This document shows, piece by piece, positions 1 through 50,923 of a stretch of DNA of 50,923 nucleotides. Origin of the DNA: a virus; IMG/VR virus record IMGVR_UViG_3300023181_000011, positions 1-50,923 of that record; one strand, given 5' to 3'. Numbering within the stretch: the stretch's first letter is position 1; each line of letters starts with the position of its first letter. The translations under genes and the position numbers were made by a program. The notes under the pieces are model-generated. The model saw only the letters and a list, made by a program, of their open reading frames with translations. It was not told the DNA's origin and made no database searches.

Positions 1-127
1 ACAAAACGCTTGATCTTCCTCGATCATTAGGATTTCAAACGTTGCCTGCTTTTCACTGCCGTGGGTGTTGTTGTAGTACTTATCACCAACTTGAGGCTGT
101 TGCAACTTCTTGATCTCGGCCTTTGCG
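1..127. repeat. terminal overlap copy 1 (circular contig)
   Basis: These 127 bases are repeated exactly in direct orientation at 50797-50923. The length equals a common maximum assembler k-mer, and one reading frame runs cleanly across the join, so I read it as a circular-assembly overlap and not a proven biological terminal repeat. A genuine short direct terminal repeat cannot be excluded from sequence alone. Confidence 0.9.
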
Positions 128-393
128 GCGTCGATGATAGATTGAGCTTCCGCGATGGCCGCAGTCTTCTGGGCGATCAGGTCGTCGACTGATTCAACGA
201 GGAAATCGAAGTCTTCGGGGTTGTAACCACCGTCCATTTGCCTTTGAGGCTTGTCCCAGATAATGGTGATCCATTGATCTTTGGTGTACCTTTCCCCTAC
301 AGTGCCTTTGTCTCCTGGATTAGCGGAAGTCGCCGCACCCGTAAAGCCTTTTACGTTGGCAACCACACGGTCGCCGGGTTTAAACTTTGACAT
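1..393 (-). CDS. SH3-like/coiled-coil hypothetical protein (5' part, crosses contig ends)
   Basis: The gene starts with ATG at 393, preceded by a strong GGAGG ribosome site, and stays open to base 1. Joined to 50796-50713 it gives 158 residues. The first ~65 residues look like a small beta-barrel (GDRV and GDKGTV turns), residues ~75-100 form an Ala/Glu/Lys-rich helix, and the C-terminal part begins VGDKY. That C-terminal part resembles the end of the 114-residue protein at 520-864 and the middle of the one at 49750-50085. No function is recognised. It overlaps the upstream small gene by 14 bases in the leftward early arm. Confidence 0.85.
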   Translation of the reverse strand, partial: MSKFKPGDRVVANVKGFTGAATSANPGDKGTVGERYTKDQWITIIWDKPQRQMDGGYNPEDFDFLVESVDDLIAQKTAAIAEAQSIIDAAKAEIKKLQQPQVGDKYYNNTHGSEKQATFEILMIEEDQAFC

Positions 394-523
394 CGGTATG
401 CCTCCGGAGCCACTTCACGAAGTGCTCATTGGTTAAATGTTGTTGCCACTCACGCTCGGTGAGCTGGTCAGATTGACGACAGGCCCAGATCAGATCGTAG
501 CGGTTGCTGATGCGTCTGGTCAC
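380..523 (-). CDS. 47-residue hypothetical protein
   Basis: A GTG start shares GTGA with the stop of the upstream gene (TGA 522-520). The frame stays open to TAA at 380 inside the next gene. The product is charged and contains three Trp residues (near IWAC, REWQ and KWLRR). Support is the coupled start and the lack of any other gene in the gap 394-519. No known domain is recognised. Confidence 0.5.
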   Translation of the reverse strand: MTRRISNRYDLIWACRQSDQLTEREWQQHLTNEHFVKWLRRHTDVKV

Positions 524-864
524 GAAGCGCTTCGATATGTGCAACGTTCAAAGAACGTATTAATATCCACCCGCCTTGGCGTTTTGCTGGCTTCCAAGAA
601 GATGATATGTGTTTCATCAACGTAGACGACGGTAACAGTATTCTTGCCGCCGTAATGTGTCTCCCAAGCCCACTTAGAGCCGATTTCGAGCTTTTCACGG
701 GCCAACAGCTTTTCAAGTCTGCTAACTTCAGCTTTCAAGCCTGCCACAACCAACCTATTTTGGTCGTACGCCTTTTTGGATTCACGGGCTGCGTCGTTCG
801 CAGGGGTGAGTTTGGCTTTAACGTCGGCCAAGTCTTGACGATGTTGATCGTTCGGGTTAAGCAA
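520..864 (-). CDS. coiled-coil hypothetical protein, 114 aa
   Basis: I chose the TTG start at 864 because GGAGGG lies four bases upstream and it overlaps the upstream stop (859-857); no in-frame ATG exists nearby. Residues ~8-65 are a strongly charged predicted coiled coil (QDLADVKAKL, EVSRLEKLL). Residues ~66-112 form a compact beta domain beginning IGSKW that resembles the C-terminal domain of the contig-spanning protein at 1-393. It is probably an early accessory protein. Function is unknown. Confidence 0.75.
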   Translation of the reverse strand: MLNPNDQHRQDLADVKAKLTPANDAARESKKAYDQNRLVVAGLKAEVSRLEKLLAREKLEIGSKWAWETHYGGKNTVTVVYVDETHIIFLEASKTPRRVDINTFFERCTYRSAS

Positions 865-1045
865 GGCACCCTCCGCGCATCCCGTGCACGCTGAGGTGCT
901 TCAGGGTTGCCTTACAGGCGTCAGCCTCGCCTTCACGCACCTTGGTCATGCGCTTGCCGTCCTTGACGTACTCAGCGCGGCTTGGGGCCGGAACAGTGAC
1001 CGTCTTGCCGGTGGAACGGTCGGTAACAGTGAAACGAATGGACAT
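857..1045 (-). CDS. 62-residue hypothetical protein
   Basis: The ATG at 1045 lies within one copy of the CGATCTATCAT motif, with AAGG about nine bases upstream. The product begins MSIRFTVTDRSTGK, is basic (KDGKRMTKVREGE), and has no recognised family. It overlaps the next gene by 8 bases. It is the first gene downstream of the tRNA-Leu and the two possible micro-genes at 1234-1407. Confidence 0.7.
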   Translation of the reverse strand: MSIRFTVTDRSTGKTVTVPAPSRAEYVKDGKRMTKVREGEADACKATLKHLSVHGMRGGCLA

Positions 1046-1233
1046 GATAGATCGCCTTATTCTGATTAACTACGAACGGAATGTGCGTAGGGTAGAGGGC
1101 CTGCTGTTCAGGGGTGCGTATTGCCACTGTCGCAGTCGGGTTTGCCTGTGAGGCCCTCAACGCTAAGCACACGAAAGGGGCCAGCCATTACAGCCAGCCC
1201 CCATGTGTTAGGCGCGTATTTAGACGCGCTAAA

Positions 1234-1299
1234 TCATAACCAATCTCCCTCACTCGGGTTATACGCCATTACCATCGGGCGGGGCAGTTTACGGAGCAT
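1234..1299 (-). CDS. possible 21-residue peptide
   Basis: An ATG at 1299 follows an ideal ribosome site (AAGGAG, seven bases spacing) and the frame runs MLRKLPRP to a TGA at 1234. It lies in the 400-base stretch between the tRNA and the 62-residue gene, which otherwise holds hairpins such as GCGCGT/ACGCGC near 1212-1229. The strong ribosome site is the only support; it may instead be part of a noncoding transcript. Confidence 0.35.
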   Translation of the reverse strand: MLRKLPRPMVMAYNPSEGDWL

Positions 1300-1338
1300 T
1301 GCCCAGCTCCTTCTCTCTGTGTGTTTATGGCCGGTTAT

Positions 1339-1407
1339 TCACGCATACCGGGAAACGTATAGCCCATGTGCAATGGGCCTCGTACATTCGTATAGGATGA
1401 GTTTCAT
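1339..1407 (-). CDS. possible 22-residue peptide
   Basis: An ATG at 1407 is preceded by AAAGGATAAG, a good ribosome site, just downstream of the tRNA. The frame (MKLILYECTRP...) ends with TGA at 1339. No homology is recognised. It would be co-transcribed with the tRNA from the promoter at 1566-1593 if the hairpin at 1422-1444 does not stop transcription. Confidence 0.35.
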   Translation of the reverse strand: MKLILYECTRPIAHGLYVSRYA

Positions 1408-1421
1408 ATCTTATCCTTTAG

Positions 1422-1444
1422 GCAGGAGGAACGCTCCGTCCTGC
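1422..1444 (-). terminator. hairpin just after tRNA-Leu
   Basis: GCAGGA at 1422-1427 pairs with TCCTGC at 1439-1444, with an inner GGA/TCC pairing. The hairpin starts seven bases beyond the CCA end of the tRNA in the direction of transcription. There is no U-run, so it is more likely an RNA processing or pausing structure than a full terminator. Confidence 0.45.
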
Positions 1445-1450
1445 AATGGT

Positions 1451-1534
1451 TGGTGAGAGCACGGGGGATCGAACCCCGAAGGACTAGCCAGCAGATTTTA
1501 AGTCTGCCGCGTTTACCAGTTTCGCCATGCTCTC
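1451..1534 (-). tRNA. tRNA-Leu (anticodon UAA), CCA encoded
   Basis: The 84-base minus-strand sequence folds as a tRNA. The acceptor arm GAGAGCA pairs with TGCTCTC. The anticodon stem GCAGA/TCTGC encloses CTTAAAA, giving anticodon UAA. The T-arm is CGGGG-TTCGATC-CCCCG, and there is a 12-base variable arm and an encoded 3' ACCA. The D-arm GCGAAACTGGTAAACGC and the variable arm fit the leucine class. It reads UUA, a codon expected to be rare in a genome of this composition. It has its own sigma70 promoter about 30 bases upstream. Confidence 0.92.
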
Positions 1535-1565
1535 ATAGAGGTGTATTTACCCTTGGTGAAAGAAG

Positions 1566-1593
1566 ATTATATCACAGATTTGTGATTTGTCAA
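1566..1593 (-). promoter_or_regulatory. sigma70 promoter for tRNA-Leu
   Basis: On the minus strand the -35 box TTGACA (1593-1588) and the -10 box TATAAT (1571-1566) both match consensus, with a 16-base spacer. The predicted transcript starts near 1560, about 25 bases before the tRNA. The -35 box abuts the stop codon of the 39-residue gene at 1598. Confidence 0.85.
1571..1586. promoter_or_regulatory. palindrome inside the tRNA promoter spacer
   Basis: ATCACA-GATT-TGTGAT is a perfect 6+6 inverted repeat that fills the spacer of the promoter at 1566-1593. Its placement is typical of an operator for a dimeric DNA-binding protein. The protein that would bind it is not known and could be host-encoded. 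Confidence 0.5.
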
Positions 1594-1597
1594 CCCC

Positions 1598-1717
1598 TTA
1601 TGTGAGGAAACGCCACAAATCACGGACGATGATGGCCCACATAAGCAGGAAAGGGGTTCCGCCAAGGGCGGCTAAGACACCCCAGCACACCTTTTCAAAC
1701 GTGCTGAAACTGTTCAT
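1598..1717 (-). CDS. 39-residue membrane peptide
   Basis: The ATG at 1717 shares ATGA with the stop of the lipoprotein gene, so it is translationally coupled. The product (MNSFSTFEKV...) has one hydrophobic segment at residues ~11-30 (WGVLAALGGTPFLLMWAII) flanked by charged ends, consistent with one inner-membrane helix. With the lipoprotein upstream it may be an early envelope-acting pair (for example exclusion or anti-receptor), which is inference. Confidence 0.6.
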   Translation of the reverse strand: MNSFSTFEKVCWGVLAALGGTPFLLMWAIIVRDLWRFLT

Positions 1718-1968
1718 CCCGGGGCTCCCCCACACAGTTGATGAAAGCCGTCAGGCGACGTACGGGGCATCATCCCGTATTCGCTGTTCATGTACGGCAC
1801 GAAGTACTGACAGCCAGTGTCCCCATCGACCCAGATATACAGGCCACGGGGCGCAAGCTCTTCCTTCTGAGCCGCTTCAGTGCGGGCAGACACCTCTTGG
1901 GCCGTAGGAGGCGCACAGGAGGCCAGCAAAGCAGCACAGACAGCTGCCAGCACGATGCCCCGCTTCAT
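1714..1968 (-). CDS. small lipoprotein, 84 aa
   Basis: Residues 1-18 form a lipoprotein signal ending in LLASC, so the mature protein would be lipidated at Cys18. The remaining ~66 residues include three more Cys and aromatic stretches (GLYIWVDG, CQYFVPYMNSEYG). The ATG overlaps the upstream stop as ATGA. Phage lipoproteins in early regions often block superinfection, but nothing here proves that role. Confidence 0.75.
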   Translation of the reverse strand: MKRGIVLAAVCAALLASCAPPTAQEVSARTEAAQKEELAPRGLYIWVDGDTGCQYFVPYMNSEYGMMPRTSPDGFHQLCGGAPG

Positions 1969-2126
1969 GCCGCTTGAGCCTGAAGCAGCTGTGCGATCTC
2001 GCCACGCGACAGCTGATTGATGACCATGCCACGGAAGGCGTTCGGGTTGCTGTGGCTGAACCAGTGCTTGCCGTCACGCAGCACCACGTATAGACGGCCT
2101 TGCTTAAAGGCCTTGAGTTCACGCAT
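1965..2126 (-). CDS. 53-residue hypothetical protein
   Basis: The ATG at 2126 has GGAGA eight bases upstream and gives MRELKAFKQGRLYVVL. A longer start at 2165 would fall inside the CGATCTATCAT motif and is less likely. The protein (YVVLRDGKHWFSHSN) looks like a small alpha/beta fold. It is coupled to the lipoprotein gene by ATGA. Function is unknown. Confidence 0.65.
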   Translation of the reverse strand: MRELKAFKQGRLYVVLRDGKHWFSHSNPNAFRGMVINQLSRGEIAQLLQAQAA

Positions 2127-2180
2127 AGTCACTTCTCCTGAAAAGAGGGGCGTAAGGCGGGCCATGATAGATCGCCTAAT

Positions 2181-2212
2181 AAAAAATGATCAGCCTTTTT
2201 AAGCCATGCTGA
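2181..2212 (-). terminator. weak leftward terminator
   Basis: On the minus strand TCAGC (2212-2208) pairs with GCTGA (2194-2190), followed by TCA and six T residues. The stem is only five pairs with a 13-base loop, so termination would be partial. It lies between the 213-residue gene and the motif copy at 2164. Confidence 0.4.
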
Positions 2213-2279
2213 GGGCTAGGTGTGAGGTCCGGTTACCTTTCTCACTCAAGGCACCCTTATGTGCCTACGTGCGCCAGTC

Positions 2280-2921
2280 CTAGGCGGCGCGTCGTGCCTT
2301 CGCTTCGTCGCTGTTCAGGCCCAGTTCACGAGCCCGCCTTGCAGCGAACGCATTGATCTCAGTGGCCAGCACACGAAGTGCCGTCTCGTCGTCGTTCAGG
2401 TCGCCATTCTCGACGGCCTTGTCGATGGCCTTGGTGAACGAGCCGACACGGGCCAGAATGGTGGCCACGTCGAACGGATTGTTCTTCTCGCGGCGGTTCT
2501 TCTCCGACGCCAGTTCATAGAACGGTTCGGCGGTCGCAGCTTCGACGTTGTATTCGGTGTACGTCTTGGCCGTCGTCGGAAGCTGGCCCATGACACCGTC
2601 ACCGTTGACACGGATCGGGCTAAACTTGGCGGCCCATTCGAGCAGCGCAAGGCGGCGCGACTGAACGCCCTTGCCGAACACGACGCCGCCAGCCGTCTTG
2701 CAGTTGCCGACGAGTTGAGCGAACAAGGTGTAGTCGCCGAACGTGGCGGCGTGCGTCAGGCACTCGACGGCGATATTGTGGACCGTGATGTCGAATGAGC
2801 CGTCAGCGGTAATGAGGCTGACGATGTCTTTGACGAGGTCATCGCGGGTACGTTCCACGACAGGCACGACAACGAGGGCCGTCGATTCGCCGACAGCCGG
2901 TTTGTTTTTCTTGGAAGCCAT
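2280..2921 (-). CDS. hypothetical protein, 213 aa
   Basis: The largest gene of the left end. I chose the ATG at 2921 (MASKKNKPAV) because GAAAGAG lies about six bases upstream; the longer frame to 2981 has no ribosome site. The protein is mostly helical, with basic ends and an FGDYTLFAQLV segment in the middle. No catalytic motif or family is recognised. Its position at the front of the early arm, with a motif copy and a large hairpin upstream, suggests an early host-interaction or DNA-binding protein, but that is a guess. Confidence 0.8.
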   Translation of the reverse strand: MASKKNKPAVGESTALVVVPVVERTRDDLVKDIVSLITADGSFDITVHNIAVECLTHAATFGDYTLFAQLVGNCKTAGGVVFGKGVQSRRLALLEWAAKFSPIRVNGDGVMGQLPTTAKTYTEYNVEAATAEPFYELASEKNRREKNNPFDVATILARVGSFTKAIDKAVENGDLNDDETALRVLATEINAFAARRARELGLNSDEAKARRAA

Positions 2922-3416
2922 TGTGTGATCTCTTTCACATAAGATAGAAAAGCCTGACGGAAGTGTCAGGGTTGAGACCACAAAGGCGAATGAATGGCTG
3001 CTATTGTCCGTTTGATGGGGCGTAAGGCAGGTGATGATAGATCGCCCTTATGGGCTCAACACTGACACTTGTGACACCGGCCTAACGCCAGCATGTCACT
3101 TGTCAGTGTCCCCTAGGTTAATGACACACACGTCAACCGTCACAACGGCATCACTAGGGGTTTGCGTTTGTGGCGGAGCGTCAGGCATCCACAAGGCACA
3201 GTGCTAGTGTGCGCTAGTGGTGACGGTTAAGCCAATCCCCTTTGGCAAGGGGGCGACTGCAACGAAGGGCCAAGCCCGTTCCGCTTCCCATGGTGGACGC
3301 CACACTTGGCTTTGTCCGGGGTTACGTACTTGAGCCGCTTAGGGCCTTCGCCAGTCTGACGTCGGGGAAGGGTTCAAGAACGCCCTTGCTTGCCGCCGTC
3401 GAGATTGAAAGCGCAA
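2922..3416. other. structured noncoding stretch
   Basis: I see no convincing gene here in any frame. The stretch holds one motif copy (3034-3044), a long hairpin (3059-3109), a CCCCTT-TGGC-AAGGGG hairpin near 3238-3253, a GCCC-ATAA-GGGC palindrome near 3045-3056, and the short repeat GCTAGTG near 3203-3220. It may encode a structured RNA or hold protein-binding sites. Confidence 0.5.
3059..3109. repeat. long interrupted hairpin
   Basis: ACACTGACA (3059-3067) pairs with TGTCAGTGT (3101-3109), and inside it GTGACA pairs with TGTCAC around a 17-base loop. This gives a 15-pair stem with a small bulge. No U-run follows on either strand. It sits 15 bases upstream (in leftward terms) of a CGATCTATCAT copy, suggesting a processing or regulatory structure. 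Confidence 0.65.
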
Positions 3417-3455
3417 AAGGGGGCGCATTGGTTGCACCCCCTTCGCATCTTTTTT
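3417..3455. terminator. hairpin after the 137-residue gene
   Basis: AAGGGGG (3417-3423) pairs with CCCCCTT (3437-3443), with inner GCA/TGC pairing. Leftward, the stem is followed by a short T-run (TTTT including the stem end). Rightward, six T residues lie seven bases downstream. It begins about ten bases after the stop of the 3454-3867 gene, so it probably ends that leftward unit partly. Confidence 0.5.
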
Positions 3456-3867
3456 ATTTATCGTTTAGATTCAGCGTCTTCCAACGCCCTTTTCCCTTCC
3501 GTTTCTTCACCGTCTCATGGGTCATGGCGTCAGTCCGATCACCGTCTAGGGCGAAGCGCTTAGAGGCTGACCCAGTGACACGATGATAGATCGAAGGGGC
3601 CAGCTTGCCCCCATCGCCCTCCATGCGTCCCACAAGGCCCTTTGGAGAGCCGTAACCGCGAGGCCCTTGGAAGCCGACGCCGTAGCTTCCCCCTTTGAGC
3701 CGTTCCCGACTGCACCCGCCACGATTGGAGACGGGACCGAAAGGAACAGGCTTGTCGCTTGACTGCACCGACTTGAGGTTAGCCAAGACGATTGCGTTAG
3801 TCCGTTGTTGGACTGCCTTGCCAATGCGCTTGTGCAGCTTAGTCCGTTGTCTGGATGACTGAGCCAT
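3454..3867 (-). CDS. basic hypothetical protein, 137 aa
   Basis: The ATG at 3867 overlaps the stop of the 31-residue gene as TAATG. The product is rich in Lys/Arg and Gly (KRIGKAVQQR, VKKRKGKGRWK), consistent with nucleic-acid or ribosome binding. One CGATCTATCAT copy is inside it and encodes SIYHR. No family is recognised. Confidence 0.65.
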   Translation of the reverse strand: MAQSSRQRTKLHKRIGKAVQQRTNAIVLANLKSVQSSDKPVPFGPVSNRGGCSRERLKGGSYGVGFQGPRGYGSPKGLVGRMEGDGGKLAPSIYHRVTGSASKRFALDGDRTDAMTHETVKKRKGKGRWKTLNLNDK

Positions 3868-3962
3868 TACAGAACGCCCGTGAAGACGGCGACGGCTGAG
3901 ACAGCATAGGCAACGCCAAAGGCGAAGCTGTACTTGACGATACGCCAATCATTCTTAGTCAT
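3867..3962 (-). CDS. 31-residue membrane peptide
   Basis: The ATG at 3962 follows GTAAGGATATACACA, with AAGGA eight bases upstream. The product MTKNDWRIVKY... has a hydrophobic C-terminal half (FAFGVAYAVSAVAVFTGVL), which is one predicted membrane helix. Its stop overlaps the next start as TAATG. The function is not known; it is one of several very short membrane peptides in this arm. Confidence 0.6.
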   Translation of the reverse strand: MTKNDWRIVKYSFAFGVAYAVSAVAVFTGVL

Positions 3963-4057
3963 TGTGTATATCCTTACACAGTATGAAACAGACACCTTGT
4001 GGTGACTGTTAGAGCTAGACGCTCTCTAAAGGCGTGACGGTGAAAGATGATAGATCG

Positions 4058-4135
4058 TTAGTCGTTGATGTTGAGGGCTGAACCGATAAACAGTGCGATG
4101 ACTGTTAGGCCAGCGACATAACTGAACAGTTGCAT
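4058..4135 (-). CDS. 25-residue membrane peptide
   Basis: The ATG at 4135 overlaps the upstream stop as TAATG. The product MQLFSYVAGLTVIALFIGSALNIND is almost wholly one hydrophobic helix with a short polar end. A CGATCTATCAT copy begins directly after its stop codon. The support is coupling, membrane character and position. Confidence 0.55.
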   Translation of the reverse strand: MQLFSYVAGLTVIALFIGSALNIND

Positions 4136-4332
4136 TAGCATTTGTTGAGCGCCTTAGCCCATGTCTGAGCGGTTAGTAGAACGTCGTCTTTATCGTTGCC
4201 GTAATATGCAACGTCTTCCTGCCTCGCCTTGCTTAAGGTTGGGTCGGTTAGTCTGTATTCATTCCATTCTGGAAGCCATTTGACCGCAAGGCCAAGGGCT
4301 TTAACTTGTGTTGTCAGTTGTTGGTTAGTCAT
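4135..4332 (-). CDS. 65-residue hypothetical protein, first gene of the leftward arm
   Basis: I chose the ATG at 4332 (MTNQQLTTQV) because AAGGGA lies six bases upstream; the ATG at 4353 has no such site. The product contains WLPEWNEYRLTDPTL and a helical end. It is the first gene transcribed leftward from the control region, where phages usually place host-takeover proteins. No family is recognised. Confidence 0.65.
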   Translation of the reverse strand: MTNQQLTTQVKALGLAVKWLPEWNEYRLTDPTLSKARQEDVAYYGNDKDDVLLTAQTWAKALNKC

Positions 4333-4810
4333 GTGTTGTCCCTTAGCTGTCACGCCTTGAGGGAACGTCTAGTGTTGTTGAGTAGAGGCTTTAACAACGC
4401 ACCTTGTGCCTTGCCGCCTATACCATAACTCACAATGTCAAAGACCAATGAACCGCCGTCCGACGCTTCGATTGACCCATGATGCCCGATGATAGATCGC
4501 TTGTGTGTGAATCTTTTGTGACAATCCTTATCGACTAACGATAAACATTTATTGATTACCAATGCGATGCTTGACTGTTGATGTCAGGCTTACCTTACAC
4601 ACCTGTTGCGTGTAGGTGTTACAATGTAGCATATGTGAATGGAATGAATGGGTTGGTTGTGCCCATGGTGTACAGTGTGCGTGTTTGACTACTCCAACGC
4701 CTCTGGCTGTACTGACATTACTATGGCCATGAACATGAGCCCACAGTGTATCCAACCCCGCCTATAGTTGACATTACTTGTAACACCACCATGATTACTT
4801 GAAAGTACTT

Positions 4811-4835
4811 GGGGGCACCCGGGGGGCTCGGGGGG
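4811..4835 (+). other. G-run cluster
   Basis: Three runs of five to six G residues (4811-4815, 4821-4826, 4830-4835) fall within 25 bases, and C-runs follow near 4855-4861 and 4881-4885. This could form a G-quadruplex or a strong duplex. It is compositionally unlike the surrounding DNA. Confidence 0.6.
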
Positions 4836-4976
4836 TTCCTTGTTGTGCATATCACACCCCCACATTTTCTCAGAGAAATTCCCCCGATGTTTCCAACCCA
4901 ATGTAAAGCATACCTGACATCTGTGCCCACTTTGGGCCATACCATAACTAATTTAGACCCCTATGTACGATTTTAC

Positions 4977-5005
4977 TTGACATCTACTTTAGAATATGTT
5001 ATAAT
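4977..5005 (+). promoter_or_regulatory. consensus sigma70 promoter of the late arm
   Basis: TTGACA (4977-4982), a 17-base spacer and TATAAT (5000-5005) match the sigma70 consensus perfectly. The transcript would start near 5012, leaving a ~250-base leader before the tail-fibre gene. A promoter this strong reading all virion genes implies use of host RNA polymerase and some other means of delaying late expression. Confidence 0.9.
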
Positions 5006-5009
5006 ATAG

Positions 5010-5056
5010 TTGTTATCAAGTCACCTACAATAAGAGCAACAGTAAACTGATAACAA
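5010..5056 (+). repeat. inverted repeat at the late transcript start
   Basis: TTGTTATCA (5010-5018) and TGATAACAA (5048-5056) form a perfect nine-base inverted repeat that begins at the predicted +1. It could be an mRNA 5'-end stem-loop or a pair of operator half-sites controlling the late promoter. Confidence 0.55.
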
Positions 5057-5259
5057 TTAACACTGTTAACCTGTTAGTTGATCAATTATCTTTTGTCTAT
5101 TAATTATCAGTCTTCTTACTGAAACAGTTTGCTTAGTAAGACCTGCAAGTGTAAGACACCAAGTGTAATCTCTTTAAGGGAAGTTCCCCTCTTTTTTGTC
5201 TCCCAGCTTTAACCGGCTTCGGTGATGGACCCAATTTTAAAAAGAAGGGATTTCTGTGA

Positions 5260-6672
5260 TTGGCCAAACAACCTGACATAAGCTCTTTAGCTTCCGGCTT
5301 TAGATCTTCAAACAAACTGAACGAAAACTTTGACGAGATCAAAGAGTCCTTCGAGAACACCCTAAGCCGTGACGGCTCGGGACCCAACGAAATGTTGGCT
5401 GTTCTTGATATGAATAGTCATCGAATCATTAACACTGCTGATCCCATCAACGGGACTGACGTTGTTAATCTGAACACCCTCCAAGACTACATCGGGGAAA
5501 TCAATGGTGACCCAGACGATGACCTAGACCAGATCCACCCGATCCAGCTGGACGGCCGTGTGTCGTCTAAGTACACCCTCAAGGGCTTTGACTTTGAAGA
5601 CGGTGTTTACTGGGACAACATGCTTTCCTTTGGGCCAAACCGCACATGGTTCCCCGGAACGAACGCACCCTTTGATGACCGTAACAAGAACTACGGTAAC
5701 CAAGCAATCACCTTCATCGACCTCAACCTTGAAGAGATGGGGGCCTTCGGTGTGTCTGGGCCAATCGTCGGGACCGTCCACAGCGATCCGCAGGCTGGGT
5801 CCGCGTATTACCCCAATCTGTTTTACATGATGTCCAATGACCTGTCCAGTGGTCGGATCGACTACGGTCCGTCTGCCTTGGCCTTCGGTGTAGACATCCT
5901 TCCCGGGGCCATGCTTAAGACTTACCTAGGCGTGAACCCCCACCCCTTCAGTCCGTCTGAACCCGTCAACCCCGCTGTCCCGGCCATCAAGAACCCAGTC
6001 ACTTGGCAATTCCTGAGGCACGAAGCAAACGACGGCATCACCACGTTCCGTGGTCGTTATCCGGGTCTTGACTTCGGTCAGATGTTCTTTAGGGACCTTG
6101 ACCTTTACTTCGGCACCCCCGGCCAAGCAATCGATCAGTACGGTCGAGCTAGGGCCATCTTCATGCCAATGGCCAACACACAGGCGGCCATCCGTGAAAC
6201 AAACTTCAACGACATGTTTGGTATCACAACCAACATTGACCCCGGAGCAACCGCACCCCGCAAGCTAGCTTACAGTGCTTGGGCTTGGTCTCTGGGTGGT
6301 GGTCTCGATCAGTACCGCGTTCAGCGTATGGCACCGAACGGTGTTGGCGGCTGGAAGCGGATGTTTGAAATCCTTGACGACGGTATCTTCAACAGCCGTG
6401 GTGCAGCGTTCCAAGCGACCGGAACAGCCAAGACTATGGGCATTTCGTCCCTTGTGTCGGGGACGGTCACTATCCCAACGACTGCCGCCAAATCCGGCTG
6501 TGTCGTGCTCATGTCTCGTCGGAACGCAGCGGGGACCATCGGGACCGACTTTAAGTACTCCTCCGTCGACAACACTTCCATCACCATCCAGTCGATTACC
6601 AGCACCGGCGCGGCTGCGGCGAGCGACACCAGCTCTGTCGGCTGGACCATCATCAATCAGTGTGACCTGTAA
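5260..6672 (+). CDS. tail fibre / receptor-binding protein, 470 aa
   Basis: The TTG start at 5260 follows AAGGGA. Residues ~15-85 (LNENFDEIKESFENTLSRDG, then a DPINGTDVVNLNTLQDY stretch) closely resemble the N-terminus of the protein at 14041-14940. This indicates a shared virion-attachment domain. The rest is beta-rich with many Asn, Gly and Asp residues, as expected of a fibre or spike. It heads the late arm, before the terminase genes, which is unusual for a tail protein. No enzyme motif is recognised. Confidence 0.75.
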   Translation: MAKQPDISSLASGFRSSNKLNENFDEIKESFENTLSRDGSGPNEMLAVLDMNSHRIINTADPINGTDVVNLNTLQDYIGEINGDPDDDLDQIHPIQLDGRVSSKYTLKGFDFEDGVYWDNMLSFGPNRTWFPGTNAPFDDRNKNYGNQAITFIDLNLEEMGAFGVSGPIVGTVHSDPQAGSAYYPNLFYMMSNDLSSGRIDYGPSALAFGVDILPGAMLKTYLGVNPHPFSPSEPVNPAVPAIKNPVTWQFLRHEANDGITTFRGRYPGLDFGQMFFRDLDLYFGTPGQAIDQYGRARAIFMPMANTQAAIRETNFNDMFGITTNIDPGATAPRKLAYSAWAWSLGGGLDQYRVQRMAPNGVGGWKRMFEILDDGIFNSRGAAFQATGTAKTMGISSLVSGTVTIPTTAAKSGCVVLMSRRNAAGTIGTDFKYSSVDNTSITIQSITSTGAAAASDTSSVGWTIINQCDL

Positions 6673-6920
6673 TGACCGACGTTTATAACCCGACCCCAGA
6701 AGAAAAAGAAGAAGCCCGTAAGCTTCGAGACGCTCTTGTTCAGGAGCAACTAATTAGTGAGGCCTTGGAAGACAGCTACAATTCTGCTGTCGACTACGCC
6801 AACGAACTGGCGCGGGAGTTTGAACTCAACGCAACCCCTGAAGAACAAGAAGCACTTGAAGCCCAGAAACGCCTAGAAGTCGAACAACGACGGGCATTAG
6901 CAAACGGAACTGCAGTATGA
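6672..6920 (+). CDS. acidic helical hypothetical protein, 82 aa
   Basis: The ATG overlaps the fibre stop as TAATG. The protein is highly charged and predicted almost all helix (PTPEEKEEARKLRDALVQEQ, then PEEQEALEAQKRLEVEQRR). It may be a fibre chaperone or small virion protein given its position, but no family is recognised. Its stop overlaps the next start as ATGA. Confidence 0.75.
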   Translation: MTDVYNPTPEEKEEARKLRDALVQEQLISEALEDSYNSAVDYANELAREFELNATPEEQEALEAQKRLEVEQRRALANGTAV

Positions 6921-7093
6921 CTTTTGACAACGAAGACCAAAAAGCTTTCGTCTTGAACTTTCTGGCTCAAGCCCCTTTGAATATTCCACTGGCCCGTCTC
7001 CACGAAGCGGCCAGCAAGTACCTTCCGATCCTTTCGGAAATCCAAGCAGGAAAGATTGCTGATGCCAGCGCCGATTCTGAAGCCACCGTATAA
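6917..7093 (+). CDS. 58-residue hypothetical protein
   Basis: The ATG at 6917 overlaps the upstream stop as ATGA. The product (MTFDNEDQKAFVLNFLAQAPL...) is helical and acidic at the end. Phages of this type often carry a small helical protein just before the small terminase. Function is unknown. Confidence 0.7.
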   Translation: MTFDNEDQKAFVLNFLAQAPLNIPLARLHEAASKYLPILSEIQAGKIADASADSEATV

Positions 7094-7613
7094 GTCGTCC
7101 ATGGGGACTTGGTACACTGTTGCCTTGTTCCATGAACGTAAGAGCCAAACAGCTCCGTCTTCCAAAGAAGCGATGCCCAATCCGGTCTTCAGTCTTTACG
7201 ACGACATCCCCGGCTTGATCAACTGTCAACAGACCTTCATCGACTTACGGGACCCCACAGGCTTTAAGTGGGCCAAGAAGTACCTGAAAGACTGGCGTCA
7301 CTGGCTTGTCCTTACGTCTCTACCGTGGTTCCAGAAGGCCCTCGAAACTTGGCAAACAGCTCTGACTATGGAGCTTAAGTCCGAGGCCATCCAGAAGATC
7401 ATGGAAGTGTCCAGCGGAGACAGCGCTCAGGCCCTGCCAGCGGCCAAGTACATCGCCGAAGAAGGTTGGAAACCCAAGGAGTCTAATAGCCGTGGGCGGC
7501 CCTCTCAGGCCGAAGTAAAGGGTGAGCTGAAACGGGCAATGCAAATTGCTGCAACAACGTCCGAGGACGCCGAAAGGATTGGCCTCAAAGTTATCAACGG
7601 AGGTAAGTCTTAA
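7062..7613 (+). CDS. terminase small subunit-like protein
   Basis: It lies before the large terminase and is about the right size (183 aa from ATG 7062; a TTG at 7056 or ATG at 7101 are alternatives). The C-terminal half (ALPAAKYIAEEGWKP, a GRPS motif, then EVKGELKRAM) is typical of phage small terminase proteins, which bind packaging sites as rings. AGGAAAG precedes the start region. The gene overlaps the upstream one by 32 bases. Confidence 0.7.
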   Translation: MPAPILKPPYKSSMGTWYTVALFHERKSQTAPSSKEAMPNPVFSLYDDIPGLINCQQTFIDLRDPTGFKWAKKYLKDWRHWLVLTSLPWFQKALETWQTALTMELKSEAIQKIMEVSSGDSAQALPAAKYIAEEGWKPKESNSRGRPSQAEVKGELKRAMQIAATTSEDAERIGLKVINGGKS

Positions 7614-7867
7614 TGGCCCTAACTGGACGACAGAAGGCTCAAGCCAAATACAACAGCAAACCTGAGCAGGTCAAGCGCCGGACCCAACGGAACGCCGCAA
7701 GGGCCAAGATGGTCAAGGCTGGCAAAGCACACAAGGGCGACGGTAAAGACGTTGCTCACCTAGACAACAACACAGCCCATAACTCTTCAAAGAATCTGCG
7801 AATGCAGTCGAAGGCCAAGAACCGGTCGTTCGCAAGGAACAGCCGTGGCGGTCACAAAAAGAAGTAA
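7613..7867 (+). CDS. basic HNH-like small protein, 84 aa
   Basis: The ATG overlaps the upstream stop as TAATG. The protein is very basic; its C-terminal half reads AHKGDGKDVAHLDNNTAHNS, followed by NLR and NRS. This recalls the Asn/His-rich core of small phage HNH proteins, which often lie beside terminase and help DNA cleavage. The match is partial, so the call is tentative. Confidence 0.6.
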   Translation: MALTGRQKAQAKYNSKPEQVKRRTQRNAARAKMVKAGKAHKGDGKDVAHLDNNTAHNSSKNLRMQSKAKNRSFARNSRGGHKKK

Positions 7868-9413
7868 CAACGTTAACGACCAGATTCGGGAAGCTGCTGA
7901 AGCGGACCTTGAGACCTTTATCCGTCTCGTGGCCCCCAAGCAGGTTCTCGGGTCTGTTCACTCTGAGCTGTGTAGCTGGTGGACGCGACAAGACGCTAAG
8001 CCGATGCAGCTCACTCTGCTCCCGCGAGACCACGGTAAGTCCCGCCTTGTGGCCTTCAGGGTCGCTTGGCGCATTACCCGTCAGCCTTGGGTCCGAATCC
8101 TTTACATCTCAGCCACAGCTAACCTCGCTGAAAAGCAACTAGGCTTCGTGAAGGAAATCTTGACTTCGTCTATTTACCGTCGGTACTGGCCTGAAATGGT
8201 CAACGAACGGGAAGGCGACAGAGCCAAGTGGACCAACACTGAAATCTCTGTTGACCACCCAAGCCGCAAAGACGAAGCTGTCCGTGACCCCACAGTGTTC
8301 ACTGGCGGCCTGACTACGTCCCTGACCGGTCTCCACTGTGACGTCGCTGTCCTAGACGACATCGTTGTTCCAGAGAACGCTTACACCGATCAAGGCCGTT
8401 CTTCGGTCCGGTCTCAGTACTCCATGCTTTCGTCCATCGAAGGCGCAGACGCTGAAGAGTGGGCTGTCGGTACTCGCTACCACCCCAGAGACTTGTACTC
8501 TGAAATGCTCGACATGCAGGAAACCCTGTACGACGAGAACGGTGAAGAGATTGGTCAAGAACCGATTTACGAAGTGTTCGAGCGGACTGTGGAAGACCAA
8601 GGGGACGGCACAGGTCAGTTCCTGTGGCCACGTCAACAAAGGTCTGACGGCATGTGGTTTGGCTTTGACGCTAAAATCTTGGCTAAGAAGCGTGGTAAGT
8701 ATCTGGACAGGACACAGTTCCGTGCTCAGTACTACAACGACCCTAACGACCCGGGGGAAATGAACATTGGTCGAGACAAATTCCAGTACTACGACAAAAA
8801 GCAACTGACGCAGTCTGGCGGCAACTGGTACATGGGAGCGAAGAAACTAAATGTTTATGCGTCGGTCGACTTCGCTTACTCGCTCAAGAAGCGGGCGGAC
8901 TACACTGCTATTGTTGTGGTTGGCATCGATAGGGATAACAGCCTTTACGTGCTTGACATTGACAGGTTCAAGACGGACAGAATCTCAGAGTACTTCGACC
9001 ACATCCTCGAAATGCACAAACGTTGGTCCTTCAGAAAACTCGCAGCCGAAGTCACCGCCGCTCAAAAGACCATCGTTAACGATCTAAAGGAAAACTACTT
9101 CAGGCCTATGGGTCTGTTCCTGTCGGTCGAAGAGATCAAACCTACCCGTCACGACGGTTCTAAAGAAGAGCGTATGGCTGCTATTCTTGAACCCCGTTAC
9201 GACAACCAGATGATCTGGCACTACAAGGGTGGACATTGTCAGACCCTTGAAGACGAGTTGGTCTTGACTCACCCGCCTCACGACGACTGCATGGACGCCC
9301 TCACTACGGCTATCTCCATCGCTGTCGCTCCCACCGGAATGCTTGGCCGTGACCGCTCTAAGGAAACTGGTAAGATTCTTTATCACCCCCGCTTCGGCGG
9401 CGTTGCTGCTTAA
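7845..9413 (+). CDS. terL: terminase large subunit
   Basis: This 522-residue protein is the packaging ATPase and nuclease. A Walker A-type loop (LLPRDHGKSRL, ~residue 60) and a Walker B segment (VAVLDDIV, ~residue 170) mark the N-terminal ATPase. The C-terminal RNase H-type nuclease shows the acidic positions ASVDFAYS and HDDCMDAL. The start is GTG at 7845 inside the previous gene. The family translocates DNA through the portal and cuts concatemers. Length and order fit T7-like terminases. Confidence 0.92.
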   Translation: MAVTKRSNNVNDQIREAAEADLETFIRLVAPKQVLGSVHSELCSWWTRQDAKPMQLTLLPRDHGKSRLVAFRVAWRITRQPWVRILYISATANLAEKQLGFVKEILTSSIYRRYWPEMVNEREGDRAKWTNTEISVDHPSRKDEAVRDPTVFTGGLTTSLTGLHCDVAVLDDIVVPENAYTDQGRSSVRSQYSMLSSIEGADAEEWAVGTRYHPRDLYSEMLDMQETLYDENGEEIGQEPIYEVFERTVEDQGDGTGQFLWPRQQRSDGMWFGFDAKILAKKRGKYLDRTQFRAQYYNDPNDPGEMNIGRDKFQYYDKKQLTQSGGNWYMGAKKLNVYASVDFAYSLKKRADYTAIVVVGIDRDNSLYVLDIDRFKTDRISEYFDHILEMHKRWSFRKLAAEVTAAQKTIVNDLKENYFRPMGLFLSVEEIKPTRHDGSKEERMAAILEPRYDNQMIWHYKGGHCQTLEDELVLTHPPHDDCMDALTTAISIAVAPTGMLGRDRSKETGKILYHPRFGGVAA

Positions 9414-9421
9414 GGGAATTC

Positions 9422-11218
9422 ATGTCTAACAAAGCAATCGAAATTAAAGACATCATGAAGCCCGATGGGTTAGCGACACAGATCGCTGATCAGTTCGTCG
9501 AGTGGGAGATGTACCGCAATACGTGGATCAACCAGTGCAAGGAAGTGCGTGAGTACATCTTTGCTACTGACACCCACAACACTACGAACAGCCTGTTGGC
9601 GTGGAAGAACTCTGTCCACATCCCCAAGCTGTGCCAACTACGGGACAACCTTCAAGCCAACTACATGGCTGCAATGTTTCCCAACGACCGCCCCATCAAT
9701 TGGGAAGGTGACGACGAAGATGCTGATGCTCTTGAAAAGCGTCGGGTCATCGAAGCGTACATGGAAAACAAGATGCGGTTGTCTAAGTTCCGCACGATCA
9801 TTGGGCAGTGTGTAAATGACTTCATCGACTACGGCAATGCTTTTGGCATGGTTGAATTCGTTGCTGAGAAAACAACGGACCCAGACACTGGCGAAGAAAT
9901 TACTGGCTATGTCGGGCCACGAGCGGTTAGGATTAGTCCTCTGGATATTGTCTTCAATCCAACCGTTGCAAGGTTCGAAGACAGCCCCAAGATCATCCGG
10001 TCGGTCAAAACGATAGCCAGTCTTGCGTCCGACATGCAGACGATGCCCGAGCTTGGGTACATGCAAGAAGTGTTCGACAAGGTAAAAGACGGACGGAAGA
10101 AGTTCCAAGGGTCGACCCCCGGGGACTATATCAAGTCTAGCCAGTATCAAGTCGACGGCTTCAGTTCGTGGGAAAATTACATGAACTCCAACTACGTCGA
10201 AATCCTCGACTTCTACGGAGACATCTACGATCCCGAAACTCAAGAGACTTGGAAGAACTACTGTGTCACAGTTATCGACCGTTCGTACATTGTACGCAAA
10301 CAACCCAACCCATCATGGCTGGGACAAGCCCCTATCTTCCATGTGGGGTGGAGACTACGTCCAGACAACCTGTACGCGATGGGTCCCCTCGATAACCTCG
10401 TGGGTATGCAGTATCGAATCGACCACCTTGAGAACGCCAAGTCCGACGCCTACGACCTGATCGTCCACCCCGTCATGAAAGTGGTTGGGATGGTTGAAGA
10501 CTTTGAATACGGTCCCGGCGAACGAATCTTTGTTGGTGACGACGGCGACGTGGTCTTTATGTCTCCTGATACCACCATGCTTCAGGCGGACACACAGATC
10601 GCTATTTACGAAGCTAAGATGGAGGAAATGGCTGGTGCACCGAAACAAGCAATGGGTTTCCGCACTCCGGGCGAAAAGACCGCATACGAAGTGCAAATCT
10701 TGGAGAACGGGGCAAACCGTATATTCCTCAACAAGACGTCGTATTTTGAAGAGATGTTTATTGAGCCCATTCTCAATGGTATGCTTGAGCTTGCTCGTCG
10801 CAACATGGGCATTACTGATCTGGTGCGTGTTGTCGACGACCAATTTGGCGCTGTCAATTTTATGAAGGTAACGAAGGAAGACATCACCGCTCGGGGCAAG
10901 ATTCGCCCAATCGGTGCCCGTCACTTCGCCCGCAATGCCAACATCATCCAGAACCTGACTCAGATGGCCTCGTCTCCCCTCGGACAAGACCCGTCCGTTA
11001 TCAACCACATTTCCGGTCTTAAGCTGGCTAAGGTGTTTGAAGAGCTGCTGGGTCTGGAACGCTTTGACTTGGTCCAAGAAAACGTCCGCGTTATGGAACA
11101 AGCCAAGACCGCACAGATTACTAACTCTGCACAGCAAGTACTGGCAGAGCAAATGCAACCCACTGGCCCTGTGCCACAAGGAATGACCCCACCTGATGGA
11201 CAACAACCAGCGGCTTAA
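9422..11218 (+). CDS. portal (head-tail connector) protein, 598 aa
   Basis: It follows the large terminase directly and has the length and organisation of T7-like portals (KNSVHIPKLCQLRDNLQANY near the N-terminus, a Gln/Pro-rich C-terminus). It would form the dodecameric channel at one vertex. The ATG at 9422 follows GGGAA. It overlaps the next gene by 23 bases. Confidence 0.88.
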   Translation: MSNKAIEIKDIMKPDGLATQIADQFVEWEMYRNTWINQCKEVREYIFATDTHNTTNSLLAWKNSVHIPKLCQLRDNLQANYMAAMFPNDRPINWEGDDEDADALEKRRVIEAYMENKMRLSKFRTIIGQCVNDFIDYGNAFGMVEFVAEKTTDPDTGEEITGYVGPRAVRISPLDIVFNPTVARFEDSPKIIRSVKTIASLASDMQTMPELGYMQEVFDKVKDGRKKFQGSTPGDYIKSSQYQVDGFSSWENYMNSNYVEILDFYGDIYDPETQETWKNYCVTVIDRSYIVRKQPNPSWLGQAPIFHVGWRLRPDNLYAMGPLDNLVGMQYRIDHLENAKSDAYDLIVHPVMKVVGMVEDFEYGPGERIFVGDDGDVVFMSPDTTMLQADTQIAIYEAKMEEMAGAPKQAMGFRTPGEKTAYEVQILENGANRIFLNKTSYFEEMFIEPILNGMLELARRNMGITDLVRVVDDQFGAVNFMKVTKEDITARGKIRPIGARHFARNANIIQNLTQMASSPLGQDPSVINHISGLKLAKVFEELLGLERFDLVQENVRVMEQAKTAQITNSAQQVLAEQMQPTGPVPQGMTPPDGQQPAA

Positions 11219-11462
11219 AACTGTATGGTTTCAAGACTTACCTAAGTCTGAGCAACAACAATTCAAAGAAATAGTGCTCGGATCAAAGAAAGTACTTGAC
11301 AAACTAAGTAAAATAGTGTATAATATGTGTGTAAGTGGGGAGAAGGTGAGTATTGACCAATACGACTCACCCTCTTGGAGTCATAAACAAGCCCATCAAA
11401 ACGGCTACAATGAAGCACTCCGAGACGTCCTTGACATTTTAAAGACCAACGGAGATCATTGA
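11196..11462 (+). CDS. 88-residue hypothetical protein between portal and scaffold
   Basis: The ATG at 11196 lies inside the portal end. The product is charged (MDNNQRLKTVWFQDLPKSEQ...) with a helical C-terminus (NEALRDVLDILKTNG). Its middle is AT-rich because it contains a perfect sigma70 promoter (11296-11324). No family is recognised. Confidence 0.7.
   Translation: MDNNQRLKTVWFQDLPKSEQQQFKEIVLGSKKVLDKLSKIVYNMCVSGEKVSIDQYDSPSWSHKQAHQNGYNEALRDVLDILKTNGDH
11296..11324 (+). promoter_or_regulatory. consensus sigma70 promoter for scaffold/capsid
   Basis: TTGACA (11296-11301), a 17-base spacer and TATAAT (11319-11324) match the consensus perfectly. The promoter is inside the 88-residue gene, about 140 bases before the scaffold start. 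With the terminator at 13775-13809 it brackets scaffold, capsid and decoration genes as a high-output cassette. Confidence 0.88.
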
Positions 11463-11465
11463 CCA

Positions 11466-12167
11466 ATGACCGATATTTTTGCTGAGCCCAAAGACCAAGG
11501 GGTTGGCAACCCACTAGAAGTCCTCGTAGGAGAGGGTAAGAAGTACGCCACTGTAGAGGACCTTGCAAAGTCCCGCATTGCAGCTGACGAACACATTGCC
11601 CGCCTAGAAGCCGAGGCCGCTGAGTTCCGCCAAGGGATTCAACGACAGATTTTAGACCGCGAACAACAATCTCAACAGATCACGCCACCCGTAGGGAACC
11701 AAGACCAAGGTAACCAGTCGCAACGTGCACCTCAAGAAGATTTGGCTGAACGCATCCGCGAAGTAACGCGTCAAGACCGTGAGGCTGAAAAGGCCCGGAC
11801 TAACGTAGAAGCTGTAACGGACCGCCTGACCTCGACCTTCGGTACGCCTGAAGCTGCTAATCAAGCAGTAGCGTCCAAAGCCCGAGAGCTTGGTGTCTCC
11901 CTTAAGTTCCTGCTCGATTCCGCCGCCGCCAGTCCCGCCGCTTTCTATAAGCAAATGGACCTTGACGTCCAACCTCGTAATGCGCCCGCACCTCACGGTA
12001 ACGTGAACACTGGCGCGCTTCACTCCCAATCCGCTGGGTCGGCAAAGGCTGGCACGTACGCATACTACGAAGAACTGCGTAAGTCCAACCCTAAGATTTA
12101 TAATCTGCCAAAGACTCAGCTTGACATGCACAAACAGGCTATGGAGAATCCAAACTTCTTCGGATAG
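11466..12167 (+). CDS. scaffold / capsid assembly protein, 233 aa
   Basis: It lies directly before the major capsid gene and is acidic, helical and Gln/Ala-rich. A long predicted coiled coil covers residues ~35-125 (AADEHIARLEAEAAEFRQG, RIREVTRQDREAEKART), as expected of scaffolds that template procapsid assembly and then leave. Its C-terminal ~30 residues are basic and aromatic (KAGTYAYYEELRKSN), the usual capsid-binding end. Confidence 0.82.
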   Translation: MTDIFAEPKDQGVGNPLEVLVGEGKKYATVEDLAKSRIAADEHIARLEAEAAEFRQGIQRQILDREQQSQQITPPVGNQDQGNQSQRAPQEDLAERIREVTRQDREAEKARTNVEAVTDRLTSTFGTPEAANQAVASKARELGVSLKFLLDSAAASPAAFYKQMDLDVQPRNAPAPHGNVNTGALHSQSAGSAKAGTYAYYEELRKSNPKIYNLPKTQLDMHKQAMENPNFFG

Positions 12168-12190
12168 CCTATTAGACAAGGAATAATACT

Positions 12191-13192
12191 TTGGCTGGTA
12201 TGACTACCTCGAATACCCAAGCACTGATTCGTTCAGAGCTTTGGTCTAACCAACTTAAGGACGTTCTCGACGACGAACTGATGATGGACGGTTTCGTCCG
12301 TTGGCTGGATAACTTCCCCGACGGCGATCAGCTGACCATCCCCAGCATCGGCGAACTGGACGCCTACGACTACGTAGAAGACCAAGCGGTCAGCTACAGC
12401 CCGCTCGATACCGGTGAGTTCAACTTCACCATCAACCGCTACAAGCAAGCTGGTACGTACATCACGAACAAGGCCAAGCAGGACGGCTTCTATATGTCCG
12501 AACTGGTCTCGACGTTTGTGCCCAAGCAAGCTCGTGCCATTAAGCGCCACCTTGAAATCGACATCATGAACGCTGGTCAGCCTGTCACGGGTAACCCAGC
12601 TGGTTCGCAAGTCGCTGGTTCTCCGAACCTGATCAACGGCGCGGCTCACCGTAAGGTTGGTGCGTCTACTCTGAACACCAAGCGTGTTCTGGGTGTTGAA
12701 GACTTCGCCTACGCGCGTTACGCCCTGAAGAAGGCTAACGTTCCTGACCGTAACCTGATTGCTCTGGTCGATCCGTCGACTGAGTTTGTGATGAACACGC
12801 TGGCCAACCTGACCAACGTTTCTAACAACCCGCGCTGGGAAGGCGTTCTGGCTAACGGCATCGGCAGCGAAAATCACTTCGTTGCTAACATCTATGGCTT
12901 TGACGTCTACACTTCGAATTATCTGCCGAAGTCGGGTCAAGACCAAAACGGTGCTTCCGAAACGATCAACGCGGTCGCTTCTGGTACTGGTGCGGTTGCG
13001 AACCTGTTCTTCAGTGCTGTGCCTGACCTGCGTCCGTGGGTTGGTGCTTGGCGCCAGATGCCGAAGGTTGACGGTGAGTACAACAAGGACTTCCAGCGTG
13101 AAGAATACGTCACGACTGCTCGTTACGGCGTGAAGCTGTATCGTCCGGAAAACCTCGTTTCGATCCTCACCGATCCGACGGCTGTGGGCTAA
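12191..13192 (+). CDS. major capsid protein
   Basis: The 333-residue product has the position, size and helix/beta pattern of HK97-fold podovirus capsid proteins, with an early segment LWSNQLKDVLDDELMMDGFV and a C-terminal AWRQMPKVDGEY region. The TTG at 12191 has AAGGA eight bases upstream; the ATG at 12200 would be too far. Codon choice is strongly biased here, as in highly expressed genes. Confidence 0.9.
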   Translation: MAGMTTSNTQALIRSELWSNQLKDVLDDELMMDGFVRWLDNFPDGDQLTIPSIGELDAYDYVEDQAVSYSPLDTGEFNFTINRYKQAGTYITNKAKQDGFYMSELVSTFVPKQARAIKRHLEIDIMNAGQPVTGNPAGSQVAGSPNLINGAAHRKVGASTLNTKRVLGVEDFAYARYALKKANVPDRNLIALVDPSTEFVMNTLANLTNVSNNPRWEGVLANGIGSENHFVANIYGFDVYTSNYLPKSGQDQNGASETINAVASGTGAVANLFFSAVPDLRPWVGAWRQMPKVDGEYNKDFQREEYVTTARYGVKLYRPENLVSILTDPTAVG

Positions 13193-13206
13193 GGGAGAAT
13201 ATAGAT

Positions 13207-13761
13207 ATGGCTTGGACTAACGCTGACGGCCTGCAAGTTCGCTTCGGCTCCGATTGGAGCTCTAATGGACTTCGCCGGAACCGTCCCGGAACCCTTTCGA
13301 CTATGGGTGCTGAAAAGCAAATCGAAGTCGACGTCGTCTTTAAGACGCTAGCATCCGGTGTTACCGGCTACTCGGCGGACCTTAACAACGACGGCACGAA
13401 CGATGGTTTCTATAACGGCGACGTTAAGATTCCGGCTAACTCGAAGATCACTGCTGTCCAGTACGTTGCGGGTGAAACCGCAGTGGGTGGTACCGCCTTC
13501 ACTGTTGGTCTGTACCAACTGAACGGCACCGCCATTAACGCTACCGGCCTGATCACTGCCACGGAAGGTGTTGTTGCCAACATGACCGTCGGTAAGATTA
13601 TCACCGGCGCTGGTACTCTGGCTTCGACGACTTCGGGTTCGACTTCGGTCGGTGCTACGGATGCTTACATCGGCATCACGCCTACCGGTACCTTTACCGC
13701 TGGTCGTGGTCGTCTGATCATCCGCTACATCGATCCGACTCCGCTGCCTAACATCACGTAA
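13207..13761 (+). CDS. capsid decoration / head protein, 184 aa
   Basis: The gene directly follows the capsid gene within the same transcription cassette. The protein is Gly/Thr/Ala-rich and almost entirely beta (VTGYSADLNNDGTNDGFYNG, AYIGITPTGTF), with no enzyme motif. Position and composition suggest a capsid-surface or head-stabilising protein. Confidence 0.6.
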   Translation: MAWTNADGLQVRFGSDWSSNGLRRNRPGTLSTMGAEKQIEVDVVFKTLASGVTGYSADLNNDGTNDGFYNGDVKIPANSKITAVQYVAGETAVGGTAFTVGLYQLNGTAINATGLITATEGVVANMTVGKIITGAGTLASTTSGSTSVGATDAYIGITPTGTFTAGRGRLIIRYIDPTPLPNIT

Positions 13762-13774
13762 GACTAGGGATTGA

Positions 13775-13809
13775 GGGGATAGGTTATTAATTTGGCCTGT
13801 CCCCTTTTT
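13775..13809 (+). terminator. rho-independent terminator after the capsid cassette
   Basis: GGGGATAGG (13775-13783) pairs with CCTGTCCCC (13796-13804), nine pairs with one U-G wobble and a 12-base loop, followed by TTTTT. It begins 14 bases after the decoration gene and should sharply lower transcription into the downstream tail genes. Confidence 0.85.
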
Positions 13810-13819
13810 CTTTGTGGAA

Positions 13820-14041
13820 ATGACAGCACTCTGGCTCATCGGGATTCTGCTGGCGGTCTTAGGATTCGTCACGACTTTCGCTCTTACTAATCTTTATCAA
13901 CGCTTGAATAAGATTGAATATACGGCTGCCAACCTTCACGAAACTTACGCGAAGAAGGACGACGTTAACCGAGACTTCAAGACTATTCAAGACAGTCTTA
14001 CACGAATTGAAGATAAACTAGACAGGAAGCAAGACCGCTAA
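13820..14041 (+). CDS. membrane-anchored coiled-coil protein, 73 aa
   Basis: Residues ~2-25 (TALWLIGILLAVLGFVTTFAL) form one membrane helix and the rest is a charged coiled coil (DVNRDFKTIQDSLTRIEDKL). A GTG at 13814 is an alternative start; neither has a clear ribosome site. The stop overlaps the next start as TAATG. Such proteins occur as holin accessories or spanin-like proteins, but the function here is unproven. Confidence 0.65.
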   Translation: MTALWLIGILLAVLGFVTTFALTNLYQRLNKIEYTAANLHETYAKKDDVNRDFKTIQDSLTRIEDKLDRKQDR

Positions 14042-14940
14042 TGGCTAAACTAGAACTTGACCCAGTCGGGTCTCTTGAGAACCAAACGTCTGCGATCCAA
14101 GTTCTTAACGAGAATTTCGGGCGTATTGAAGACGCCTTAGAAAACACTCTAAGCCGTAACGGAGCTGGCCCTAATCAGCTCAGCGCTAATCTTGACTTCA
14201 ACGGCAATCGAGGCACTAACCTCGGAACCCCCATTGCAGGAACAGACGCTGCTCGTCTGATTGACCTGCAAGATGTTGTCGGGGTTAGTGTCCTTGTTGT
14301 CCCCAGCCTTGCTGGTAACTCTAACAAAGTCTTAAGCACTGATAATTCGGTCTTAGTGTTTAAGGACCCAGCTACGTTTGCTGGTGTCGGTGACATGAAG
14401 CTGGTGAACGCTCTGGCGGGTATCAACCAGACAACTGCTCGGACCAATCTGGGTCTAGGCACTATGGCTGTGGAAGCTGCATCTGACTACGGTAAGATGA
14501 ATGTCAACATCACACGGACAGGCGGCCTCACACAGACGGGCCAACTGGTCCTCAACGGTGTTGCTGACCACGTCCTCATCAGTTCGCCAGACAACCTGTC
14601 AGACGGCAGCCTTGGTTATCGCGGTATCCCACAAGAGACGAAAGACGTAGCCTATACGTTCGTCCTTGGTGACTCCGGTAAATCCAAGCTGCATACGTCT
14701 GCAACTGCTCATATTTATACCGTCCCCAATAACGCGACGGTTCTTTACCCTATCGGTACAATCCTAATCGTTGACAACACCGGTACAGGGGCTGTAACGA
14801 TTAACCGAGGTGTTGGCGTTGTACTGCGGATTGCAGGCCTAGCAACTGACCAGAACATCGCTGTTGCCCAATGGGGCTCAGTGTATCTCCGCAAGATCGG
14901 CACCAACACTTGGGTCGCATCCGGAGTTAATATCTCGTAA
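14041..14940 (+). CDS. second tail fibre protein, 299 aa
   Basis: Residues ~18-85 (LNENFGRIEDALENTLSRNG, then a GTPIAGTDAARLIDLQD stretch) match the N-terminal domain of the 5260-6672 fibre. The remainder is beta-rich and Gly/Thr-rich, ending in a jelly-roll-like section. It lies just before the tail-tube genes. It is likely an adaptor or shorter fibre using the same docking site. Confidence 0.75.
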   Translation: MAKLELDPVGSLENQTSAIQVLNENFGRIEDALENTLSRNGAGPNQLSANLDFNGNRGTNLGTPIAGTDAARLIDLQDVVGVSVLVVPSLAGNSNKVLSTDNSVLVFKDPATFAGVGDMKLVNALAGINQTTARTNLGLGTMAVEAASDYGKMNVNITRTGGLTQTGQLVLNGVADHVLISSPDNLSDGSLGYRGIPQETKDVAYTFVLGDSGKSKLHTSATAHIYTVPNNATVLYPIGTILIVDNTGTGAVTINRGVGVVLRIAGLATDQNIAVAQWGSVYLRKIGTNTWVASGVNIS

Positions 14941-15296
14941 TGTCTGGGGCCTTAGCTGCAATCATGGGGGGCCGTCCGACTATGCGGGTTACGGTCAACA
15001 GAGACAACGTGTCGGGTTACAGCAACACAGTCCCCGCCACAGCTCAGACGACTGAAACGGTAACTGTTACGCCTGTCGGTGGTAAACCCCCTTACACGTA
15101 CGTCTGGACCCTCGTTAGTGGTACAACCCTAAGGGTCATCCAATCGACCCCAGATCAAGCCAAATTCAGCTATCGGTTCTTTGCTTACGGCAGTGTTACT
15201 GCTGTTTACAAATGCACCGTGACTGACGCTGCTGGTGTGGTTCGAGACTCTCCTAACGTCACCATTTACCTCGAAGCGTTCAACCCCGGAGTCTAA
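14940..15296 (+). CDS. Ig-like domain protein, 118 aa
   Basis: The ATG overlaps the fibre stop as TAATG. Residues ~30-110 have the pattern of an immunoglobulin/PKD-type beta sandwich: GGKPPYTYVWTLVSG, then YKCTVTDAAGVV, ending NVTIYLEAF. Such domains decorate phage heads and tails and bind cell-surface sugars weakly. It is probably a virion accessory protein. Confidence 0.72.
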   Translation: MSGALAAIMGGRPTMRVTVNRDNVSGYSNTVPATAQTTETVTVTPVGGKPPYTYVWTLVSGTTLRVIQSTPDQAKFSYRFFAYGSVTAVYKCTVTDAAGVVRDSPNVTIYLEAFNPGV

Positions 15297-15297
15297 T

Positions 15298-16053
15298 GTG
15301 TCTGCTAGAATGTCCTTACTTGAAATGACGCAGAACATCCTTTCCGCCATGGACTCCGACGAGGTGAACTCGATTGGGGACACGGTAGAAAGTCTGCAAG
15401 TTGCTGAAGAGATTCGCAACACCTATTACGAACTGGCTACGGCCCTCAAGATTCCAAGCAACCAAAAGCTTCTGACCCTTGAGCCCCTGTCCGACCCAGA
15501 CCGTCCCAACTACCTTAAGATTCCCGACGGTGTCCAAAGCATCGAGTGGATCAAGTACAAGGACGAAGACGGCCAGTACCGAGACGTCCGATACGTTGAG
15601 CCTGAAGACTTTATCAGGCGCACTCAGTGGTTCCACAACCACCAGCCTTTCGTCTCCGTCACAGACCCCGAGTACGGGTCGATCAGCTTTAACATTCTCA
15701 CCAATGCAAGCCCAAGCTTTTGGACAACGTTCAACAACAGTTTGATTGTGTTCGACAGCTACAACTCAGAACTTGACTCAAGCCTCCAAGAGTCCAAGGT
15801 TCTCTGTTCAGGGTTTGAAGTCTTTGACTTTGACTTGGCTGACGACTTTGTCCCCGAGCTTGACACCTTCCGTTTCCCTCTTCTGCTTGCGACCGCTAAG
15901 GCCGCTTGCTTCGTTAACTTTAAGCAGATCAGTAATGCCAACGAAGAAAGACGCAGCCGACGCCAGATGGTTAGAGCACAAAACGATCTATGGCGAGCAG
16001 ATCAAAGGCGTCCATACAACCGTACACCTAACTATGGCAGACAACGTCGCTGA
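15298..16053 (+). CDS. tail tubular protein A (head-tail adaptor), 251 aa
   Basis: I chose the GTG at 15298, with GGAG seven bases upstream; the ATG at 15310 is an alternative. The sequence (MTQNILSAMDSDEVNSIGDT, EEIRNTYYELATAL, LKIPDGVQSIEWIKY) has the pattern of T7 gp11-type gatekeeper/adaptor proteins that extend the portal. It precedes the tubular B gene, as in T7. Confidence 0.82.
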   Translation: MSARMSLLEMTQNILSAMDSDEVNSIGDTVESLQVAEEIRNTYYELATALKIPSNQKLLTLEPLSDPDRPNYLKIPDGVQSIEWIKYKDEDGQYRDVRYVEPEDFIRRTQWFHNHQPFVSVTDPEYGSISFNILTNASPSFWTTFNNSLIVFDSYNSELDSSLQESKVLCSGFEVFDFDLADDFVPELDTFRFPLLLATAKAACFVNFKQISNANEERRSRRQMVRAQNDLWRADQRRPYNRTPNYGRQRR

Positions 16054-16318
16054 GCGTCTAAAGTTTGTCCACCCTAAGGCAATGACCAAGATTGCACCGG
16101 ACACCGAGTACCTGTCAGCAAACTTACAGTCTTACAAGATTGTGACGGACGGGTATTCGGGTCTGTGTTACATTAAAGGTTATCGCCTGCCCAAGAAGTC
16201 GCTTCACCGAAGCATTCAAGGGTCCTTCTCGTCTCGACAACGTGCACACGAAGCCCTTGTGGCTTACCTAAGAACTAAAGACAAACCAGGAAGGAAATCA
16301 GTTTGGCCCGGGCGGTAG
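15935..16318 (+). CDS. hypothetical protein, 127 aa, overlapping tail tube A
   Basis: The frame runs from ATG 15935 (MPTKKDAADARWLEHK) and overlaps the previous gene by 119 bases. A start at 16034 (MADNVAERLKF) would reduce the overlap to 20 bases. The C-terminal half is basic (RLPKKSLHRS, SRQRAHEAL). Neither start has a good ribosome site. Function is unknown. Confidence 0.6.
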   Translation: MPTKKDAADARWLEHKTIYGEQIKGVHTTVHLTMADNVAERLKFVHPKAMTKIAPDTEYLSANLQSYKIVTDGYSGLCYIKGYRLPKKSLHRSIQGSFSSRQRAHEALVAYLRTKDKPGRKSVWPGR

Positions 16319-18480
16319 CTAATAAACTATACAGGACTGCCGTTCGCGGACTGATCACTGAAGCGTCTGAACTGACGTTCCCTGAGAACAGCACGCTGGA
16401 CGAAGACAACTGCATTATTTACCGTAAGGGTAATCGGTCTCGCCGCCTCGGTTTTAACATCGAGGAAAATGGCGCTGTGTCCGACTACATCATTGCGGAC
16501 CTTGCCAGCACGGCCATGAAGGAATACGTCTGGTCTTCGGTCAACAACATTGCTGAAACGAACTTCCTGTGCAAGCAGATCGGCAGTACTCTTTATTTCT
16601 ACGACCTCGCCAAGACTCCACTGTCTGATGGCCGTAAGCCCTTTACCGTCAACCTAAACCTTTACCTCGCCCCCACTCAGACCACGATGTATCAGTCTGA
16701 AGTGCAGATGGCTGCGGGTAAGGGTTATCTGTTTGTTGTCGGTGAACGCATTGAACCCCTGATCGTCACGTACGATGCCTCGACTAATACGATCAGCGTC
16801 CAGAAGATTTACATTCAGATTCGAGACTTCCGGGGGGTTGACGATGGCTTAGCCAATGACGCAGAGCCGACGACCCTTTCGGATACTCACCATTACAACC
16901 TCCGGAACCAAGGTTGGGTTAACCCCAAGAACACTGGCTCCGGCAACGTCGTTCAGTACTTCGATACTTTCGGCAACATCGGGTCTTACAATGCACCCGA
17001 CAGCTCGGTCATCAATGAGTACAAGACAGCGACAAGCCGTTACCCCGGGAACAACAAGCAATGGTGGACGTCACGAGACGCAACCACTAATGCCTTCAGC
17101 CCAGCCCTCCTTGAGAGCTTCTACAGCGGCAACAACCGAGCCCCCCGTGGCCACTTCATCGTCAACGCCTTTAACATTGACCGAAGTGCTGTAAGCGGCA
17201 TCCCGAACCTTAACGTCGAAGCAACCGCCGAGCGTCCCGTTTCTGTAGCATTCTTCAGTGGCCGGGTCTGGTTCCTGTCTGCTTCGTCTGTTTACTTTAG
17301 CCAAGTGCTCGACACCAAGAACAAGGCGGGCTTCTGCTATCAAGAAGCTGACCCAACGTCAGAAGACATCAGCGAACTGGTTCCAACTGACGGCGGTGTG
17401 ATCCCGATCCCTGAAATGTCCAAGGGCGTCCGCCTGATCCCGTTGGGTTCTGGTATAGTTGTCTTTGGCATCAATGGCATCTGGTCCATCACAGGGACGT
17501 CTGCTGGCTTTACGGCTAACGATATCTCAGTGTCGAAGGTTAACCCCATCGGCTGTGAAGCACCTAACAGTGTCGTCGAAGCTGAAGGTCAAGTGTACTG
17601 GTGGTCCCGCGTGGGTATCCTCGCGATGTCCCCCAAGATGGGTCAGTTCGGTCCAGTCGAAGGTATCTTTGACAAGACGAACATTACGGAACAAACCATC
17701 CAGACCTTCTACAGCGAAGGTATCCCGGAGAACCGTAAGCCGTTTGTCAAGGGTGCGTACGATCCAGCAACCAACAGTATCCAGTGGTTGTTCAGTGACG
17801 ATCCAACTGTACCCAACTACATGTACAACAGGGTCCTCAACCTCGACCTGACGCTTCAAGCCTTTTACCCTTGGTCTCTCAGCAAGGTTGGTTCTAAGAT
17901 CAGTGGCATCTTCGTCACCCCCAAGATCAACCTGATTGACCATCCGGCGATCAAGGACAGCTTCTTCAAGTACTGCTTCGTCACACCAATCGGTGGTGAC
18001 GCCTTTGGTCGCTTCGAAGACAGTTCGTTCTCAGACTTCAGATACGAAGACGAAGTCGGTAAGCCTTACTTGTCGTTTGCCAATACCGGTTACGAATTGC
18101 TTGAAGACGCTATGCGTGGGAAGATGACGCCTTATGTGTTCACTTACTTTAGGCGGACCGAAGAGAACTACGTCGAAGACGGGACTGACTACAAAGTCGA
18201 CAAACCATCCTCCTGCTATGTTCAGGTCAGATGGAACTGGGCGAATAGTTCAGTTGCCGGTAAATGGTCCGCTAAGGTCCAAGGCTATCGACATACCCGC
18301 ATCCCTCAGTTCACTGACGACGCCTTAGGGTTCGACACAGGTTATCCCATCGTTGTCACTAAACACAAGTTCCGCGGGACAGGTAAAGCTGTTCAGTTCA
18401 GGTTCGAGTGTGACGAGATCGGTAAAGACTTCGACCTGCTTGGGTGGGCCGTCAACTACAACGGAGCAACTCAGGTCTAA
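16303..18480 (+). CDS. tail tubular protein B (nozzle), 725 aa
   Basis: The TTG at 16303 is preceded by AGGAAGGAAA. Length, beta-rich composition and place between the A-type adaptor and the internal virion proteins match T7 gp12-type nozzle proteins. Typical segments include RSRRLGFNIEENG near residue 50 and VYWWSRVGILAMSP near residue 430. It would form the hexameric tail tip through which DNA leaves. Confidence 0.85.
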   Translation: MARAVANKLYRTAVRGLITEASELTFPENSTLDEDNCIIYRKGNRSRRLGFNIEENGAVSDYIIADLASTAMKEYVWSSVNNIAETNFLCKQIGSTLYFYDLAKTPLSDGRKPFTVNLNLYLAPTQTTMYQSEVQMAAGKGYLFVVGERIEPLIVTYDASTNTISVQKIYIQIRDFRGVDDGLANDAEPTTLSDTHHYNLRNQGWVNPKNTGSGNVVQYFDTFGNIGSYNAPDSSVINEYKTATSRYPGNNKQWWTSRDATTNAFSPALLESFYSGNNRAPRGHFIVNAFNIDRSAVSGIPNLNVEATAERPVSVAFFSGRVWFLSASSVYFSQVLDTKNKAGFCYQEADPTSEDISELVPTDGGVIPIPEMSKGVRLIPLGSGIVVFGINGIWSITGTSAGFTANDISVSKVNPIGCEAPNSVVEAEGQVYWWSRVGILAMSPKMGQFGPVEGIFDKTNITEQTIQTFYSEGIPENRKPFVKGAYDPATNSIQWLFSDDPTVPNYMYNRVLNLDLTLQAFYPWSLSKVGSKISGIFVTPKINLIDHPAIKDSFFKYCFVTPIGGDAFGRFEDSSFSDFRYEDEVGKPYLSFANTGYELLEDAMRGKMTPYVFTYFRRTEENYVEDGTDYKVDKPSSCYVQVRWNWANSSVAGKWSAKVQGYRHTRIPQFTDDALGFDTGYPIVVTKHKFRGTGKAVQFRFECDEIGKDFDLLGWAVNYNGATQV

Positions 18481-18896
18481 TGGTTCGTAAAGCAACAGAA
18501 GCTGACATCGGCTTCGTCCTTGACAAGGTCCGCGACTTCCACGCATACAGTCCGTATCGTGATGTCCCTCTTGACGAGGAGTCGATTACACAACTAATCT
18601 ACGGTCTTCTGGCTGGTGGTGTTATCTTCGTCTCAGACGTTGGTTTCATTGCCGGTCAGATTACTCCACTGTTCATTAACCCAAAGCAAAAGGTCGCTAA
18701 CGAAATCGCTTGGTGGTCACCAGAAGGTGGCGGACAAGAGCTTCGGGAAGTGTTCGAGCAATGGGCAAAGGACAACGGTGCGCACGCAGTACAGCTTTCA
18801 ATCCTCAACGACGAAAGGGCAGGACGAATGCAACAAATGTTAACTGATCTCGACTACCGCCCAATCGAAGTTGCTTACATTAAAGGATTAGCGTAA
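18480..18896 (+). CDS. GNAT-family acetyltransferase-like protein, 138 aa
   Basis: The ATG overlaps the upstream stop as TAATG. The order MVRKATEADIGFVLD, then FVSDVGFIAGQI, then NEIAWWSPEGGGQELREVFE and LSILNDERAGRM fits a small GNAT fold. A Gly-rich turn (PEGGG) stands where acetyl-CoA binds. The substrate is unknown. Similar proteins sit among tail genes of other T7-like phages. Confidence 0.72.
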   Translation: MVRKATEADIGFVLDKVRDFHAYSPYRDVPLDEESITQLIYGLLAGGVIFVSDVGFIAGQITPLFINPKQKVANEIAWWSPEGGGQELREVFEQWAKDNGAHAVQLSILNDERAGRMQQMLTDLDYRPIEVAYIKGLA

Positions 18897-19351
18897 TGGC
18901 CGTTCTTACTGCTATTGCTGCAACGGCCCTAGCGGTTTCTGCTGGGTCAACGATTTACAGCGCTAATCAACAGAACAAAGCATCTAAGGCCAACCAAGCT
19001 GCTGCGGGTCTTGACCGTCAACGTATGAACCTACAAGTTGCCCGCGAGAAGCGTGACGCCATTAAGGCCGCTAGGTTCTCGTACGCACAGGCACAACAAG
19101 GTGCAGAGAACCAAGGCGCTCAGTACAGCTCAAGCTCTGAAGGCGGCCTAGGCTCCATCCAGAGCCAGCTTGGTTCAAACCTTTCGTTCCTCGACCAGAA
19201 CCAAATTCTTGCAGATGCAGCTTCGGTTCAGATCGGTCGAGCCAATACTTACATGTCTCGGGCCAGAACGGCTGACGCTGTCGGGTCTGTTGCAAACTCT
19301 GTCTTCGCTAACTCTGATACTATTTCAAAAGTCTGGAAAGGCGCAAACTAA
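18896..19351 (+). CDS. internal virion protein (T7 gp14-type), 151 aa
   Basis: The start overlaps the GNAT stop. An N-terminal hydrophobic segment (residues ~2-22) is followed by a long Ala/Gln/Ser-rich helix (NQQNKASKANQAAAGLDRQR). Length and place before two giant internal proteins match the T7 gp14 class. Those leave the capsid and form a channel in the host outer membrane. Confidence 0.75.
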   Translation: MAVLTAIAATALAVSAGSTIYSANQQNKASKANQAAAGLDRQRMNLQVAREKRDAIKAARFSYAQAQQGAENQGAQYSSSSEGGLGSIQSQLGSNLSFLDQNQILADAASVQIGRANTYMSRARTADAVGSVANSVFANSDTISKVWKGAN

Positions 19352-19354
19352 TAA

Positions 19355-22300
19355 ATGGCTAATCCCTTTGAGAGCTTGGCCCAGACGTCGGGACCCTTCG
19401 AGAACGTTCAGCTTCCAACTGAGCCTGAAGCACCTACGCCTGCCCTAGCTCGCTTCCGTCGTGCCCAAGTGGTTGCGGCAGCCAACATCGACGTCTCGTC
19501 AGACGACATCTTTCAGAACTTCGAACAACTGACAGACCAGTACATTAAGAACACCGAACTGTACGGTGAAACTCAAGACGACATCGCGGTGGCTGAACGT
19601 CGCCGTAACCGTGCTGTCAACGCTGCGATGAACCTCGCTCAAGACGCCCCGAACTTCGATCCGACTGGTGAACTCCAAGAAGGCGCTGTGCTGGCTACTC
19701 GTCAAGCAATCGGTGCTGACATCGAGCGTGAACGTCAGGCTGCCCTTGAAAAGGAAGCTGTTGACAACATCATGGACTTGGCCGCTGGCGGTAACCGTAC
19801 GCAAGCTGAGACGATGATCAATGCCCTCGAACATGGGTCTGTTGTTGACCAAGCCCGGGACTACGCTGCAAAGGCTATGATCCTTCAGCGGGAGATCGAC
19901 CGAGCTGGCCTAGAGTACAGCAACGAGCCTTGGTTCGCCCATGTGGTTAACTTTGCTGTCTCCGTCATTCCGTTCCAGAAGTCCTCGGGGGCTGTGGGTA
20001 ACGTCAACGTTGAAGGCCGTAACTGGCTAGAGTCCATCGGTGACCGTGTCTGGTCTGGTGAACGTCGGAACATGGAAGCTTCGGCTCTCATGAACATCAG
20101 TGACCCAGAAGAGTTTGCCCGTATCCTGCGTGAACAGGTGATCCCCAATATCCATGAGAACAGCACGCTGCTGGGTTGGACCGATAAGTCGGAAGAACTC
20201 AACCTATTGGCTGGCCTCAAGGACCGTGGCCGTCCCGTCTTAAACAATGCCTTTAACACCCTCGACAACTTCGGTCTCGTCGGTGCTGGTGAGATTGCTG
20301 CTGGTGCTAAGTTCGCTACCAGTCTCCCTCGTATGCTTGTGGGCCTAGGAGCCCGCCGGGAGGGTGCTGGGGCGCTTGCTGCTGCGGCTGCTAAGTTCAC
20401 TGCCGGTGGTGCAGAAGAAGCCGTACAGAGGGCTGGTATTGCGTCTGTCAACGACGTAGCTGACGAACTGATGCCAACCATTGTCCGCCCTGACGGGGGA
20501 GACATGGTGGTCCCTGTTCAAGCTGCTGCTAACCTTGGTCTTGAGAACGGTCTGCGTATCCGTGACAGCCTTGAGCGTCTGGTTCAAACTGGCCGCTTTG
20601 CTGACGACGCTGAAAAAGAAGCAGCCATTCAGGCACTCAAAGACAGCTCAGCCGGGGCCTTCGGGGCTAACCGAGTGGTCGACATTCGCCGGGGTGAAAC
20701 ACTTCTGGCCGACGACAGCTCGACAAACACCATTGAGTTTGTTCTGGGTAAGACAGCTGAAGAGGGTTACAGCAACCCTGCACACGCTAAGGCTTACGCT
20801 GACAGCTTAGGCTTCAGTAACGCCCGAGTCATTCAAGGTGAAGGCGGACAACACTTCGTCTCCGTCACCCGCGACCTTCCTGAAACTGGTTGGTACAGCA
20901 ATGCACTCAACGTCAAGACCAACAACGTCCTAAGCCGCTTCCTGCTTGGTGCCCGTCAACGCTCTGACGAGTTCCTTGCTAACAGGGCTCAAGTCTCTGA
21001 GAACACTCGGAACAAGATTGTCAACGATCACGTCCGCACCCTGTTCAAAGAGATCAACATCGACCCTGTGTCTAAGGACCGTGTTGCCCAACTGTGGCAG
21101 CTCGGAGAGTCTAAGGACAAGTGGTTCAGCCTCGAAGAAGCCAACATCTGGTATCAACGCGGGTTCCAACGGGACATCAGCCCCAAGGAATGGAAAGCTT
21201 ACAACGGTCTCCGTGACATCAACGACTTCGAATATGCTATCCGTAATGACCTTCGCTACAAAGAACTGGTTGTTAAGGGTTACGAAACTGTTGGCTTTGA
21301 TGCTGCTGGTCAACACTTCGACCAACTCAACGGCATTGTTGACGACACCTTTAGCCGTCCCATTCAAGGCCGGGCTTGGAATGCGTCCACCAATGGCTAC
21401 AGCTCACGCCTGACCGCTGAAGAGATTGAGCGCCTGACTAACGAAGGTTACGTCATGGTTCATCTGGACGACGCTCAGAACTTGGCTAACGGCAAGCAGC
21501 TGACGTCTGTAATCGTTAAGCGAGATCAGATGGTCCGCGATCAACTGAACCGCATTCAGCTCCCTTATAGGGCTGGTGGCCACCGTATCTACAAAGAGAA
21601 GTTCTTTGTGAAGCAGGCCCGCCGGATGGTTGACGAGGACGGTAACGAAGTCTGGCAGTCGCCTTCCACGTTCATGGTTGGTACTGCTGCTGAGGCTAAG
21701 GTCTGGGCTGAAACGATGGAACAAGCACGCCTCATTGCCGTCAGTGACAACCCCAGCCTCCAAGCTATCGACGATGTGTTCAAGGGCCGCGCTGGTTATC
21801 CCACTGCTGAACAGTTCATGTCCAACCTTGAGACCGGGAAGTACTCCAAGGAGTTCAGCTTCACGTCTATGTTTGACCGCGAACTGCCTCGTGAATACGA
21901 CAACCTCGGTTCGTCCTTTACTCAAGGCGACATTGACGAAGAAGGTATCACGTCTTACCTGCGGACCAATGGCCGTCTGTACTACAGTCAAAAGGGTGAC
22001 GAAGCTCTGGTGGACTGGCAAGGGGCTCAGGCTCCTGTGCTTAACGCCTACGAGTCAGTCAACCGTGCGTTCAACAACATCGCTAACCTGTCCAGCTACA
22101 ACGACTACAAGCTGACGTCTATTGATCGCTGGGTGAAAACCTTTGGTGGTGCAATCGATCAAAGCTCAGTTCCAAGTGGTGCCTCCAACATGCAGAAGTT
22201 CCTTGACGCTAAGCCGTCTATGGGCGCTACTCGTGACGGTGTCAAGCAGGCGATGTTGGATCAACGTGCAATCATCATGCGTAACCTTGGTTGGAAGACT

Positions 22301-23959
22301 GAGGCTGACGCAGGCTTTGACGAAGCAACGAGGCGCTTCCACAGCTTTGTGATGGGCGCTGATCCGTCCAGCCTGAGGCACGAAGCAAGTCGACAAGCGC
22401 TTAACTGGTGGACTGAAAAGAACCCTATCCAGTCTCTGCGCGGTATGGCTTTCGACCTTAAGCTTGGTCTGTTCAATCCAACGCAGCTGTTCCTGCAAGC
22501 CGGTACGTTCCTTGCCATTACGGCAATTGACCCTGCTGGTGCTGGACGTGCTGTACTGTCTGGTCCCGTCCTCCGCCACTACCTGATGCGTAGGTCCGGC
22601 GAGGAAACCTTGGACGCTTACGTCAAGGCGGGTCTACACACTAAGATGGGCTTCCCTGACGAGACTGAGTTCCGGGCGTTCATGGGTGCTGCTAAGAACT
22701 CCGGGTTCTTCAGCATCAACGAAAGCCACAGCTTGGTCAACGCTATGGGGCCGTCCACCATTAACCTGATGGGTGACCCGATCAAAGACGTTAGGCAGAT
22801 GGGTCGTTTCTTCTTTAACGAAGGTGAGACGATTAACCGTATGGCTGCGTTCCGGGTTGCTTGGGACAGGACGATCAAGAAGTACAGCGGTGTTTCAAAC
22901 ATTGTCGGGAAGGATCAAGTCCTTAACGAAATCTTTGGTGAAGCTGAGAAGTTCGCTTTCTCGATGTCTCGTCCAAGTCAAGCTTGGTGGCAGCAAGGTC
23001 TGGCTTCCATTCCCACTCAGTTCTTTGCTTATCAAGCACGGATGGCTGAGATGATGTTTGGCGGTCAGCTGACTCGTGCTGAACGGGCTCGTCTAATCAT
23101 CAGTCAATCTCTTCTGTACGGTACGTCTGGCGTCCCTCTTGCGGGTGTCGTCAGCGACTTGATCAAGCAGAAGACTGGTGAAGCCCCTGACATCAACACT
23201 CCGGCGGGCTTTATCGACCGAGGCTTTATGGACTGGGCCATCAACGGCGCCACAGGGGCAGACGTCCTTGCTGGTCAACGTCTTGGTACTGGTCGCTTCC
23301 TTGGTGACACTGTGGGCGATCTGTTTGGCTTCTCCAAGTACGGAGAGACGAATACCATGGACGTCGTTGGTGGTGCTACGTACAGCATCACTGAAGACCT
23401 CGCCAAATCCCTGATGCCGTTCATCAAGTATTCGATGGACGCTTCTGGTGGTGACCCCGGGCGGGCTCTTGAGCAACGGCACCTTAAGGCCATTGCGATG
23501 AACATCAGCTCACTGTCTAACCTGACGAAGTTCATGCTCATCCGCAACTACGGTGAGTACACGACTAACAAGGGTCGGGTCATGGCCAACGACGTTCCAG
23601 CTGTTAACGCTTGGGCGACGTTGCTCCTAGGTGCTGCCCCTGCCGAGTCCGATCAGATCGGTGCCATCATGGCTTACCAGAAAGACCGGAAGAAAGTGGT
23701 GACCGAAGCGACGACTGTTATCGAACAGTACAACGTTCAGGTCCTCAATCACCCCGACCGTGCTGACGATCTTGGTCTCGAACTCAACGCATTCTTGAAT
23801 ATGTTGGACCCCGAGGTCAAGCGTGAAGCAATCGAAAAAGCTAGAAAGCCTGACGAGTCCCTGCTGGCCTCTCTTGAGGAACGTATGGAACGACAACAGG
23901 CTGAACGTGACGTCATTAATCAACTAGAAGGAAGCGCCGATAGTGGGCAGTCTTACTGA
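19355..23959 (+). CDS. giant internal virion protein, 1534 aa
   Basis: The largest gene of the genome. The protein is mostly helical, with long charged stretches and a hydrophobic section near residue 1035-1065 (LFNPTQLFLQAGTFLAITAI). Position and length match T7 gp16-like core proteins injected ahead of the DNA. I see no transglycosylase motif here; that activity appears in the next protein. It overlaps the next gene by 17 bases. Confidence 0.82.
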   Translation: MANPFESLAQTSGPFENVQLPTEPEAPTPALARFRRAQVVAAANIDVSSDDIFQNFEQLTDQYIKNTELYGETQDDIAVAERRRNRAVNAAMNLAQDAPNFDPTGELQEGAVLATRQAIGADIERERQAALEKEAVDNIMDLAAGGNRTQAETMINALEHGSVVDQARDYAAKAMILQREIDRAGLEYSNEPWFAHVVNFAVSVIPFQKSSGAVGNVNVEGRNWLESIGDRVWSGERRNMEASALMNISDPEEFARILREQVIPNIHENSTLLGWTDKSEELNLLAGLKDRGRPVLNNAFNTLDNFGLVGAGEIAAGAKFATSLPRMLVGLGARREGAGALAAAAAKFTAGGAEEAVQRAGIASVNDVADELMPTIVRPDGGDMVVPVQAAANLGLENGLRIRDSLERLVQTGRFADDAEKEAAIQALKDSSAGAFGANRVVDIRRGETLLADDSSTNTIEFVLGKTAEEGYSNPAHAKAYADSLGFSNARVIQGEGGQHFVSVTRDLPETGWYSNALNVKTNNVLSRFLLGARQRSDEFLANRAQVSENTRNKIVNDHVRTLFKEINIDPVSKDRVAQLWQLGESKDKWFSLEEANIWYQRGFQRDISPKEWKAYNGLRDINDFEYAIRNDLRYKELVVKGYETVGFDAAGQHFDQLNGIVDDTFSRPIQGRAWNASTNGYSSRLTAEEIERLTNEGYVMVHLDDAQNLANGKQLTSVIVKRDQMVRDQLNRIQLPYRAGGHRIYKEKFFVKQARRMVDEDGNEVWQSPSTFMVGTAAEAKVWAETMEQARLIAVSDNPSLQAIDDVFKGRAGYPTAEQFMSNLETGKYSKEFSFTSMFDRELPREYDNLGSSFTQGDIDEEGITSYLRTNGRLYYSQKGDEALVDWQGAQAPVLNAYESVNRAFNNIANLSSYNDYKLTSIDRWVKTFGGAIDQSSVPSGASNMQKFLDAKPSMGATRDGVKQAMLDQRAIIMRNLGWKTEADAGFDEATRRFHSFVMGADPSSLRHEASRQALNWWTEKNPIQSLRGMAFDLKLGLFNPTQLFLQAGTFLAITAIDPAGAGRAVLSGPVLRHYLMRRSGEETLDAYVKAGLHTKMGFPDETEFRAFMGAAKNSGFFSINESHSLVNAMGPSTINLMGDPIKDVRQMGRFFFNEGETINRMAAFRVAWDRTIKKYSGVSNIVGKDQVLNEIFGEAEKFAFSMSRPSQAWWQQGLASIPTQFFAYQARMAEMMFGGQLTRAERARLIISQSLLYGTSGVPLAGVVSDLIKQKTGEAPDINTPAGFIDRGFMDWAINGATGADVLAGQRLGTGRFLGDTVGDLFGFSKYGETNTMDVVGGATYSITEDLAKSLMPFIKYSMDASGGDPGRALEQRHLKAIAMNISSLSNLTKFMLIRNYGEYTTNKGRVMANDVPAVNAWATLLLGAAPAESDQIGAIMAYQKDRKKVVTEATTVIEQYNVQVLNHPDRADDLGLELNAFLNMLDPEVKREAIEKARKPDESLLASLEERMERQQAERDVINQLEGSADSGQSY

Positions 23960-26561
23960 TAACTTAGCCAGCGTCAACTCTTCTGCTAGGGTCATTGATC
24001 CTCAGAACGACAAAGGCCCCAGCTTCCTTCAAGGGCTTGCCCAGATTGCCGAGACTGCCGTAACTGGTGGGTCTCGGCTCTTTGAGCGGGCAGAAGCTGA
24101 CAATGCTCGAACGGCTGCAAGCAGGGCTAAGGCCGCTGAAGACACAGCAAAGAACGCTGCTGCTCTTCTGGCGTACCAACAAGGTACCAACCAAGGTGCC
24201 TTTGCTCCACCCCCTGTGCTCAACCCCGCGCCTCAACAAGGGCGATACGAAGGCCCTGTGCCTATCGACTCGTCTCTCGAAGGTGCTCCCCCGCCTCCCG
24301 GCACAGAGCGTGCAGTCAATGAAGTCGTAAGGGCTCAGCAAGCAGAAGACCAAGGTCGGGCACCGTCTGGCTCAGGTCGTATCCTGCTTGAGACGAAGAT
24401 CAACGAACTGTTTGCTCGTCACCCTGAACAGATTAACGAAATGACTAAGGTCTTCCGCGAGGCGGGTCTTGATCACTTCCTGTTCAGAGCGCGAGACACA
24501 GAAGAGGCGATTTACGACAGCCAGACAAAGGCTGAGCTTGACGGGGCTAACACTCTGTACGAGACTGCCATTAAGGCCGGTGTCGCTACTCAGGGTGCTA
24601 CGTTTGCAGAAGTAGTGGAACAAGGTCGGGCTATTGCTCATCAGACTTACGTAGCCGAACAAGCCAAAGCTACTGCTGAAGCTAGTCGAGCTGCTACTGC
24701 TGAAGGTCGTTCTTCGTTTGAGTTCAATCAAAAGAATGCAGACCGAGACGTGGGGATTGCTGTTACTAGGTCACTGACCACAGCTGTCCAGCCGTTCTTT
24801 AACCGCATCACCGAGCTGGCTGTTCAAGCTGGTCAGAACCCTAACGATCAACAAACCGTTGAACTTGCTTTCCCCGAGCTGGCTGCTGGTGTTGACCTAA
24901 TCATCAACAACCACATCGCTGCCCTTCGTCAAGCTGGTGCACCCCCGAGTGCCATCGAAGAAGCACAGAAGCAAGCCAACACTTACAAGCAGTCGTTCCA
25001 GTCTCTGATGTCTGGTCCTCTGTCTCAAGCTGCTGCAACGACTCGTGCCGTGACTGGTATCAGTAATCAACTGCAACTTGACTTCGCTCAGTCGATGCCT
25101 GTTACTTCAGGTCTCATCGAACTGCTGGGTCGCTCTGCTGTAACTGAGCTGGCTGGTGGTAACATTGCTTCCATCCTACCTGCTGGTATGATTGCCGAGC
25201 TTAAGGGCGAAGCAGCGAACATTAGCGGCGTGATAGATACTGACGAAGAAAAGATGTCGCTTGCCAAGATGGCGGCTCTCCTGCGTGGCAAGACGGGTAT
25301 CCGTGAGCTGACTGAGGCTCAGGCCCTTGAAGCCATGCCGACCCTCGTAACGGCTGCCATAGGCGGACAACGAGACATTGCGGGTAATGTCCCCGGTGCA
25401 AACCGTGAGACGTACTTCAATGCCAACCTGAACATCATGAACGCTGCTATGGAAATCCAGCCGGGTCAAGACACGTCGAGCACTCGGGCAACCGCTGTTG
25501 CAACTCAAGCCGCCTTCGGGACCACGGCTCGTCAAGCTCAGCTGGCCTTTGTTCGGACCAACCCTGAAGAAGGTCGAATCCTTATTACGGCTGGTCGGGC
25601 TTCGTCTTACCATCTGTATCAAGGCCTCAAGAATCGTCAACTGGACGACACCGAGACCAACAACGGTCTGTGGGGTTTCATCTGGGACGACACTGTTAAG
25701 TCTTTCCGCCCACAGCTGAACGAACGGGCTGCCCGCAATCTGGTCACCCAAAGGGCTCAAGGTGGCGGCACCCCCATCACCATTGACGGCCTTAGGTCTG
25801 CTGGTCCGCCGACTCGCCTGAACAACCACGTCAATAGCCTTACGTCACTGATGAACTACCAAGTGGCTACGGCACCGTTTGACGACGACTTCAAGGGCGC
25901 TACGCCTCGTGAAGTTCAACTGTTCATGCTCAACGGCACCCTGCCCCGGTCCATGCAACAGGCTCAAGAAGCTGGACGCACTGTTCAACAAGGTCTGCAA
26001 ATGCTTCGGACTGATCTGGGACGTGCTGTGTCTGATTCCATTAACTTCCAAGTGGAGGCTACTCAAACGAACAATCCAGTAACACCACCCCGTGGAGAGC
26101 TTCAGACAACCGTAAGGGATCGGGCTGAACGCATGGGGCTTCCTTGGGGTCTCGTTAATCGCCTAGTGTCTCGTGAATCTACTTGGGACGCTAACGCAGA
26201 GAACACCAAGACCCAAGCCCGCGGTCTGTTCCAAATCAATGACGACAGAACTGATCGGTCTCTTGACGAGAACATCAACGACGGTCTGGCCATCGTGAAG
26301 GAATCCATGCAAGTGGCTCAACGAGTCCTTGGTCGTCCCCCGTTTGATTGGGAGACGTACGTGGTTCACCAACAAGGCAACGGCGGCGGTGGGGCTCTAC
26401 TGAACCCAGCTAATGCCAACAAGACTGCCCTAGAGGTTCTGACACAAGCGTACAGAGGTAACAGCCGTCTGGCCACTCAGGCCATTGTCGGTAACGGCGG
26501 TAACACTTCGATGACTGCGGCTGAGTTCGCACAGTCGATCAAACGCTTCTTTGAAGGCTAA
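23943..26561 (+). CDS. internal virion protein with C-terminal lytic transglycosylase, 872 aa
   Basis: It starts with GTG at 23943. Residues ~1-700 are Ala/Gln-rich helices. Residues ~715-815 show the SLT/goose-lysozyme pattern: GLVNRLVSRESTWDAN with the catalytic Glu in SRES, ARGLFQIND, then YVVHQQGNGGG. It would open peptidoglycan during DNA entry. In T7 the transglycosylase is at the N-terminus of the largest core protein; here it is at the C-terminus of the second. Confidence 0.88.
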   Translation: MGSLTDNLASVNSSARVIDPQNDKGPSFLQGLAQIAETAVTGGSRLFERAEADNARTAASRAKAAEDTAKNAAALLAYQQGTNQGAFAPPPVLNPAPQQGRYEGPVPIDSSLEGAPPPPGTERAVNEVVRAQQAEDQGRAPSGSGRILLETKINELFARHPEQINEMTKVFREAGLDHFLFRARDTEEAIYDSQTKAELDGANTLYETAIKAGVATQGATFAEVVEQGRAIAHQTYVAEQAKATAEASRAATAEGRSSFEFNQKNADRDVGIAVTRSLTTAVQPFFNRITELAVQAGQNPNDQQTVELAFPELAAGVDLIINNHIAALRQAGAPPSAIEEAQKQANTYKQSFQSLMSGPLSQAAATTRAVTGISNQLQLDFAQSMPVTSGLIELLGRSAVTELAGGNIASILPAGMIAELKGEAANISGVIDTDEEKMSLAKMAALLRGKTGIRELTEAQALEAMPTLVTAAIGGQRDIAGNVPGANRETYFNANLNIMNAAMEIQPGQDTSSTRATAVATQAAFGTTARQAQLAFVRTNPEEGRILITAGRASSYHLYQGLKNRQLDDTETNNGLWGFIWDDTVKSFRPQLNERAARNLVTQRAQGGGTPITIDGLRSAGPPTRLNNHVNSLTSLMNYQVATAPFDDDFKGATPREVQLFMLNGTLPRSMQQAQEAGRTVQQGLQMLRTDLGRAVSDSINFQVEATQTNNPVTPPRGELQTTVRDRAERMGLPWGLVNRLVSRESTWDANAENTKTQARGLFQINDDRTDRSLDENINDGLAIVKESMQVAQRVLGRPPFDWETYVVHQQGNGGGGALLNPANANKTALEVLTQAYRGNSRLATQAIVGNGGNTSMTAAEFAQSIKRFFEG

Positions 26562-26950
26562 TGACGACACCACCGATTGGCTTGGCGCTGGCTCTCCGAA
26601 AGGCGAACCGGCGTCGAGTCGTCACCATCAACCCCAGTGAACTGACTGGGCCTATGGGTCCAATGGGGCCTGCTGGTCCGTCAGCCCGTGTTGAACTACC
26701 TAGTGTAACTATTGCTGAAACAGCGACCATCGCCATCAACGCAGGTATTAGGTCAATCAACCTCAGCTGTCCCGGTCTCTTTAAAGACGAAGCAGTTTTC
26801 ATAACGGCTGTGTCTGCTGTACCGGCTGGGTACATGATCGGACACTGTCAGGCAATCAGCGATGGGACACTTAATGTCCGGCTGCTGGTCCCTCTTATCG
26901 CCCTTGGGGCTTCATACTCAATCACTTGTAAGGTCTTTGTGCTACGATGA
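26561..26950 (+). CDS. collagen-like virion protein, 129 aa
   Basis: The ATG overlaps the upstream stop as TAATG. Residues ~29-43 hold collagen-type Gly-Pro-x triplets (GPMGPMGPAGPSA). A ~85-residue beta domain with two Cys follows. Short collagen stalks trimerise fibres or head spikes in phages. It shares ATGA with the lectin-like gene downstream, so the two may act together at the tail. Confidence 0.75.
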   Translation: MTTPPIGLALALRKANRRRVVTINPSELTGPMGPMGPAGPSARVELPSVTIAETATIAINAGIRSINLSCPGLFKDEAVFITAVSAVPAGYMIGHCQAISDGTLNVRLLVPLIALGASYSITCKVFVLR

Positions 26951-28404
26951 ACACTGATAAAATCATTACCGCAGCTAAGACTTATCTTGGGTCTGAAGCA
27001 ACTGCAACCAGCTTTAACGGCCTTGTGCTTCAGGCGGCTAACAAGTACCTCGCCTATGACCGTACAGCGCTCCCTGATGCCCTCAAGGACGCTCTTAACC
27101 AGTACCTAACCAACGACCGCATTGCTCTCACAGACGCCATGTACGACGCTGCAATCCAGTTCCTTGCTGGTGATGATGATATGGGTGATGCAGTCAGTGC
27201 GGCCATTGAGAAGTACATCAGGGTTGGTGGATCGTTTACCGGTCTTGACCTTGACTTTGCCAATAACCGTTATGCACTTAATGGTGCGTACAGTTCAACA
27301 TTCCCAGCTGGTTGGTCATTCACTCGGGCGTCTCCGAAGACGGCACCAGCCCCTAATGGTTTGCTGTCATTTGCAACCGGCGTGCCTGCTATTGTTCCAA
27401 CACGAGGGCTCCTCGTGGAGGAGGCGCGGACGAACATACTTTCGTACAGTACTCCGGGCACGCTAGGATGGGCGTTGTTGAACACGACAGCTATCCAGAA
27501 TGCAGCATCCTCGCCCACAGGCGCTATCGATGCAATGCGCCTAACATCTTCAGCTGCTTCCCAAGCTCGTGCAGAGATAGGCGGGTTCGTTAACTCAGTG
27601 GCATACATGGTTTCAGCGTATGCTAAATTAGAAACGGCTCGGTACGTTGGATTTGGTCACTATAATGGTACGACCGACAGTTATGCTTCGTTTGATCTCC
27701 AAACTGGAACGGTCGTCGGGGCGTCTGGGCCTGAGTTTTCAGATTTAGCGATTGCAGTTTTAGCTGACGGTTGGTTCCGTGTTTCAGCCGCGTGGACGAG
27801 TGCGGGGGCGGGTTCTCAGTTAAAACTGCTAGTCAGTAATAATCCTGCACTGCCCGCAAACACCGGGAACGGCATTAGTTCTCTGTTTTGGGGGTGCCAA
27901 CTTGAAGCAGTACCGGCGGCTGCACCAGGAGCCACGTCTCTTATTGTAACCACGGGATCAGCCGTTACTCGGCCTTCGGACGTCCCAACCCAAAACTTTA
28001 CGCCCGGGGCCGAGGGTGTTCTTATGGTCGAATGGATTGAACCGGAAGTCTTAAATACAGGCTTCTCTAGGCTTATCGGCAGTAATGGTGCAGGAGCTTT
28101 AGCGCCTATTACAGCTTTTGGTACAGACCGCTCGCAGATTGCCAGCTGGAATGGTGCTATGCAAATTGGTGCTGTTATGCCAACAAGAGTCGTAGGACAA
28201 AGGTACAAAGCTGCTCTATGTTGGGACGCAAATGGTCGTAGGTTTGTAGGTACAGGCGGTAATGTTGCGTCTGATGCAAATGGTATCGGATCGTTTACAC
28301 AGCTTGTTATTGGATACTCCCCGGTCTTAAGCGGGTTTATCAAACGTGTGAGTGCTTACAATACTGCTATGACAAACGCCCAGCTTCAGGCCTTAGTGGC
28401 ATGA
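26947..28404 (+). CDS. lectin-like receptor-binding protein, 485 aa
   Basis: Residues ~1-95 are helical repeats (ALPDALKDALNQYLTND, ALTDAMYDAAIQFLAG). From ~100 the protein shows the concanavalin A-like pattern common in phage and prophage tail proteins, including FTRASPKT and GLLVEEARTNILSYS. A second sandwich begins near residue 340. It probably binds host surface sugar. Base and codon use from ~27240 to 28380 are more AT-rich than flanking genes, which suggests module exchange. Confidence 0.75.
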   Translation: MNTDKIITAAKTYLGSEATATSFNGLVLQAANKYLAYDRTALPDALKDALNQYLTNDRIALTDAMYDAAIQFLAGDDDMGDAVSAAIEKYIRVGGSFTGLDLDFANNRYALNGAYSSTFPAGWSFTRASPKTAPAPNGLLSFATGVPAIVPTRGLLVEEARTNILSYSTPGTLGWALLNTTAIQNAASSPTGAIDAMRLTSSAASQARAEIGGFVNSVAYMVSAYAKLETARYVGFGHYNGTTDSYASFDLQTGTVVGASGPEFSDLAIAVLADGWFRVSAAWTSAGAGSQLKLLVSNNPALPANTGNGISSLFWGCQLEAVPAAAPGATSLIVTTGSAVTRPSDVPTQNFTPGAEGVLMVEWIEPEVLNTGFSRLIGSNGAGALAPITAFGTDRSQIASWNGAMQIGAVMPTRVVGQRYKAALCWDANGRRFVGTGGNVASDANGIGSFTQLVIGYSPVLSGFIKRVSAYNTAMTNAQLQALVA

Positions 28405-28694
28405 AATGGTTCTTAGCCCTTCCGCTTTTACTTGCTGCCTGTGAGCAACCACCCGGTCCATCCTTCAACGCTAAACCTCCTGTGGCTTACCAAGGTGACG
28501 CACAGTTCACCGTCGTTACAACGTCAGCGGGAACCATCCAGCGCATCTGTAACGACCCCAATGCCCGCTTCTGTGCTGTCAACAACACGGTTTTTACAAC
28601 TAACCCCTGTAACTGGACGGACCCTTACGCTAACGCCATGTGCCACGAAAAAGGACATATCAACGGATGGCCTTCAAACCACCCCGTAAAATAA
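28401..28694 (+). CDS. lipoprotein with HExxH motif, 97 aa
   Basis: The start overlaps the upstream stop as ATGA. A lipoprotein signal ends LLLAAC (Cys14). Near the C-terminus MCHEKGHINGW contains HExxH, the core of zinc metallopeptidases, though ~97 residues is very short for an active protease. Five Cys remain after the lipid Cys. It is placed with the lysis genes. It could be an envelope protease or an outer-membrane lysis helper. Confidence 0.7.
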   Translation: MKWFLALPLLLAACEQPPGPSFNAKPPVAYQGDAQFTVVTTSAGTIQRICNDPNARFCAVNNTVFTTNPCNWTDPYANAMCHEKGHINGWPSNHPVK

Positions 28695-29170
28695 ACTTCA
28701 GCTGGGTGCTTAGGCCGGACGTGATAGACGCTGTGCGCTCTTGGTTTGCAACCCTCAGTGGTGTTGCTGCCAGCGCCTTCAGCTTCGTTATCGTCATCCT
28801 AGCCCTCGTCTACACAAGAGCCGACAGTGGAACGATTCTTCTCACCGCTCTTGTCCTCACCCACATCGAGGCCATCCTGTGCCTCTTTTACCTACAGCGC
28901 CTCAGTCTTGAATCCCTCAAGGGTAAGATCGGCGTCGTTGAATTAGAAATGGAAACCCATGGCAGCCAACCACAAGTTCAGCAAGTTGTCAAAACAAAGG
29001 CTTACGGGAGTCAATCCGAAGTTAGTACAAGTGGTCCAACGAGCACTGGAACTGACGACGCAGGACTTCTCAGTGTTAGAGGGGGTTCGGACAGCACAAC
29101 GACAGCGGGAGCTGTACCAACAGGGCCGGACAACCCCGGGGAACATCGTAACGTGGACGCTAAAGTCTAA
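28667..29170 (+). CDS. holin-like membrane protein, 167 aa
   Basis: Residues ~23-47 (WFATLSGVAASAFSFVIVIL) and ~55-78 (TILLTALVLTHIEAILCLFY) are two membrane helices, followed by a long polar tail. The topology and place just before the endolysin fit a class II holin. The last ~70 residues are read from the same bases as the endolysin N-terminus. I chose ATG 28667 over GTG 28640; AAGGA lies about 11 bases upstream. Confidence 0.65.
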   Translation: MAFKPPRKINFSWVLRPDVIDAVRSWFATLSGVAASAFSFVIVILALVYTRADSGTILLTALVLTHIEAILCLFYLQRLSLESLKGKIGVVELEMETHGSQPQVQQVVKTKAYGSQSEVSTSGPTSTGTDDAGLLSVRGGSDSTTTAGAVPTGPDNPGEHRNVDAKV

Positions 29171-29372
29171 ACACATCGACGGTGTTGCCGTAGACCTTAT
29201 CCCTTACCCCCTTGACTGGAACGACACCAAGGCCTTCAACGCAATCGCGGAGGCAATGTTCAAGGCGTCTAAGGAACTCAAGATTCCCATCCGTTGGGGT
29301 GCGGACTGGGATCAAGACGGGAAGCCGCGTGAGCGTGGTGAAACCGACAGCCCCCACTTTGAATTAATCTAA
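28959..29372 (+). CDS. endolysin, M15-type L,D-peptidase, 137 aa
   Basis: The zinc-site signatures of the VanY/M15 peptidases are visible: SKHIDGVAVDL (SxHxxGxAxD, ~residue 70) and DSPHFEL at the C-terminus. RTAQRQRELYQQG precedes them, as in phage L-alanyl-D-glutamate peptidases. It cleaves peptidoglycan cross-bridges at lysis. The first 212 bases overlap the holin-like frame. No export signal is present, so it needs the holin. Confidence 0.88.
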   Translation: MAANHKFSKLSKQRLTGVNPKLVQVVQRALELTTQDFSVLEGVRTAQRQRELYQQGRTTPGNIVTWTLKSKHIDGVAVDLIPYPLDWNDTKAFNAIAEAMFKASKELKIPIRWGADWDQDGKPRERGETDSPHFELI

Positions 29373-29383
29373 AGGATCACTAA

Positions 29384-29650
29384 ATGACCAAAACTGTATC
29401 GTTTACCGCCAATGAAATCCGACAGAAGCTTCGTGACGTCACTGAGTCTTACGGGGCAGGCATTCAACTCAAGGTAGATAAGGATTGGAACATTGAACCC
29501 TACAATGACCCGGACCTCTCAGAAGAGACACCAGAAGAGTCTGAAAAGCGTGCTGAGCGACAAGCAACCGAAGCCAAGAAGCGCGAAGACAAAGAGAAAG
29601 ACCTTCAAGCCAAAATCGACGAGGCGCGGGACCTGAAAGTCCGCCTCTGA
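29384..29650 (+). CDS. acidic coiled-coil protein, 88 aa, last late gene
   Basis: The ATG follows AAAGGATCACTAA. The C-terminal half is a strongly charged helix (PEESEKRAERQATEAKKRED). No family is recognised. It is followed at once by the 16S-complementary stretch and the two-way terminator. Confidence 0.72.
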   Translation: MTKTVSFTANEIRQKLRDVTESYGAGIQLKVDKDWNIEPYNDPDLSEETPEESEKRAERQATEAKKREDKEKDLQAKIDEARDLKVRL

Positions 29651-29652
29651 AG

Positions 29653-29683
29653 GGAGGTGATCCAAATCTCGTAGCTGCTACGA
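29653..29683 (+). promoter_or_regulatory. 16S rRNA 3'-end complementary stretch plus hairpin
   Basis: GGAGGTGATCCAA (29653-29665) is complementary over 13 bases to the universal 3' end of bacterial 16S rRNA, far longer than a normal ribosome site. No usable start codon follows at proper distance. A TCGTAG-CTG-CTACGA hairpin (29669-29683) comes next, then the terminator. It could be a ribosome-holding or decoy element at the late mRNA 3' end. Confidence 0.5.
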
Positions 29684-29695
29684 AACAGCAGGCAT

Positions 29696-29737
29696 AAAAA
29701 GGCCCCCTAGAGCGCAAGCCCTAGGGGGTTTCTTTTT
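29696..29737. terminator. two-way terminator between converging arms
   Basis: CCCCCTAG (29703-29710) pairs perfectly with CTAGGGGG (29721-29728). TTTCTTTTT follows on the plus strand, and A-runs precede it (CCTTTTT on the minus strand). It ends both the late arm and the leftward arm. Confidence 0.92.
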
Positions 29738-29758
29738 GTCTAGATTGTCTCGGTAGAC

Positions 29759-29827
29759 TTACACACGGCGCAGGACAACCAGCAGCAGGGTGATCGAGCT
29801 AACGATAAGGGTTGCAATAGCAATCAT
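29759..29827 (-). CDS. 22-residue membrane peptide
   Basis: The ATG at 29827 overlaps the spanin stop as ATGA, with AAAGGA eight bases upstream. The product MIAIATLIVSSITLLLVVLRRV is one hydrophobic helix with a basic end. It is the last gene of the leftward arm, beside the spanins, so a role in lysis (for example holin modulation) is possible but unproven. Confidence 0.6.
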   Translation of the reverse strand: MIAIATLIVSSITLLLVVLRRV

Positions 29828-30333
29828 TTGTCATTCCTTTGTGGTTCAATGAGTTCTTCTTCTACCCAATCAATGAGGGCATTGTAACGAGTACTCACCT
29901 CGTTGTATTGACCGATGGCTGTGAGGGACCAGTCGGTAAGGTCGGTAACGGTTGTGGTCGAATCAGCAGGGATCCCGGCGGGATCGGCCTGAGGACTGCC
30001 GGTGATTGCTTCGTTGAGCACCCCGACAGCAACAGGACTAACAGGACAACTGTTAACAGGGACAAGGCTGAGACGGTGCTGTAGCGTCTTGTTGCGTTCC
30101 ACAGCCAGCTGTAGGTTTTCTGCCAGTTCACGTTCGCGGTCAACATTTCTTACTTGTACCTCTTGTATTTCTTTAACTGGGACATATAGGGTCTTCGTGA
30201 CAATACGCGCTTCGTTACGTGAACCAACCAAGTAGCCAGCCCCATATAAACCGGCACCAACAGCAAGAACAGCAGCACCAGCAAGAAGGTAAAGCTTGTA
30301 TCGAGATAGTCCATTAGTGATTACACTCCACAT
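29824..30333 (-). CDS. Rz: inner-membrane spanin (Rz-like), 169 aa
   Basis: Residues ~13-37 form one membrane helix (KLYLLAGAAVLAVGAGLYGA), followed by a periplasmic coiled-coil region (VRNVDRERELAENLQLAVER). An embedded lipoprotein gene in another frame gives the classical Rz/Rz1 arrangement. Spanins fuse inner and outer membranes at the end of lysis. The gene overlaps the reductase end by 13 bases and faces away from holin and endolysin. Confidence 0.85.
   Translation of the reverse strand: MWSVITNGLSRYKLYLLAGAAVLAVGAGLYGAGYLVGSRNEARIVTKTLYVPVKEIQEVQVRNVDRERELAENLQLAVERNKTLQHRLSLVPVNSCPVSPVAVGVLNEAITGSPQADPAGIPADSTTTVTDLTDWSLTAIGQYNEVSTRYNALIDWVEEELIEPQRNDK
29895..30146 (-). CDS. Rz1: outer-membrane spanin lipoprotein (Rz1-like), embedded
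   Basis: This 83-residue frame lies wholly inside the Rz-like gene. A signal helix ends LLLSGC (lipid Cys ~43), and the mature part is Pro-rich (AVLRPIPPG, PQPLPTLPTGPSQP), as in Rz1 proteins. The true start may be later than 30146, since the signal begins near residue 24. It would pair with the inner-membrane spanin across the periplasm. Confidence 0.82.
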   Translation of the reverse strand: MLTANVNWQKTYSWLWNATRRYSTVSALSLLTVVLLVLLLSGCSTKQSPAVLRPIPPGSLLIRPQPLPTLPTGPSQPSVNTTR

Positions 30334-32000
30334 GATCCGCCCTTTCCGCTGATGTCACAAATATCGTGGGTCTCTACGTTCTCTTCAAACGTCTCACCCA
30401 GCTGCTTAACCGCTTCAGAATATTTAACGCTAGTAAGAGGCTGGCCCCCACGAGCACCATCAGGATAGACGGTAAAGCCGCGAAGGCGATGAGCGTAACT
30501 AGCAAGAGTCCCAGCGAAAGCATCAACAGTATCAGGGTTGTTAAGATCAGAACCCCACGAAGGTAAGTTAATAGTCGAACTAATCGACTGGTCCACATAG
30601 TCCTGAACGTCTGCTTGGAACTTGATCCGTTGTTCATAGTTTTCTGCTAGGTCAACAGCGCTTTCAATGTTGTCAGCGTCTGCACCGTAAAGGTTGATTA
30701 GCTCTTGGGCTGTTCCGTCAACGACGTACTGGTAATGCCAGCGAGTCCCTTTAAGGAAACGTCTCTTATAGGCAACGGCAAAGAGGGGTTCAACGCCTGT
30801 AGTTGTACCAGCAAGGATGCCAATTGTTCCGGTAGGTGCGATAGCTCGTGTGGCCACAGGTCGGGATATTCCAAGAGCAGCACTGAATCTTTCACTAACA
30901 ACTGTAGACTGCGCCTTATATACTGCAAGCCATCTGTGGAGTTCGGGACTGACATTATAGCCACTTCCTTTCTTCATCAACCATTCGTGCATACCCATAA
31001 GGCCAAGACCAAGGCGCCGATTCTTAGCACGTACCGCTGCGACCTTCTCGTACGGTAAGTCGGCCTTGAGTGTGCCACAGATAAGAAACTGCGTCGCAAG
31101 GGTGACGATGTCTTTGAACTCGTCGAGGCTGTCGATGCGTCCGAGGTTGATTGAGCCAAGGTTACAGACATCACTATCGTCTTCCGACGTAACCTCAGTA
31201 CAAGCGTTTCTGAGTGTTTCGCGCTCTTTATCAAAGAAATTGAAACTGAACCCCGGTTCAGCAGTACGAAGGGCTTGCGCCACGTTTTGTTTGAATACGT
31301 CACCAACTTCTCCTGTCCGCCAATAATCCAATAACCATTCTGTGTCGTAGTTAACACTGATGTTGGTCATGTCCATCGGTGCCGGGAAGTTAAAGTCTTG
31401 TTGCTTAATATCCCATAGCGATTGTCCAGTAGTCCCGACTGGCATTGACTCCCAATCTTTTGACTTTAAGAACGCTTGGATATCCCCGTGCTTCCAGTTC
31501 AGAGACGCGTAAATAGCTGACCGCCTTGAGCCCCCCTGCATGACCCGACGGCCAATCTCGTTCAGCATCTGCATCTTTGGTATTGGACCAGACGCTGTAC
31601 CCCCCGTCCGGCCTAAGTTCGCACCTTCCGGGCGATACACCGAATAGTCGACACCAATACCCCCGCCCGTCATCAAACAGCTCTCGGCTTTCCACGAAAG
31701 ATTTGCCCAATCTTGCCTCGTATCTTCCTCTGCCTTCAGCAGATAACAGTTGTTATAGAACTTAGCCTGCCGACCTGCATAGTACAGGTATCGGCCACCG
31801 GGGATAAACTTCATTTCTTGGACGTAGCGGATCAGCTGATCTACTTGGTCCTTTGGCATGTGCTCCGAACAGACTTCAGAAATCAGGACGTGTGATAGAT
31901 CGTTCCACGTCTCTGCACCTTCATGTGCGTACTTCTGCTTGAAGATGTCCTCACTGAACTTTGATCGGAATGCTGGGTTTTCGTTTGACCTAAAGCTCAA
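30321..32000 (-). CDS. nrdJ: class II (adenosylcobalamin) ribonucleotide reductase, 559 aa
   Basis: It makes deoxyribonucleotides for phage DNA. Visible features are NNCYLL (~residue 83, redox Cys), the active-site NACTEV (NxCxE, ~269), SDVCNLGSINL (~280, second redox Cys), a phosphate-binding PTGTIGILAGTTTG, and a Cys pair at the C-terminus. No small subunit gene is present, which fits class II. The TTG start shares TTGA with the upstream stop. Such enzymes are typical of cobaviruses. Confidence 0.88.
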   Translation of the reverse strand: MSFRSNENPAFRSKFSEDIFKQKYAHEGAETWNDLSHVLISEVCSEHMPKDQVDQLIRYVQEMKFIPGGRYLYYAGRQAKFYNNCYLLKAEEDTRQDWANLSWKAESCLMTGGGIGVDYSVYRPEGANLGRTGGTASGPIPKMQMLNEIGRRVMQGGSRRSAIYASLNWKHGDIQAFLKSKDWESMPVGTTGQSLWDIKQQDFNFPAPMDMTNISVNYDTEWLLDYWRTGEVGDVFKQNVAQALRTAEPGFSFNFFDKERETLRNACTEVTSEDDSDVCNLGSINLGRIDSLDEFKDIVTLATQFLICGTLKADLPYEKVAAVRAKNRRLGLGLMGMHEWLMKKGSGYNVSPELHRWLAVYKAQSTVVSERFSAALGISRPVATRAIAPTGTIGILAGTTTGVEPLFAVAYKRRFLKGTRWHYQYVVDGTAQELINLYGADADNIESAVDLAENYEQRIKFQADVQDYVDQSISSTINLPSWGSDLNNPDTVDAFAGTLASYAHRLRGFTVYPDGARGGQPLTSVKYSEAVKQLGETFEENVETHDICDISGKGGSCGV

Positions 32001-32206
32001 TTGTCTTCATCTTCCCTGTCTTTGGCTAATGGATCGTACCCCTCTTGAAGGAAGTACGGGTCGAGGTTATGGTATCGCCTAAAGCGGCGTTCGTCTTCGT
32101 CTTCAACGACCTTGACCGCCTTTTCCTTCTTAGGCTTTCGGAGGTCCTTGGTGATGTGGTCCTTGCGGCGTCGGCTGTGTCGGAGCTTTGACTCGAAGTC
32201 TGCCAT
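31997..32206 (-). CDS. charged hypothetical protein, 69 aa
   Basis: Basic N-terminal half (KLRHSRRRKDHITKDLRKPK) and acidic end (DREDEDN). It overlaps the upstream gene by 77 bases and the reductase start by TTGA. It could be a small DNA-binding or regulatory protein. No family is recognised. Confidence 0.6.
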   Translation of the reverse strand: MADFESKLRHSRRRKDHITKDLRKPKKEKAVKVVEDEDERRFRRYHNLDPYFLQEGYDPLAKDREDEDN

Positions 32207-32345
32207 CCGGTATCTTAAATCCTACTGTTGGTCGTTCGTGGTACAGGGGAACCCCGTGGTGATCGTACAGACCAGACCACTGAGGCTCCCCCGCTTCGTC
32301 TAGCTGAGGCGTTGGCAGATAGAGTGCGGCGTAAAACTCATCCAT
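32130..32345 (-). CDS. hypothetical protein, 71 aa
   Basis: The ATG at 32345 overlaps the end of the upstream gene. The protein is Pro-rich (LYLPTPQLDEAGEPQW, APTQPTPQGPHHQGPP). The last 25 residues share bases with the next gene, so the true end may be dictated by that overlap. Function is unknown. Confidence 0.55.
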   Translation of the reverse strand: MDEFYAALYLPTPQLDEAGEPQWSGLYDHHGVPLYHERPTVGFKIPDGRLRVKAPTQPTPQGPHHQGPPKA

Positions 32346-32715
32346 CAATCTGCTTTGTCAGCTGTACAATGACACCCGGTACTTTACTTGGTGTTGGGCG
32401 ATCATCGACAAGGCTTCCCTGCGCTTCGGCGTCCAGTACGATGGCGAGACAAGCGGCTGCATGGCCAAGATGATGTACTCCACTGTCCACTGCAACCCCT
32501 TCGCCTCCGTCATACCAAGCAATGATGTGTCGGTAAGCAGCGTCGATATACGTTGATGCGCTAACGGGGTCATTCCGCCAGTTAGCCGGTCCATATTTGG
32601 AAGCTCCGTCTCGAAACGCGTCTGCGATGTGGAGTTGGGCAGTTCCGGGAATAAGGCTAATTGCTGGCTTTGCTTTTCCATACTTAGTCTTGGGGTTCGT
32701 GTCCGTAATCGTCAC
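32338..32715 (-). CDS. DUF5664 / dATP-dGTP diphosphohydrolase N-terminal-like protein, 125 aa
   Basis: The pattern SLIPGTAQLHIADAFRDGA, then KYGPANWRND, AYRHIIAWYDGGEG, SGVHHLGHAAACLA and DDRP is that of the DUF5664 family. This family is annotated as the N-terminal domain of dATP/dGTP diphosphohydrolases in phages, related to MazG-type nucleotide pyrophosphatases. It likely acts on the dNTP pool beside the reductase. The start is GTG at 32715. Confidence 0.68.
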   Translation of the reverse strand: MTITDTNPKTKYGKAKPAISLIPGTAQLHIADAFRDGASKYGPANWRNDPVSASTYIDAAYRHIIAWYDGGEGVAVDSGVHHLGHAAACLAIVLDAEAQGSLVDDRPTPSKVPGVIVQLTKQIDG

Positions 32716-32872
32716 TGTCTTCTAGTCCTAATGCTGATCGTACTCGGGGGTCACCCATGACTTCGTCGTAAAAGCGATCAACAAAGTCCTTGGAGCTGAT
32801 ATCCAGAATCTCACAAAGTTCGTCCGGAGTAAACCGGTCAATTACATGATTATACAGTTCGTCCTCGTCCAT
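32684..32872 (-). CDS. acidic hypothetical protein, 62 aa
   Basis: The product MDEDELYNHVIDRFTPDELC... is acidic and helical, with DELCEILDISSKDFVDRF resembling a short helix-turn-helix-like segment. It starts three bases after the phosphoesterase stop and overlaps the DUF5664 gene by 32 bases. Function is unknown. Confidence 0.7.
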   Translation of the reverse strand: MDEDELYNHVIDRFTPDELCEILDISSKDFVDRFYDEVMGDPRVRSALGLEDSDDYGHEPQD

Positions 32873-32874
32873 TC

Positions 32875-33624
32875 TTAGCCATATACTTCCTTGAGTCGCT
32901 TGAGACTGATGTGTTCGATGTCGTACGAGCCGTTCTGTACGTCACGCTTAATGACTACGCCCGGATTCCACATCTTGTTTGCAGGACCTGCGAAATCTGC
33001 GTGATAATCCTGATACACTCCGCAGACGAGACCGTGAAGTCTGTTTCCTCGGACGTCTGTTCGAATGTGATAATCGAATAGGTGCGAGTGCCCTTGGGTG
33101 ACCGAGCTGAACTGCTTGAGAATGAGTGATCGAGCATGAGATTCACCACCGATTGGTCGTCCCATAATACCAGACGTGAAGTAGTGCTGATACGTGACTC
33201 CGTCAACTTCGACTGGAACAAGGAAAGGATATTCTTCAAACCCAGCTTCTTTGGACATGAGATCGCTAAGGCCGATAGTTCCTTCGAGGACGGGGTCTCG
33301 GTCGACGGCTTTGGAGATTCGGGCTTCGTGATTACCAAGAGTTCGTATGAACCTTGGGAGCTTTTTCTTTTGCTTTTTAACAATCGACATCATCCGATCT
33401 TGGGCGTCTAACCCTGCTTCGATATCTTTTTTGTAGCGACGACCTTCAAAGCCCTTTGTTCCTTTATCATAAGAACACAGGCTTGCCATATCCCACCAAT
33501 CACCGATGTCAACCACCACATCAGGCTTAACATCAGTAATAAGGTGACCAAGCCACTCGTAACGTTTGTTATGATGATCAGGATGGCTATGGCTATCCGG
33601 AATAATAAGATGGGTCTTACCCAT
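32875..33624 (-). CDS. calcineurin-like metallophosphoesterase, 249 aa
   Basis: Metal-binding motifs are in order: PDSHSHP (DxH), DIGDWWD (GDxxD), LGNHEAR (GNHE) and TQGHSHLF (GHxH). Such phage enzymes act as DNA repair or phosphodiester nucleases of the Mre11/SbcD type, or as nucleotide phosphatases. I chose ATG 33624 (MGKTHLII), since the motif begins soon after; TTG 33636 is an alternative. Confidence 0.85.
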   Translation of the reverse strand: MGKTHLIIPDSHSHPDHHNKRYEWLGHLITDVKPDVVVDIGDWWDMASLCSYDKGTKGFEGRRYKKDIEAGLDAQDRMMSIVKKQKKKLPRFIRTLGNHEARISKAVDRDPVLEGTIGLSDLMSKEAGFEEYPFLVPVEVDGVTYQHYFTSGIMGRPIGGESHARSLILKQFSSVTQGHSHLFDYHIRTDVRGNRLHGLVCGVYQDYHADFAGPANKMWNPGVVIKRDVQNGSYDIEHISLKRLKEVYG

Positions 33625-33781
33625 TAATCGGTTCAACTTGCTGTTGAGACAGGGTGTACTGCGTAGGGTCCGTCTGACGGCTTACCCACATTTCTGCGTC
33701 ACCGTACCACTTGAACACCTTCTTGACAAAAGGGCCGTCTGCGGTAGGGTCGTAACGAATAACGATTGTTACCGTATCCAT
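33617..33781 (-). CDS. 54-residue hypothetical protein
   Basis: The ATG at 33781 overlaps the endonuclease stop by 13 bases. The sequence MDTVTIVIRYDPTADGPF... begins with beta strands and ends Gln-rich. It lies between endonuclease I and the phosphoesterase. No family is recognised. Confidence 0.65.
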   Translation of the reverse strand: MDTVTIVIRYDPTADGPFVKKVFKWYGDAEMWVSRQTDPTQYTLSQQQVEPING

Positions 33782-34110
33782 TCTTCTGGAATCTTTCCTG
33801 TTGCCCACGGAAAACCGTGGCGTTCAGCCCATTGGGCGTGTGTTTGCTTCTGCCCTGAGATTTTCTTATGGGCATCCATGAATACGAAACGAATGTCTAG
33901 GTCTGGGTTCTGAGCTTTGACGGCTCGCATTTTAGCGACTTCGCCAGTTCTGAAATAACCTTTGGCCTCGATTATAATTCCGTTGTCCAAAATAAAATCG
34001 GGATTGTACGTATGTTTAATGACGTACGGCACTTTCAACGTTTCGTATCCGAACGCACACTTAGCAGCTTTTAACTGAGCCGCCAGTGTGCGTTCGAATC
34101 CAGACTTCAT
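33769..34110 (-). CDS. endonuclease I, Holliday-junction resolving (T7 gp3-like), 113 aa
   Basis: Catalytic residues of the T7 endonuclease I family are visible: Glu in GFERTLAA, YNPDFIL (Asp) and IIIEAKGYF (ExK). The enzyme cuts branched DNA and can degrade host DNA. At 113 residues it is somewhat shorter than T7 gp3. It follows the nuclease and SSB genes, as in other T7-like replication modules. Confidence 0.9.
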   Translation of the reverse strand: MKSGFERTLAAQLKAAKCAFGYETLKVPYVIKHTYNPDFILDNGIIIEAKGYFRTGEVAKMRAVKAQNPDLDIRFVFMDAHKKISGQKQTHAQWAERHGFPWATGKIPEEWIR

Positions 34111-34362
34111 TTAGTCTTCTGTGTCAGCCCGTTCGGAGTCTGCAACGTACAGGACGTCACTGGCCGAACAGATGAAGTTGATCGTCAGGGCTTCGTCAGC
34201 CTTGTCCAGAACGGCGTACAGATGGCCATTGAAGGCCGGATAGCCGAATGCCGGAACAACCTTCCCGTCCTTGAAGTGAAACTCGTACTCACGGGGTTCA
34301 GGGTCTTGAGTCGGCGCTTCATTAGATGTAATGCCGTACAGGGGGGTTACGTTATCGGTCAT
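34111..34362 (-). CDS. 83-residue hypothetical protein
   Basis: The ATG overlaps the exonuclease stop as TAATG. The product is acidic with a central aromatic part (YEFHFKDGKVVPAFGYPAFN). It may be a small partner of the neighbouring nucleases. No family is recognised. Confidence 0.72.
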   Translation of the reverse strand: MTDNVTPLYGITSNEAPTQDPEPREYEFHFKDGKVVPAFGYPAFNGHLYAVLDKADEALTINFICSASDVLYVADSERADTED

Positions 34363-35159
34363 TAGAATGTTACCTCGTATTGATCTTTGGGTTCTTTGTT
34401 AACTTCGGTGAAGTGTACAGGCCCCTTAGCATAGAGGAACGTTCGGAGACCAATACCCCCATTTGAGTCTTTCCAGCAGTCGAACTTGAATGGACAGTAC
34501 GAACAGTTGACACCAAGGACTCTGTTACCAGACTTACCCATTTCCTCGTCTGAATAGCAACGAGGGGGCGGTGTTTCACTGTCTACAACTGCTTTAAGGT
34601 GTGCAATACGCCCGGGAATGTCGAGCGCAACGAGGTCTTCACGGGGCGCCTTAAGCAGAGCCAAGTGACCTTGTTCTTTTTCGACTGCGAGCCAAGCACC
34701 ATCAATGTCCCCCAAGGCGTTCGAATAACCCGCAAGCTGCTCATAGTAGCCGAAGGCATCGTTGTCTTGAAGAGTGCCGTCCTTAAACTTACGGAAAGCG
34801 TACTTGGATGCAGTCTTAACGTCAACAACGACCCCGTCAATAACGGCATCCATATGACCAACCACTCCATCCGTGACCACTTCTTCTTGTTCATGGGTTA
34901 CCTCGTGCCCAGCCTCTTTGGCCAGAAACAACATGATAGATTCCCATACGTCACCGAACAGGAACTTCATTTTGGTGTGTGCCGGAAGGACTTCCTTGGG
35001 GTGGTCCGATTTAACTTCGTACCAGACCTGTCGGTCTCCCTTACCAATCCCGGACATCCGGAGGGTACCCTTGACGCCCCTGCGGTCCTCAGCGAGCCTG
35101 TTGGCTACTGTGACTGCAATGGCACGTCCTAGGGCCTCCACGGCCTCCGGGTTGGACAT
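34362..35159 (-). CDS. PD-(D/E)XK exonuclease, Cas4/RecB-like, 265 aa
   Basis: The nuclease core is visible as GHMDAVIDG followed by VVVDVKTAS (DxK). A Cys cluster near the end (NCSYCPFKFDCW) resembles the iron-sulfur site of Cas4/AddB nucleases. It likely does the job of T7 gp6 exonuclease. The ATG at 35159 has GGGGAGGA seven bases upstream. The frame is open further upstream (to ~35222) without a canonical start. Confidence 0.85.
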   Translation of the reverse strand: MSNPEAVEALGRAIAVTVANRLAEDRRGVKGTLRMSGIGKGDRQVWYEVKSDHPKEVLPAHTKMKFLFGDVWESIMLFLAKEAGHEVTHEQEEVVTDGVVGHMDAVIDGVVVDVKTASKYAFRKFKDGTLQDNDAFGYYEQLAGYSNALGDIDGAWLAVEKEQGHLALLKAPREDLVALDIPGRIAHLKAVVDSETPPPRCYSDEEMGKSGNRVLGVNCSYCPFKFDCWKDSNGGIGLRTFLYAKGPVHFTEVNKEPKDQYEVTF

Positions 35160-35221
35160 ATGACTGTCCTCCCCGAAGAGCGCTTCGATGTCTGGGATCA
35201 GTGTGTCAATGGTCTTAGAGA

Positions 35222-35383
35222 TTAGACCTTGGCCTTGGGGTAGGCCCGCCGATATAGGTCACGAGCAGCAGCCTTGGAGAAAAAGAACTCCATGTCTTGG
35301 TTCGTCAACGCAATCCACAGCACTCGGAAATAATCACGGACTGTGGAAGTTTTAGGAACTGTGTGGATAACTCCTTCGGGCAT
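35222..35383 (-). CDS. 53-residue hypothetical protein
   Basis: I chose the ATG at 35383 (MPEGVIHTVPKTS), directly after the SSB stop. The C-terminus is basic and helical (SKAAARDLYRRAYPKAK). It sits between the SSB and exonuclease genes, so a recombination accessory role is possible. Confidence 0.7.
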   Translation of the reverse strand: MPEGVIHTVPKTSTVRDYFRVLWIALTNQDMEFFFSKAAARDLYRRAYPKAKV

Positions 35384-35384
35384 C

Positions 35385-35855
35385 TTAGTCGTTCGTCCAG
35401 TCGTCAACGGGGAACTCAACGTAGTCGTCACCACCAGCTGCACCACCCTCGTACGGGACATGTTCCCAGACTTGAATAGCAATCAGGCTTGGCTTCATGC
35501 GCTTGGCCTTACCGACTTCAACCGGGTTCAGTGCGAACTTAAAGTTGACGACGGAGCCGTTTCCGATACGCACGGTGGGGTCCCACGGTTGCCCCTTGCG
35601 GTCAACGACCGTGATAGGCTTTGCGGGGGTCTTGTCTTGCTTGATTTCTTTACGCTTGAAGGGGATGAATTGACCTTCAGCCGGGTGGTTGTCCTTCGTC
35701 TTGAGATAGAAGTCTGAGCCACCTTCAGCGAGGTACTTGTCAACTGCGTCTTGGTCAACGCCAATGTCGCAGGACCACTCTTTTTCACCGGCAGTGTAAC
35801 CGTCTTGGGGCTTACCGAGAATCTTCGCCCAGAAAATCTTGCCTTGTAGCATCAT
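35385..35855 (-). CDS. single-stranded DNA-binding protein (T7 gp2.5/DUF2815-like), 156 aa
   Basis: It has the OB-fold size and pattern of phage SSBs, with a central aromatic/basic part (DFYLKTKDNHPAEGQFIPFKRK). The acidic C-terminal tail (DDYVEFPVDDWTND) is typical of proteins that recruit polymerase and primase. It starts with ATG ATG at 35855/35852. It leads the recombination block downstream of the promoter at 36020-36048. Confidence 0.82.
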   Translation of the reverse strand: MMLQGKIFWAKILGKPQDGYTAGEKEWSCDIGVDQDAVDKYLAEGGSDFYLKTKDNHPAEGQFIPFKRKEIKQDKTPAKPITVVDRKGQPWDPTVRIGNGSVVNFKFALNPVEVGKAKRMKPSLIAIQVWEHVPYEGGAAGGDDYVEFPVDDWTND

Positions 35856-35860
35856 CAGTT

Positions 35861-36010
35861 TTAAATTACTTTCTTTTTAAGTTTCTTTTTTTTAATCGTT
35901 GACAGAGTTACAGCGTACTCAGGCTTTGCAGGCCCTTTGGGTGTCTCGGGGATTCTGGTTATCTCTGTCAGTCGACGCCTACTACAATCCCTTTTTCGGC
36001 GTTTCGTCAT
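35861..36010 (-). CDS. very basic 49-residue protein, near-leaderless
   Basis: The frame begins MTKRRKRDCSRRRL and ends with a Lys run (IKKKKLKKKVI). The ATG at 36010 lies only a few bases from the predicted start of the promoter at 36020-36048, so the mRNA would have almost no leader. Charge suggests nucleic-acid binding. It precedes the SSB gene by five bases. Confidence 0.5.
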   Translation of the reverse strand: MTKRRKRDCSRRRLTEITRIPETPKGPAKPEYAVTLSTIKKKKLKKKVI

Positions 36011-36019
36011 CTTACCCAC

Positions 36020-36048
36020 AGTATACCATAGACCGGGGGCTTTGTCAA
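36020..36048 (-). promoter_or_regulatory. sigma70 promoter for SSB/recombination genes
   Basis: On the minus strand TTGACA (36048-36043), a 17-base spacer and TATACT (36025-36020) form a near-consensus promoter with an extended TGG before the -10. It should drive SSB, exonuclease, endonuclease I and genes down to the reductase and spanins. Confidence 0.85.
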
Positions 36049-36072
36049 GAACAAATTTATTTTTTCTGCCTC

Positions 36073-36101
36073 TTGACAGATTGGTCAGTTCATGTTATAA
36101 T
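36073..36101 (+). promoter_or_regulatory. consensus sigma70 promoter, antisense to the replication genes
   Basis: TTGACA (36073-36078), a 17-base spacer and TATAAT (36096-36101) are a perfect match pointing rightward. That opposes the nucleotidyltransferase and DNA polymerase genes. Its -35 lies 24 bases from the -35 of the leftward promoter. No sense gene is seen downstream. Confidence 0.8.
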
Positions 36102-36144
36102 TATCTTGCAGCGGGGGTAAATAGGGAAGGTAAATAACGAAGGA

Positions 36145-36173
36145 TTGACCTACTCTAAGAGTTATGGTATAGT
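36145..36173 (+). promoter_or_regulatory. second rightward antisense promoter
   Basis: TTGACC (36145-36150), a 17-base spacer ending TGG, and TATAGT (36168-36173) make a good extended -10 promoter, again facing the leftward genes. The transcript would begin at about the stop codon of the nucleotidyltransferase gene. Confidence 0.7.
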
Positions 36174-36174
36174 C

Positions 36175-36783
36175 TCAGCCGTTGCCGACCCGGACGTTCC
36201 GGATAGGCTCACCGCGGTCAATCCTGTCCCACTCGGTGTCAGTGAACGGATCACGGACCCAACCGGGTTCAAGACCGTTGGCTTTGTCAATGAAGCTGTC
36301 CGCCCGAAGAATCGAACGTTCTTCATTGTTGACAGACCAAGGCGACACCTTCTTATTTTCCATCCCTTCCATGAACCCACGGCTCAGATGGACACCTTGT
36401 TCACCGTAGTAGCAGCGAACCATGTTGTTGTCGAAGTGCCCAAAGTGAGTCCCAATGAATGTGTTCCGTAGACCCATCACTTGAACGATGTTGTCTGTTG
36501 CATTGTGTCCAAACTCAGCAACGTTGAAGGCTCCGTCAGCGCCCGGATACTCTTCCACACCAAGGCGTCGCCGGAAGTGAAAGCCACGATTGTCCATGTG
36601 CGCTACAAAGGCATCAGACGCCACTAAGTCTGCACCGTTGTCAAGGAAGACGTCGATGTCGTTGTGGGGCAGACCCAACATATAGTCACGGATACAGCCG
36701 CCAGCGATGGTCGTTGTATGTCGATAACGACCAGCAGCCTGTACTCCGTTGTAAATCTGGCGCCAAGCGTCGTAGTTATTCAT
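36175..36783 (-). CDS. nucleotidyltransferase (poly(A) polymerase/CCA-enzyme head type), 202 aa
   Basis: The N-terminal region has the pol beta-type signature AGGCIRDYMLGLPHNDIDVFL: GG, then RD, then the metal-binding DxD. This is the head domain of tRNA nucleotidyltransferases and poly(A) polymerases. The body and tail RNA-binding domains of cellular enzymes are missing at this length. Possible jobs are repair of tRNA ends or RNA tailing. The ATG overlaps the upstream stop as TAATG. Confidence 0.8.
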   Translation of the reverse strand: MNNYDAWRQIYNGVQAAGRYRHTTTIAGGCIRDYMLGLPHNDIDVFLDNGADLVASDAFVAHMDNRGFHFRRRLGVEEYPGADGAFNVAEFGHNATDNIVQVMGLRNTFIGTHFGHFDNNMVRCYYGEQGVHLSRGFMEGMENKKVSPWSVNNEERSILRADSFIDKANGLEPGWVRDPFTDTEWDRIDRGEPIRNVRVGNG

Positions 36784-36965
36784 TAGTCATCGTCTCCGTA
36801 ATCATCGTCTTCACCATCGTAGTGATCTTCGTCGTTCCATTCCCGGCATTCATCGCAGACGGGATAATCTTCGTCATCAAAGTGACTGATGATAAAGCTG
36901 TCAAAGTTATTGGCCGGTAAATCTTCCCCGCACTGGGGGCAACGGTAAAGGCCGTCGATAACCAT
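36783..36965 (-). CDS. zinc-ribbon acidic protein, 60 aa
   Basis: Two Cys pairs (CPQC near residue 9 and CDEC near 38) make a likely zinc ribbon, followed by a strongly acidic tail (DEDHYDGEDDDYGDDD). The ATG overlaps the polymerase stop as TAATG. It may be a regulator or a protein partner of the replication complex. Confidence 0.72.
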   Translation of the reverse strand: MVIDGLYRCPQCGEDLPANNFDSFIISHFDDEDYPVCDECREWNDEDHYDGEDDDYGDDD

Positions 36966-38812
36966 TAATGGGTGTCTGCCCATGTCTTTCCGATCTTGAA
37001 TTCGCCGTCTAACGGGACGGACAGGTTTAACATTTCGCCTGCTTGTCGCAGAGCAATTAGAGCCAACTCGCCGACACGTTGAGCGTCGGACGGGTGACAG
37101 TCGAACTGAGCTTCGTCGTGGATGTCGCCAACCTTCCAAGCGTCAAGGCCTTCGGCTTCGATCATCTGGTCAAGTAGGACGGCGCAGAGCTTCATTGCAA
37201 TACCGCCCGCAGATTGAAGCTTAGAGTTAAGAGCAGCGTGAGGACTGAGGCTATGAACGTAACCTCCATCAATGGTCTTAATCCAACCTGATTCAGCTTC
37301 TTGTTCAATTCTTTTAGCGAGCTGTAAGAGTCCGGGGGTGTTTGTAAGGAGAGTTTCTCGTATCTGCTTTCCAAACTTTGCACCCTTTCCGTAATGACTT
37401 CCAAGCTTTCCGTTAGACGCTCCGTACAGGAAGGCGTAGAAGTCAGTCTTGACGGGCTTGCGCTCGAATTGTACACCGAGGGCCACAGTAAGCGCCCCCG
37501 CGTTAAACGTGTGGGGGTCCCCGTAGATGTATAGGTCACTGGCCTCCTTGTTGTTGAGATAGTGCCCGAACATTCGCATTTCGAGGGCTGCGGCGTCGTA
37601 ACCCACGAGGACACGACCCGGAGTGGCCCGCCAGAGAGAACGGCATTCCACACCAAATTTAGCTTCGTTCCCCGGTATGTTGGCCGTATTTGGAGTCGTG
37701 TGCCGCATACGTCGTGTGATGGCACCACAAGTGAACACTCGGCCGTGAATTCGACCGTCTGCACCAACGTTGCCAAGCCAGGTATTGACCATGTTAGCTC
37801 GGCCATTAGCGACAAGCCAGTCGGCGATTGCTTGAATCTCGGGTCTCTTAGACGAGTTAGCAAAGGAGACCAAGGACTCTTCGTCAACCTTAGGGCTTCC
37901 TGTAGGAGTGAAAGTTGTAGGCTTCCATCCGAGGCTAAGGAGGCGTTTAACACGCTGAGCTGGGCTTCCGATATTGAAGTCTTGAAGTGTGTAGACGGTG
38001 TACGTGCCGTCGAGATTGTGTCGTAAGTCATCGTAGTTTGCTAAGTGCCTCTCGTAGCTAGCAGTTGGATCACCGTCCTTCTTAAGACGATATGTGTACG
38101 TACCGACGGGGACTAGCTCGGCGGGGAATAGCTCTTTAATAGGTCCCGCAAGGCTTTCTTCAATTCCTCTGAGTCGGTCGTAAAGGGATTGCGCAGCGGG
38201 TACGTCAAAAGAAAATCCCGTACGTTCTTGCTTGTCAACAACGATTCGAATCTTGTGTTCGATCCACACTGACAGTTCAGAAAACCCTCGACCACGTAGA
38301 CGTCCTGTAAGGGCAGTGTACACCCTGTAGGTAAGGTTGACGTCTTGGACGCAGTACACGAGCATTTCGTCTGTGAACTTTGACCAGTCATTGTAATCTC
38401 CCTTTTCGTCATTGAACCTTAGTCCCCATGCTTCGAGGCTGTGCGGCCCCTTTTTGCCACTGAGGCCCACAGGACGGGGCAGCTGTGGGTGATAAAGATA
38501 GCTAAGTACGAGGGTATCAATGCAACGATCCAAGCTAAGCTTGAGACCAAGAATGCGGTTGAGAGTAGGAACATCGTAGCTAATGATGTTGTGACCGATG
38601 AGAACATAGGACGTTGGGAGTTCAGACGCCCATCGACGAATTTCAGAGTGCCCGACGAACGACTCAACGCTCCCGGTGGCGACGTTTCGGCTGACGAGGC
38701 ACCAGATTGTGTCTGCGTCGTCAAGTCCGTTCGCCTCAATGTCGATGACAAAATAGTTTGAAAGATCATTTTTTTCTAAGTACAAACTTATGAATCCACC
38801 GGGCGTACACAA
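36965..38812 (-). CDS. family A DNA polymerase with 3'-5' exonuclease, ~615 aa
   Basis: Exonuclease motifs are FVIDIEANGL (DxE, ~24-26), GHNIISYD and YCVQDVNLTY. Polymerase motifs are A (VGYDAAALEMRMF, ~400), B (KTDFYAFLYGAS) and C (VGDIHDEAQFD, ~565). This is the T7 gp5-type replicative enzyme, slightly shorter than T7's. The start is uncertain: TTG at 38812 lacks a clear ribosome site, and a TTG about nine codons later (YLEKNDLSNY) is equally possible. Confidence 0.93.
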   Translation of the reverse strand: MCTPGGFISLYLEKNDLSNYFVIDIEANGLDDADTIWCLVSRNVATGSVESFVGHSEIRRWASELPTSYVLIGHNIISYDVPTLNRILGLKLSLDRCIDTLVLSYLYHPQLPRPVGLSGKKGPHSLEAWGLRFNDEKGDYNDWSKFTDEMLVYCVQDVNLTYRVYTALTGRLRGRGFSELSVWIEHKIRIVVDKQERTGFSFDVPAAQSLYDRLRGIEESLAGPIKELFPAELVPVGTYTYRLKKDGDPTASYERHLANYDDLRHNLDGTYTVYTLQDFNIGSPAQRVKRLLSLGWKPTTFTPTGSPKVDEESLVSFANSSKRPEIQAIADWLVANGRANMVNTWLGNVGADGRIHGRVFTCGAITRRMRHTTPNTANIPGNEAKFGVECRSLWRATPGRVLVGYDAAALEMRMFGHYLNNKEASDLYIYGDPHTFNAGALTVALGVQFERKPVKTDFYAFLYGASNGKLGSHYGKGAKFGKQIRETLLTNTPGLLQLAKRIEQEAESGWIKTIDGGYVHSLSPHAALNSKLQSAGGIAMKLCAVLLDQMIEAEGLDAWKVGDIHDEAQFDCHPSDAQRVGELALIALRQAGEMLNLSVPLDGEFKIGKTWADTH

Positions 38813-38827
38813 GGCCCTGCGGGTTTA

Positions 38828-39343
38828 CTATGGGATTAACTTAAGCGCTGCGTTCCACTCAATAGGCGTATAGTCGGTATGTTCAACCGAGACACACAGA
38901 TATCTCGGATCGTCAATCTTTTGGTAATGAAGATGGCCGTGGATATTAATCCCGTATCGTCCCACACTGTCAGGGTGAACAGGGATGTGAGACATGATAA
39001 CCTTTCGGCCGTCTGTTGTCTTTTTAACAACGTAGGCCCTGATGTCGTCAAAGTGTGGGGCGTAGTCGTTAAGGGTAAAGATGTCGTGATTGCCTTTAAC
39101 CAAGACCTTCCGGCCCTTCAAAGCCCACAGTGTCTTAAGGCATCGACGGTTCATGGCCACGTCACCTAGCAGGTACACACGGTCTTTGTCGCCGACAACC
39201 TTGTTCCAGTTCTCGATCAGGGCTTCGTCCATTGTGTCTGGATCGTCCCACGGACGCAAGGGTGACCCATCTTCTCGTGTAAACTTACAGACCCCGGCGT
39301 GACCGAAGTGTGGGTCTGCTGTGATCCAAGTGTTACCACTCAT
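38828..39343 (-). CDS. metallophosphoesterase, 171 aa
   Basis: The calcineurin-like motifs are complete: TADPHFGH (DxH), LLGDVAMN (GD), VKGNHDIF (GNHD), MSHIP and NIHGHLHY (GHxH). It is a compact single-domain enzyme. Phage relatives are of uncertain substrate. It is the second such enzyme in this genome and unrelated in length to the one at 32875-33624. The ATG overlaps the upstream stop as TAATG. Confidence 0.85.
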   Translation of the reverse strand: MSGNTWITADPHFGHAGVCKFTREDGSPLRPWDDPDTMDEALIENWNKVVGDKDRVYLLGDVAMNRRCLKTLWALKGRKVLVKGNHDIFTLNDYAPHFDDIRAYVVKKTTDGRKVIMSHIPVHPDSVGRYGINIHGHLHYQKIDDPRYLCVSVEHTDYTPIEWNAALKLIP

Positions 39344-39555
39344 TAGTCAACCTCCAACCAAACTGTTGCACCGCACTTAAGCGGATGCTCTGGGTCGTAC
39401 ACTAACTGTGCTTGACCCGGGATGTCGTACTTATCGTAGTACACCGGTTTACCGTTGCGCCCACGTCTCACGGAGATTGGGGGATCAGCTGTTCCGTTCT
39501 TTTTATTGGCAGCGATTACGTGCCGGTTAATGACGACAATCGTTTTAGCCGTCAT
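39343..39555 (-). CDS. 70-residue hypothetical protein
   Basis: The ATG at 39555 (MTAKTIVVINRHVIAANKK) shares ATGA with the upstream stop. The segment RRGRNGKPVYYDKYDIP is basic and aromatic, suggesting nucleic-acid contact. No family is recognised. Confidence 0.68.
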   Translation of the reverse strand: MTAKTIVVINRHVIAANKKNGTADPPISVRRGRNGKPVYYDKYDIPGQAQLVYDPEHPLKCGATVWLEVD

Positions 39556-39734
39556 TTCCAATGCAACTGTTCTGTGTATTCGTAGTAAGCTTTAAGAAAC
39601 TCAGCCGACTTGCCTCCGGGGTCAAAGCCGTACCGCATTTCAGCCGCCAAGTAACCTTCGTACGTATCACCAAATGAGTGAAACTTACCAGTCTTGTCGA
39701 TAAATCCCCCCATCTTCTTTGTGATTACACCCAT
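39552..39734 (-). CDS. 60-residue hypothetical protein
   Basis: The ATG at 39734 (MGVITKKMGGFIDK) overlaps the primase-helicase stop by 10 bases, with AGGAAG upstream. It contains a Tyr-rich C-terminal helix (KAYYEYTEQLHWK). Function is unknown. Confidence 0.68.
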   Translation of the reverse strand: MGVITKKMGGFIDKTGKFHSFGDTYEGYLAAEMRYGFDPGGKSAEFLKAYYEYTEQLHWK

Positions 39735-41353
39735 GGTGCTTCCTCTTCCTGTGCTACACCGCCGTCTTCGTACGCTTTCACTTCGGCTTCCGTAAGCTCC
39801 ACCAGACGACCCGAGCCTTCGTTGTACCAAAGCCAGCATGCAGGCCCTGTCTTCCCGCTAAAACGGTTCTTTTCCACGACAATCTTGGTGACATTACGCC
39901 GCCATTCATTGATGTCCGTCTTATCGCGGTACAACTTGAAGACAATGTTCGCCAGTTGCTCAACTCCCGCCGTACCACGAATCTGGCCGTTTCGATTTTG
40001 ATGGATAACCGCAATGACGGCAATATTGAGTTCCATGCAAAGTGTCTTGAGCTTAGTCGAAATCTCATCTAGTTGCTTACGCTCATCCCCGCTTTGATCC
40101 GATACAACAATGGATAAGTGATCCAAGACGATGTACTTGCACCCAAGATTGTGCATGTGGCGGACTTTGGCGAGGATTTCATAAATGCTATTGGACCCGA
40201 AGTGGTCCCAGATAACAACTCGGTTAGTGTCGATAGTATCAGTAAAGTAAGACTTTAGTTCATCGTTGTCTACCGCCGCACGAACGTCAGGGAGATGAAG
40301 GGGCTTGTTCGCCGTAATTGACATGAGCCCAAGCGCCGTATCTGAGTTTGGTTCCTCCAAATGAAGAAGACCAATACCTCTTGTGGTGTTTTTGAGCAGA
40401 TAATGCTCAATTTCCTTGAGAATGGAGGTTTTCCCAATTCCAGTCTCAGCGGTGACGACCACAAATTCTGATAGACGAATTCCATACGTCATCCTTTGCA
40501 AGCCGTCCCACGGATAGTTGACGGTCTCGAAGTTTTTGGGCTGACTGATTTCTTCCCACATGTCGGACCCCAGCTTGAGGCCGTCAGGTTGGACCGTGGG
40601 CGCTTGCCACCATTGCTTGCTGAAGACGTCGCCCTTACCCGCTAGGAGGTAATCGTTGGCGTCCTTGAAGCCGTCACGCGGCGTAAACATCTTGACCTTG
40701 CCGGGCTCAAACATCCCAGCCACAGCCTTAGCAGCTTCCTGTCCCGGATAGAAGTCCGAGCCGTCAGGGCGCTTCTTGGCTTCGTCACGGTCAAAGCAGA
40801 TGACGATGTTTTCGAAGCTGTTTAGGTACTCAAACGACTTAGCGACATCCGCTTGAGCTGAAGACGCGCCCTTAACAGATACAACCGGCCAACGGCTCCC
40901 AAGCATTTCATAAGCAGCCATAGCGTCACATTCACCTTCGGTGATCGTAATGAACTTGGCTTCCGCTGGCTCAAAGAGCTGTTGACCAAATAGACCCGCA
41001 GCCTGCCACTTGCCTTCAATAGCAAACTGCTTATCAGGTTGACGCTGCTTATTAGCAACGTGATGACCTTCGTCGTCAAAGTAAGGATAAATGTGCCGAC
41101 TGTCACCAACAAACGTGACGCCAAACTTCTTAGCTGTGTTCGCACTGATGCCTCGGTCGCTGAGGGACTTGAAGGTTTCGGGGATTGCTGTAACGGGTTT
41201 CGAATGTGTGATAGTTGTGTGCCTCTCGGTTGGCCCGTCAAGGGCTGCTGTACGAGTTTCACACACGAAACAATAGCTGTGACCGTCGCTGTGTAAAGCG
41301 TTACCGTCAGAGCTTCCACAGGCCTCACACGGCCCATGGGATAGCCAACTCAA
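39725..41353 (-). CDS. primase-helicase (T7 gp4-like), 542 aa
   Basis: An N-terminal zinc ribbon has Cys9, Cys12, Cys28 and Cys31. The TOPRIM primase core shows ITEGECDAMAAYE and ICFDRDEAK. The RecA-type hexameric helicase has Walker A TAETGIGKTS and the segment IVLDHLSIV. It unwinds DNA and primes lagging-strand synthesis with the polymerase. Translation starts with TTG at 41353, sharing TTGA with the upstream stop. Confidence 0.93.
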   Translation of the reverse strand: MSWLSHGPCEACGSSDGNALHSDGHSYCFVCETRTAALDGPTERHTTITHSKPVTAIPETFKSLSDRGISANTAKKFGVTFVGDSRHIYPYFDDEGHHVANKQRQPDKQFAIEGKWQAAGLFGQQLFEPAEAKFITITEGECDAMAAYEMLGSRWPVVSVKGASSAQADVAKSFEYLNSFENIVICFDRDEAKKRPDGSDFYPGQEAAKAVAGMFEPGKVKMFTPRDGFKDANDYLLAGKGDVFSKQWWQAPTVQPDGLKLGSDMWEEISQPKNFETVNYPWDGLQRMTYGIRLSEFVVVTAETGIGKTSILKEIEHYLLKNTTRGIGLLHLEEPNSDTALGLMSITANKPLHLPDVRAAVDNDELKSYFTDTIDTNRVVIWDHFGSNSIYEILAKVRHMHNLGCKYIVLDHLSIVVSDQSGDERKQLDEISTKLKTLCMELNIAVIAVIHQNRNGQIRGTAGVEQLANIVFKLYRDKTDINEWRRNVTKIVVEKNRFSGKTGPACWLWYNEGSGRLVELTEAEVKAYEDGGVAQEEEAPWV

Positions 41354-41523
41354 TAGTCGATGGGTTCGTCGTCTAAGATCGCTTCACCGTCGAAGTCGTC
41401 GTCGTTCTCTTCGAGCATCTGATCCCAGCCAGCTTCCCAGCCCAACATGTAGTCAGGGTTGTCGGGTTGCCGTGGGGCGTCGTAATGCCAGAAGTCGTTG
41501 TATCCTTGTTCTTCGCTGCTCAT
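41350..41523 (-). CDS. acidic 57-residue protein
   Basis: The ATG at 41523 shares ATGA with the ThyX stop. The product is strongly acidic (EENDDDFDGEAILDDEP) with several Trp/Tyr. Small acidic phage proteins often mimic DNA to block host nucleases or repressors; that is only a possibility here. Confidence 0.65.
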   Translation of the reverse strand: MSSEEQGYNDFWHYDAPRQPDNPDYMLGWEAGWDQMLEENDDDFDGEAILDDEPIDY

Positions 41524-42155
41524 CCTAATGCTTTCTGTACTTGGGGAAATTGACTGAGGACCAGATTTCTAAGGGACTCTGCCAGTAAGCGGTGCTCCTT
41601 TTGAGTGCCGTCGGTGCATCGCGCTTGGAAATAATGAATCCACGACCGAAGTGTGCCATTCATGTACATCTTGGTAGGCACGAGCCCTTCAGGAAGAACT
41701 GCTCTTGCGACTTCTTTGGCGACGCCTCGGTCGAGCGCTTGTTGGTATACCGTCCCGGTGTGATCCGCGACAGCTTCAACAGCTGAACTCCACCACGCGT
41801 CCAGAACCAATTCTTCTGGGGCGTTCCCTTCAACTTCCACAGAAGCTTGGCGGTTCGTGGGATGTTGCAGCCTACACTCTCGAACAGTTTTGAGTTCGTC
41901 GTAAGCTGCGTATCGACCCGAAAATTCCTGAAACGTAAATGAACGGTGTCGTAAGATTTGTCGGCTGATGTCACGGGTTGTGTTTATCTCCACACAGCAG
42001 TTAACCATTTCAAACGGGGACCAATGACCATGTTTGATCAGGTAAGCGATTAACTTAGAGGCGTCGTCCAGTGGTGACGCGTTCGGGTTCGACACTCGGG
42101 CCATGTACCCCAATAGCTCGTCGCCGTTCGGGGTTGCCCAGATCAATTTGGCCAT
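41520..42155 (-). CDS. thyX: flavin-dependent thymidylate synthase, 211 aa
   Basis: The ThyX signature RHRSFTFQEFS (RHRx7S) is present. I chose ATG 42155 (MAKLIWATP), with GGAGAG eight bases upstream. The enzyme makes dTMP from dUMP using FAD and methylenetetrahydrofolate, complementing the ribonucleotide reductase. The first 100 bases overlap the zinc-ribbon gene upstream. Confidence 0.92.
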   Translation of the reverse strand: MAKLIWATPNGDELLGYMARVSNPNASPLDDASKLIAYLIKHGHWSPFEMVNCCVEINTTRDISRQILRHRSFTFQEFSGRYAAYDELKTVRECRLQHPTNRQASVEVEGNAPEELVLDAWWSSAVEAVADHTGTVYQQALDRGVAKEVARAVLPEGLVPTKMYMNGTLRSWIHYFQARCTDGTQKEHRLLAESLRNLVLSQFPQVQKALG

Positions 42156-42345
42156 TTTCAGTCTCTCCTTCAAACAAAAGAAGAGCTAACTCGCCCCAAG
42201 TGATCGTCTCGTCAGGGTCACCACGACCGCCGACGGTGTCTTGAACAATTTGTTCACATCTGCTGCACGGCTTGGGTTTCATGTCACGCCCGTCAAGGCG
42301 CAACTCGTCCATGCCAGTGCCGCAAATGTAGCAGGGTGTACTCAT
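42055..42345 (-). CDS. zinc-ribbon hypothetical protein, 96 aa
   Basis: Two Cys pairs (CYIC at ~5-8 and CSRC at ~27-30) suggest a zinc ribbon; a hydrophobic helix WGELALLLFEG follows. The ATG shares ATGA with the 30-residue gene. The last ~33 residues are read from bases also coding ThyX. It may be a transcription-related protein; the evidence is only the zinc ribbon. Confidence 0.65.
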   Translation of the reverse strand: MSTPCYICGTGMDELRLDGRDMKPKPCSRCEQIVQDTVGGRGDPDETITWGELALLLFEGETENGQIDLGNPERRRAIGVHGPSVEPERVTTGRRL

Positions 42346-42434
42346 CCGAAGCGGTACATTAAGAACTTAATAATAGACCCGACGATGTCTGCGAAGCCCC
42401 AACCCGCAAGGAAGTAAATGATAAAGTCGATCAA
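42342..42434 (-). CDS. 30-residue membrane peptide
   Basis: A TTG at 42434 shares TTGA with the ATP-grasp stop, with GGAG seven bases upstream. The frame (LIDFIIYFLAGWGFADIVGS...) is hydrophobic and amphipathic. Its stop shares ATGA with the next gene. Double coupling and the good ribosome site support expression. Confidence 0.55.
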   Translation of the reverse strand: MIDFIIYFLAGWGFADIVGSIIKFLMYRFG

Positions 42435-43183
42435 CGAAACGCTCCTGCGTAATTTGTGACTGTGGTACCAACAAGGCCGGGGGCACTATTGATTTCAAGG
42501 ACGTATGATAGACGATCCGGGTGTGCACGCGTTGGCTTTGACACCATCACATCCACCGCACCAAAGTCCAGCCCAACGGCTTCCATTGCCGCGACAGCTT
42601 GGCGAACAGTGTCTTCGGACGGCTGCCCCGAATTACGTGCGTAGATAAATCCACCGGAATGATTGCGTACTGCCCAGTTAGGTTCTCCTGTAAAATCAGG
42701 GTCCCGTATCTTTCGAGTAGAGTCGATGACTTGGCCCTTGACAACGTGAATCCTCCACTCACTTTCTTTCACAATGTACTTAGTATAGCACGGACTGGCC
42801 GGAATGTCAACCCTCGGCTCGACGATTTCGATGCCTTCGCCGCTGTGCCCATTCAGTGTGTGACGACAAACGACCTTAGTACCCCAGCCTCGGGCCACGG
42901 CTGCGTCGGTGGTGAAGTCAACACAGCGAGCCCGATTACCAACATGATTAAAAAACGCCAGTTTATTGGCGGCAACACGGACGCGATCAGGCGGATTGAG
43001 AACCATGCCAGCGCCAGCCACATGATCAGGAAGAGCGCCAGCGTGTCCCCAATTGATAAGGGTGTCGGCTCGTCCGAGTCGTACCTTCGATCCAACGTGT
43101 TTAACCCTTCGGATGCCCAGAGCCTCAGCAAGCGCCTTAGCGCCCTGAGACCCCGGGTTATGTGAATAGATGTAAGTAGCCAT
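42431..43183 (-). CDS. ATP-grasp peptide ligase-like protein, 250 aa
   Basis: The ATP-grasp core is visible: VVCRHTLNGHSGEGI (the nucleotide loop), YIVKESEWRIHVV, and the metal-binding LEINSAPGL near the end. Family members form amide bonds via acyl-phosphates. It follows the amidoligase by two bases and closes the ligase block, as in phiEco32-type clusters. An internal sigma70 promoter lies at 42782-42810. Confidence 0.87.
   Translation of the reverse strand: MATYIYSHNPGSQGAKALAEALGIRRVKHVGSKVRLGRADTLINWGHAGALPDHVAGAGMVLNPPDRVRVAANKLAFFNHVGNRARCVDFTTDAAVARGWGTKVVCRHTLNGHSGEGIEIVEPRVDIPASPCYTKYIVKESEWRIHVVKGQVIDSTRKIRDPDFTGEPNWAVRNHSGGFIYARNSGQPSEDTVRQAVAAMEAVGLDFGAVDVMVSKPTRAHPDRLSYVLEINSAPGLVGTTVTNYAGAFR
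42782..42810 (-). promoter_or_regulatory. internal sigma70 promoter within the ATP-grasp gene
   Basis: On the minus strand TTGACA (42810-42805), 17 bases and TATACT (42787-42782) form a near-consensus promoter. It would express the last third of ATP-grasp plus the membrane peptide, zinc-ribbon, ThyX and primase-helicase independently of the ligase block. Confidence 0.78.
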
Positions 43184-43185
43184 AG

Positions 43186-44472
43186 TTAAAACTCTTCTGG
43201 ATGGTTAGCCCGGCGACGGGCAAGACGAGCGCGGGCCTCAGCAGCTAGTTGCTCATGACGACGAGCATTAGGCGCAGGTTGTGGGGCAGGGGGGAAGGGT
43301 TGTGGCGCCGGCATGTTCCAACGAGCCGGTGCAGCGATGTTAATCATTTCACCGTTACGGCGAACGCCAGCTTCTTGCAAGGGGTGCATGAACTGAGCCC
43401 AGTTGACTTGGTCCATAGCCGGGTTTGGCACTGCACGTTCAACTAGACGGTTTGCGTTAATAATGGCATCAATGTCAACACCTCGTGGGTCCCACTCCTC
43501 GTCAACAATCACTTGGGCTTCACGCCCAGTCAGCTTTTTTTCTTTGACAACCTTAGGTGCAGGCCAGTCAGAGCGGGCAAAGGCGACGTGTTGTGCAAGC
43601 CGCATGCCTTCCCACATCTGACGGTCAAAGCCTTTGCTGAACTCAACGAACGACGGGGCCAGTTCACCGAAGACGTCAGCTGTGAACGACTCCAAACCCA
43701 TCGAACTGAACGCCTGAACGACAGCGGACGGCGACTTGTAGCGGACAGCAGCCAGCTTGAGGCTGTGGATGACGTTGACCCAAGCCGTGATCTCGGCCTT
43801 GTCCATCGTGCCGCGGTGAGACCTGAACTCGACGGTTCCCTTAGACGGCAGGGACGCCCAGTTGAACGAGGCGTAACGGCGATCATTCGACACAAGGTTT
43901 TGCATCGAGTGAGCCCAGTTAGCCCGTCCGCCGCCAAGCCGCTGCTCTTGTTCAGCAACAGGGACGTTGTAGCAGGCATTGCGGGCAGCGTCGATCACAG
44001 CACCGGCATGAGACACCGGAAGACAGTGAACGTTGCCGCACCGCTCTTCGCCGCCAAAGGCGATCATTGGGGCTTCGAAGATCGTGTAAAGCGTGAACAG
44101 AGTGAAGATGTTGGTGAATGATAGACCGAAAGCGTTCATGTGAACGTGAACAGACGTCCGATAGCTGAAGACCGGCGTGAACTCTTTCTTGGTCAGATAG
44201 GCTTGGAGAGCATCCAGATCATCAGAAAGGCTACTATAGGGACGCCCACCACGACTGATAAACTCAATGCCATCACGAAGCGATCCATCTGCGACAGCTT
44301 GCCAAGGAAGGCTGTTCGGCGGCCTGAAGCCTTCGTGATCAGGCCCCAGCCCTTCCATTTCGATCTCAATACCATACGAGTCAGGATCGACTGGACCACT
44401 GACCCCGGTACCCTTGAAATAGTAGTCTCCGACGGACGTTGCCAGAAACTCTTGTTGTTGTTTGTCAACCAC
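43186..44472 (-). CDS. amidoligase-family enzyme (PF12224-type), 428 aa
   Basis: The glutamine-synthetase-like amidoligase pattern is present: YGIEIEMEG near the start, VADGSLRDGIEFIS, a SVHVHMNAFGL segment, and GTVEFRSHRGT. These are metal- and ATP-binding positions in this fold. The C-terminal ~60 residues are Pro/Ala/Arg-rich and probably disordered. The start is GTG at 44472. It likely joins an amine to a carboxylate on a peptide or small molecule; the substrate is unknown. Confidence 0.85.
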   Translation of the reverse strand: MVDKQQQEFLATSVGDYYFKGTGVSGPVDPDSYGIEIEMEGLGPDHEGFRPPNSLPWQAVADGSLRDGIEFISRGGRPYSSLSDDLDALQAYLTKKEFTPVFSYRTSVHVHMNAFGLSFTNIFTLFTLYTIFEAPMIAFGGEERCGNVHCLPVSHAGAVIDAARNACYNVPVAEQEQRLGGGRANWAHSMQNLVSNDRRYASFNWASLPSKGTVEFRSHRGTMDKAEITAWVNVIHSLKLAAVRYKSPSAVVQAFSSMGLESFTADVFGELAPSFVEFSKGFDRQMWEGMRLAQHVAFARSDWPAPKVVKEKKLTGREAQVIVDEEWDPRGVDIDAIINANRLVERAVPNPAMDQVNWAQFMHPLQEAGVRRNGEMINIAAPARWNMPAPQPFPPAPQPAPNARRHEQLAAEARARLARRRANHPEEF

Positions 44473-44476
44473 GGTG

Positions 44477-45130
44477 TTACGCCGCCTCGCAGATAAAAGG
44501 GATACCCTCTTCAGCAAGCACCTCCTTGAGGTATAGGTACTCGTCGTCGAGAGTGAAGTTTTCGAAGTTTTTGCCAATCGCCAAGCCCACAGGGGTCCCG
44601 CGATAGAACAGTTTGAACAGAGACTTGATCTTCATGTCACGGCCAACAGCGAACTGACTGCTGACACCAACCGAAATCCAGCCCTTGTTGTGAATCATAT
44701 CGAACGCTTCCTTGGGCGTCGGATACTTTTGCAACAACATGTCTTCAAGGGCTTGACCGTTCAGCGCTTGATTGCTGACGCGGTTACCGCTTGCTGAAAA
44801 CAGAGCACGGGTTTGAAGACCCTGAATCTGTTGACGAGCAGTGTTACGGACCATGAAGTCGGCCGTCAGACGGTACGGGTCGTTGATGTACCCGACGTGG
44901 AAGATGCGGAAGTTCAGCGCCGGGTCACCGATGGGGATCGACAACTTCTTGGCGTCAGTAATCTCATGACCTGTGTCACCGATCAGTGGGTACACAGACA
45001 CGTCAACCAGCATCGGCTTGGTCTTCGTGGCTTCACGCACCTCGCGCACAAGCACAGCCTTGTCTTCGAACGTCAGGATGGACCCACGTAGCCGCATCCG
45101 GGCCTGTTCAAGGGTGTCATAGACCAGCAT
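44477..45130 (-). CDS. hypothetical protein of the ligase block, 217 aa
   Basis: The ATG overlaps the upstream stop as TAATG. The protein is alpha/beta with no recognised catalytic motif (SIPIGDPALNFRIFHVG, then TPKEAFDMIHNKGWISVG). Its place between the COOH-NH2 ligase and amidoligase suggests it belongs to the same pathway, as substrate, carrier or partner. Confidence 0.75.
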   Translation of the reverse strand: MLVYDTLEQARMRLRGSILTFEDKAVLVREVREATKTKPMLVDVSVYPLIGDTGHEITDAKKLSIPIGDPALNFRIFHVGYINDPYRLTADFMVRNTARQQIQGLQTRALFSASGNRVSNQALNGQALEDMLLQKYPTPKEAFDMIHNKGWISVGVSSQFAVGRDMKIKSLFKLFYRGTPVGLAIGKNFENFTLDDEYLYLKEVLAEEGIPFICEAA

Positions 45131-45324
45131 TATTCTAAATAATCTCCATGTTGATCGCGTTCTTGCAATGTAAATTCTCTGACGTCTCTAAGATCAATCT
45201 CGTCTTCAAGATGACAAAAAGCATTCCAAACACTGTCAAATCTTTTACAGCGTGAAGAACCTTTTTTATAAAAGACTGTCAGAAAATAGTAAGGTTTAAG
45301 CGGCCTGCTGGAACGGGATGGCAA
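45130..45324 (-). CDS. AT-rich small protein, 64 aa, within the ligase block
   Basis: A TTG at 45324 is the only reasonable start and has no clear ribosome site. The stop overlaps the next ATG as TAATG, which supports coupling. The sequence from PYYFLTVFYKKGSS to DVREFTLQERD looks like a compact fold. It is clearly more AT-rich than its neighbours, suggesting recent acquisition. Confidence 0.5.
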   Translation of the reverse strand: MPSRSSRPLKPYYFLTVFYKKGSSRCKRFDSVWNAFCHLEDEIDLRDVREFTLQERDQHGDYLE

Positions 45325-46123
45325 GGTCAGTCTCAAAGTCGAACTTGTCGAACCAACGAACGTCATTGGTGTCGATGATCTGCTTGGCCGTGTCGCCGAA
45401 GATGTCAGCCGGAACGATGCCCTTGAAGTAGTCATTGGCACCCTTCATGGCCGCATCGAAGACCCATGCCTGAAGCTCAGGGTTGGCCAGCCATGCCGTC
45501 GAAGGCGTCCGATACTCCATGCCGTAAGGCTTGGCCCGGAAGGCACCAGCACCACCGTACATCGAACGACGACGGTTGTCGGGGTCCCAGATCAGGCTGT
45601 AGATGCCGATGTAGTAGTCCATCTGGACCGCCATGGCCCGGCACAGGTTGAAGTGTTCCTTGTCACCGTACGGGTTCTTGACGTCAGCACCCCAGCCGAT
45701 GTGGATGTGACCAGCAGCGGTCCGGAACGTTTGGAGACCGTTGGGGCGCGGGTTGGCCTCACCGGTGTACGCATTGTAGTCCGGGTCACAGCCCAGTTCG
45801 AGCGACTCACCCGGCTGCATGCCGAGGTACTCAGGGTCGAACTCCATGAACGGGACGCCGTGGGCAATCTCGAAGATGGGCGGCAGTTGGTCAACCAGAT
45901 CGTCCATGACGGACTTGATGTTGGCCATGAACTCGGTACGGGTCCGGCTCGGGTTGATGTTGATCTCGGCAGCCAAGCCGTCGACTTGAATGGCACCGCC
46001 GCTGACAGCGAACGGATTCTTCTTGTCGCCCGGGATCAGGCCGTGACAGGAGACGGGGGACCCAGTGATAGATTCCCGCAGGAACATTTCAGGGTCGGCA
46101 CCGATGGTAATGATGGGTTGCAT
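45296..46123 (-). CDS. phiEco32-type COOH-NH2 ligase, 275 aa
   Basis: The start TIGADPEMFL is the hallmark of the phage COOH-NH2 ligase family (glutamine-synthetase-like fold). Later metal/ATP positions include AAEININPSRTRTEF, AGHIHIGWG and GMEYRTPST. It should use ATP to couple a carboxylate to an amine. It is flanked by glutamine amidotransferases and a second ligase of the same fold class. Confidence 0.87.
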   Translation of the reverse strand: MQPIITIGADPEMFLRESITGSPVSCHGLIPGDKKNPFAVSGGAIQVDGLAAEININPSRTRTEFMANIKSVMDDLVDQLPPIFEIAHGVPFMEFDPEYLGMQPGESLELGCDPDYNAYTGEANPRPNGLQTFRTAAGHIHIGWGADVKNPYGDKEHFNLCRAMAVQMDYYIGIYSLIWDPDNRRRSMYGGAGAFRAKPYGMEYRTPSTAWLANPELQAWVFDAAMKGANDYFKGIVPADIFGDTAKQIIDTNDVRWFDKFDFETDLAIPFQQAA

Positions 46124-46127
46124 TCGC

Positions 46128-47606
46128 TTATGCTTTCGCTTGTTGTTGAAGGTTTGGATCGTTCAGGCACTCAGCACACACAAAGACTTTCTTTGTGTCC
46201 TTAGACGACAGGAGCCTGAACTCACCCTTGTCGTCACCAGTAATGTTACACTCGCCCCAGCCGCACTTGTGGCCAGTCAGTTGCCTGAACTTGGCCTTTG
46301 TGATCTTCTTTCCGTCAGGGCCTTCACGAGTGTCGAAAAGAGACGAGCGCTTAGACTCAGCTACTTGCTTTTTTTTAAAGTCGCCGACAAGGATGACATT
46401 GTTAGCAGCCACCTTGGCCCGGAGTTCAGCGTCGGTGTCACCGAGCAGGAACGGAAGCTCGCTGTCGATCTTGTTGGTAACTTCAGCGGGTGCGTTGTCG
46501 TCTTCAGTCTTCGACCCCTTACCCATCTTTCCGTATTCCCAGCCCTCTTGGTACTGAGACCACTTCGGATAGTCTACTTGGTAGTGGAAGGGGTTGTTGT
46601 AAGTCTGACCCTTTGCGGCGTTCTCCCCGTCAGAAAAGCCCAGAGCCCAGACATCCCACTTGACGTCTTCGAACTCGGCACTTCGCATGTCGTGGATGTC
46701 GGAGGGCTGGTATCCTTGGTGGTCTCCATCACGCAGGCTGGTTGCGGCTGCGCTTGAGGCTGGACTTGAGTTGTTTCCGCCATTGGCGGTTTGTGATGCC
46801 CTTTGGTCTCGTTGGTTGACCCAGTCTTCCCAAGTTGCTCGGCCGTTGTACGGGGGACGGTGAGGCTGGTGTACGGGAAAATTTTGGACACTTTTACCCT
46901 TGACTTCGAGTCGTTGGGGCTTCTCTTGGAAGACGTGCTTGCTGTCCGGGATTTCCCAAGTGAACAGTGTGTCGACAGGAAGTTCGTAAATCTTCTTGTT
47001 GAAGTCAACACCGTTGCGGTCAAGAATCCAACGCAGCATGCCCGGCTCGGATGCCCAGTAAAGGGTATCACAGTCGGCGGCCATGGCGTAGAACAGTGGC
47101 CGTTCCTTGTTACGCACGATGCTGATCGTGTTTTCTTCGTGGTCGTACACGGTCAGAGCCCATGCACCTGCCGCGAGGGCCACAGCGTCCTTGACAGACG
47201 ACAGCTCGTGGATGCTGTTGGCAAGCTGTTCACTGTCAGTGTCGCCTTCAGTGTTCTTGGCCATGTCCCGCAGACAGCCGTAGTCCAAGGTGCCGTTGTG
47301 GGCCACCATGTACCGGCCAGTCCAGAACGGGTGAGCGTTGACGACATTGACCTTGCCGCGAGTTGCGGCGCGGTTGTGGCCCATCAAGACCTTGGCCCCC
47401 GTAACCAGAAGCGCATCGCAACGCTTCATTTGCATGAGGTTTTCAGGACTGATGGGGGACTTCAGCAGACGGACTTCCTTGCCGTGTGTGATAGACCCGA
47501 TGCCTGTGCTGTCCACGCCGCGAAGGTAGTCAGCGTGAAGAAGTTGTTTGAAGACGTTAACGTCACGGGCAATCAGATTACCGGCAACTCCTACTAGACC
47601 GCAGAT
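46128..47606 (-). CDS. class II (Ntn) glutamine amidotransferase, 492 aa, ATC start
   Basis: The family needs a catalytic Cys right after the initiator Met. Here CGLVGVAG follows an ATC codon (47606-47604), with AGGAG eight bases upstream. No ATG, GTG, TTG or CTG occurs in frame between the preceding stop and ATC. A later GTG (47516) would lose the Cys. Further motifs are RGVDSTG, GHNRAATRG and AHNGTLD. After ~residue 230 the protein continues with a Ser/Ala/Gln linker and a C-terminal zinc-finger-like end (CGWGEC...CAEC). It would supply ammonia from glutamine. Confidence 0.85.
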   Translation of the reverse strand: MCGLVGVAGNLIARDVNVFKQLLHADYLRGVDSTGIGSITHGKEVRLLKSPISPENLMQMKRCDALLVTGAKVLMGHNRAATRGKVNVVNAHPFWTGRYMVAHNGTLDYGCLRDMAKNTEGDTDSEQLANSIHELSSVKDAVALAAGAWALTVYDHEENTISIVRNKERPLFYAMAADCDTLYWASEPGMLRWILDRNGVDFNKKIYELPVDTLFTWEIPDSKHVFQEKPQRLEVKGKSVQNFPVHQPHRPPYNGRATWEDWVNQRDQRASQTANGGNNSSPASSAAATSLRDGDHQGYQPSDIHDMRSAEFEDVKWDVWALGFSDGENAAKGQTYNNPFHYQVDYPKWSQYQEGWEYGKMGKGSKTEDDNAPAEVTNKIDSELPFLLGDTDAELRAKVAANNVILVGDFKKKQVAESKRSSLFDTREGPDGKKITKAKFRQLTGHKCGWGECNITGDDKGEFRLLSSKDTKKVFVCAECLNDPNLQQQAKA

Positions 47607-48280
47607 GGTGCACTCTCCTGTGCTGTTTTGTCGACGTCGAAGTCGAACAGTTCATTGAAGACGGACCAAAAGTATTCGGCCGTACCTGTTTTCCCCGGGT
47701 ATTCGGGGTGTGGTTGGAAGCATAGGCACTGAGTGTCCTGATACCAGACCACTTCAGCGTCAACGTCGCCGATGTTGGGGACCTGTGTGACACCGGCAGC
47801 GTGCTTGGTGGTGCACAGAGACGTCCGTTCACCCTTACCAGCGATGGCGATGAGGTTGCCAAGCTTGAGGTTAGGGATCATCTGCTGATGGTGGGTGGAC
47901 GTGACAAGGGCTTGAGTACCGTTGCGCAGGTCCGTCAACCAGTGGTTGGTAGTGTGATGGTTCACATCTTGCCACAACTTACCGCCATTTAAGACGTTAA
48001 GCAGTTGAGCACCCCGGCAGATGCCAAGCATAGGGATGCCGAAGTTCTTGGCCGCCTTGAACAGCTCGACTTCAGCTTCGTCACGCCTCGTGTTGATCCC
48101 GTATGCCCCGGCGATTGGCTCACCGTACAGCTTGGGGTCAATGTCAGCACCACCTGTGAACACCACGATGTCAGCCATCATGAGGTCACGAGTGCCGCGC
48201 CACCCGGCGTCAAGGAACATACCCGCCACGAGGCTATCGAAGCCCCCGGCGATGTACACCTGATTGGCTTTACTGTCCAT
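47594..48280 (-). CDS. class I glutamine amidotransferase / C26 gamma-glutamyl hydrolase-like, 228 aa
   Basis: The nucleophile elbow GICRGAQLLN and the catalytic pair in FQPHPEYP are clear, as is an early FTGGADIDP. This pattern is closest to PuuD-type gamma-glutamyl hydrolases. It may release or transfer gamma-glutamyl groups made by the ligases. The stop overlaps the class II amidotransferase start. Confidence 0.85.
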   Translation of the reverse strand: MDSKANQVYIAGGFDSLVAGMFLDAGWRGTRDLMMADIVVFTGGADIDPKLYGEPIAGAYGINTRRDEAEVELFKAAKNFGIPMLGICRGAQLLNVLNGGKLWQDVNHHTTNHWLTDLRNGTQALVTSTHHQQMIPNLKLGNLIAIAGKGERTSLCTTKHAAGVTQVPNIGDVDAEVVWYQDTQCLCFQPHPEYPGKTGTAEYFWSVFNELFDFDVDKTAQESAPSAV

Positions 48281-49397
48281 TGGCGAACCGGGCCATGCCT
48301 TCGATGTCGGCGGCGGTCAGCGTACGCTCGTACAAGTACAGGGTGGACGAACCGGGGTGATTCGTATTACCTGTCCGAAGCGTCTCGGTGAACCCGGCAG
48401 CTGCCAGATTCTTCGGTGTCTGAACGCCATGCCCGTTTCGTTGGCTGTTGTTGAGGATGAACACAACAACGTCACCAACTTCCCAGCTTCCAAGGAACTT
48501 GACATTCTTCGAAGCATCGTTGTAGATGTTGTAACCCGGGAGTTGCTTACCGGGTGCCATCGTCTTCCACAGCTTCAAGCCAAGCCCGGGGCCACAGTCC
48601 ATACCGGTGAGGATATGATAGTTCGCACCGGACGACTTGCTGTCCATGTACGCCTTGTATTGTGTGGCGTAGTGGCCCGCGTACTTGACAACAGCATCGA
48701 AGTCAACGACAGCAGCCGCTTCGAAGTGATCGTCCTTGGCCTTCGACACAGGGGCGCGGTCTTGACGAACCCACAGGCCAGCGGGTGTACGCTTGGAGTT
48801 GGGGAACTTCTCGGCCGAGATACAGATGCCCGGGGACTTGTAGTCCTTGACCGTTGCGCCGCCACGAGTCTGTCCACCCTTCTTGATAAAGGCCTGAAGG
48901 CTGTACGTGCTTTCGGCAGCAGCCCGATAGTCCTTGACGTATCGTTGCCATTGACCAATGTAATACGTATCAGTCGTACCCTTGATCTTGGATTCGTAGT
49001 TTTCAGCCGACCGAATGTACGTATGGTACTGCTGGTAATCGTACGAGCATTCCCATTCGGCCTGCCACTCGGCTTCGGTCTTCTTACCACCATTGGTGGC
49101 CTTCTGAGGCTGAAGGATCGACGCACCACAGCAGCTGGGGAAACCAACGGCCTTGAAGCCCGGCTCCCAGTCAGAAACCTGTGCCTCGTCGATGATGTCC
49201 TTCACCGCTTCGACGGCCTTGCGTGTCGTGTCCTTAACAGCTTCGACAGCTGCCTTGGCAACGGTCTTGACCGCACCAACGATGTTCGGATTGTCAGGCT
49301 TAACCCAGCGCCACACAGTGTTCCCCTTCAGGGTTTTGATTTGAGCCCTCACGAGGCCTTTGGCGGCCATCGCTTTGGCCAGTTCGGTGTCTTCCAT
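48270..49397 (-). CDS. hypothetical protein of the ligase block with FPxCCG motif, 375 aa
   Basis: Residues ~40-70 form an Ala/Val/Lys amphipathic helix repeat (VAKAAVEAVKDTTRKAVEAV). GFPSCCG stands near residue 88, and the C-terminus has NxxQ, AAAGF, NTNH and LYLYER. The same ordered motifs occur in the 120-residue protein at 50354-50716, with ~200 extra residues between them here. The end resembles a degenerate GNAT fold. The ATG overlaps the upstream stop as TAATG. Function is unknown. Confidence 0.72.
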   Translation of the reverse strand: MEDTELAKAMAAKGLVRAQIKTLKGNTVWRWVKPDNPNIVGAVKTVAKAAVEAVKDTTRKAVEAVKDIIDEAQVSDWEPGFKAVGFPSCCGASILQPQKATNGGKKTEAEWQAEWECSYDYQQYHTYIRSAENYESKIKGTTDTYYIGQWQRYVKDYRAAAESTYSLQAFIKKGGQTRGGATVKDYKSPGICISAEKFPNSKRTPAGLWVRQDRAPVSKAKDDHFEAAAVVDFDAVVKYAGHYATQYKAYMDSKSSGANYHILTGMDCGPGLGLKLWKTMAPGKQLPGYNIYNDASKNVKFLGSWEVGDVVVFILNNSQRNGHGVQTPKNLAAAGFTETLRTGNTNHPGSSTLYLYERTLTAADIEGMARFANGQ

Positions 49398-49753
49398 TAG
49401 GCTGCTTCCTTGTTAAACCAGTCGCCCGATGCGATAGGTTGTTTGTTGATGTCGGCATGATAGATGTACACCTGCACACCGCTGAAGCCACCAACGGACA
49501 CAGTTTCCCGTGTGTACAGGGACGGCACGCCTTCGTACGCATCCAACTCTGCCCACTGGCTGTCTTCGACGTCGAACAGATCACCGACGACGTAACCAGC
49601 ACCGGGACGAATGCCGGGGTACCAGCCAAGGTCGAACAGTTGGTGGCCCATCAGCTTAACATTGCTGACACAGGGTGCCTTGCCGTCGAGGCCGAAGCGA
49701 GCACTGTTGGGGTGACCGGCGCGCAGGGTTCCGTAAACGAAAAGCTTCTTCAC
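49397..49753 (-). CDS. gamma-glutamylcyclotransferase-like protein, 118 aa
   Basis: The start KKLFVYGTLRAGHPN is the family's substrate loop. ELDAYEGVP carries the catalytic Glu, and YTRETVSV follows. Start GTG 49753 shares GTGA with the upstream stop, with AAGGAAG as ribosome site. These enzymes release 5-oxoproline from gamma-glutamyl amines. It is the first recognised enzyme of the ligase block. Confidence 0.9.
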   Translation of the reverse strand: MKKLFVYGTLRAGHPNSARFGLDGKAPCVSNVKLMGHQLFDLGWYPGIRPGAGYVVGDLFDVEDSQWAELDAYEGVPSLYTRETVSVGGFSGVQVYIYHADINKQPIASGDWFNKEAA

Positions 49754-50085
49754 AGCCACTTCCTTTGCTTGTCCATGTCCCAAACAATGCGATCCACGGC
49801 CGTTCGTGTCGCAGAGGAGTCAAGCAGAACAGTTTTACCGTCAATGAACACGATGGTCACGACGCCTTGACGCATGGGGTGCGTGTACTGGTCACCCGCC
49901 TTGGGCTCACGGGGTGCACGCTTGGTGACAGTGGCGGCCCGTGCCGACAACGCATTCGAGGAAAGGTTTAAACCTTCTACGATGCCCGCCTTGAAATAGT
50001 GAGAGCCCCTGTCATCCGAGGTCTTGGTATAGACCACAGTAACTTCGTCACCCACCTTCAGTGAATTGAAATCGGTGTCATTCAT
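49750..50085 (-). CDS. SH3-like hypothetical protein, 111 aa
   Basis: Two similar halves each look like a small beta-barrel: LKVGDEVTVVYTKT near residue 9 and PKAGDQYTHPMRQG near 61. The second is related to domains in the proteins at 1-393 and 520-864. The ATG shares ATGA with the upstream stop. Function is unknown. Confidence 0.75.
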   Translation of the reverse strand: MNDTDFNSLKVGDEVTVVYTKTSDDRGSHYFKAGIVEGLNLSSNALSARAATVTKRAPREPKAGDQYTHPMRQGVVTIVFIDGKTVLLDSSATRTAVDRIVWDMDKQRKWL

Positions 50086-50357
50086 AGCTTGATGTCACAT
50101 CCATGTTTCTTCCCGAGCTTACGCATCAGGGTGAACGGTGCGGCGATAATTGCGACGAACAAAAGGAACGGGCCTATCATCGGCCAGAACACAACACCTG
50201 CACCGATCTCAACGTGCTTCTTTTGGAAGTAGTAGGCCGCCAATGAAGTGGTGTTCTTTTCCAAGCAGCCCAGCTTGTACTGGTACCACAGAAAATAAAG
50301 GATGATAGGTGTTAGGTAAATGCCCAACACAATCAAAGTTATTTGAAAGGCGTTCAT
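50082..50357 (-). CDS. two-helix membrane protein, 91 aa
   Basis: The ATG at 50357 shares ATGA with the upstream stop. Residues ~4-24 (FQITLIVLGIYLTPIILYFL) and ~52-74 (GAGVVFWPMIGPFLLFVAII) are membrane helices with basic ends. It precedes the ligase block and may be an early membrane-acting protein. Confidence 0.75.
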   Translation of the reverse strand: MNAFQITLIVLGIYLTPIILYFLWYQYKLGCLEKNTTSLAAYYFQKKHVEIGAGVVFWPMIGPFLLFVAIIAAPFTLMRKLGKKHGCDIKL

Positions 50358-50716
50358 TCGTCGTCTCGTGCCTCCGCTATGACCTTCCGGTACAAAAAGC
50401 ACTCGGAATAGTCGGTTGAATGAAGATTGTTGCACTTGCCCGCCCGACGCCAGCCCAAGCGCCTGAAGATGGGCGCCATGAAGGCCTTCTGCGGAATGTT
50501 CACAGCGGCCAGCAGCATGCCCACAGGGCGTCCGTCGATGGCGTTCATGAGGCCGCCACCAGCCCGAGCGTCCGTTGCTGCTTGAACGAGGTAGGCTTCG
50601 ATCTCGGCAAGCGTCGGTGCCCCGTCACGCCGATCACGGTGGGCATGGCGGGGGTCATTGCCGAAGCTGTGGATGATGGCGATGCCGCAGCATAGGGGGA
50701 ACTGAACGAGCCTCAA
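50354..50716 (-). CDS. FPxCCG-motif protein, GNAT-like, 120 aa
   Basis: The TTG at 50716 shares TTGA with the upstream stop and follows AAGGTGA. The protein begins MRLVQFPLCCGIAII. The C-terminal half (NIPQKAF, RRLGWRRAG, NNLH, CFLYRK) follows the order seen at the end of small phage GNAT-like proteins and of the 375-residue protein at 48270-49397. The family has no known activity to me. Confidence 0.7.
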   Translation of the reverse strand: MRLVQFPLCCGIAIIHSFGNDPRHAHRDRRDGAPTLAEIEAYLVQAATDARAGGGLMNAIDGRPVGMLLAAVNIPQKAFMAPIFRRLGWRRAGKCNNLHSTDYSECFLYRKVIAEARDDE

Positions 50717-50923
50717 GACGTCACCTTAGAAATGTGACTTTGTTTGAAAAAAGAAAGGGAGTACATACCAGCCTTAGGGTAGGCGTTGGTTATACGACAA
50801 AACGCTTGATCTTCCTCGATCATTAGGATTTCAAACGTTGCCTGCTTTTCACTGCCGTGGGTGTTGTTGTAGTACTTATCACCAACTTGAGGCTGTTGCA
50901 ACTTCTTGATCTCGGCCTTTGCG
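50713..50923 (-). CDS. 3' part of the contig-spanning SH3-like gene
   Basis: This is the downstream end of the gene described at 1-393. Bases 50797-50923 duplicate 1-127, so the true join is 1 to 50796. The C-terminal domain begins VGDKYYNNTHGSEK and ends SFFKQSHISKVTS. Its stop overlaps the next TTG start. Confidence 0.82.
   Translation of the reverse strand, partial: AKAEIKKLQQPQVGDKYYNNTHGSEKQATFEILMIEEDQAFCRITNAYPKAGMYSLSFFKQSHISKVTS
50797..50923. repeat. terminal overlap copy 2
   Basis: Exact direct copy of 1-127, marking the circular join of the contig. Confidence 0.9.

Follow-up and report, generated by a model that had tools for sequence, protein, structure and literature searches.

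Gamma-glutamyl ligase/hydrolase pairs such as PuuA/PuuD (SpuA), EgtA/EgtC and BtrJ/BtrG combine a ligase, either GS-like or of the ATP-grasp kind, with a hydrolase of the C26, class II Ntn or gamma-glutamyl cyclotransferase (GGCT) type. In phages, the phiEco32-type cassette was described earlier by Iyer 2009 and Hardies 2013, according to later papers that cite them; PMC5498523 also names a 'peptidoglycan modification cassette' of Pseudoalteromonas RIO-1 and PSA-HP1, made up of a gamma-glutamyl amidoligase, a second amidoligase, an ATP-grasp protein, GGCT and an amidotransferase. Activity has been shown for no member of a phage cassette in the available literature.

Composition and setting of the cassette

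The window (the whole stretch of viral DNA analysed, 50,923 nucleotides) holds a block that, judged by gene content and layout, is a tight leftward operon and a complete phiEco32-type cassette (Table 1). Searches with Pfam, PHROGs and profiles found every cassette gene named in a sequence-only reading of this DNA, on the minus strand and where that reading had placed it; the assignment to the phiEco32 type is borne out by phiEco32 itself, which carries the same genes. Cassette genes overlap or abut their neighbours, which fits a single transcription unit, and the maximum 19-residue hydropathy of their proteins is 1.53, indicating that membrane segments are absent. The cassette itself was previously described, and this virus is a further carrier of a known gene set. 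From its terminase and its cassette relatives the virus appears Zobellviridae-like (T7-like podoviruses): the large terminase subunit is 64% identical to those of cobaviruses such as ICBM1, the DNA polymerase has distant matches (37% or less), and the cassette relatives are mostly Zobellviridae.

Table 1. Features of the cassette locus and its surroundings, in coordinates of the window
Feature	Position	Strand	Evidence or remark
Gamma-glutamyl cyclotransferase (GGCT, AIG2-like)	49397..49753	-	Pfam E 3e-25, YtfP structure
375-aa protein, X slot	48270..49397	-	two-part CCG profile match
C26 / class I type amidotransferase (gamma-glutamyl hydrolase family)	47594..48280	-	Pfam E 8e-23
Class II (Ntn) glutamine amidotransferase (GAT-II), 492 codons	46128..47606	-	Pfam E 5e-17
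ATC start codon of GAT-II	47604..47606	-	ATG/GTG/TTG absent upstream in frame
Shine-Dalgarno AGGAG, GAT-II	47615..47619	-	8 nt ahead of ATC
PF14395 COOH-NH2 ligase, phiEco32 type	45296..46123	-	Pfam E 6e-10
64-aa ORF, start uncertain	45130..45324	-	AT-rich, unconserved
U217 (217 aa, phrog_11055)	44477..45130	-	profile, synteny
PF12224 GS-like amidoligase, 428 aa, GTG start at 44472	43186..44472	-	Pfam E 9e-8
RimK-like ATP-grasp ligase (phrog_2599)	42431..43183	-	PHROG E 1e-72
Second, compact CCG-domain protein, 120 aa	50354..50716	-	seed of CCG profile

The description of the block as expanded did not survive comparison, since relatives often have GGCT and C26 as well and the sole extra is the orphan 64-aa ORF. 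The frame is present, as had been read, but its membership of the block was not upheld: it has 34% GC, against 53% for the whole record, and homologues were found neither in 98 loci nor in the Pfam and PHROGs libraries. It probably lies outside the mechanism, and its candidacy as a carrier peptide with a C-terminal Glu was dropped because it is unconserved.

The expected location beside replication genes was confirmed, with primase/helicase, polymerase and ThyX adjoining the cassette. This neighbourhood could suggest hypermodification of phage DNA, but genes for a nucleotide-specific kinase, glycosylase, PLP enzyme or pyrophosphorylase were not found in the cassette with Pfam and PHROGs, and we regard such a role as most improbable.

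Ligases, amidotransferases and cyclotransferase

The three predicted ligases passed a check, set beforehand, of their catalytic residues: the family-invariant residues are intact in the alignment columns examined. The PF14395 ligase matches COOH-NH2_lig above the cut-off and phrog_3815 at E 3e-71, has relatives in 317 phage records, and belongs to an alignment with 22 invariant residues over 17 diverse phages. The PF12224 protein matches Amidoligase_2, likewise above the cut-off, and phrog_7469 (E 5e-40); its invariant columns include E36/E38/E40, H109/H111, R144 and R217. The ATP-grasp protein reaches no Pfam cut-off; besides its PHROG it matches solved RimK structures (profile E 5e-9), and all ten of its columns conserved at a match of at least 90% are kept, including E142, R144, K158, D211, E230 and N232. 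Membership of the R2K clade (CDC123-like) was not supported, R2K_2 scoring 17.4 bits against a cut-off of 26.2 and R2K_3 13.9 against 26.3.

GAT-II matches GATase_6 (PF13522) and, by profile, GlmS and PurF structures (E 2e-17 to 3e-17); given the start codon discussed below, it has the N-terminal nucleophile Cys and the glutamine-site residues, with 27/27 conserved columns present. The C26 protein (Peptidase_C26, PF07722) conserves C88, H191 and E193 (alignment numbering); its nearest solved structures are 3fij and 7d4r/7d50/7d53, and some of its nearest PDB chains are annotated 'probable glutamine amidotransferase'. GGCT (GGACT, PF06094) matches the YtfP structure at E 1e-12 and conserves E74 (alignment numbering). 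By analogy with the nearest biochemical precedents, gamma-glutamyl amide hydrolysis and ammonia supply would fit equally, and GAT-II and C26 may be ammonia suppliers only. The glutamine-hydrolysing domains also suit nitrogen or amino-acid recycling as auxiliary metabolism, a role suggested for phage ZRK32 (PMC10945688), but this leaves three ligases, conserved U217 and X (see below) and a fixed gene order unexplained, where hydrolases alone would suffice; we consider it improbable.

The start codon of the GAT-II gene

A class II amidotransferase had been correctly recognised, but its extent as given by the ORF caller was wrong: standard calling begins GAT-II at 47516, with loss of the catalytic Cys. 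The nucleophile Cys comes immediately after an ATC codon; as no ATG, GTG or TTG lies upstream of it in frame and the Cys is needed, ATC is the only plausible start. ATT or ATC occupies the start position in 25 of the 90 genes compared; the phiEco32 gene, too, begins with ATT, and the spacing of 8 nt from Shine-Dalgarno to start also prevails among the GAT-II genes of relatives. In Klyazma the annotated start likewise excludes the catalytic Cys. AUU/AUC is very probably the genuine start, and the observation that the GAT-II gene often appears to begin with these very rare codons is new here. The idea that they merely result from translational coupling with the preceding gene was not supported: AUU/AUC starts overlap the upstream stop no more commonly than AUG starts do. 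Callers restricted to ATG, GTG and TTG drop the catalytic Cys, and a construct designed on their gene models would yield an inactive enzyme.

Distribution, conserved core and the proteins of the X slot

At least 300 sequenced phages carry the cassette chemistry, including phiEco32 and the Pseudomonas PaP3 and PA11 groups; by genus, PF14395 and the ATP-grasp occur in nearly identical sets of phage records, which number 121 and 120 for Pseudomonas, 93 and 93 for Escherichia, 22 and 22 for Vibrio, 8 and 8 for Proteus, and 7 and 7 for Salmonella. Synteny was counted in the 62 loci with enough flank: PF14395, PF12224, GAT-II and ATP-grasp genes are present in all 62, U217 in 60, C26 in 55, X in 50 and GGCT in 17, which implies that GGCT is not essential. 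All five core genes, in conserved order, are found in 60/62 loci, in agreement with the conserved neighbourhood expected of the block, and some 60 loci with good coverage, belonging to several phage families, share the order (X)–C26–GAT-II–PF14395–U217–PF12224–ATP-grasp. C26 and X gave no profile match in phiEco32 and several other loci. A scan of genome contigs for a cellular origin, with one peptide pattern, returned eight contigs, some of them phage-sized.

The ORFs of 375 and 217 residues exist, as the sequence-only reading had it, but do not have the equal standing that it gave them: the 217-aa protein is core and the 375-aa protein a divergent slot occupant. U217 has profile matches in 95/98 loci and lies between the PF14395 and PF12224 genes in 60/60; by this conservation it is a previously overlooked core component of the cassette, a placement new to this work. 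Its AlphaFold model is confident (pLDDT 88.5); neither a fold match in the PDB at E <= 0.001 nor a PDB sequence match was found. Single-sequence searches of IMG/VR retrieved no relatives of the 217-aa and 375-aa proteins, and tblastn in phages gave one match for the former and none for the latter; the kinship of both is visible by profiles and synteny only.

X, a protein of about 300 aa upstream of C26 (phrog_34254/27195/38092), has near-invariant Cys, Arg, Glu and His, with a CHA-type Cys motif, R-x3-E, and G, A and GH residues. By its conservation it is a second, previously overlooked family of the cassette, also new here. Its fold matches phage proteins only, the placeable ones coming from cassette-bearing phage groups; the PDB yielded no fold match at E <= 0.001 and no sequence match. 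The 375-aa protein was rejected as a member of X (hhalign probability 1%, no hmmsearch match, pairwise Z <=2.6 in 73 comparisons) and, although it fills the X slot, resembles another kind of protein, one with a CCG motif. It has a FPSCCGASIL motif and a C-terminal half with ILNNSQ and LAAAGF, about 200 aa lying between the halves. The CCG-domain family, which includes phrog_8299 members, is marked by FPxCCGxxI in the N-terminal half and LNxxQ...L...GF in the C-terminal half. A CCG profile built without the 375-aa protein matches both parts in the right order, at a whole-sequence E of 0.0097, the parts being weak singly. The 120-aa CCG protein, upstream on the same strand, matches phrog_8299 weakly (E 0.045). 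An NlpC/CHAP-like C-terminal half, read from the letters, received no support from Pfam.

A weak match of the 375-aa protein to the cell-envelope domain LytR_C (PF13399; E 0.012) bears on the published proposal, as cited by PMC5498523 and PMC10580990, that cassettes of the phiEco32/RIO-1 type remodel the peptide stem of peptidoglycan precursors and so block superinfection by other phages. Soluble enzymes could reach cytosolic precursors, in which the gamma-D-Glu linkages are of a kind that enzymes of gamma-glutamyl chemistry would fit; but the LytR_C match (17 bits, cut-off 22.2) overlaps the putative CCG half, which explains that region better, so that assignment to LytR_C was rejected, and the cassette has no murein-specific domain. 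Peptidoglycan remodelling is possible, though the balance is against it.

Proposed mechanism

We consider it moderately probable that the window's cassette is a complete one of the phiEco32 type, that it is expressed along with the genes for replication, and that its enzymes carry out gamma-glutamyl/isopeptide chemistry in the cytosol of the host. The observed basis is the identity of the genes, their intact invariant residues, the operon layout, synteny, co-occurrence and the absence of membrane segments. The PF14395, PF12224 and RimK-like ATP-grasp enzymes would each use ATP to activate a carboxylate for coupling to an amine. The cysteine enzymes GAT-II and C26, together with GGCT, would work on glutamine or gamma-glutamyl amides, either as a source of ammonia or to trim and release gamma-glutamyl groups; the direction of these reactions is presumed. 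The roles of the remaining proteins are read from conservation: U217 would be a partner that the system cannot do without, acting as scaffold, carrier or acceptor, and the fast-evolving upstream proteins (X in most phages, the putative CCG-domain protein here) would most likely face the host target, which may be a cell-wall precursor, a host protein or a small metabolite. The timing of expression is likewise predicted. With C26 and X added to the five core genes, the set thus defined indicates what needs co-expression beyond the named enzymes.

One candidate outcome is a small amide metabolite for counter-defence or host takeover. The cassette behaves as an optional module, as the record of the cobavirus relative ICBM1 has no gene annotated as a cassette enzyme, and in Salmonella phage 7-11 and Aeromonas LAh_9 genes for ribose-phosphate pyrophosphokinase and nicotinamide phosphoribosyltransferase, the pair of NAD+ reconstitution, lie within a few kb. 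However, this neighbourhood occurs in just two of the records examined, and a tailoring enzyme and a transporter are absent, leaving the metabolite a tentative suggestion.

Tagging of a protein (a host factor, or U217 or X) with amino acids or a short peptide, as RimK acts on ribosomal protein S6, would agree with RimK as the closest match of the ATP-grasp protein, with the obligatory U217 and with the mean column identities of U217 (24%) and fast-evolving X (15%) against 43% for ATP-grasp, low values being expected of target-facing parts. D-Ala-D-Ala ligase and cyanophycin synthetase are also among the matches of the ATP-grasp profile, however, and protein tagging is doubtful. Rather unlikely is a combined reading in which the AUU/AUC start of GAT-II, comparable to that of infC, a gene with a non-canonical start codon, would make synthesis of this enzyme sensitive to initiation factor 3, or to stress on initiation, in infection, and X would be a new cassette-dedicated cysteine-enzyme fold that, together with U217, sets what is modified.

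Comparison with known systems

The phiEco32 cassette (genes 77-88) has, like that of the window, PF14395, a U217 homologue, PF12224, GAT-II, ATP-grasp and GGCT on one strand, and adjoins primase/helicase as the window's adjoins replication genes. Unlike the window, it differs in gene order past PF12224, C26 was not found in it, and two X-like genes stand ahead of PF14395, where the window has C26 and the putative CCG-domain protein upstream. RIO-1 has an X-fold protein. The cassettes of Zobellviridae (Pseudomonas TC6/PA11 group, Salinivibrio CW02 and Klebsiella Klyazma) share with the window the order C26 > GAT-II > PF14395 > U217 > PF12224 > ATP-grasp; they hold an X-family protein where the window holds the 375-aa putative CCG-domain protein. 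The window's terminase, in contrast, is nearest to those of the cobaviruses, ICBM1 among them, whose record has no annotated cassette gene. PuuA/PuuD, EgtA/EgtC and BtrJ/BtrG are cellular and comprise one ligase and one hydrolase, whereas the phage cassette, as a system not homologous to them, has three of each together with U217 and X.

Composition and conservation of the cassette

All the enzymes that the sequence-only reading had named in the leftward operon (42431-49753) were found with Pfam and PHROGs (table below), and a profile search returned RimK α-L-glutamate ligases as the nearest solved structures to the ATP-grasp protein. The genes abut or overlap along the whole operon, and no membrane-like segment was found in any cassette protein. 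The operon, at 55% GC, includes a small AT-rich ORF (34% GC) for which no homologue was found.

Features of the window (50,923 bases, the entire virus record)
Feature	Position	Strand	Basis or remark
tRNA-Leu (taa)	1451-1534	minus	
Ribonucleotide reductase large-subunit frame	30321-32000		early arm
ThyX thymidylate synthase	41520-42173		early arm
ATP-grasp	42431-43183	minus	phrog_2599, E 1e-72; below Pfam cut-offs
PF12224 ligase	43186-44472	minus	Pfam + PHROGs
217-residue protein (U217)	44477-45130	minus	
Small AT-rich ORF	45130-45324		
PF14395 ligase	45296-46123	minus	Pfam + PHROGs
Class II amidotransferase (GAT-II)	46128-47606	minus	Pfam + PHROGs
C26 amidotransferase	47594-48280	minus	Pfam + PHROGs
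375-residue protein	48270-49397	minus	
γ-Glutamyl cyclotransferase (GGCT)	49397-49753	minus	Pfam + PHROGs
Compact CCG-domain protein	50354-50716		

Profiles built from the window genes were scanned against 17 named-phage loci and 80 IMG/VR loci. Among 98 loci selected by the presence of PF14395, which show the companions of this ligase and not the frequency of the cassette, PF12224 and GAT-II each occur in 96, ATP-grasp and the U217 family each in 95, C26 in 82 and GGCT in 27. Where enough flank is available (62 loci), no locus lacks GAT-II or any of the three ligase genes, and they are accompanied by U217 in 60, C26 in 55 and X, a family of about 300 residues, in 50; GAT-II lies upstream in 55, and the order PF14395, U217, PF12224 holds in 60 of 60 loci. 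The neighbourhood is thus conserved, and the phiEco32-type assignment of the sequence-only reading therefore stands. PF14395 occurs in 317 and ATP-grasp in 309 of 50,697 phage records, and the two are spread over the genera in almost equal numbers; primase/helicase and polymerase genes lie near the cassette in most records compared.

The 217-residue protein is a core component of the cassette, not an extra. Its AlphaFold model, from 71 sequences, has a mean pLDDT of 88.5; Foldseek found no match in the PDB at E < 0.001 (best 0.09, query TM 0.18), and a search of the PDB with sequence profiles also gave none.

In the window, ATP-grasp (10/10), GAT-II (27/27), C26 (31/31) and GGCT (11/11) retain every residue that has at least 90% conservation over as many as 98 loci; 2 of 24 positions differ in PF12224 and 2 of 54 in PF14395, where the consensus is never charged or His. 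The enzymes therefore do not show the loss of catalytic residues that would have told against the sequence-only reading.

Several IMG/VR loci (L039, L043, L023, L064, L071 and others) carry a second ATP-grasp homologue, possibly a paralogue, between C26 and GAT-II. Genes for ribose-phosphate pyrophosphokinase and nicotinamide phosphoribosyltransferase lie a few kb from the cassette in Salmonella phage 7-11 (L005 1005-3568) and Aeromonas phage LAh_9 (L013 16018-18684).

Start codon of GAT-II

The catalytic Cys of GAT-II must be residue 1 once Met is removed. In the window its codon is preceded by ATC (47604-47606). An AGGAG lies 8 nt before this ATC, and the stretch back to the upstream stop contains no ATG, GTG or TTG in frame. 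Across 90 genes the preceding codon is ATG in 51, ATT in 17, TTG in 10, ATC in 8, GTG in 3 and TGC in 1, and never ATA or CTG; the 25 genes with ATT or ATC include those of L004 (11593) and L002 (13744-13746). A canonical start upstream of the Cys is missing from 18 of 95 GAT-II ORFs, compared with 0/96 for PF14395, 0/82 for C26 and 1/26 for GGCT. Shine-Dalgarno sequences of at least 4 nt lie within 16 nt of 23 of the 25 ATT/ATC starts, mostly at a spacing of 8 nt, compared with 20% of background ATY-TGY sites. The phiEco32 gene starts at ATT, one codon from the upstream stop; the RefSeq annotation places the start of the gene there, and the phiEco32 annotators evidently saw the ATT. The annotated Klyazma start lies downstream, and the catalytic Cys is therefore lost.

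When the ATT/ATC label is mapped onto a quick tree of GAT-II, parsimony requires 17 changes, and at least 11 on the well-supported branches; 3 of 500 shuffles were as low; because it is more clustered than chance, the ATT/ATC start is partly inherited, and it is often gained or lost. The AUU of infC is the classic IF3-sensitive start, and we hypothesize that the GAT-II start is under IF3 control. GTC-started sigR of Streptomyces is described as IF3-repressed (PMC5472188). A literature search returned no report of IF3-type AUU/AUC start control for a GAT-II gene, which does not itself prove novelty.

Families X and CCG

X is a fast-evolving protein encoded just upstream of C26 in most cassettes, and forms the C-terminal part of longer proteins. 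Its profile covers 72 loci, and conserved among 73 aligned sequences are the Cys of a CHA motif (in 69), an Arg (70), a Glu four residues after it (69) and a His (62), as well as one Gly and one Ala. The predicted structure of one member (pLDDT 89.4) has no match in the PDB and 14 matches at E <= 0.001 in a viral library, some top matches being unnamed. Named phages among the matches (E down to 0.1) are Citrobacter CVT22, Salinivibrio CW02, Pseudoalteromonas RIO-1, Aeromonas LAh_6, LAh_8 and 4_4572, Cronobacter GAP52 (two proteins), Proteus 3H10_20, Escherichia EP335 and Pseudomonas PaP4. PaP4 and 3H10_20 carry PF14395, the cassette itself was found in CW02 and is known from RIO-1 (PMC5498523), and the remainder come from groups that carry it.

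In the window the X slot is occupied by the 375-residue protein, which was rejected as an X member, showing no kinship in profile searches, profile alignment or pairwise comparisons. It contains FPSCCGASIL, and its C-terminal half resembles proteins encoded next to other cassettes as well as the compact protein that lies 1 kb upstream. A CCG profile, built without this protein but after the motif had been noticed, matches it in two pieces in the right order (91-109 and 315-344; E 0.0097), each weak alone; a CCG-domain assignment is therefore a moderately strong lead. In 22 loci, the window among them, a CCG protein is encoded on the same strand as a cassette gene and no more than 1.5 kb from it. 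Relatives of the compact protein occur in L022, L024, L052, L072, L096 and others, and some of the family match phrog_8299.

Proposed function and relation to known phages

All the named cassette enzymes fall in families that form or cleave amide bonds in substrates of the glutamate type. From these family assignments, the cassette most likely builds a γ-glutamyl/isopeptide conjugate: the three ligases would form it, the cysteine hydrolases and GGCT would trim it or provide ammonia, U217 would be obligatory, and X or CCG proteins may face the target. That target could be a cell-wall precursor, as proposed in the literature (cited in PMC5498523 and PMC10580990), a protein or a metabolite.

The terminase of cobavirus ICBM1 shares 64% identity with that of the window. 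By its annotation alone, the 40-kb ICBM1 record has ThyX and primase/helicase but lists none of the cassette enzymes; the cassette therefore looks optional. The cassette has already been described, with phiEco32, 7-11, PA11, LUZ24, PaP3 and CW02 as members (PMC5498523). The window adds a further member, in which the upstream gene is a variant, and the present comparison contributes to the known cassette a definition of its core, the X and CCG families and the AUU/AUC start.
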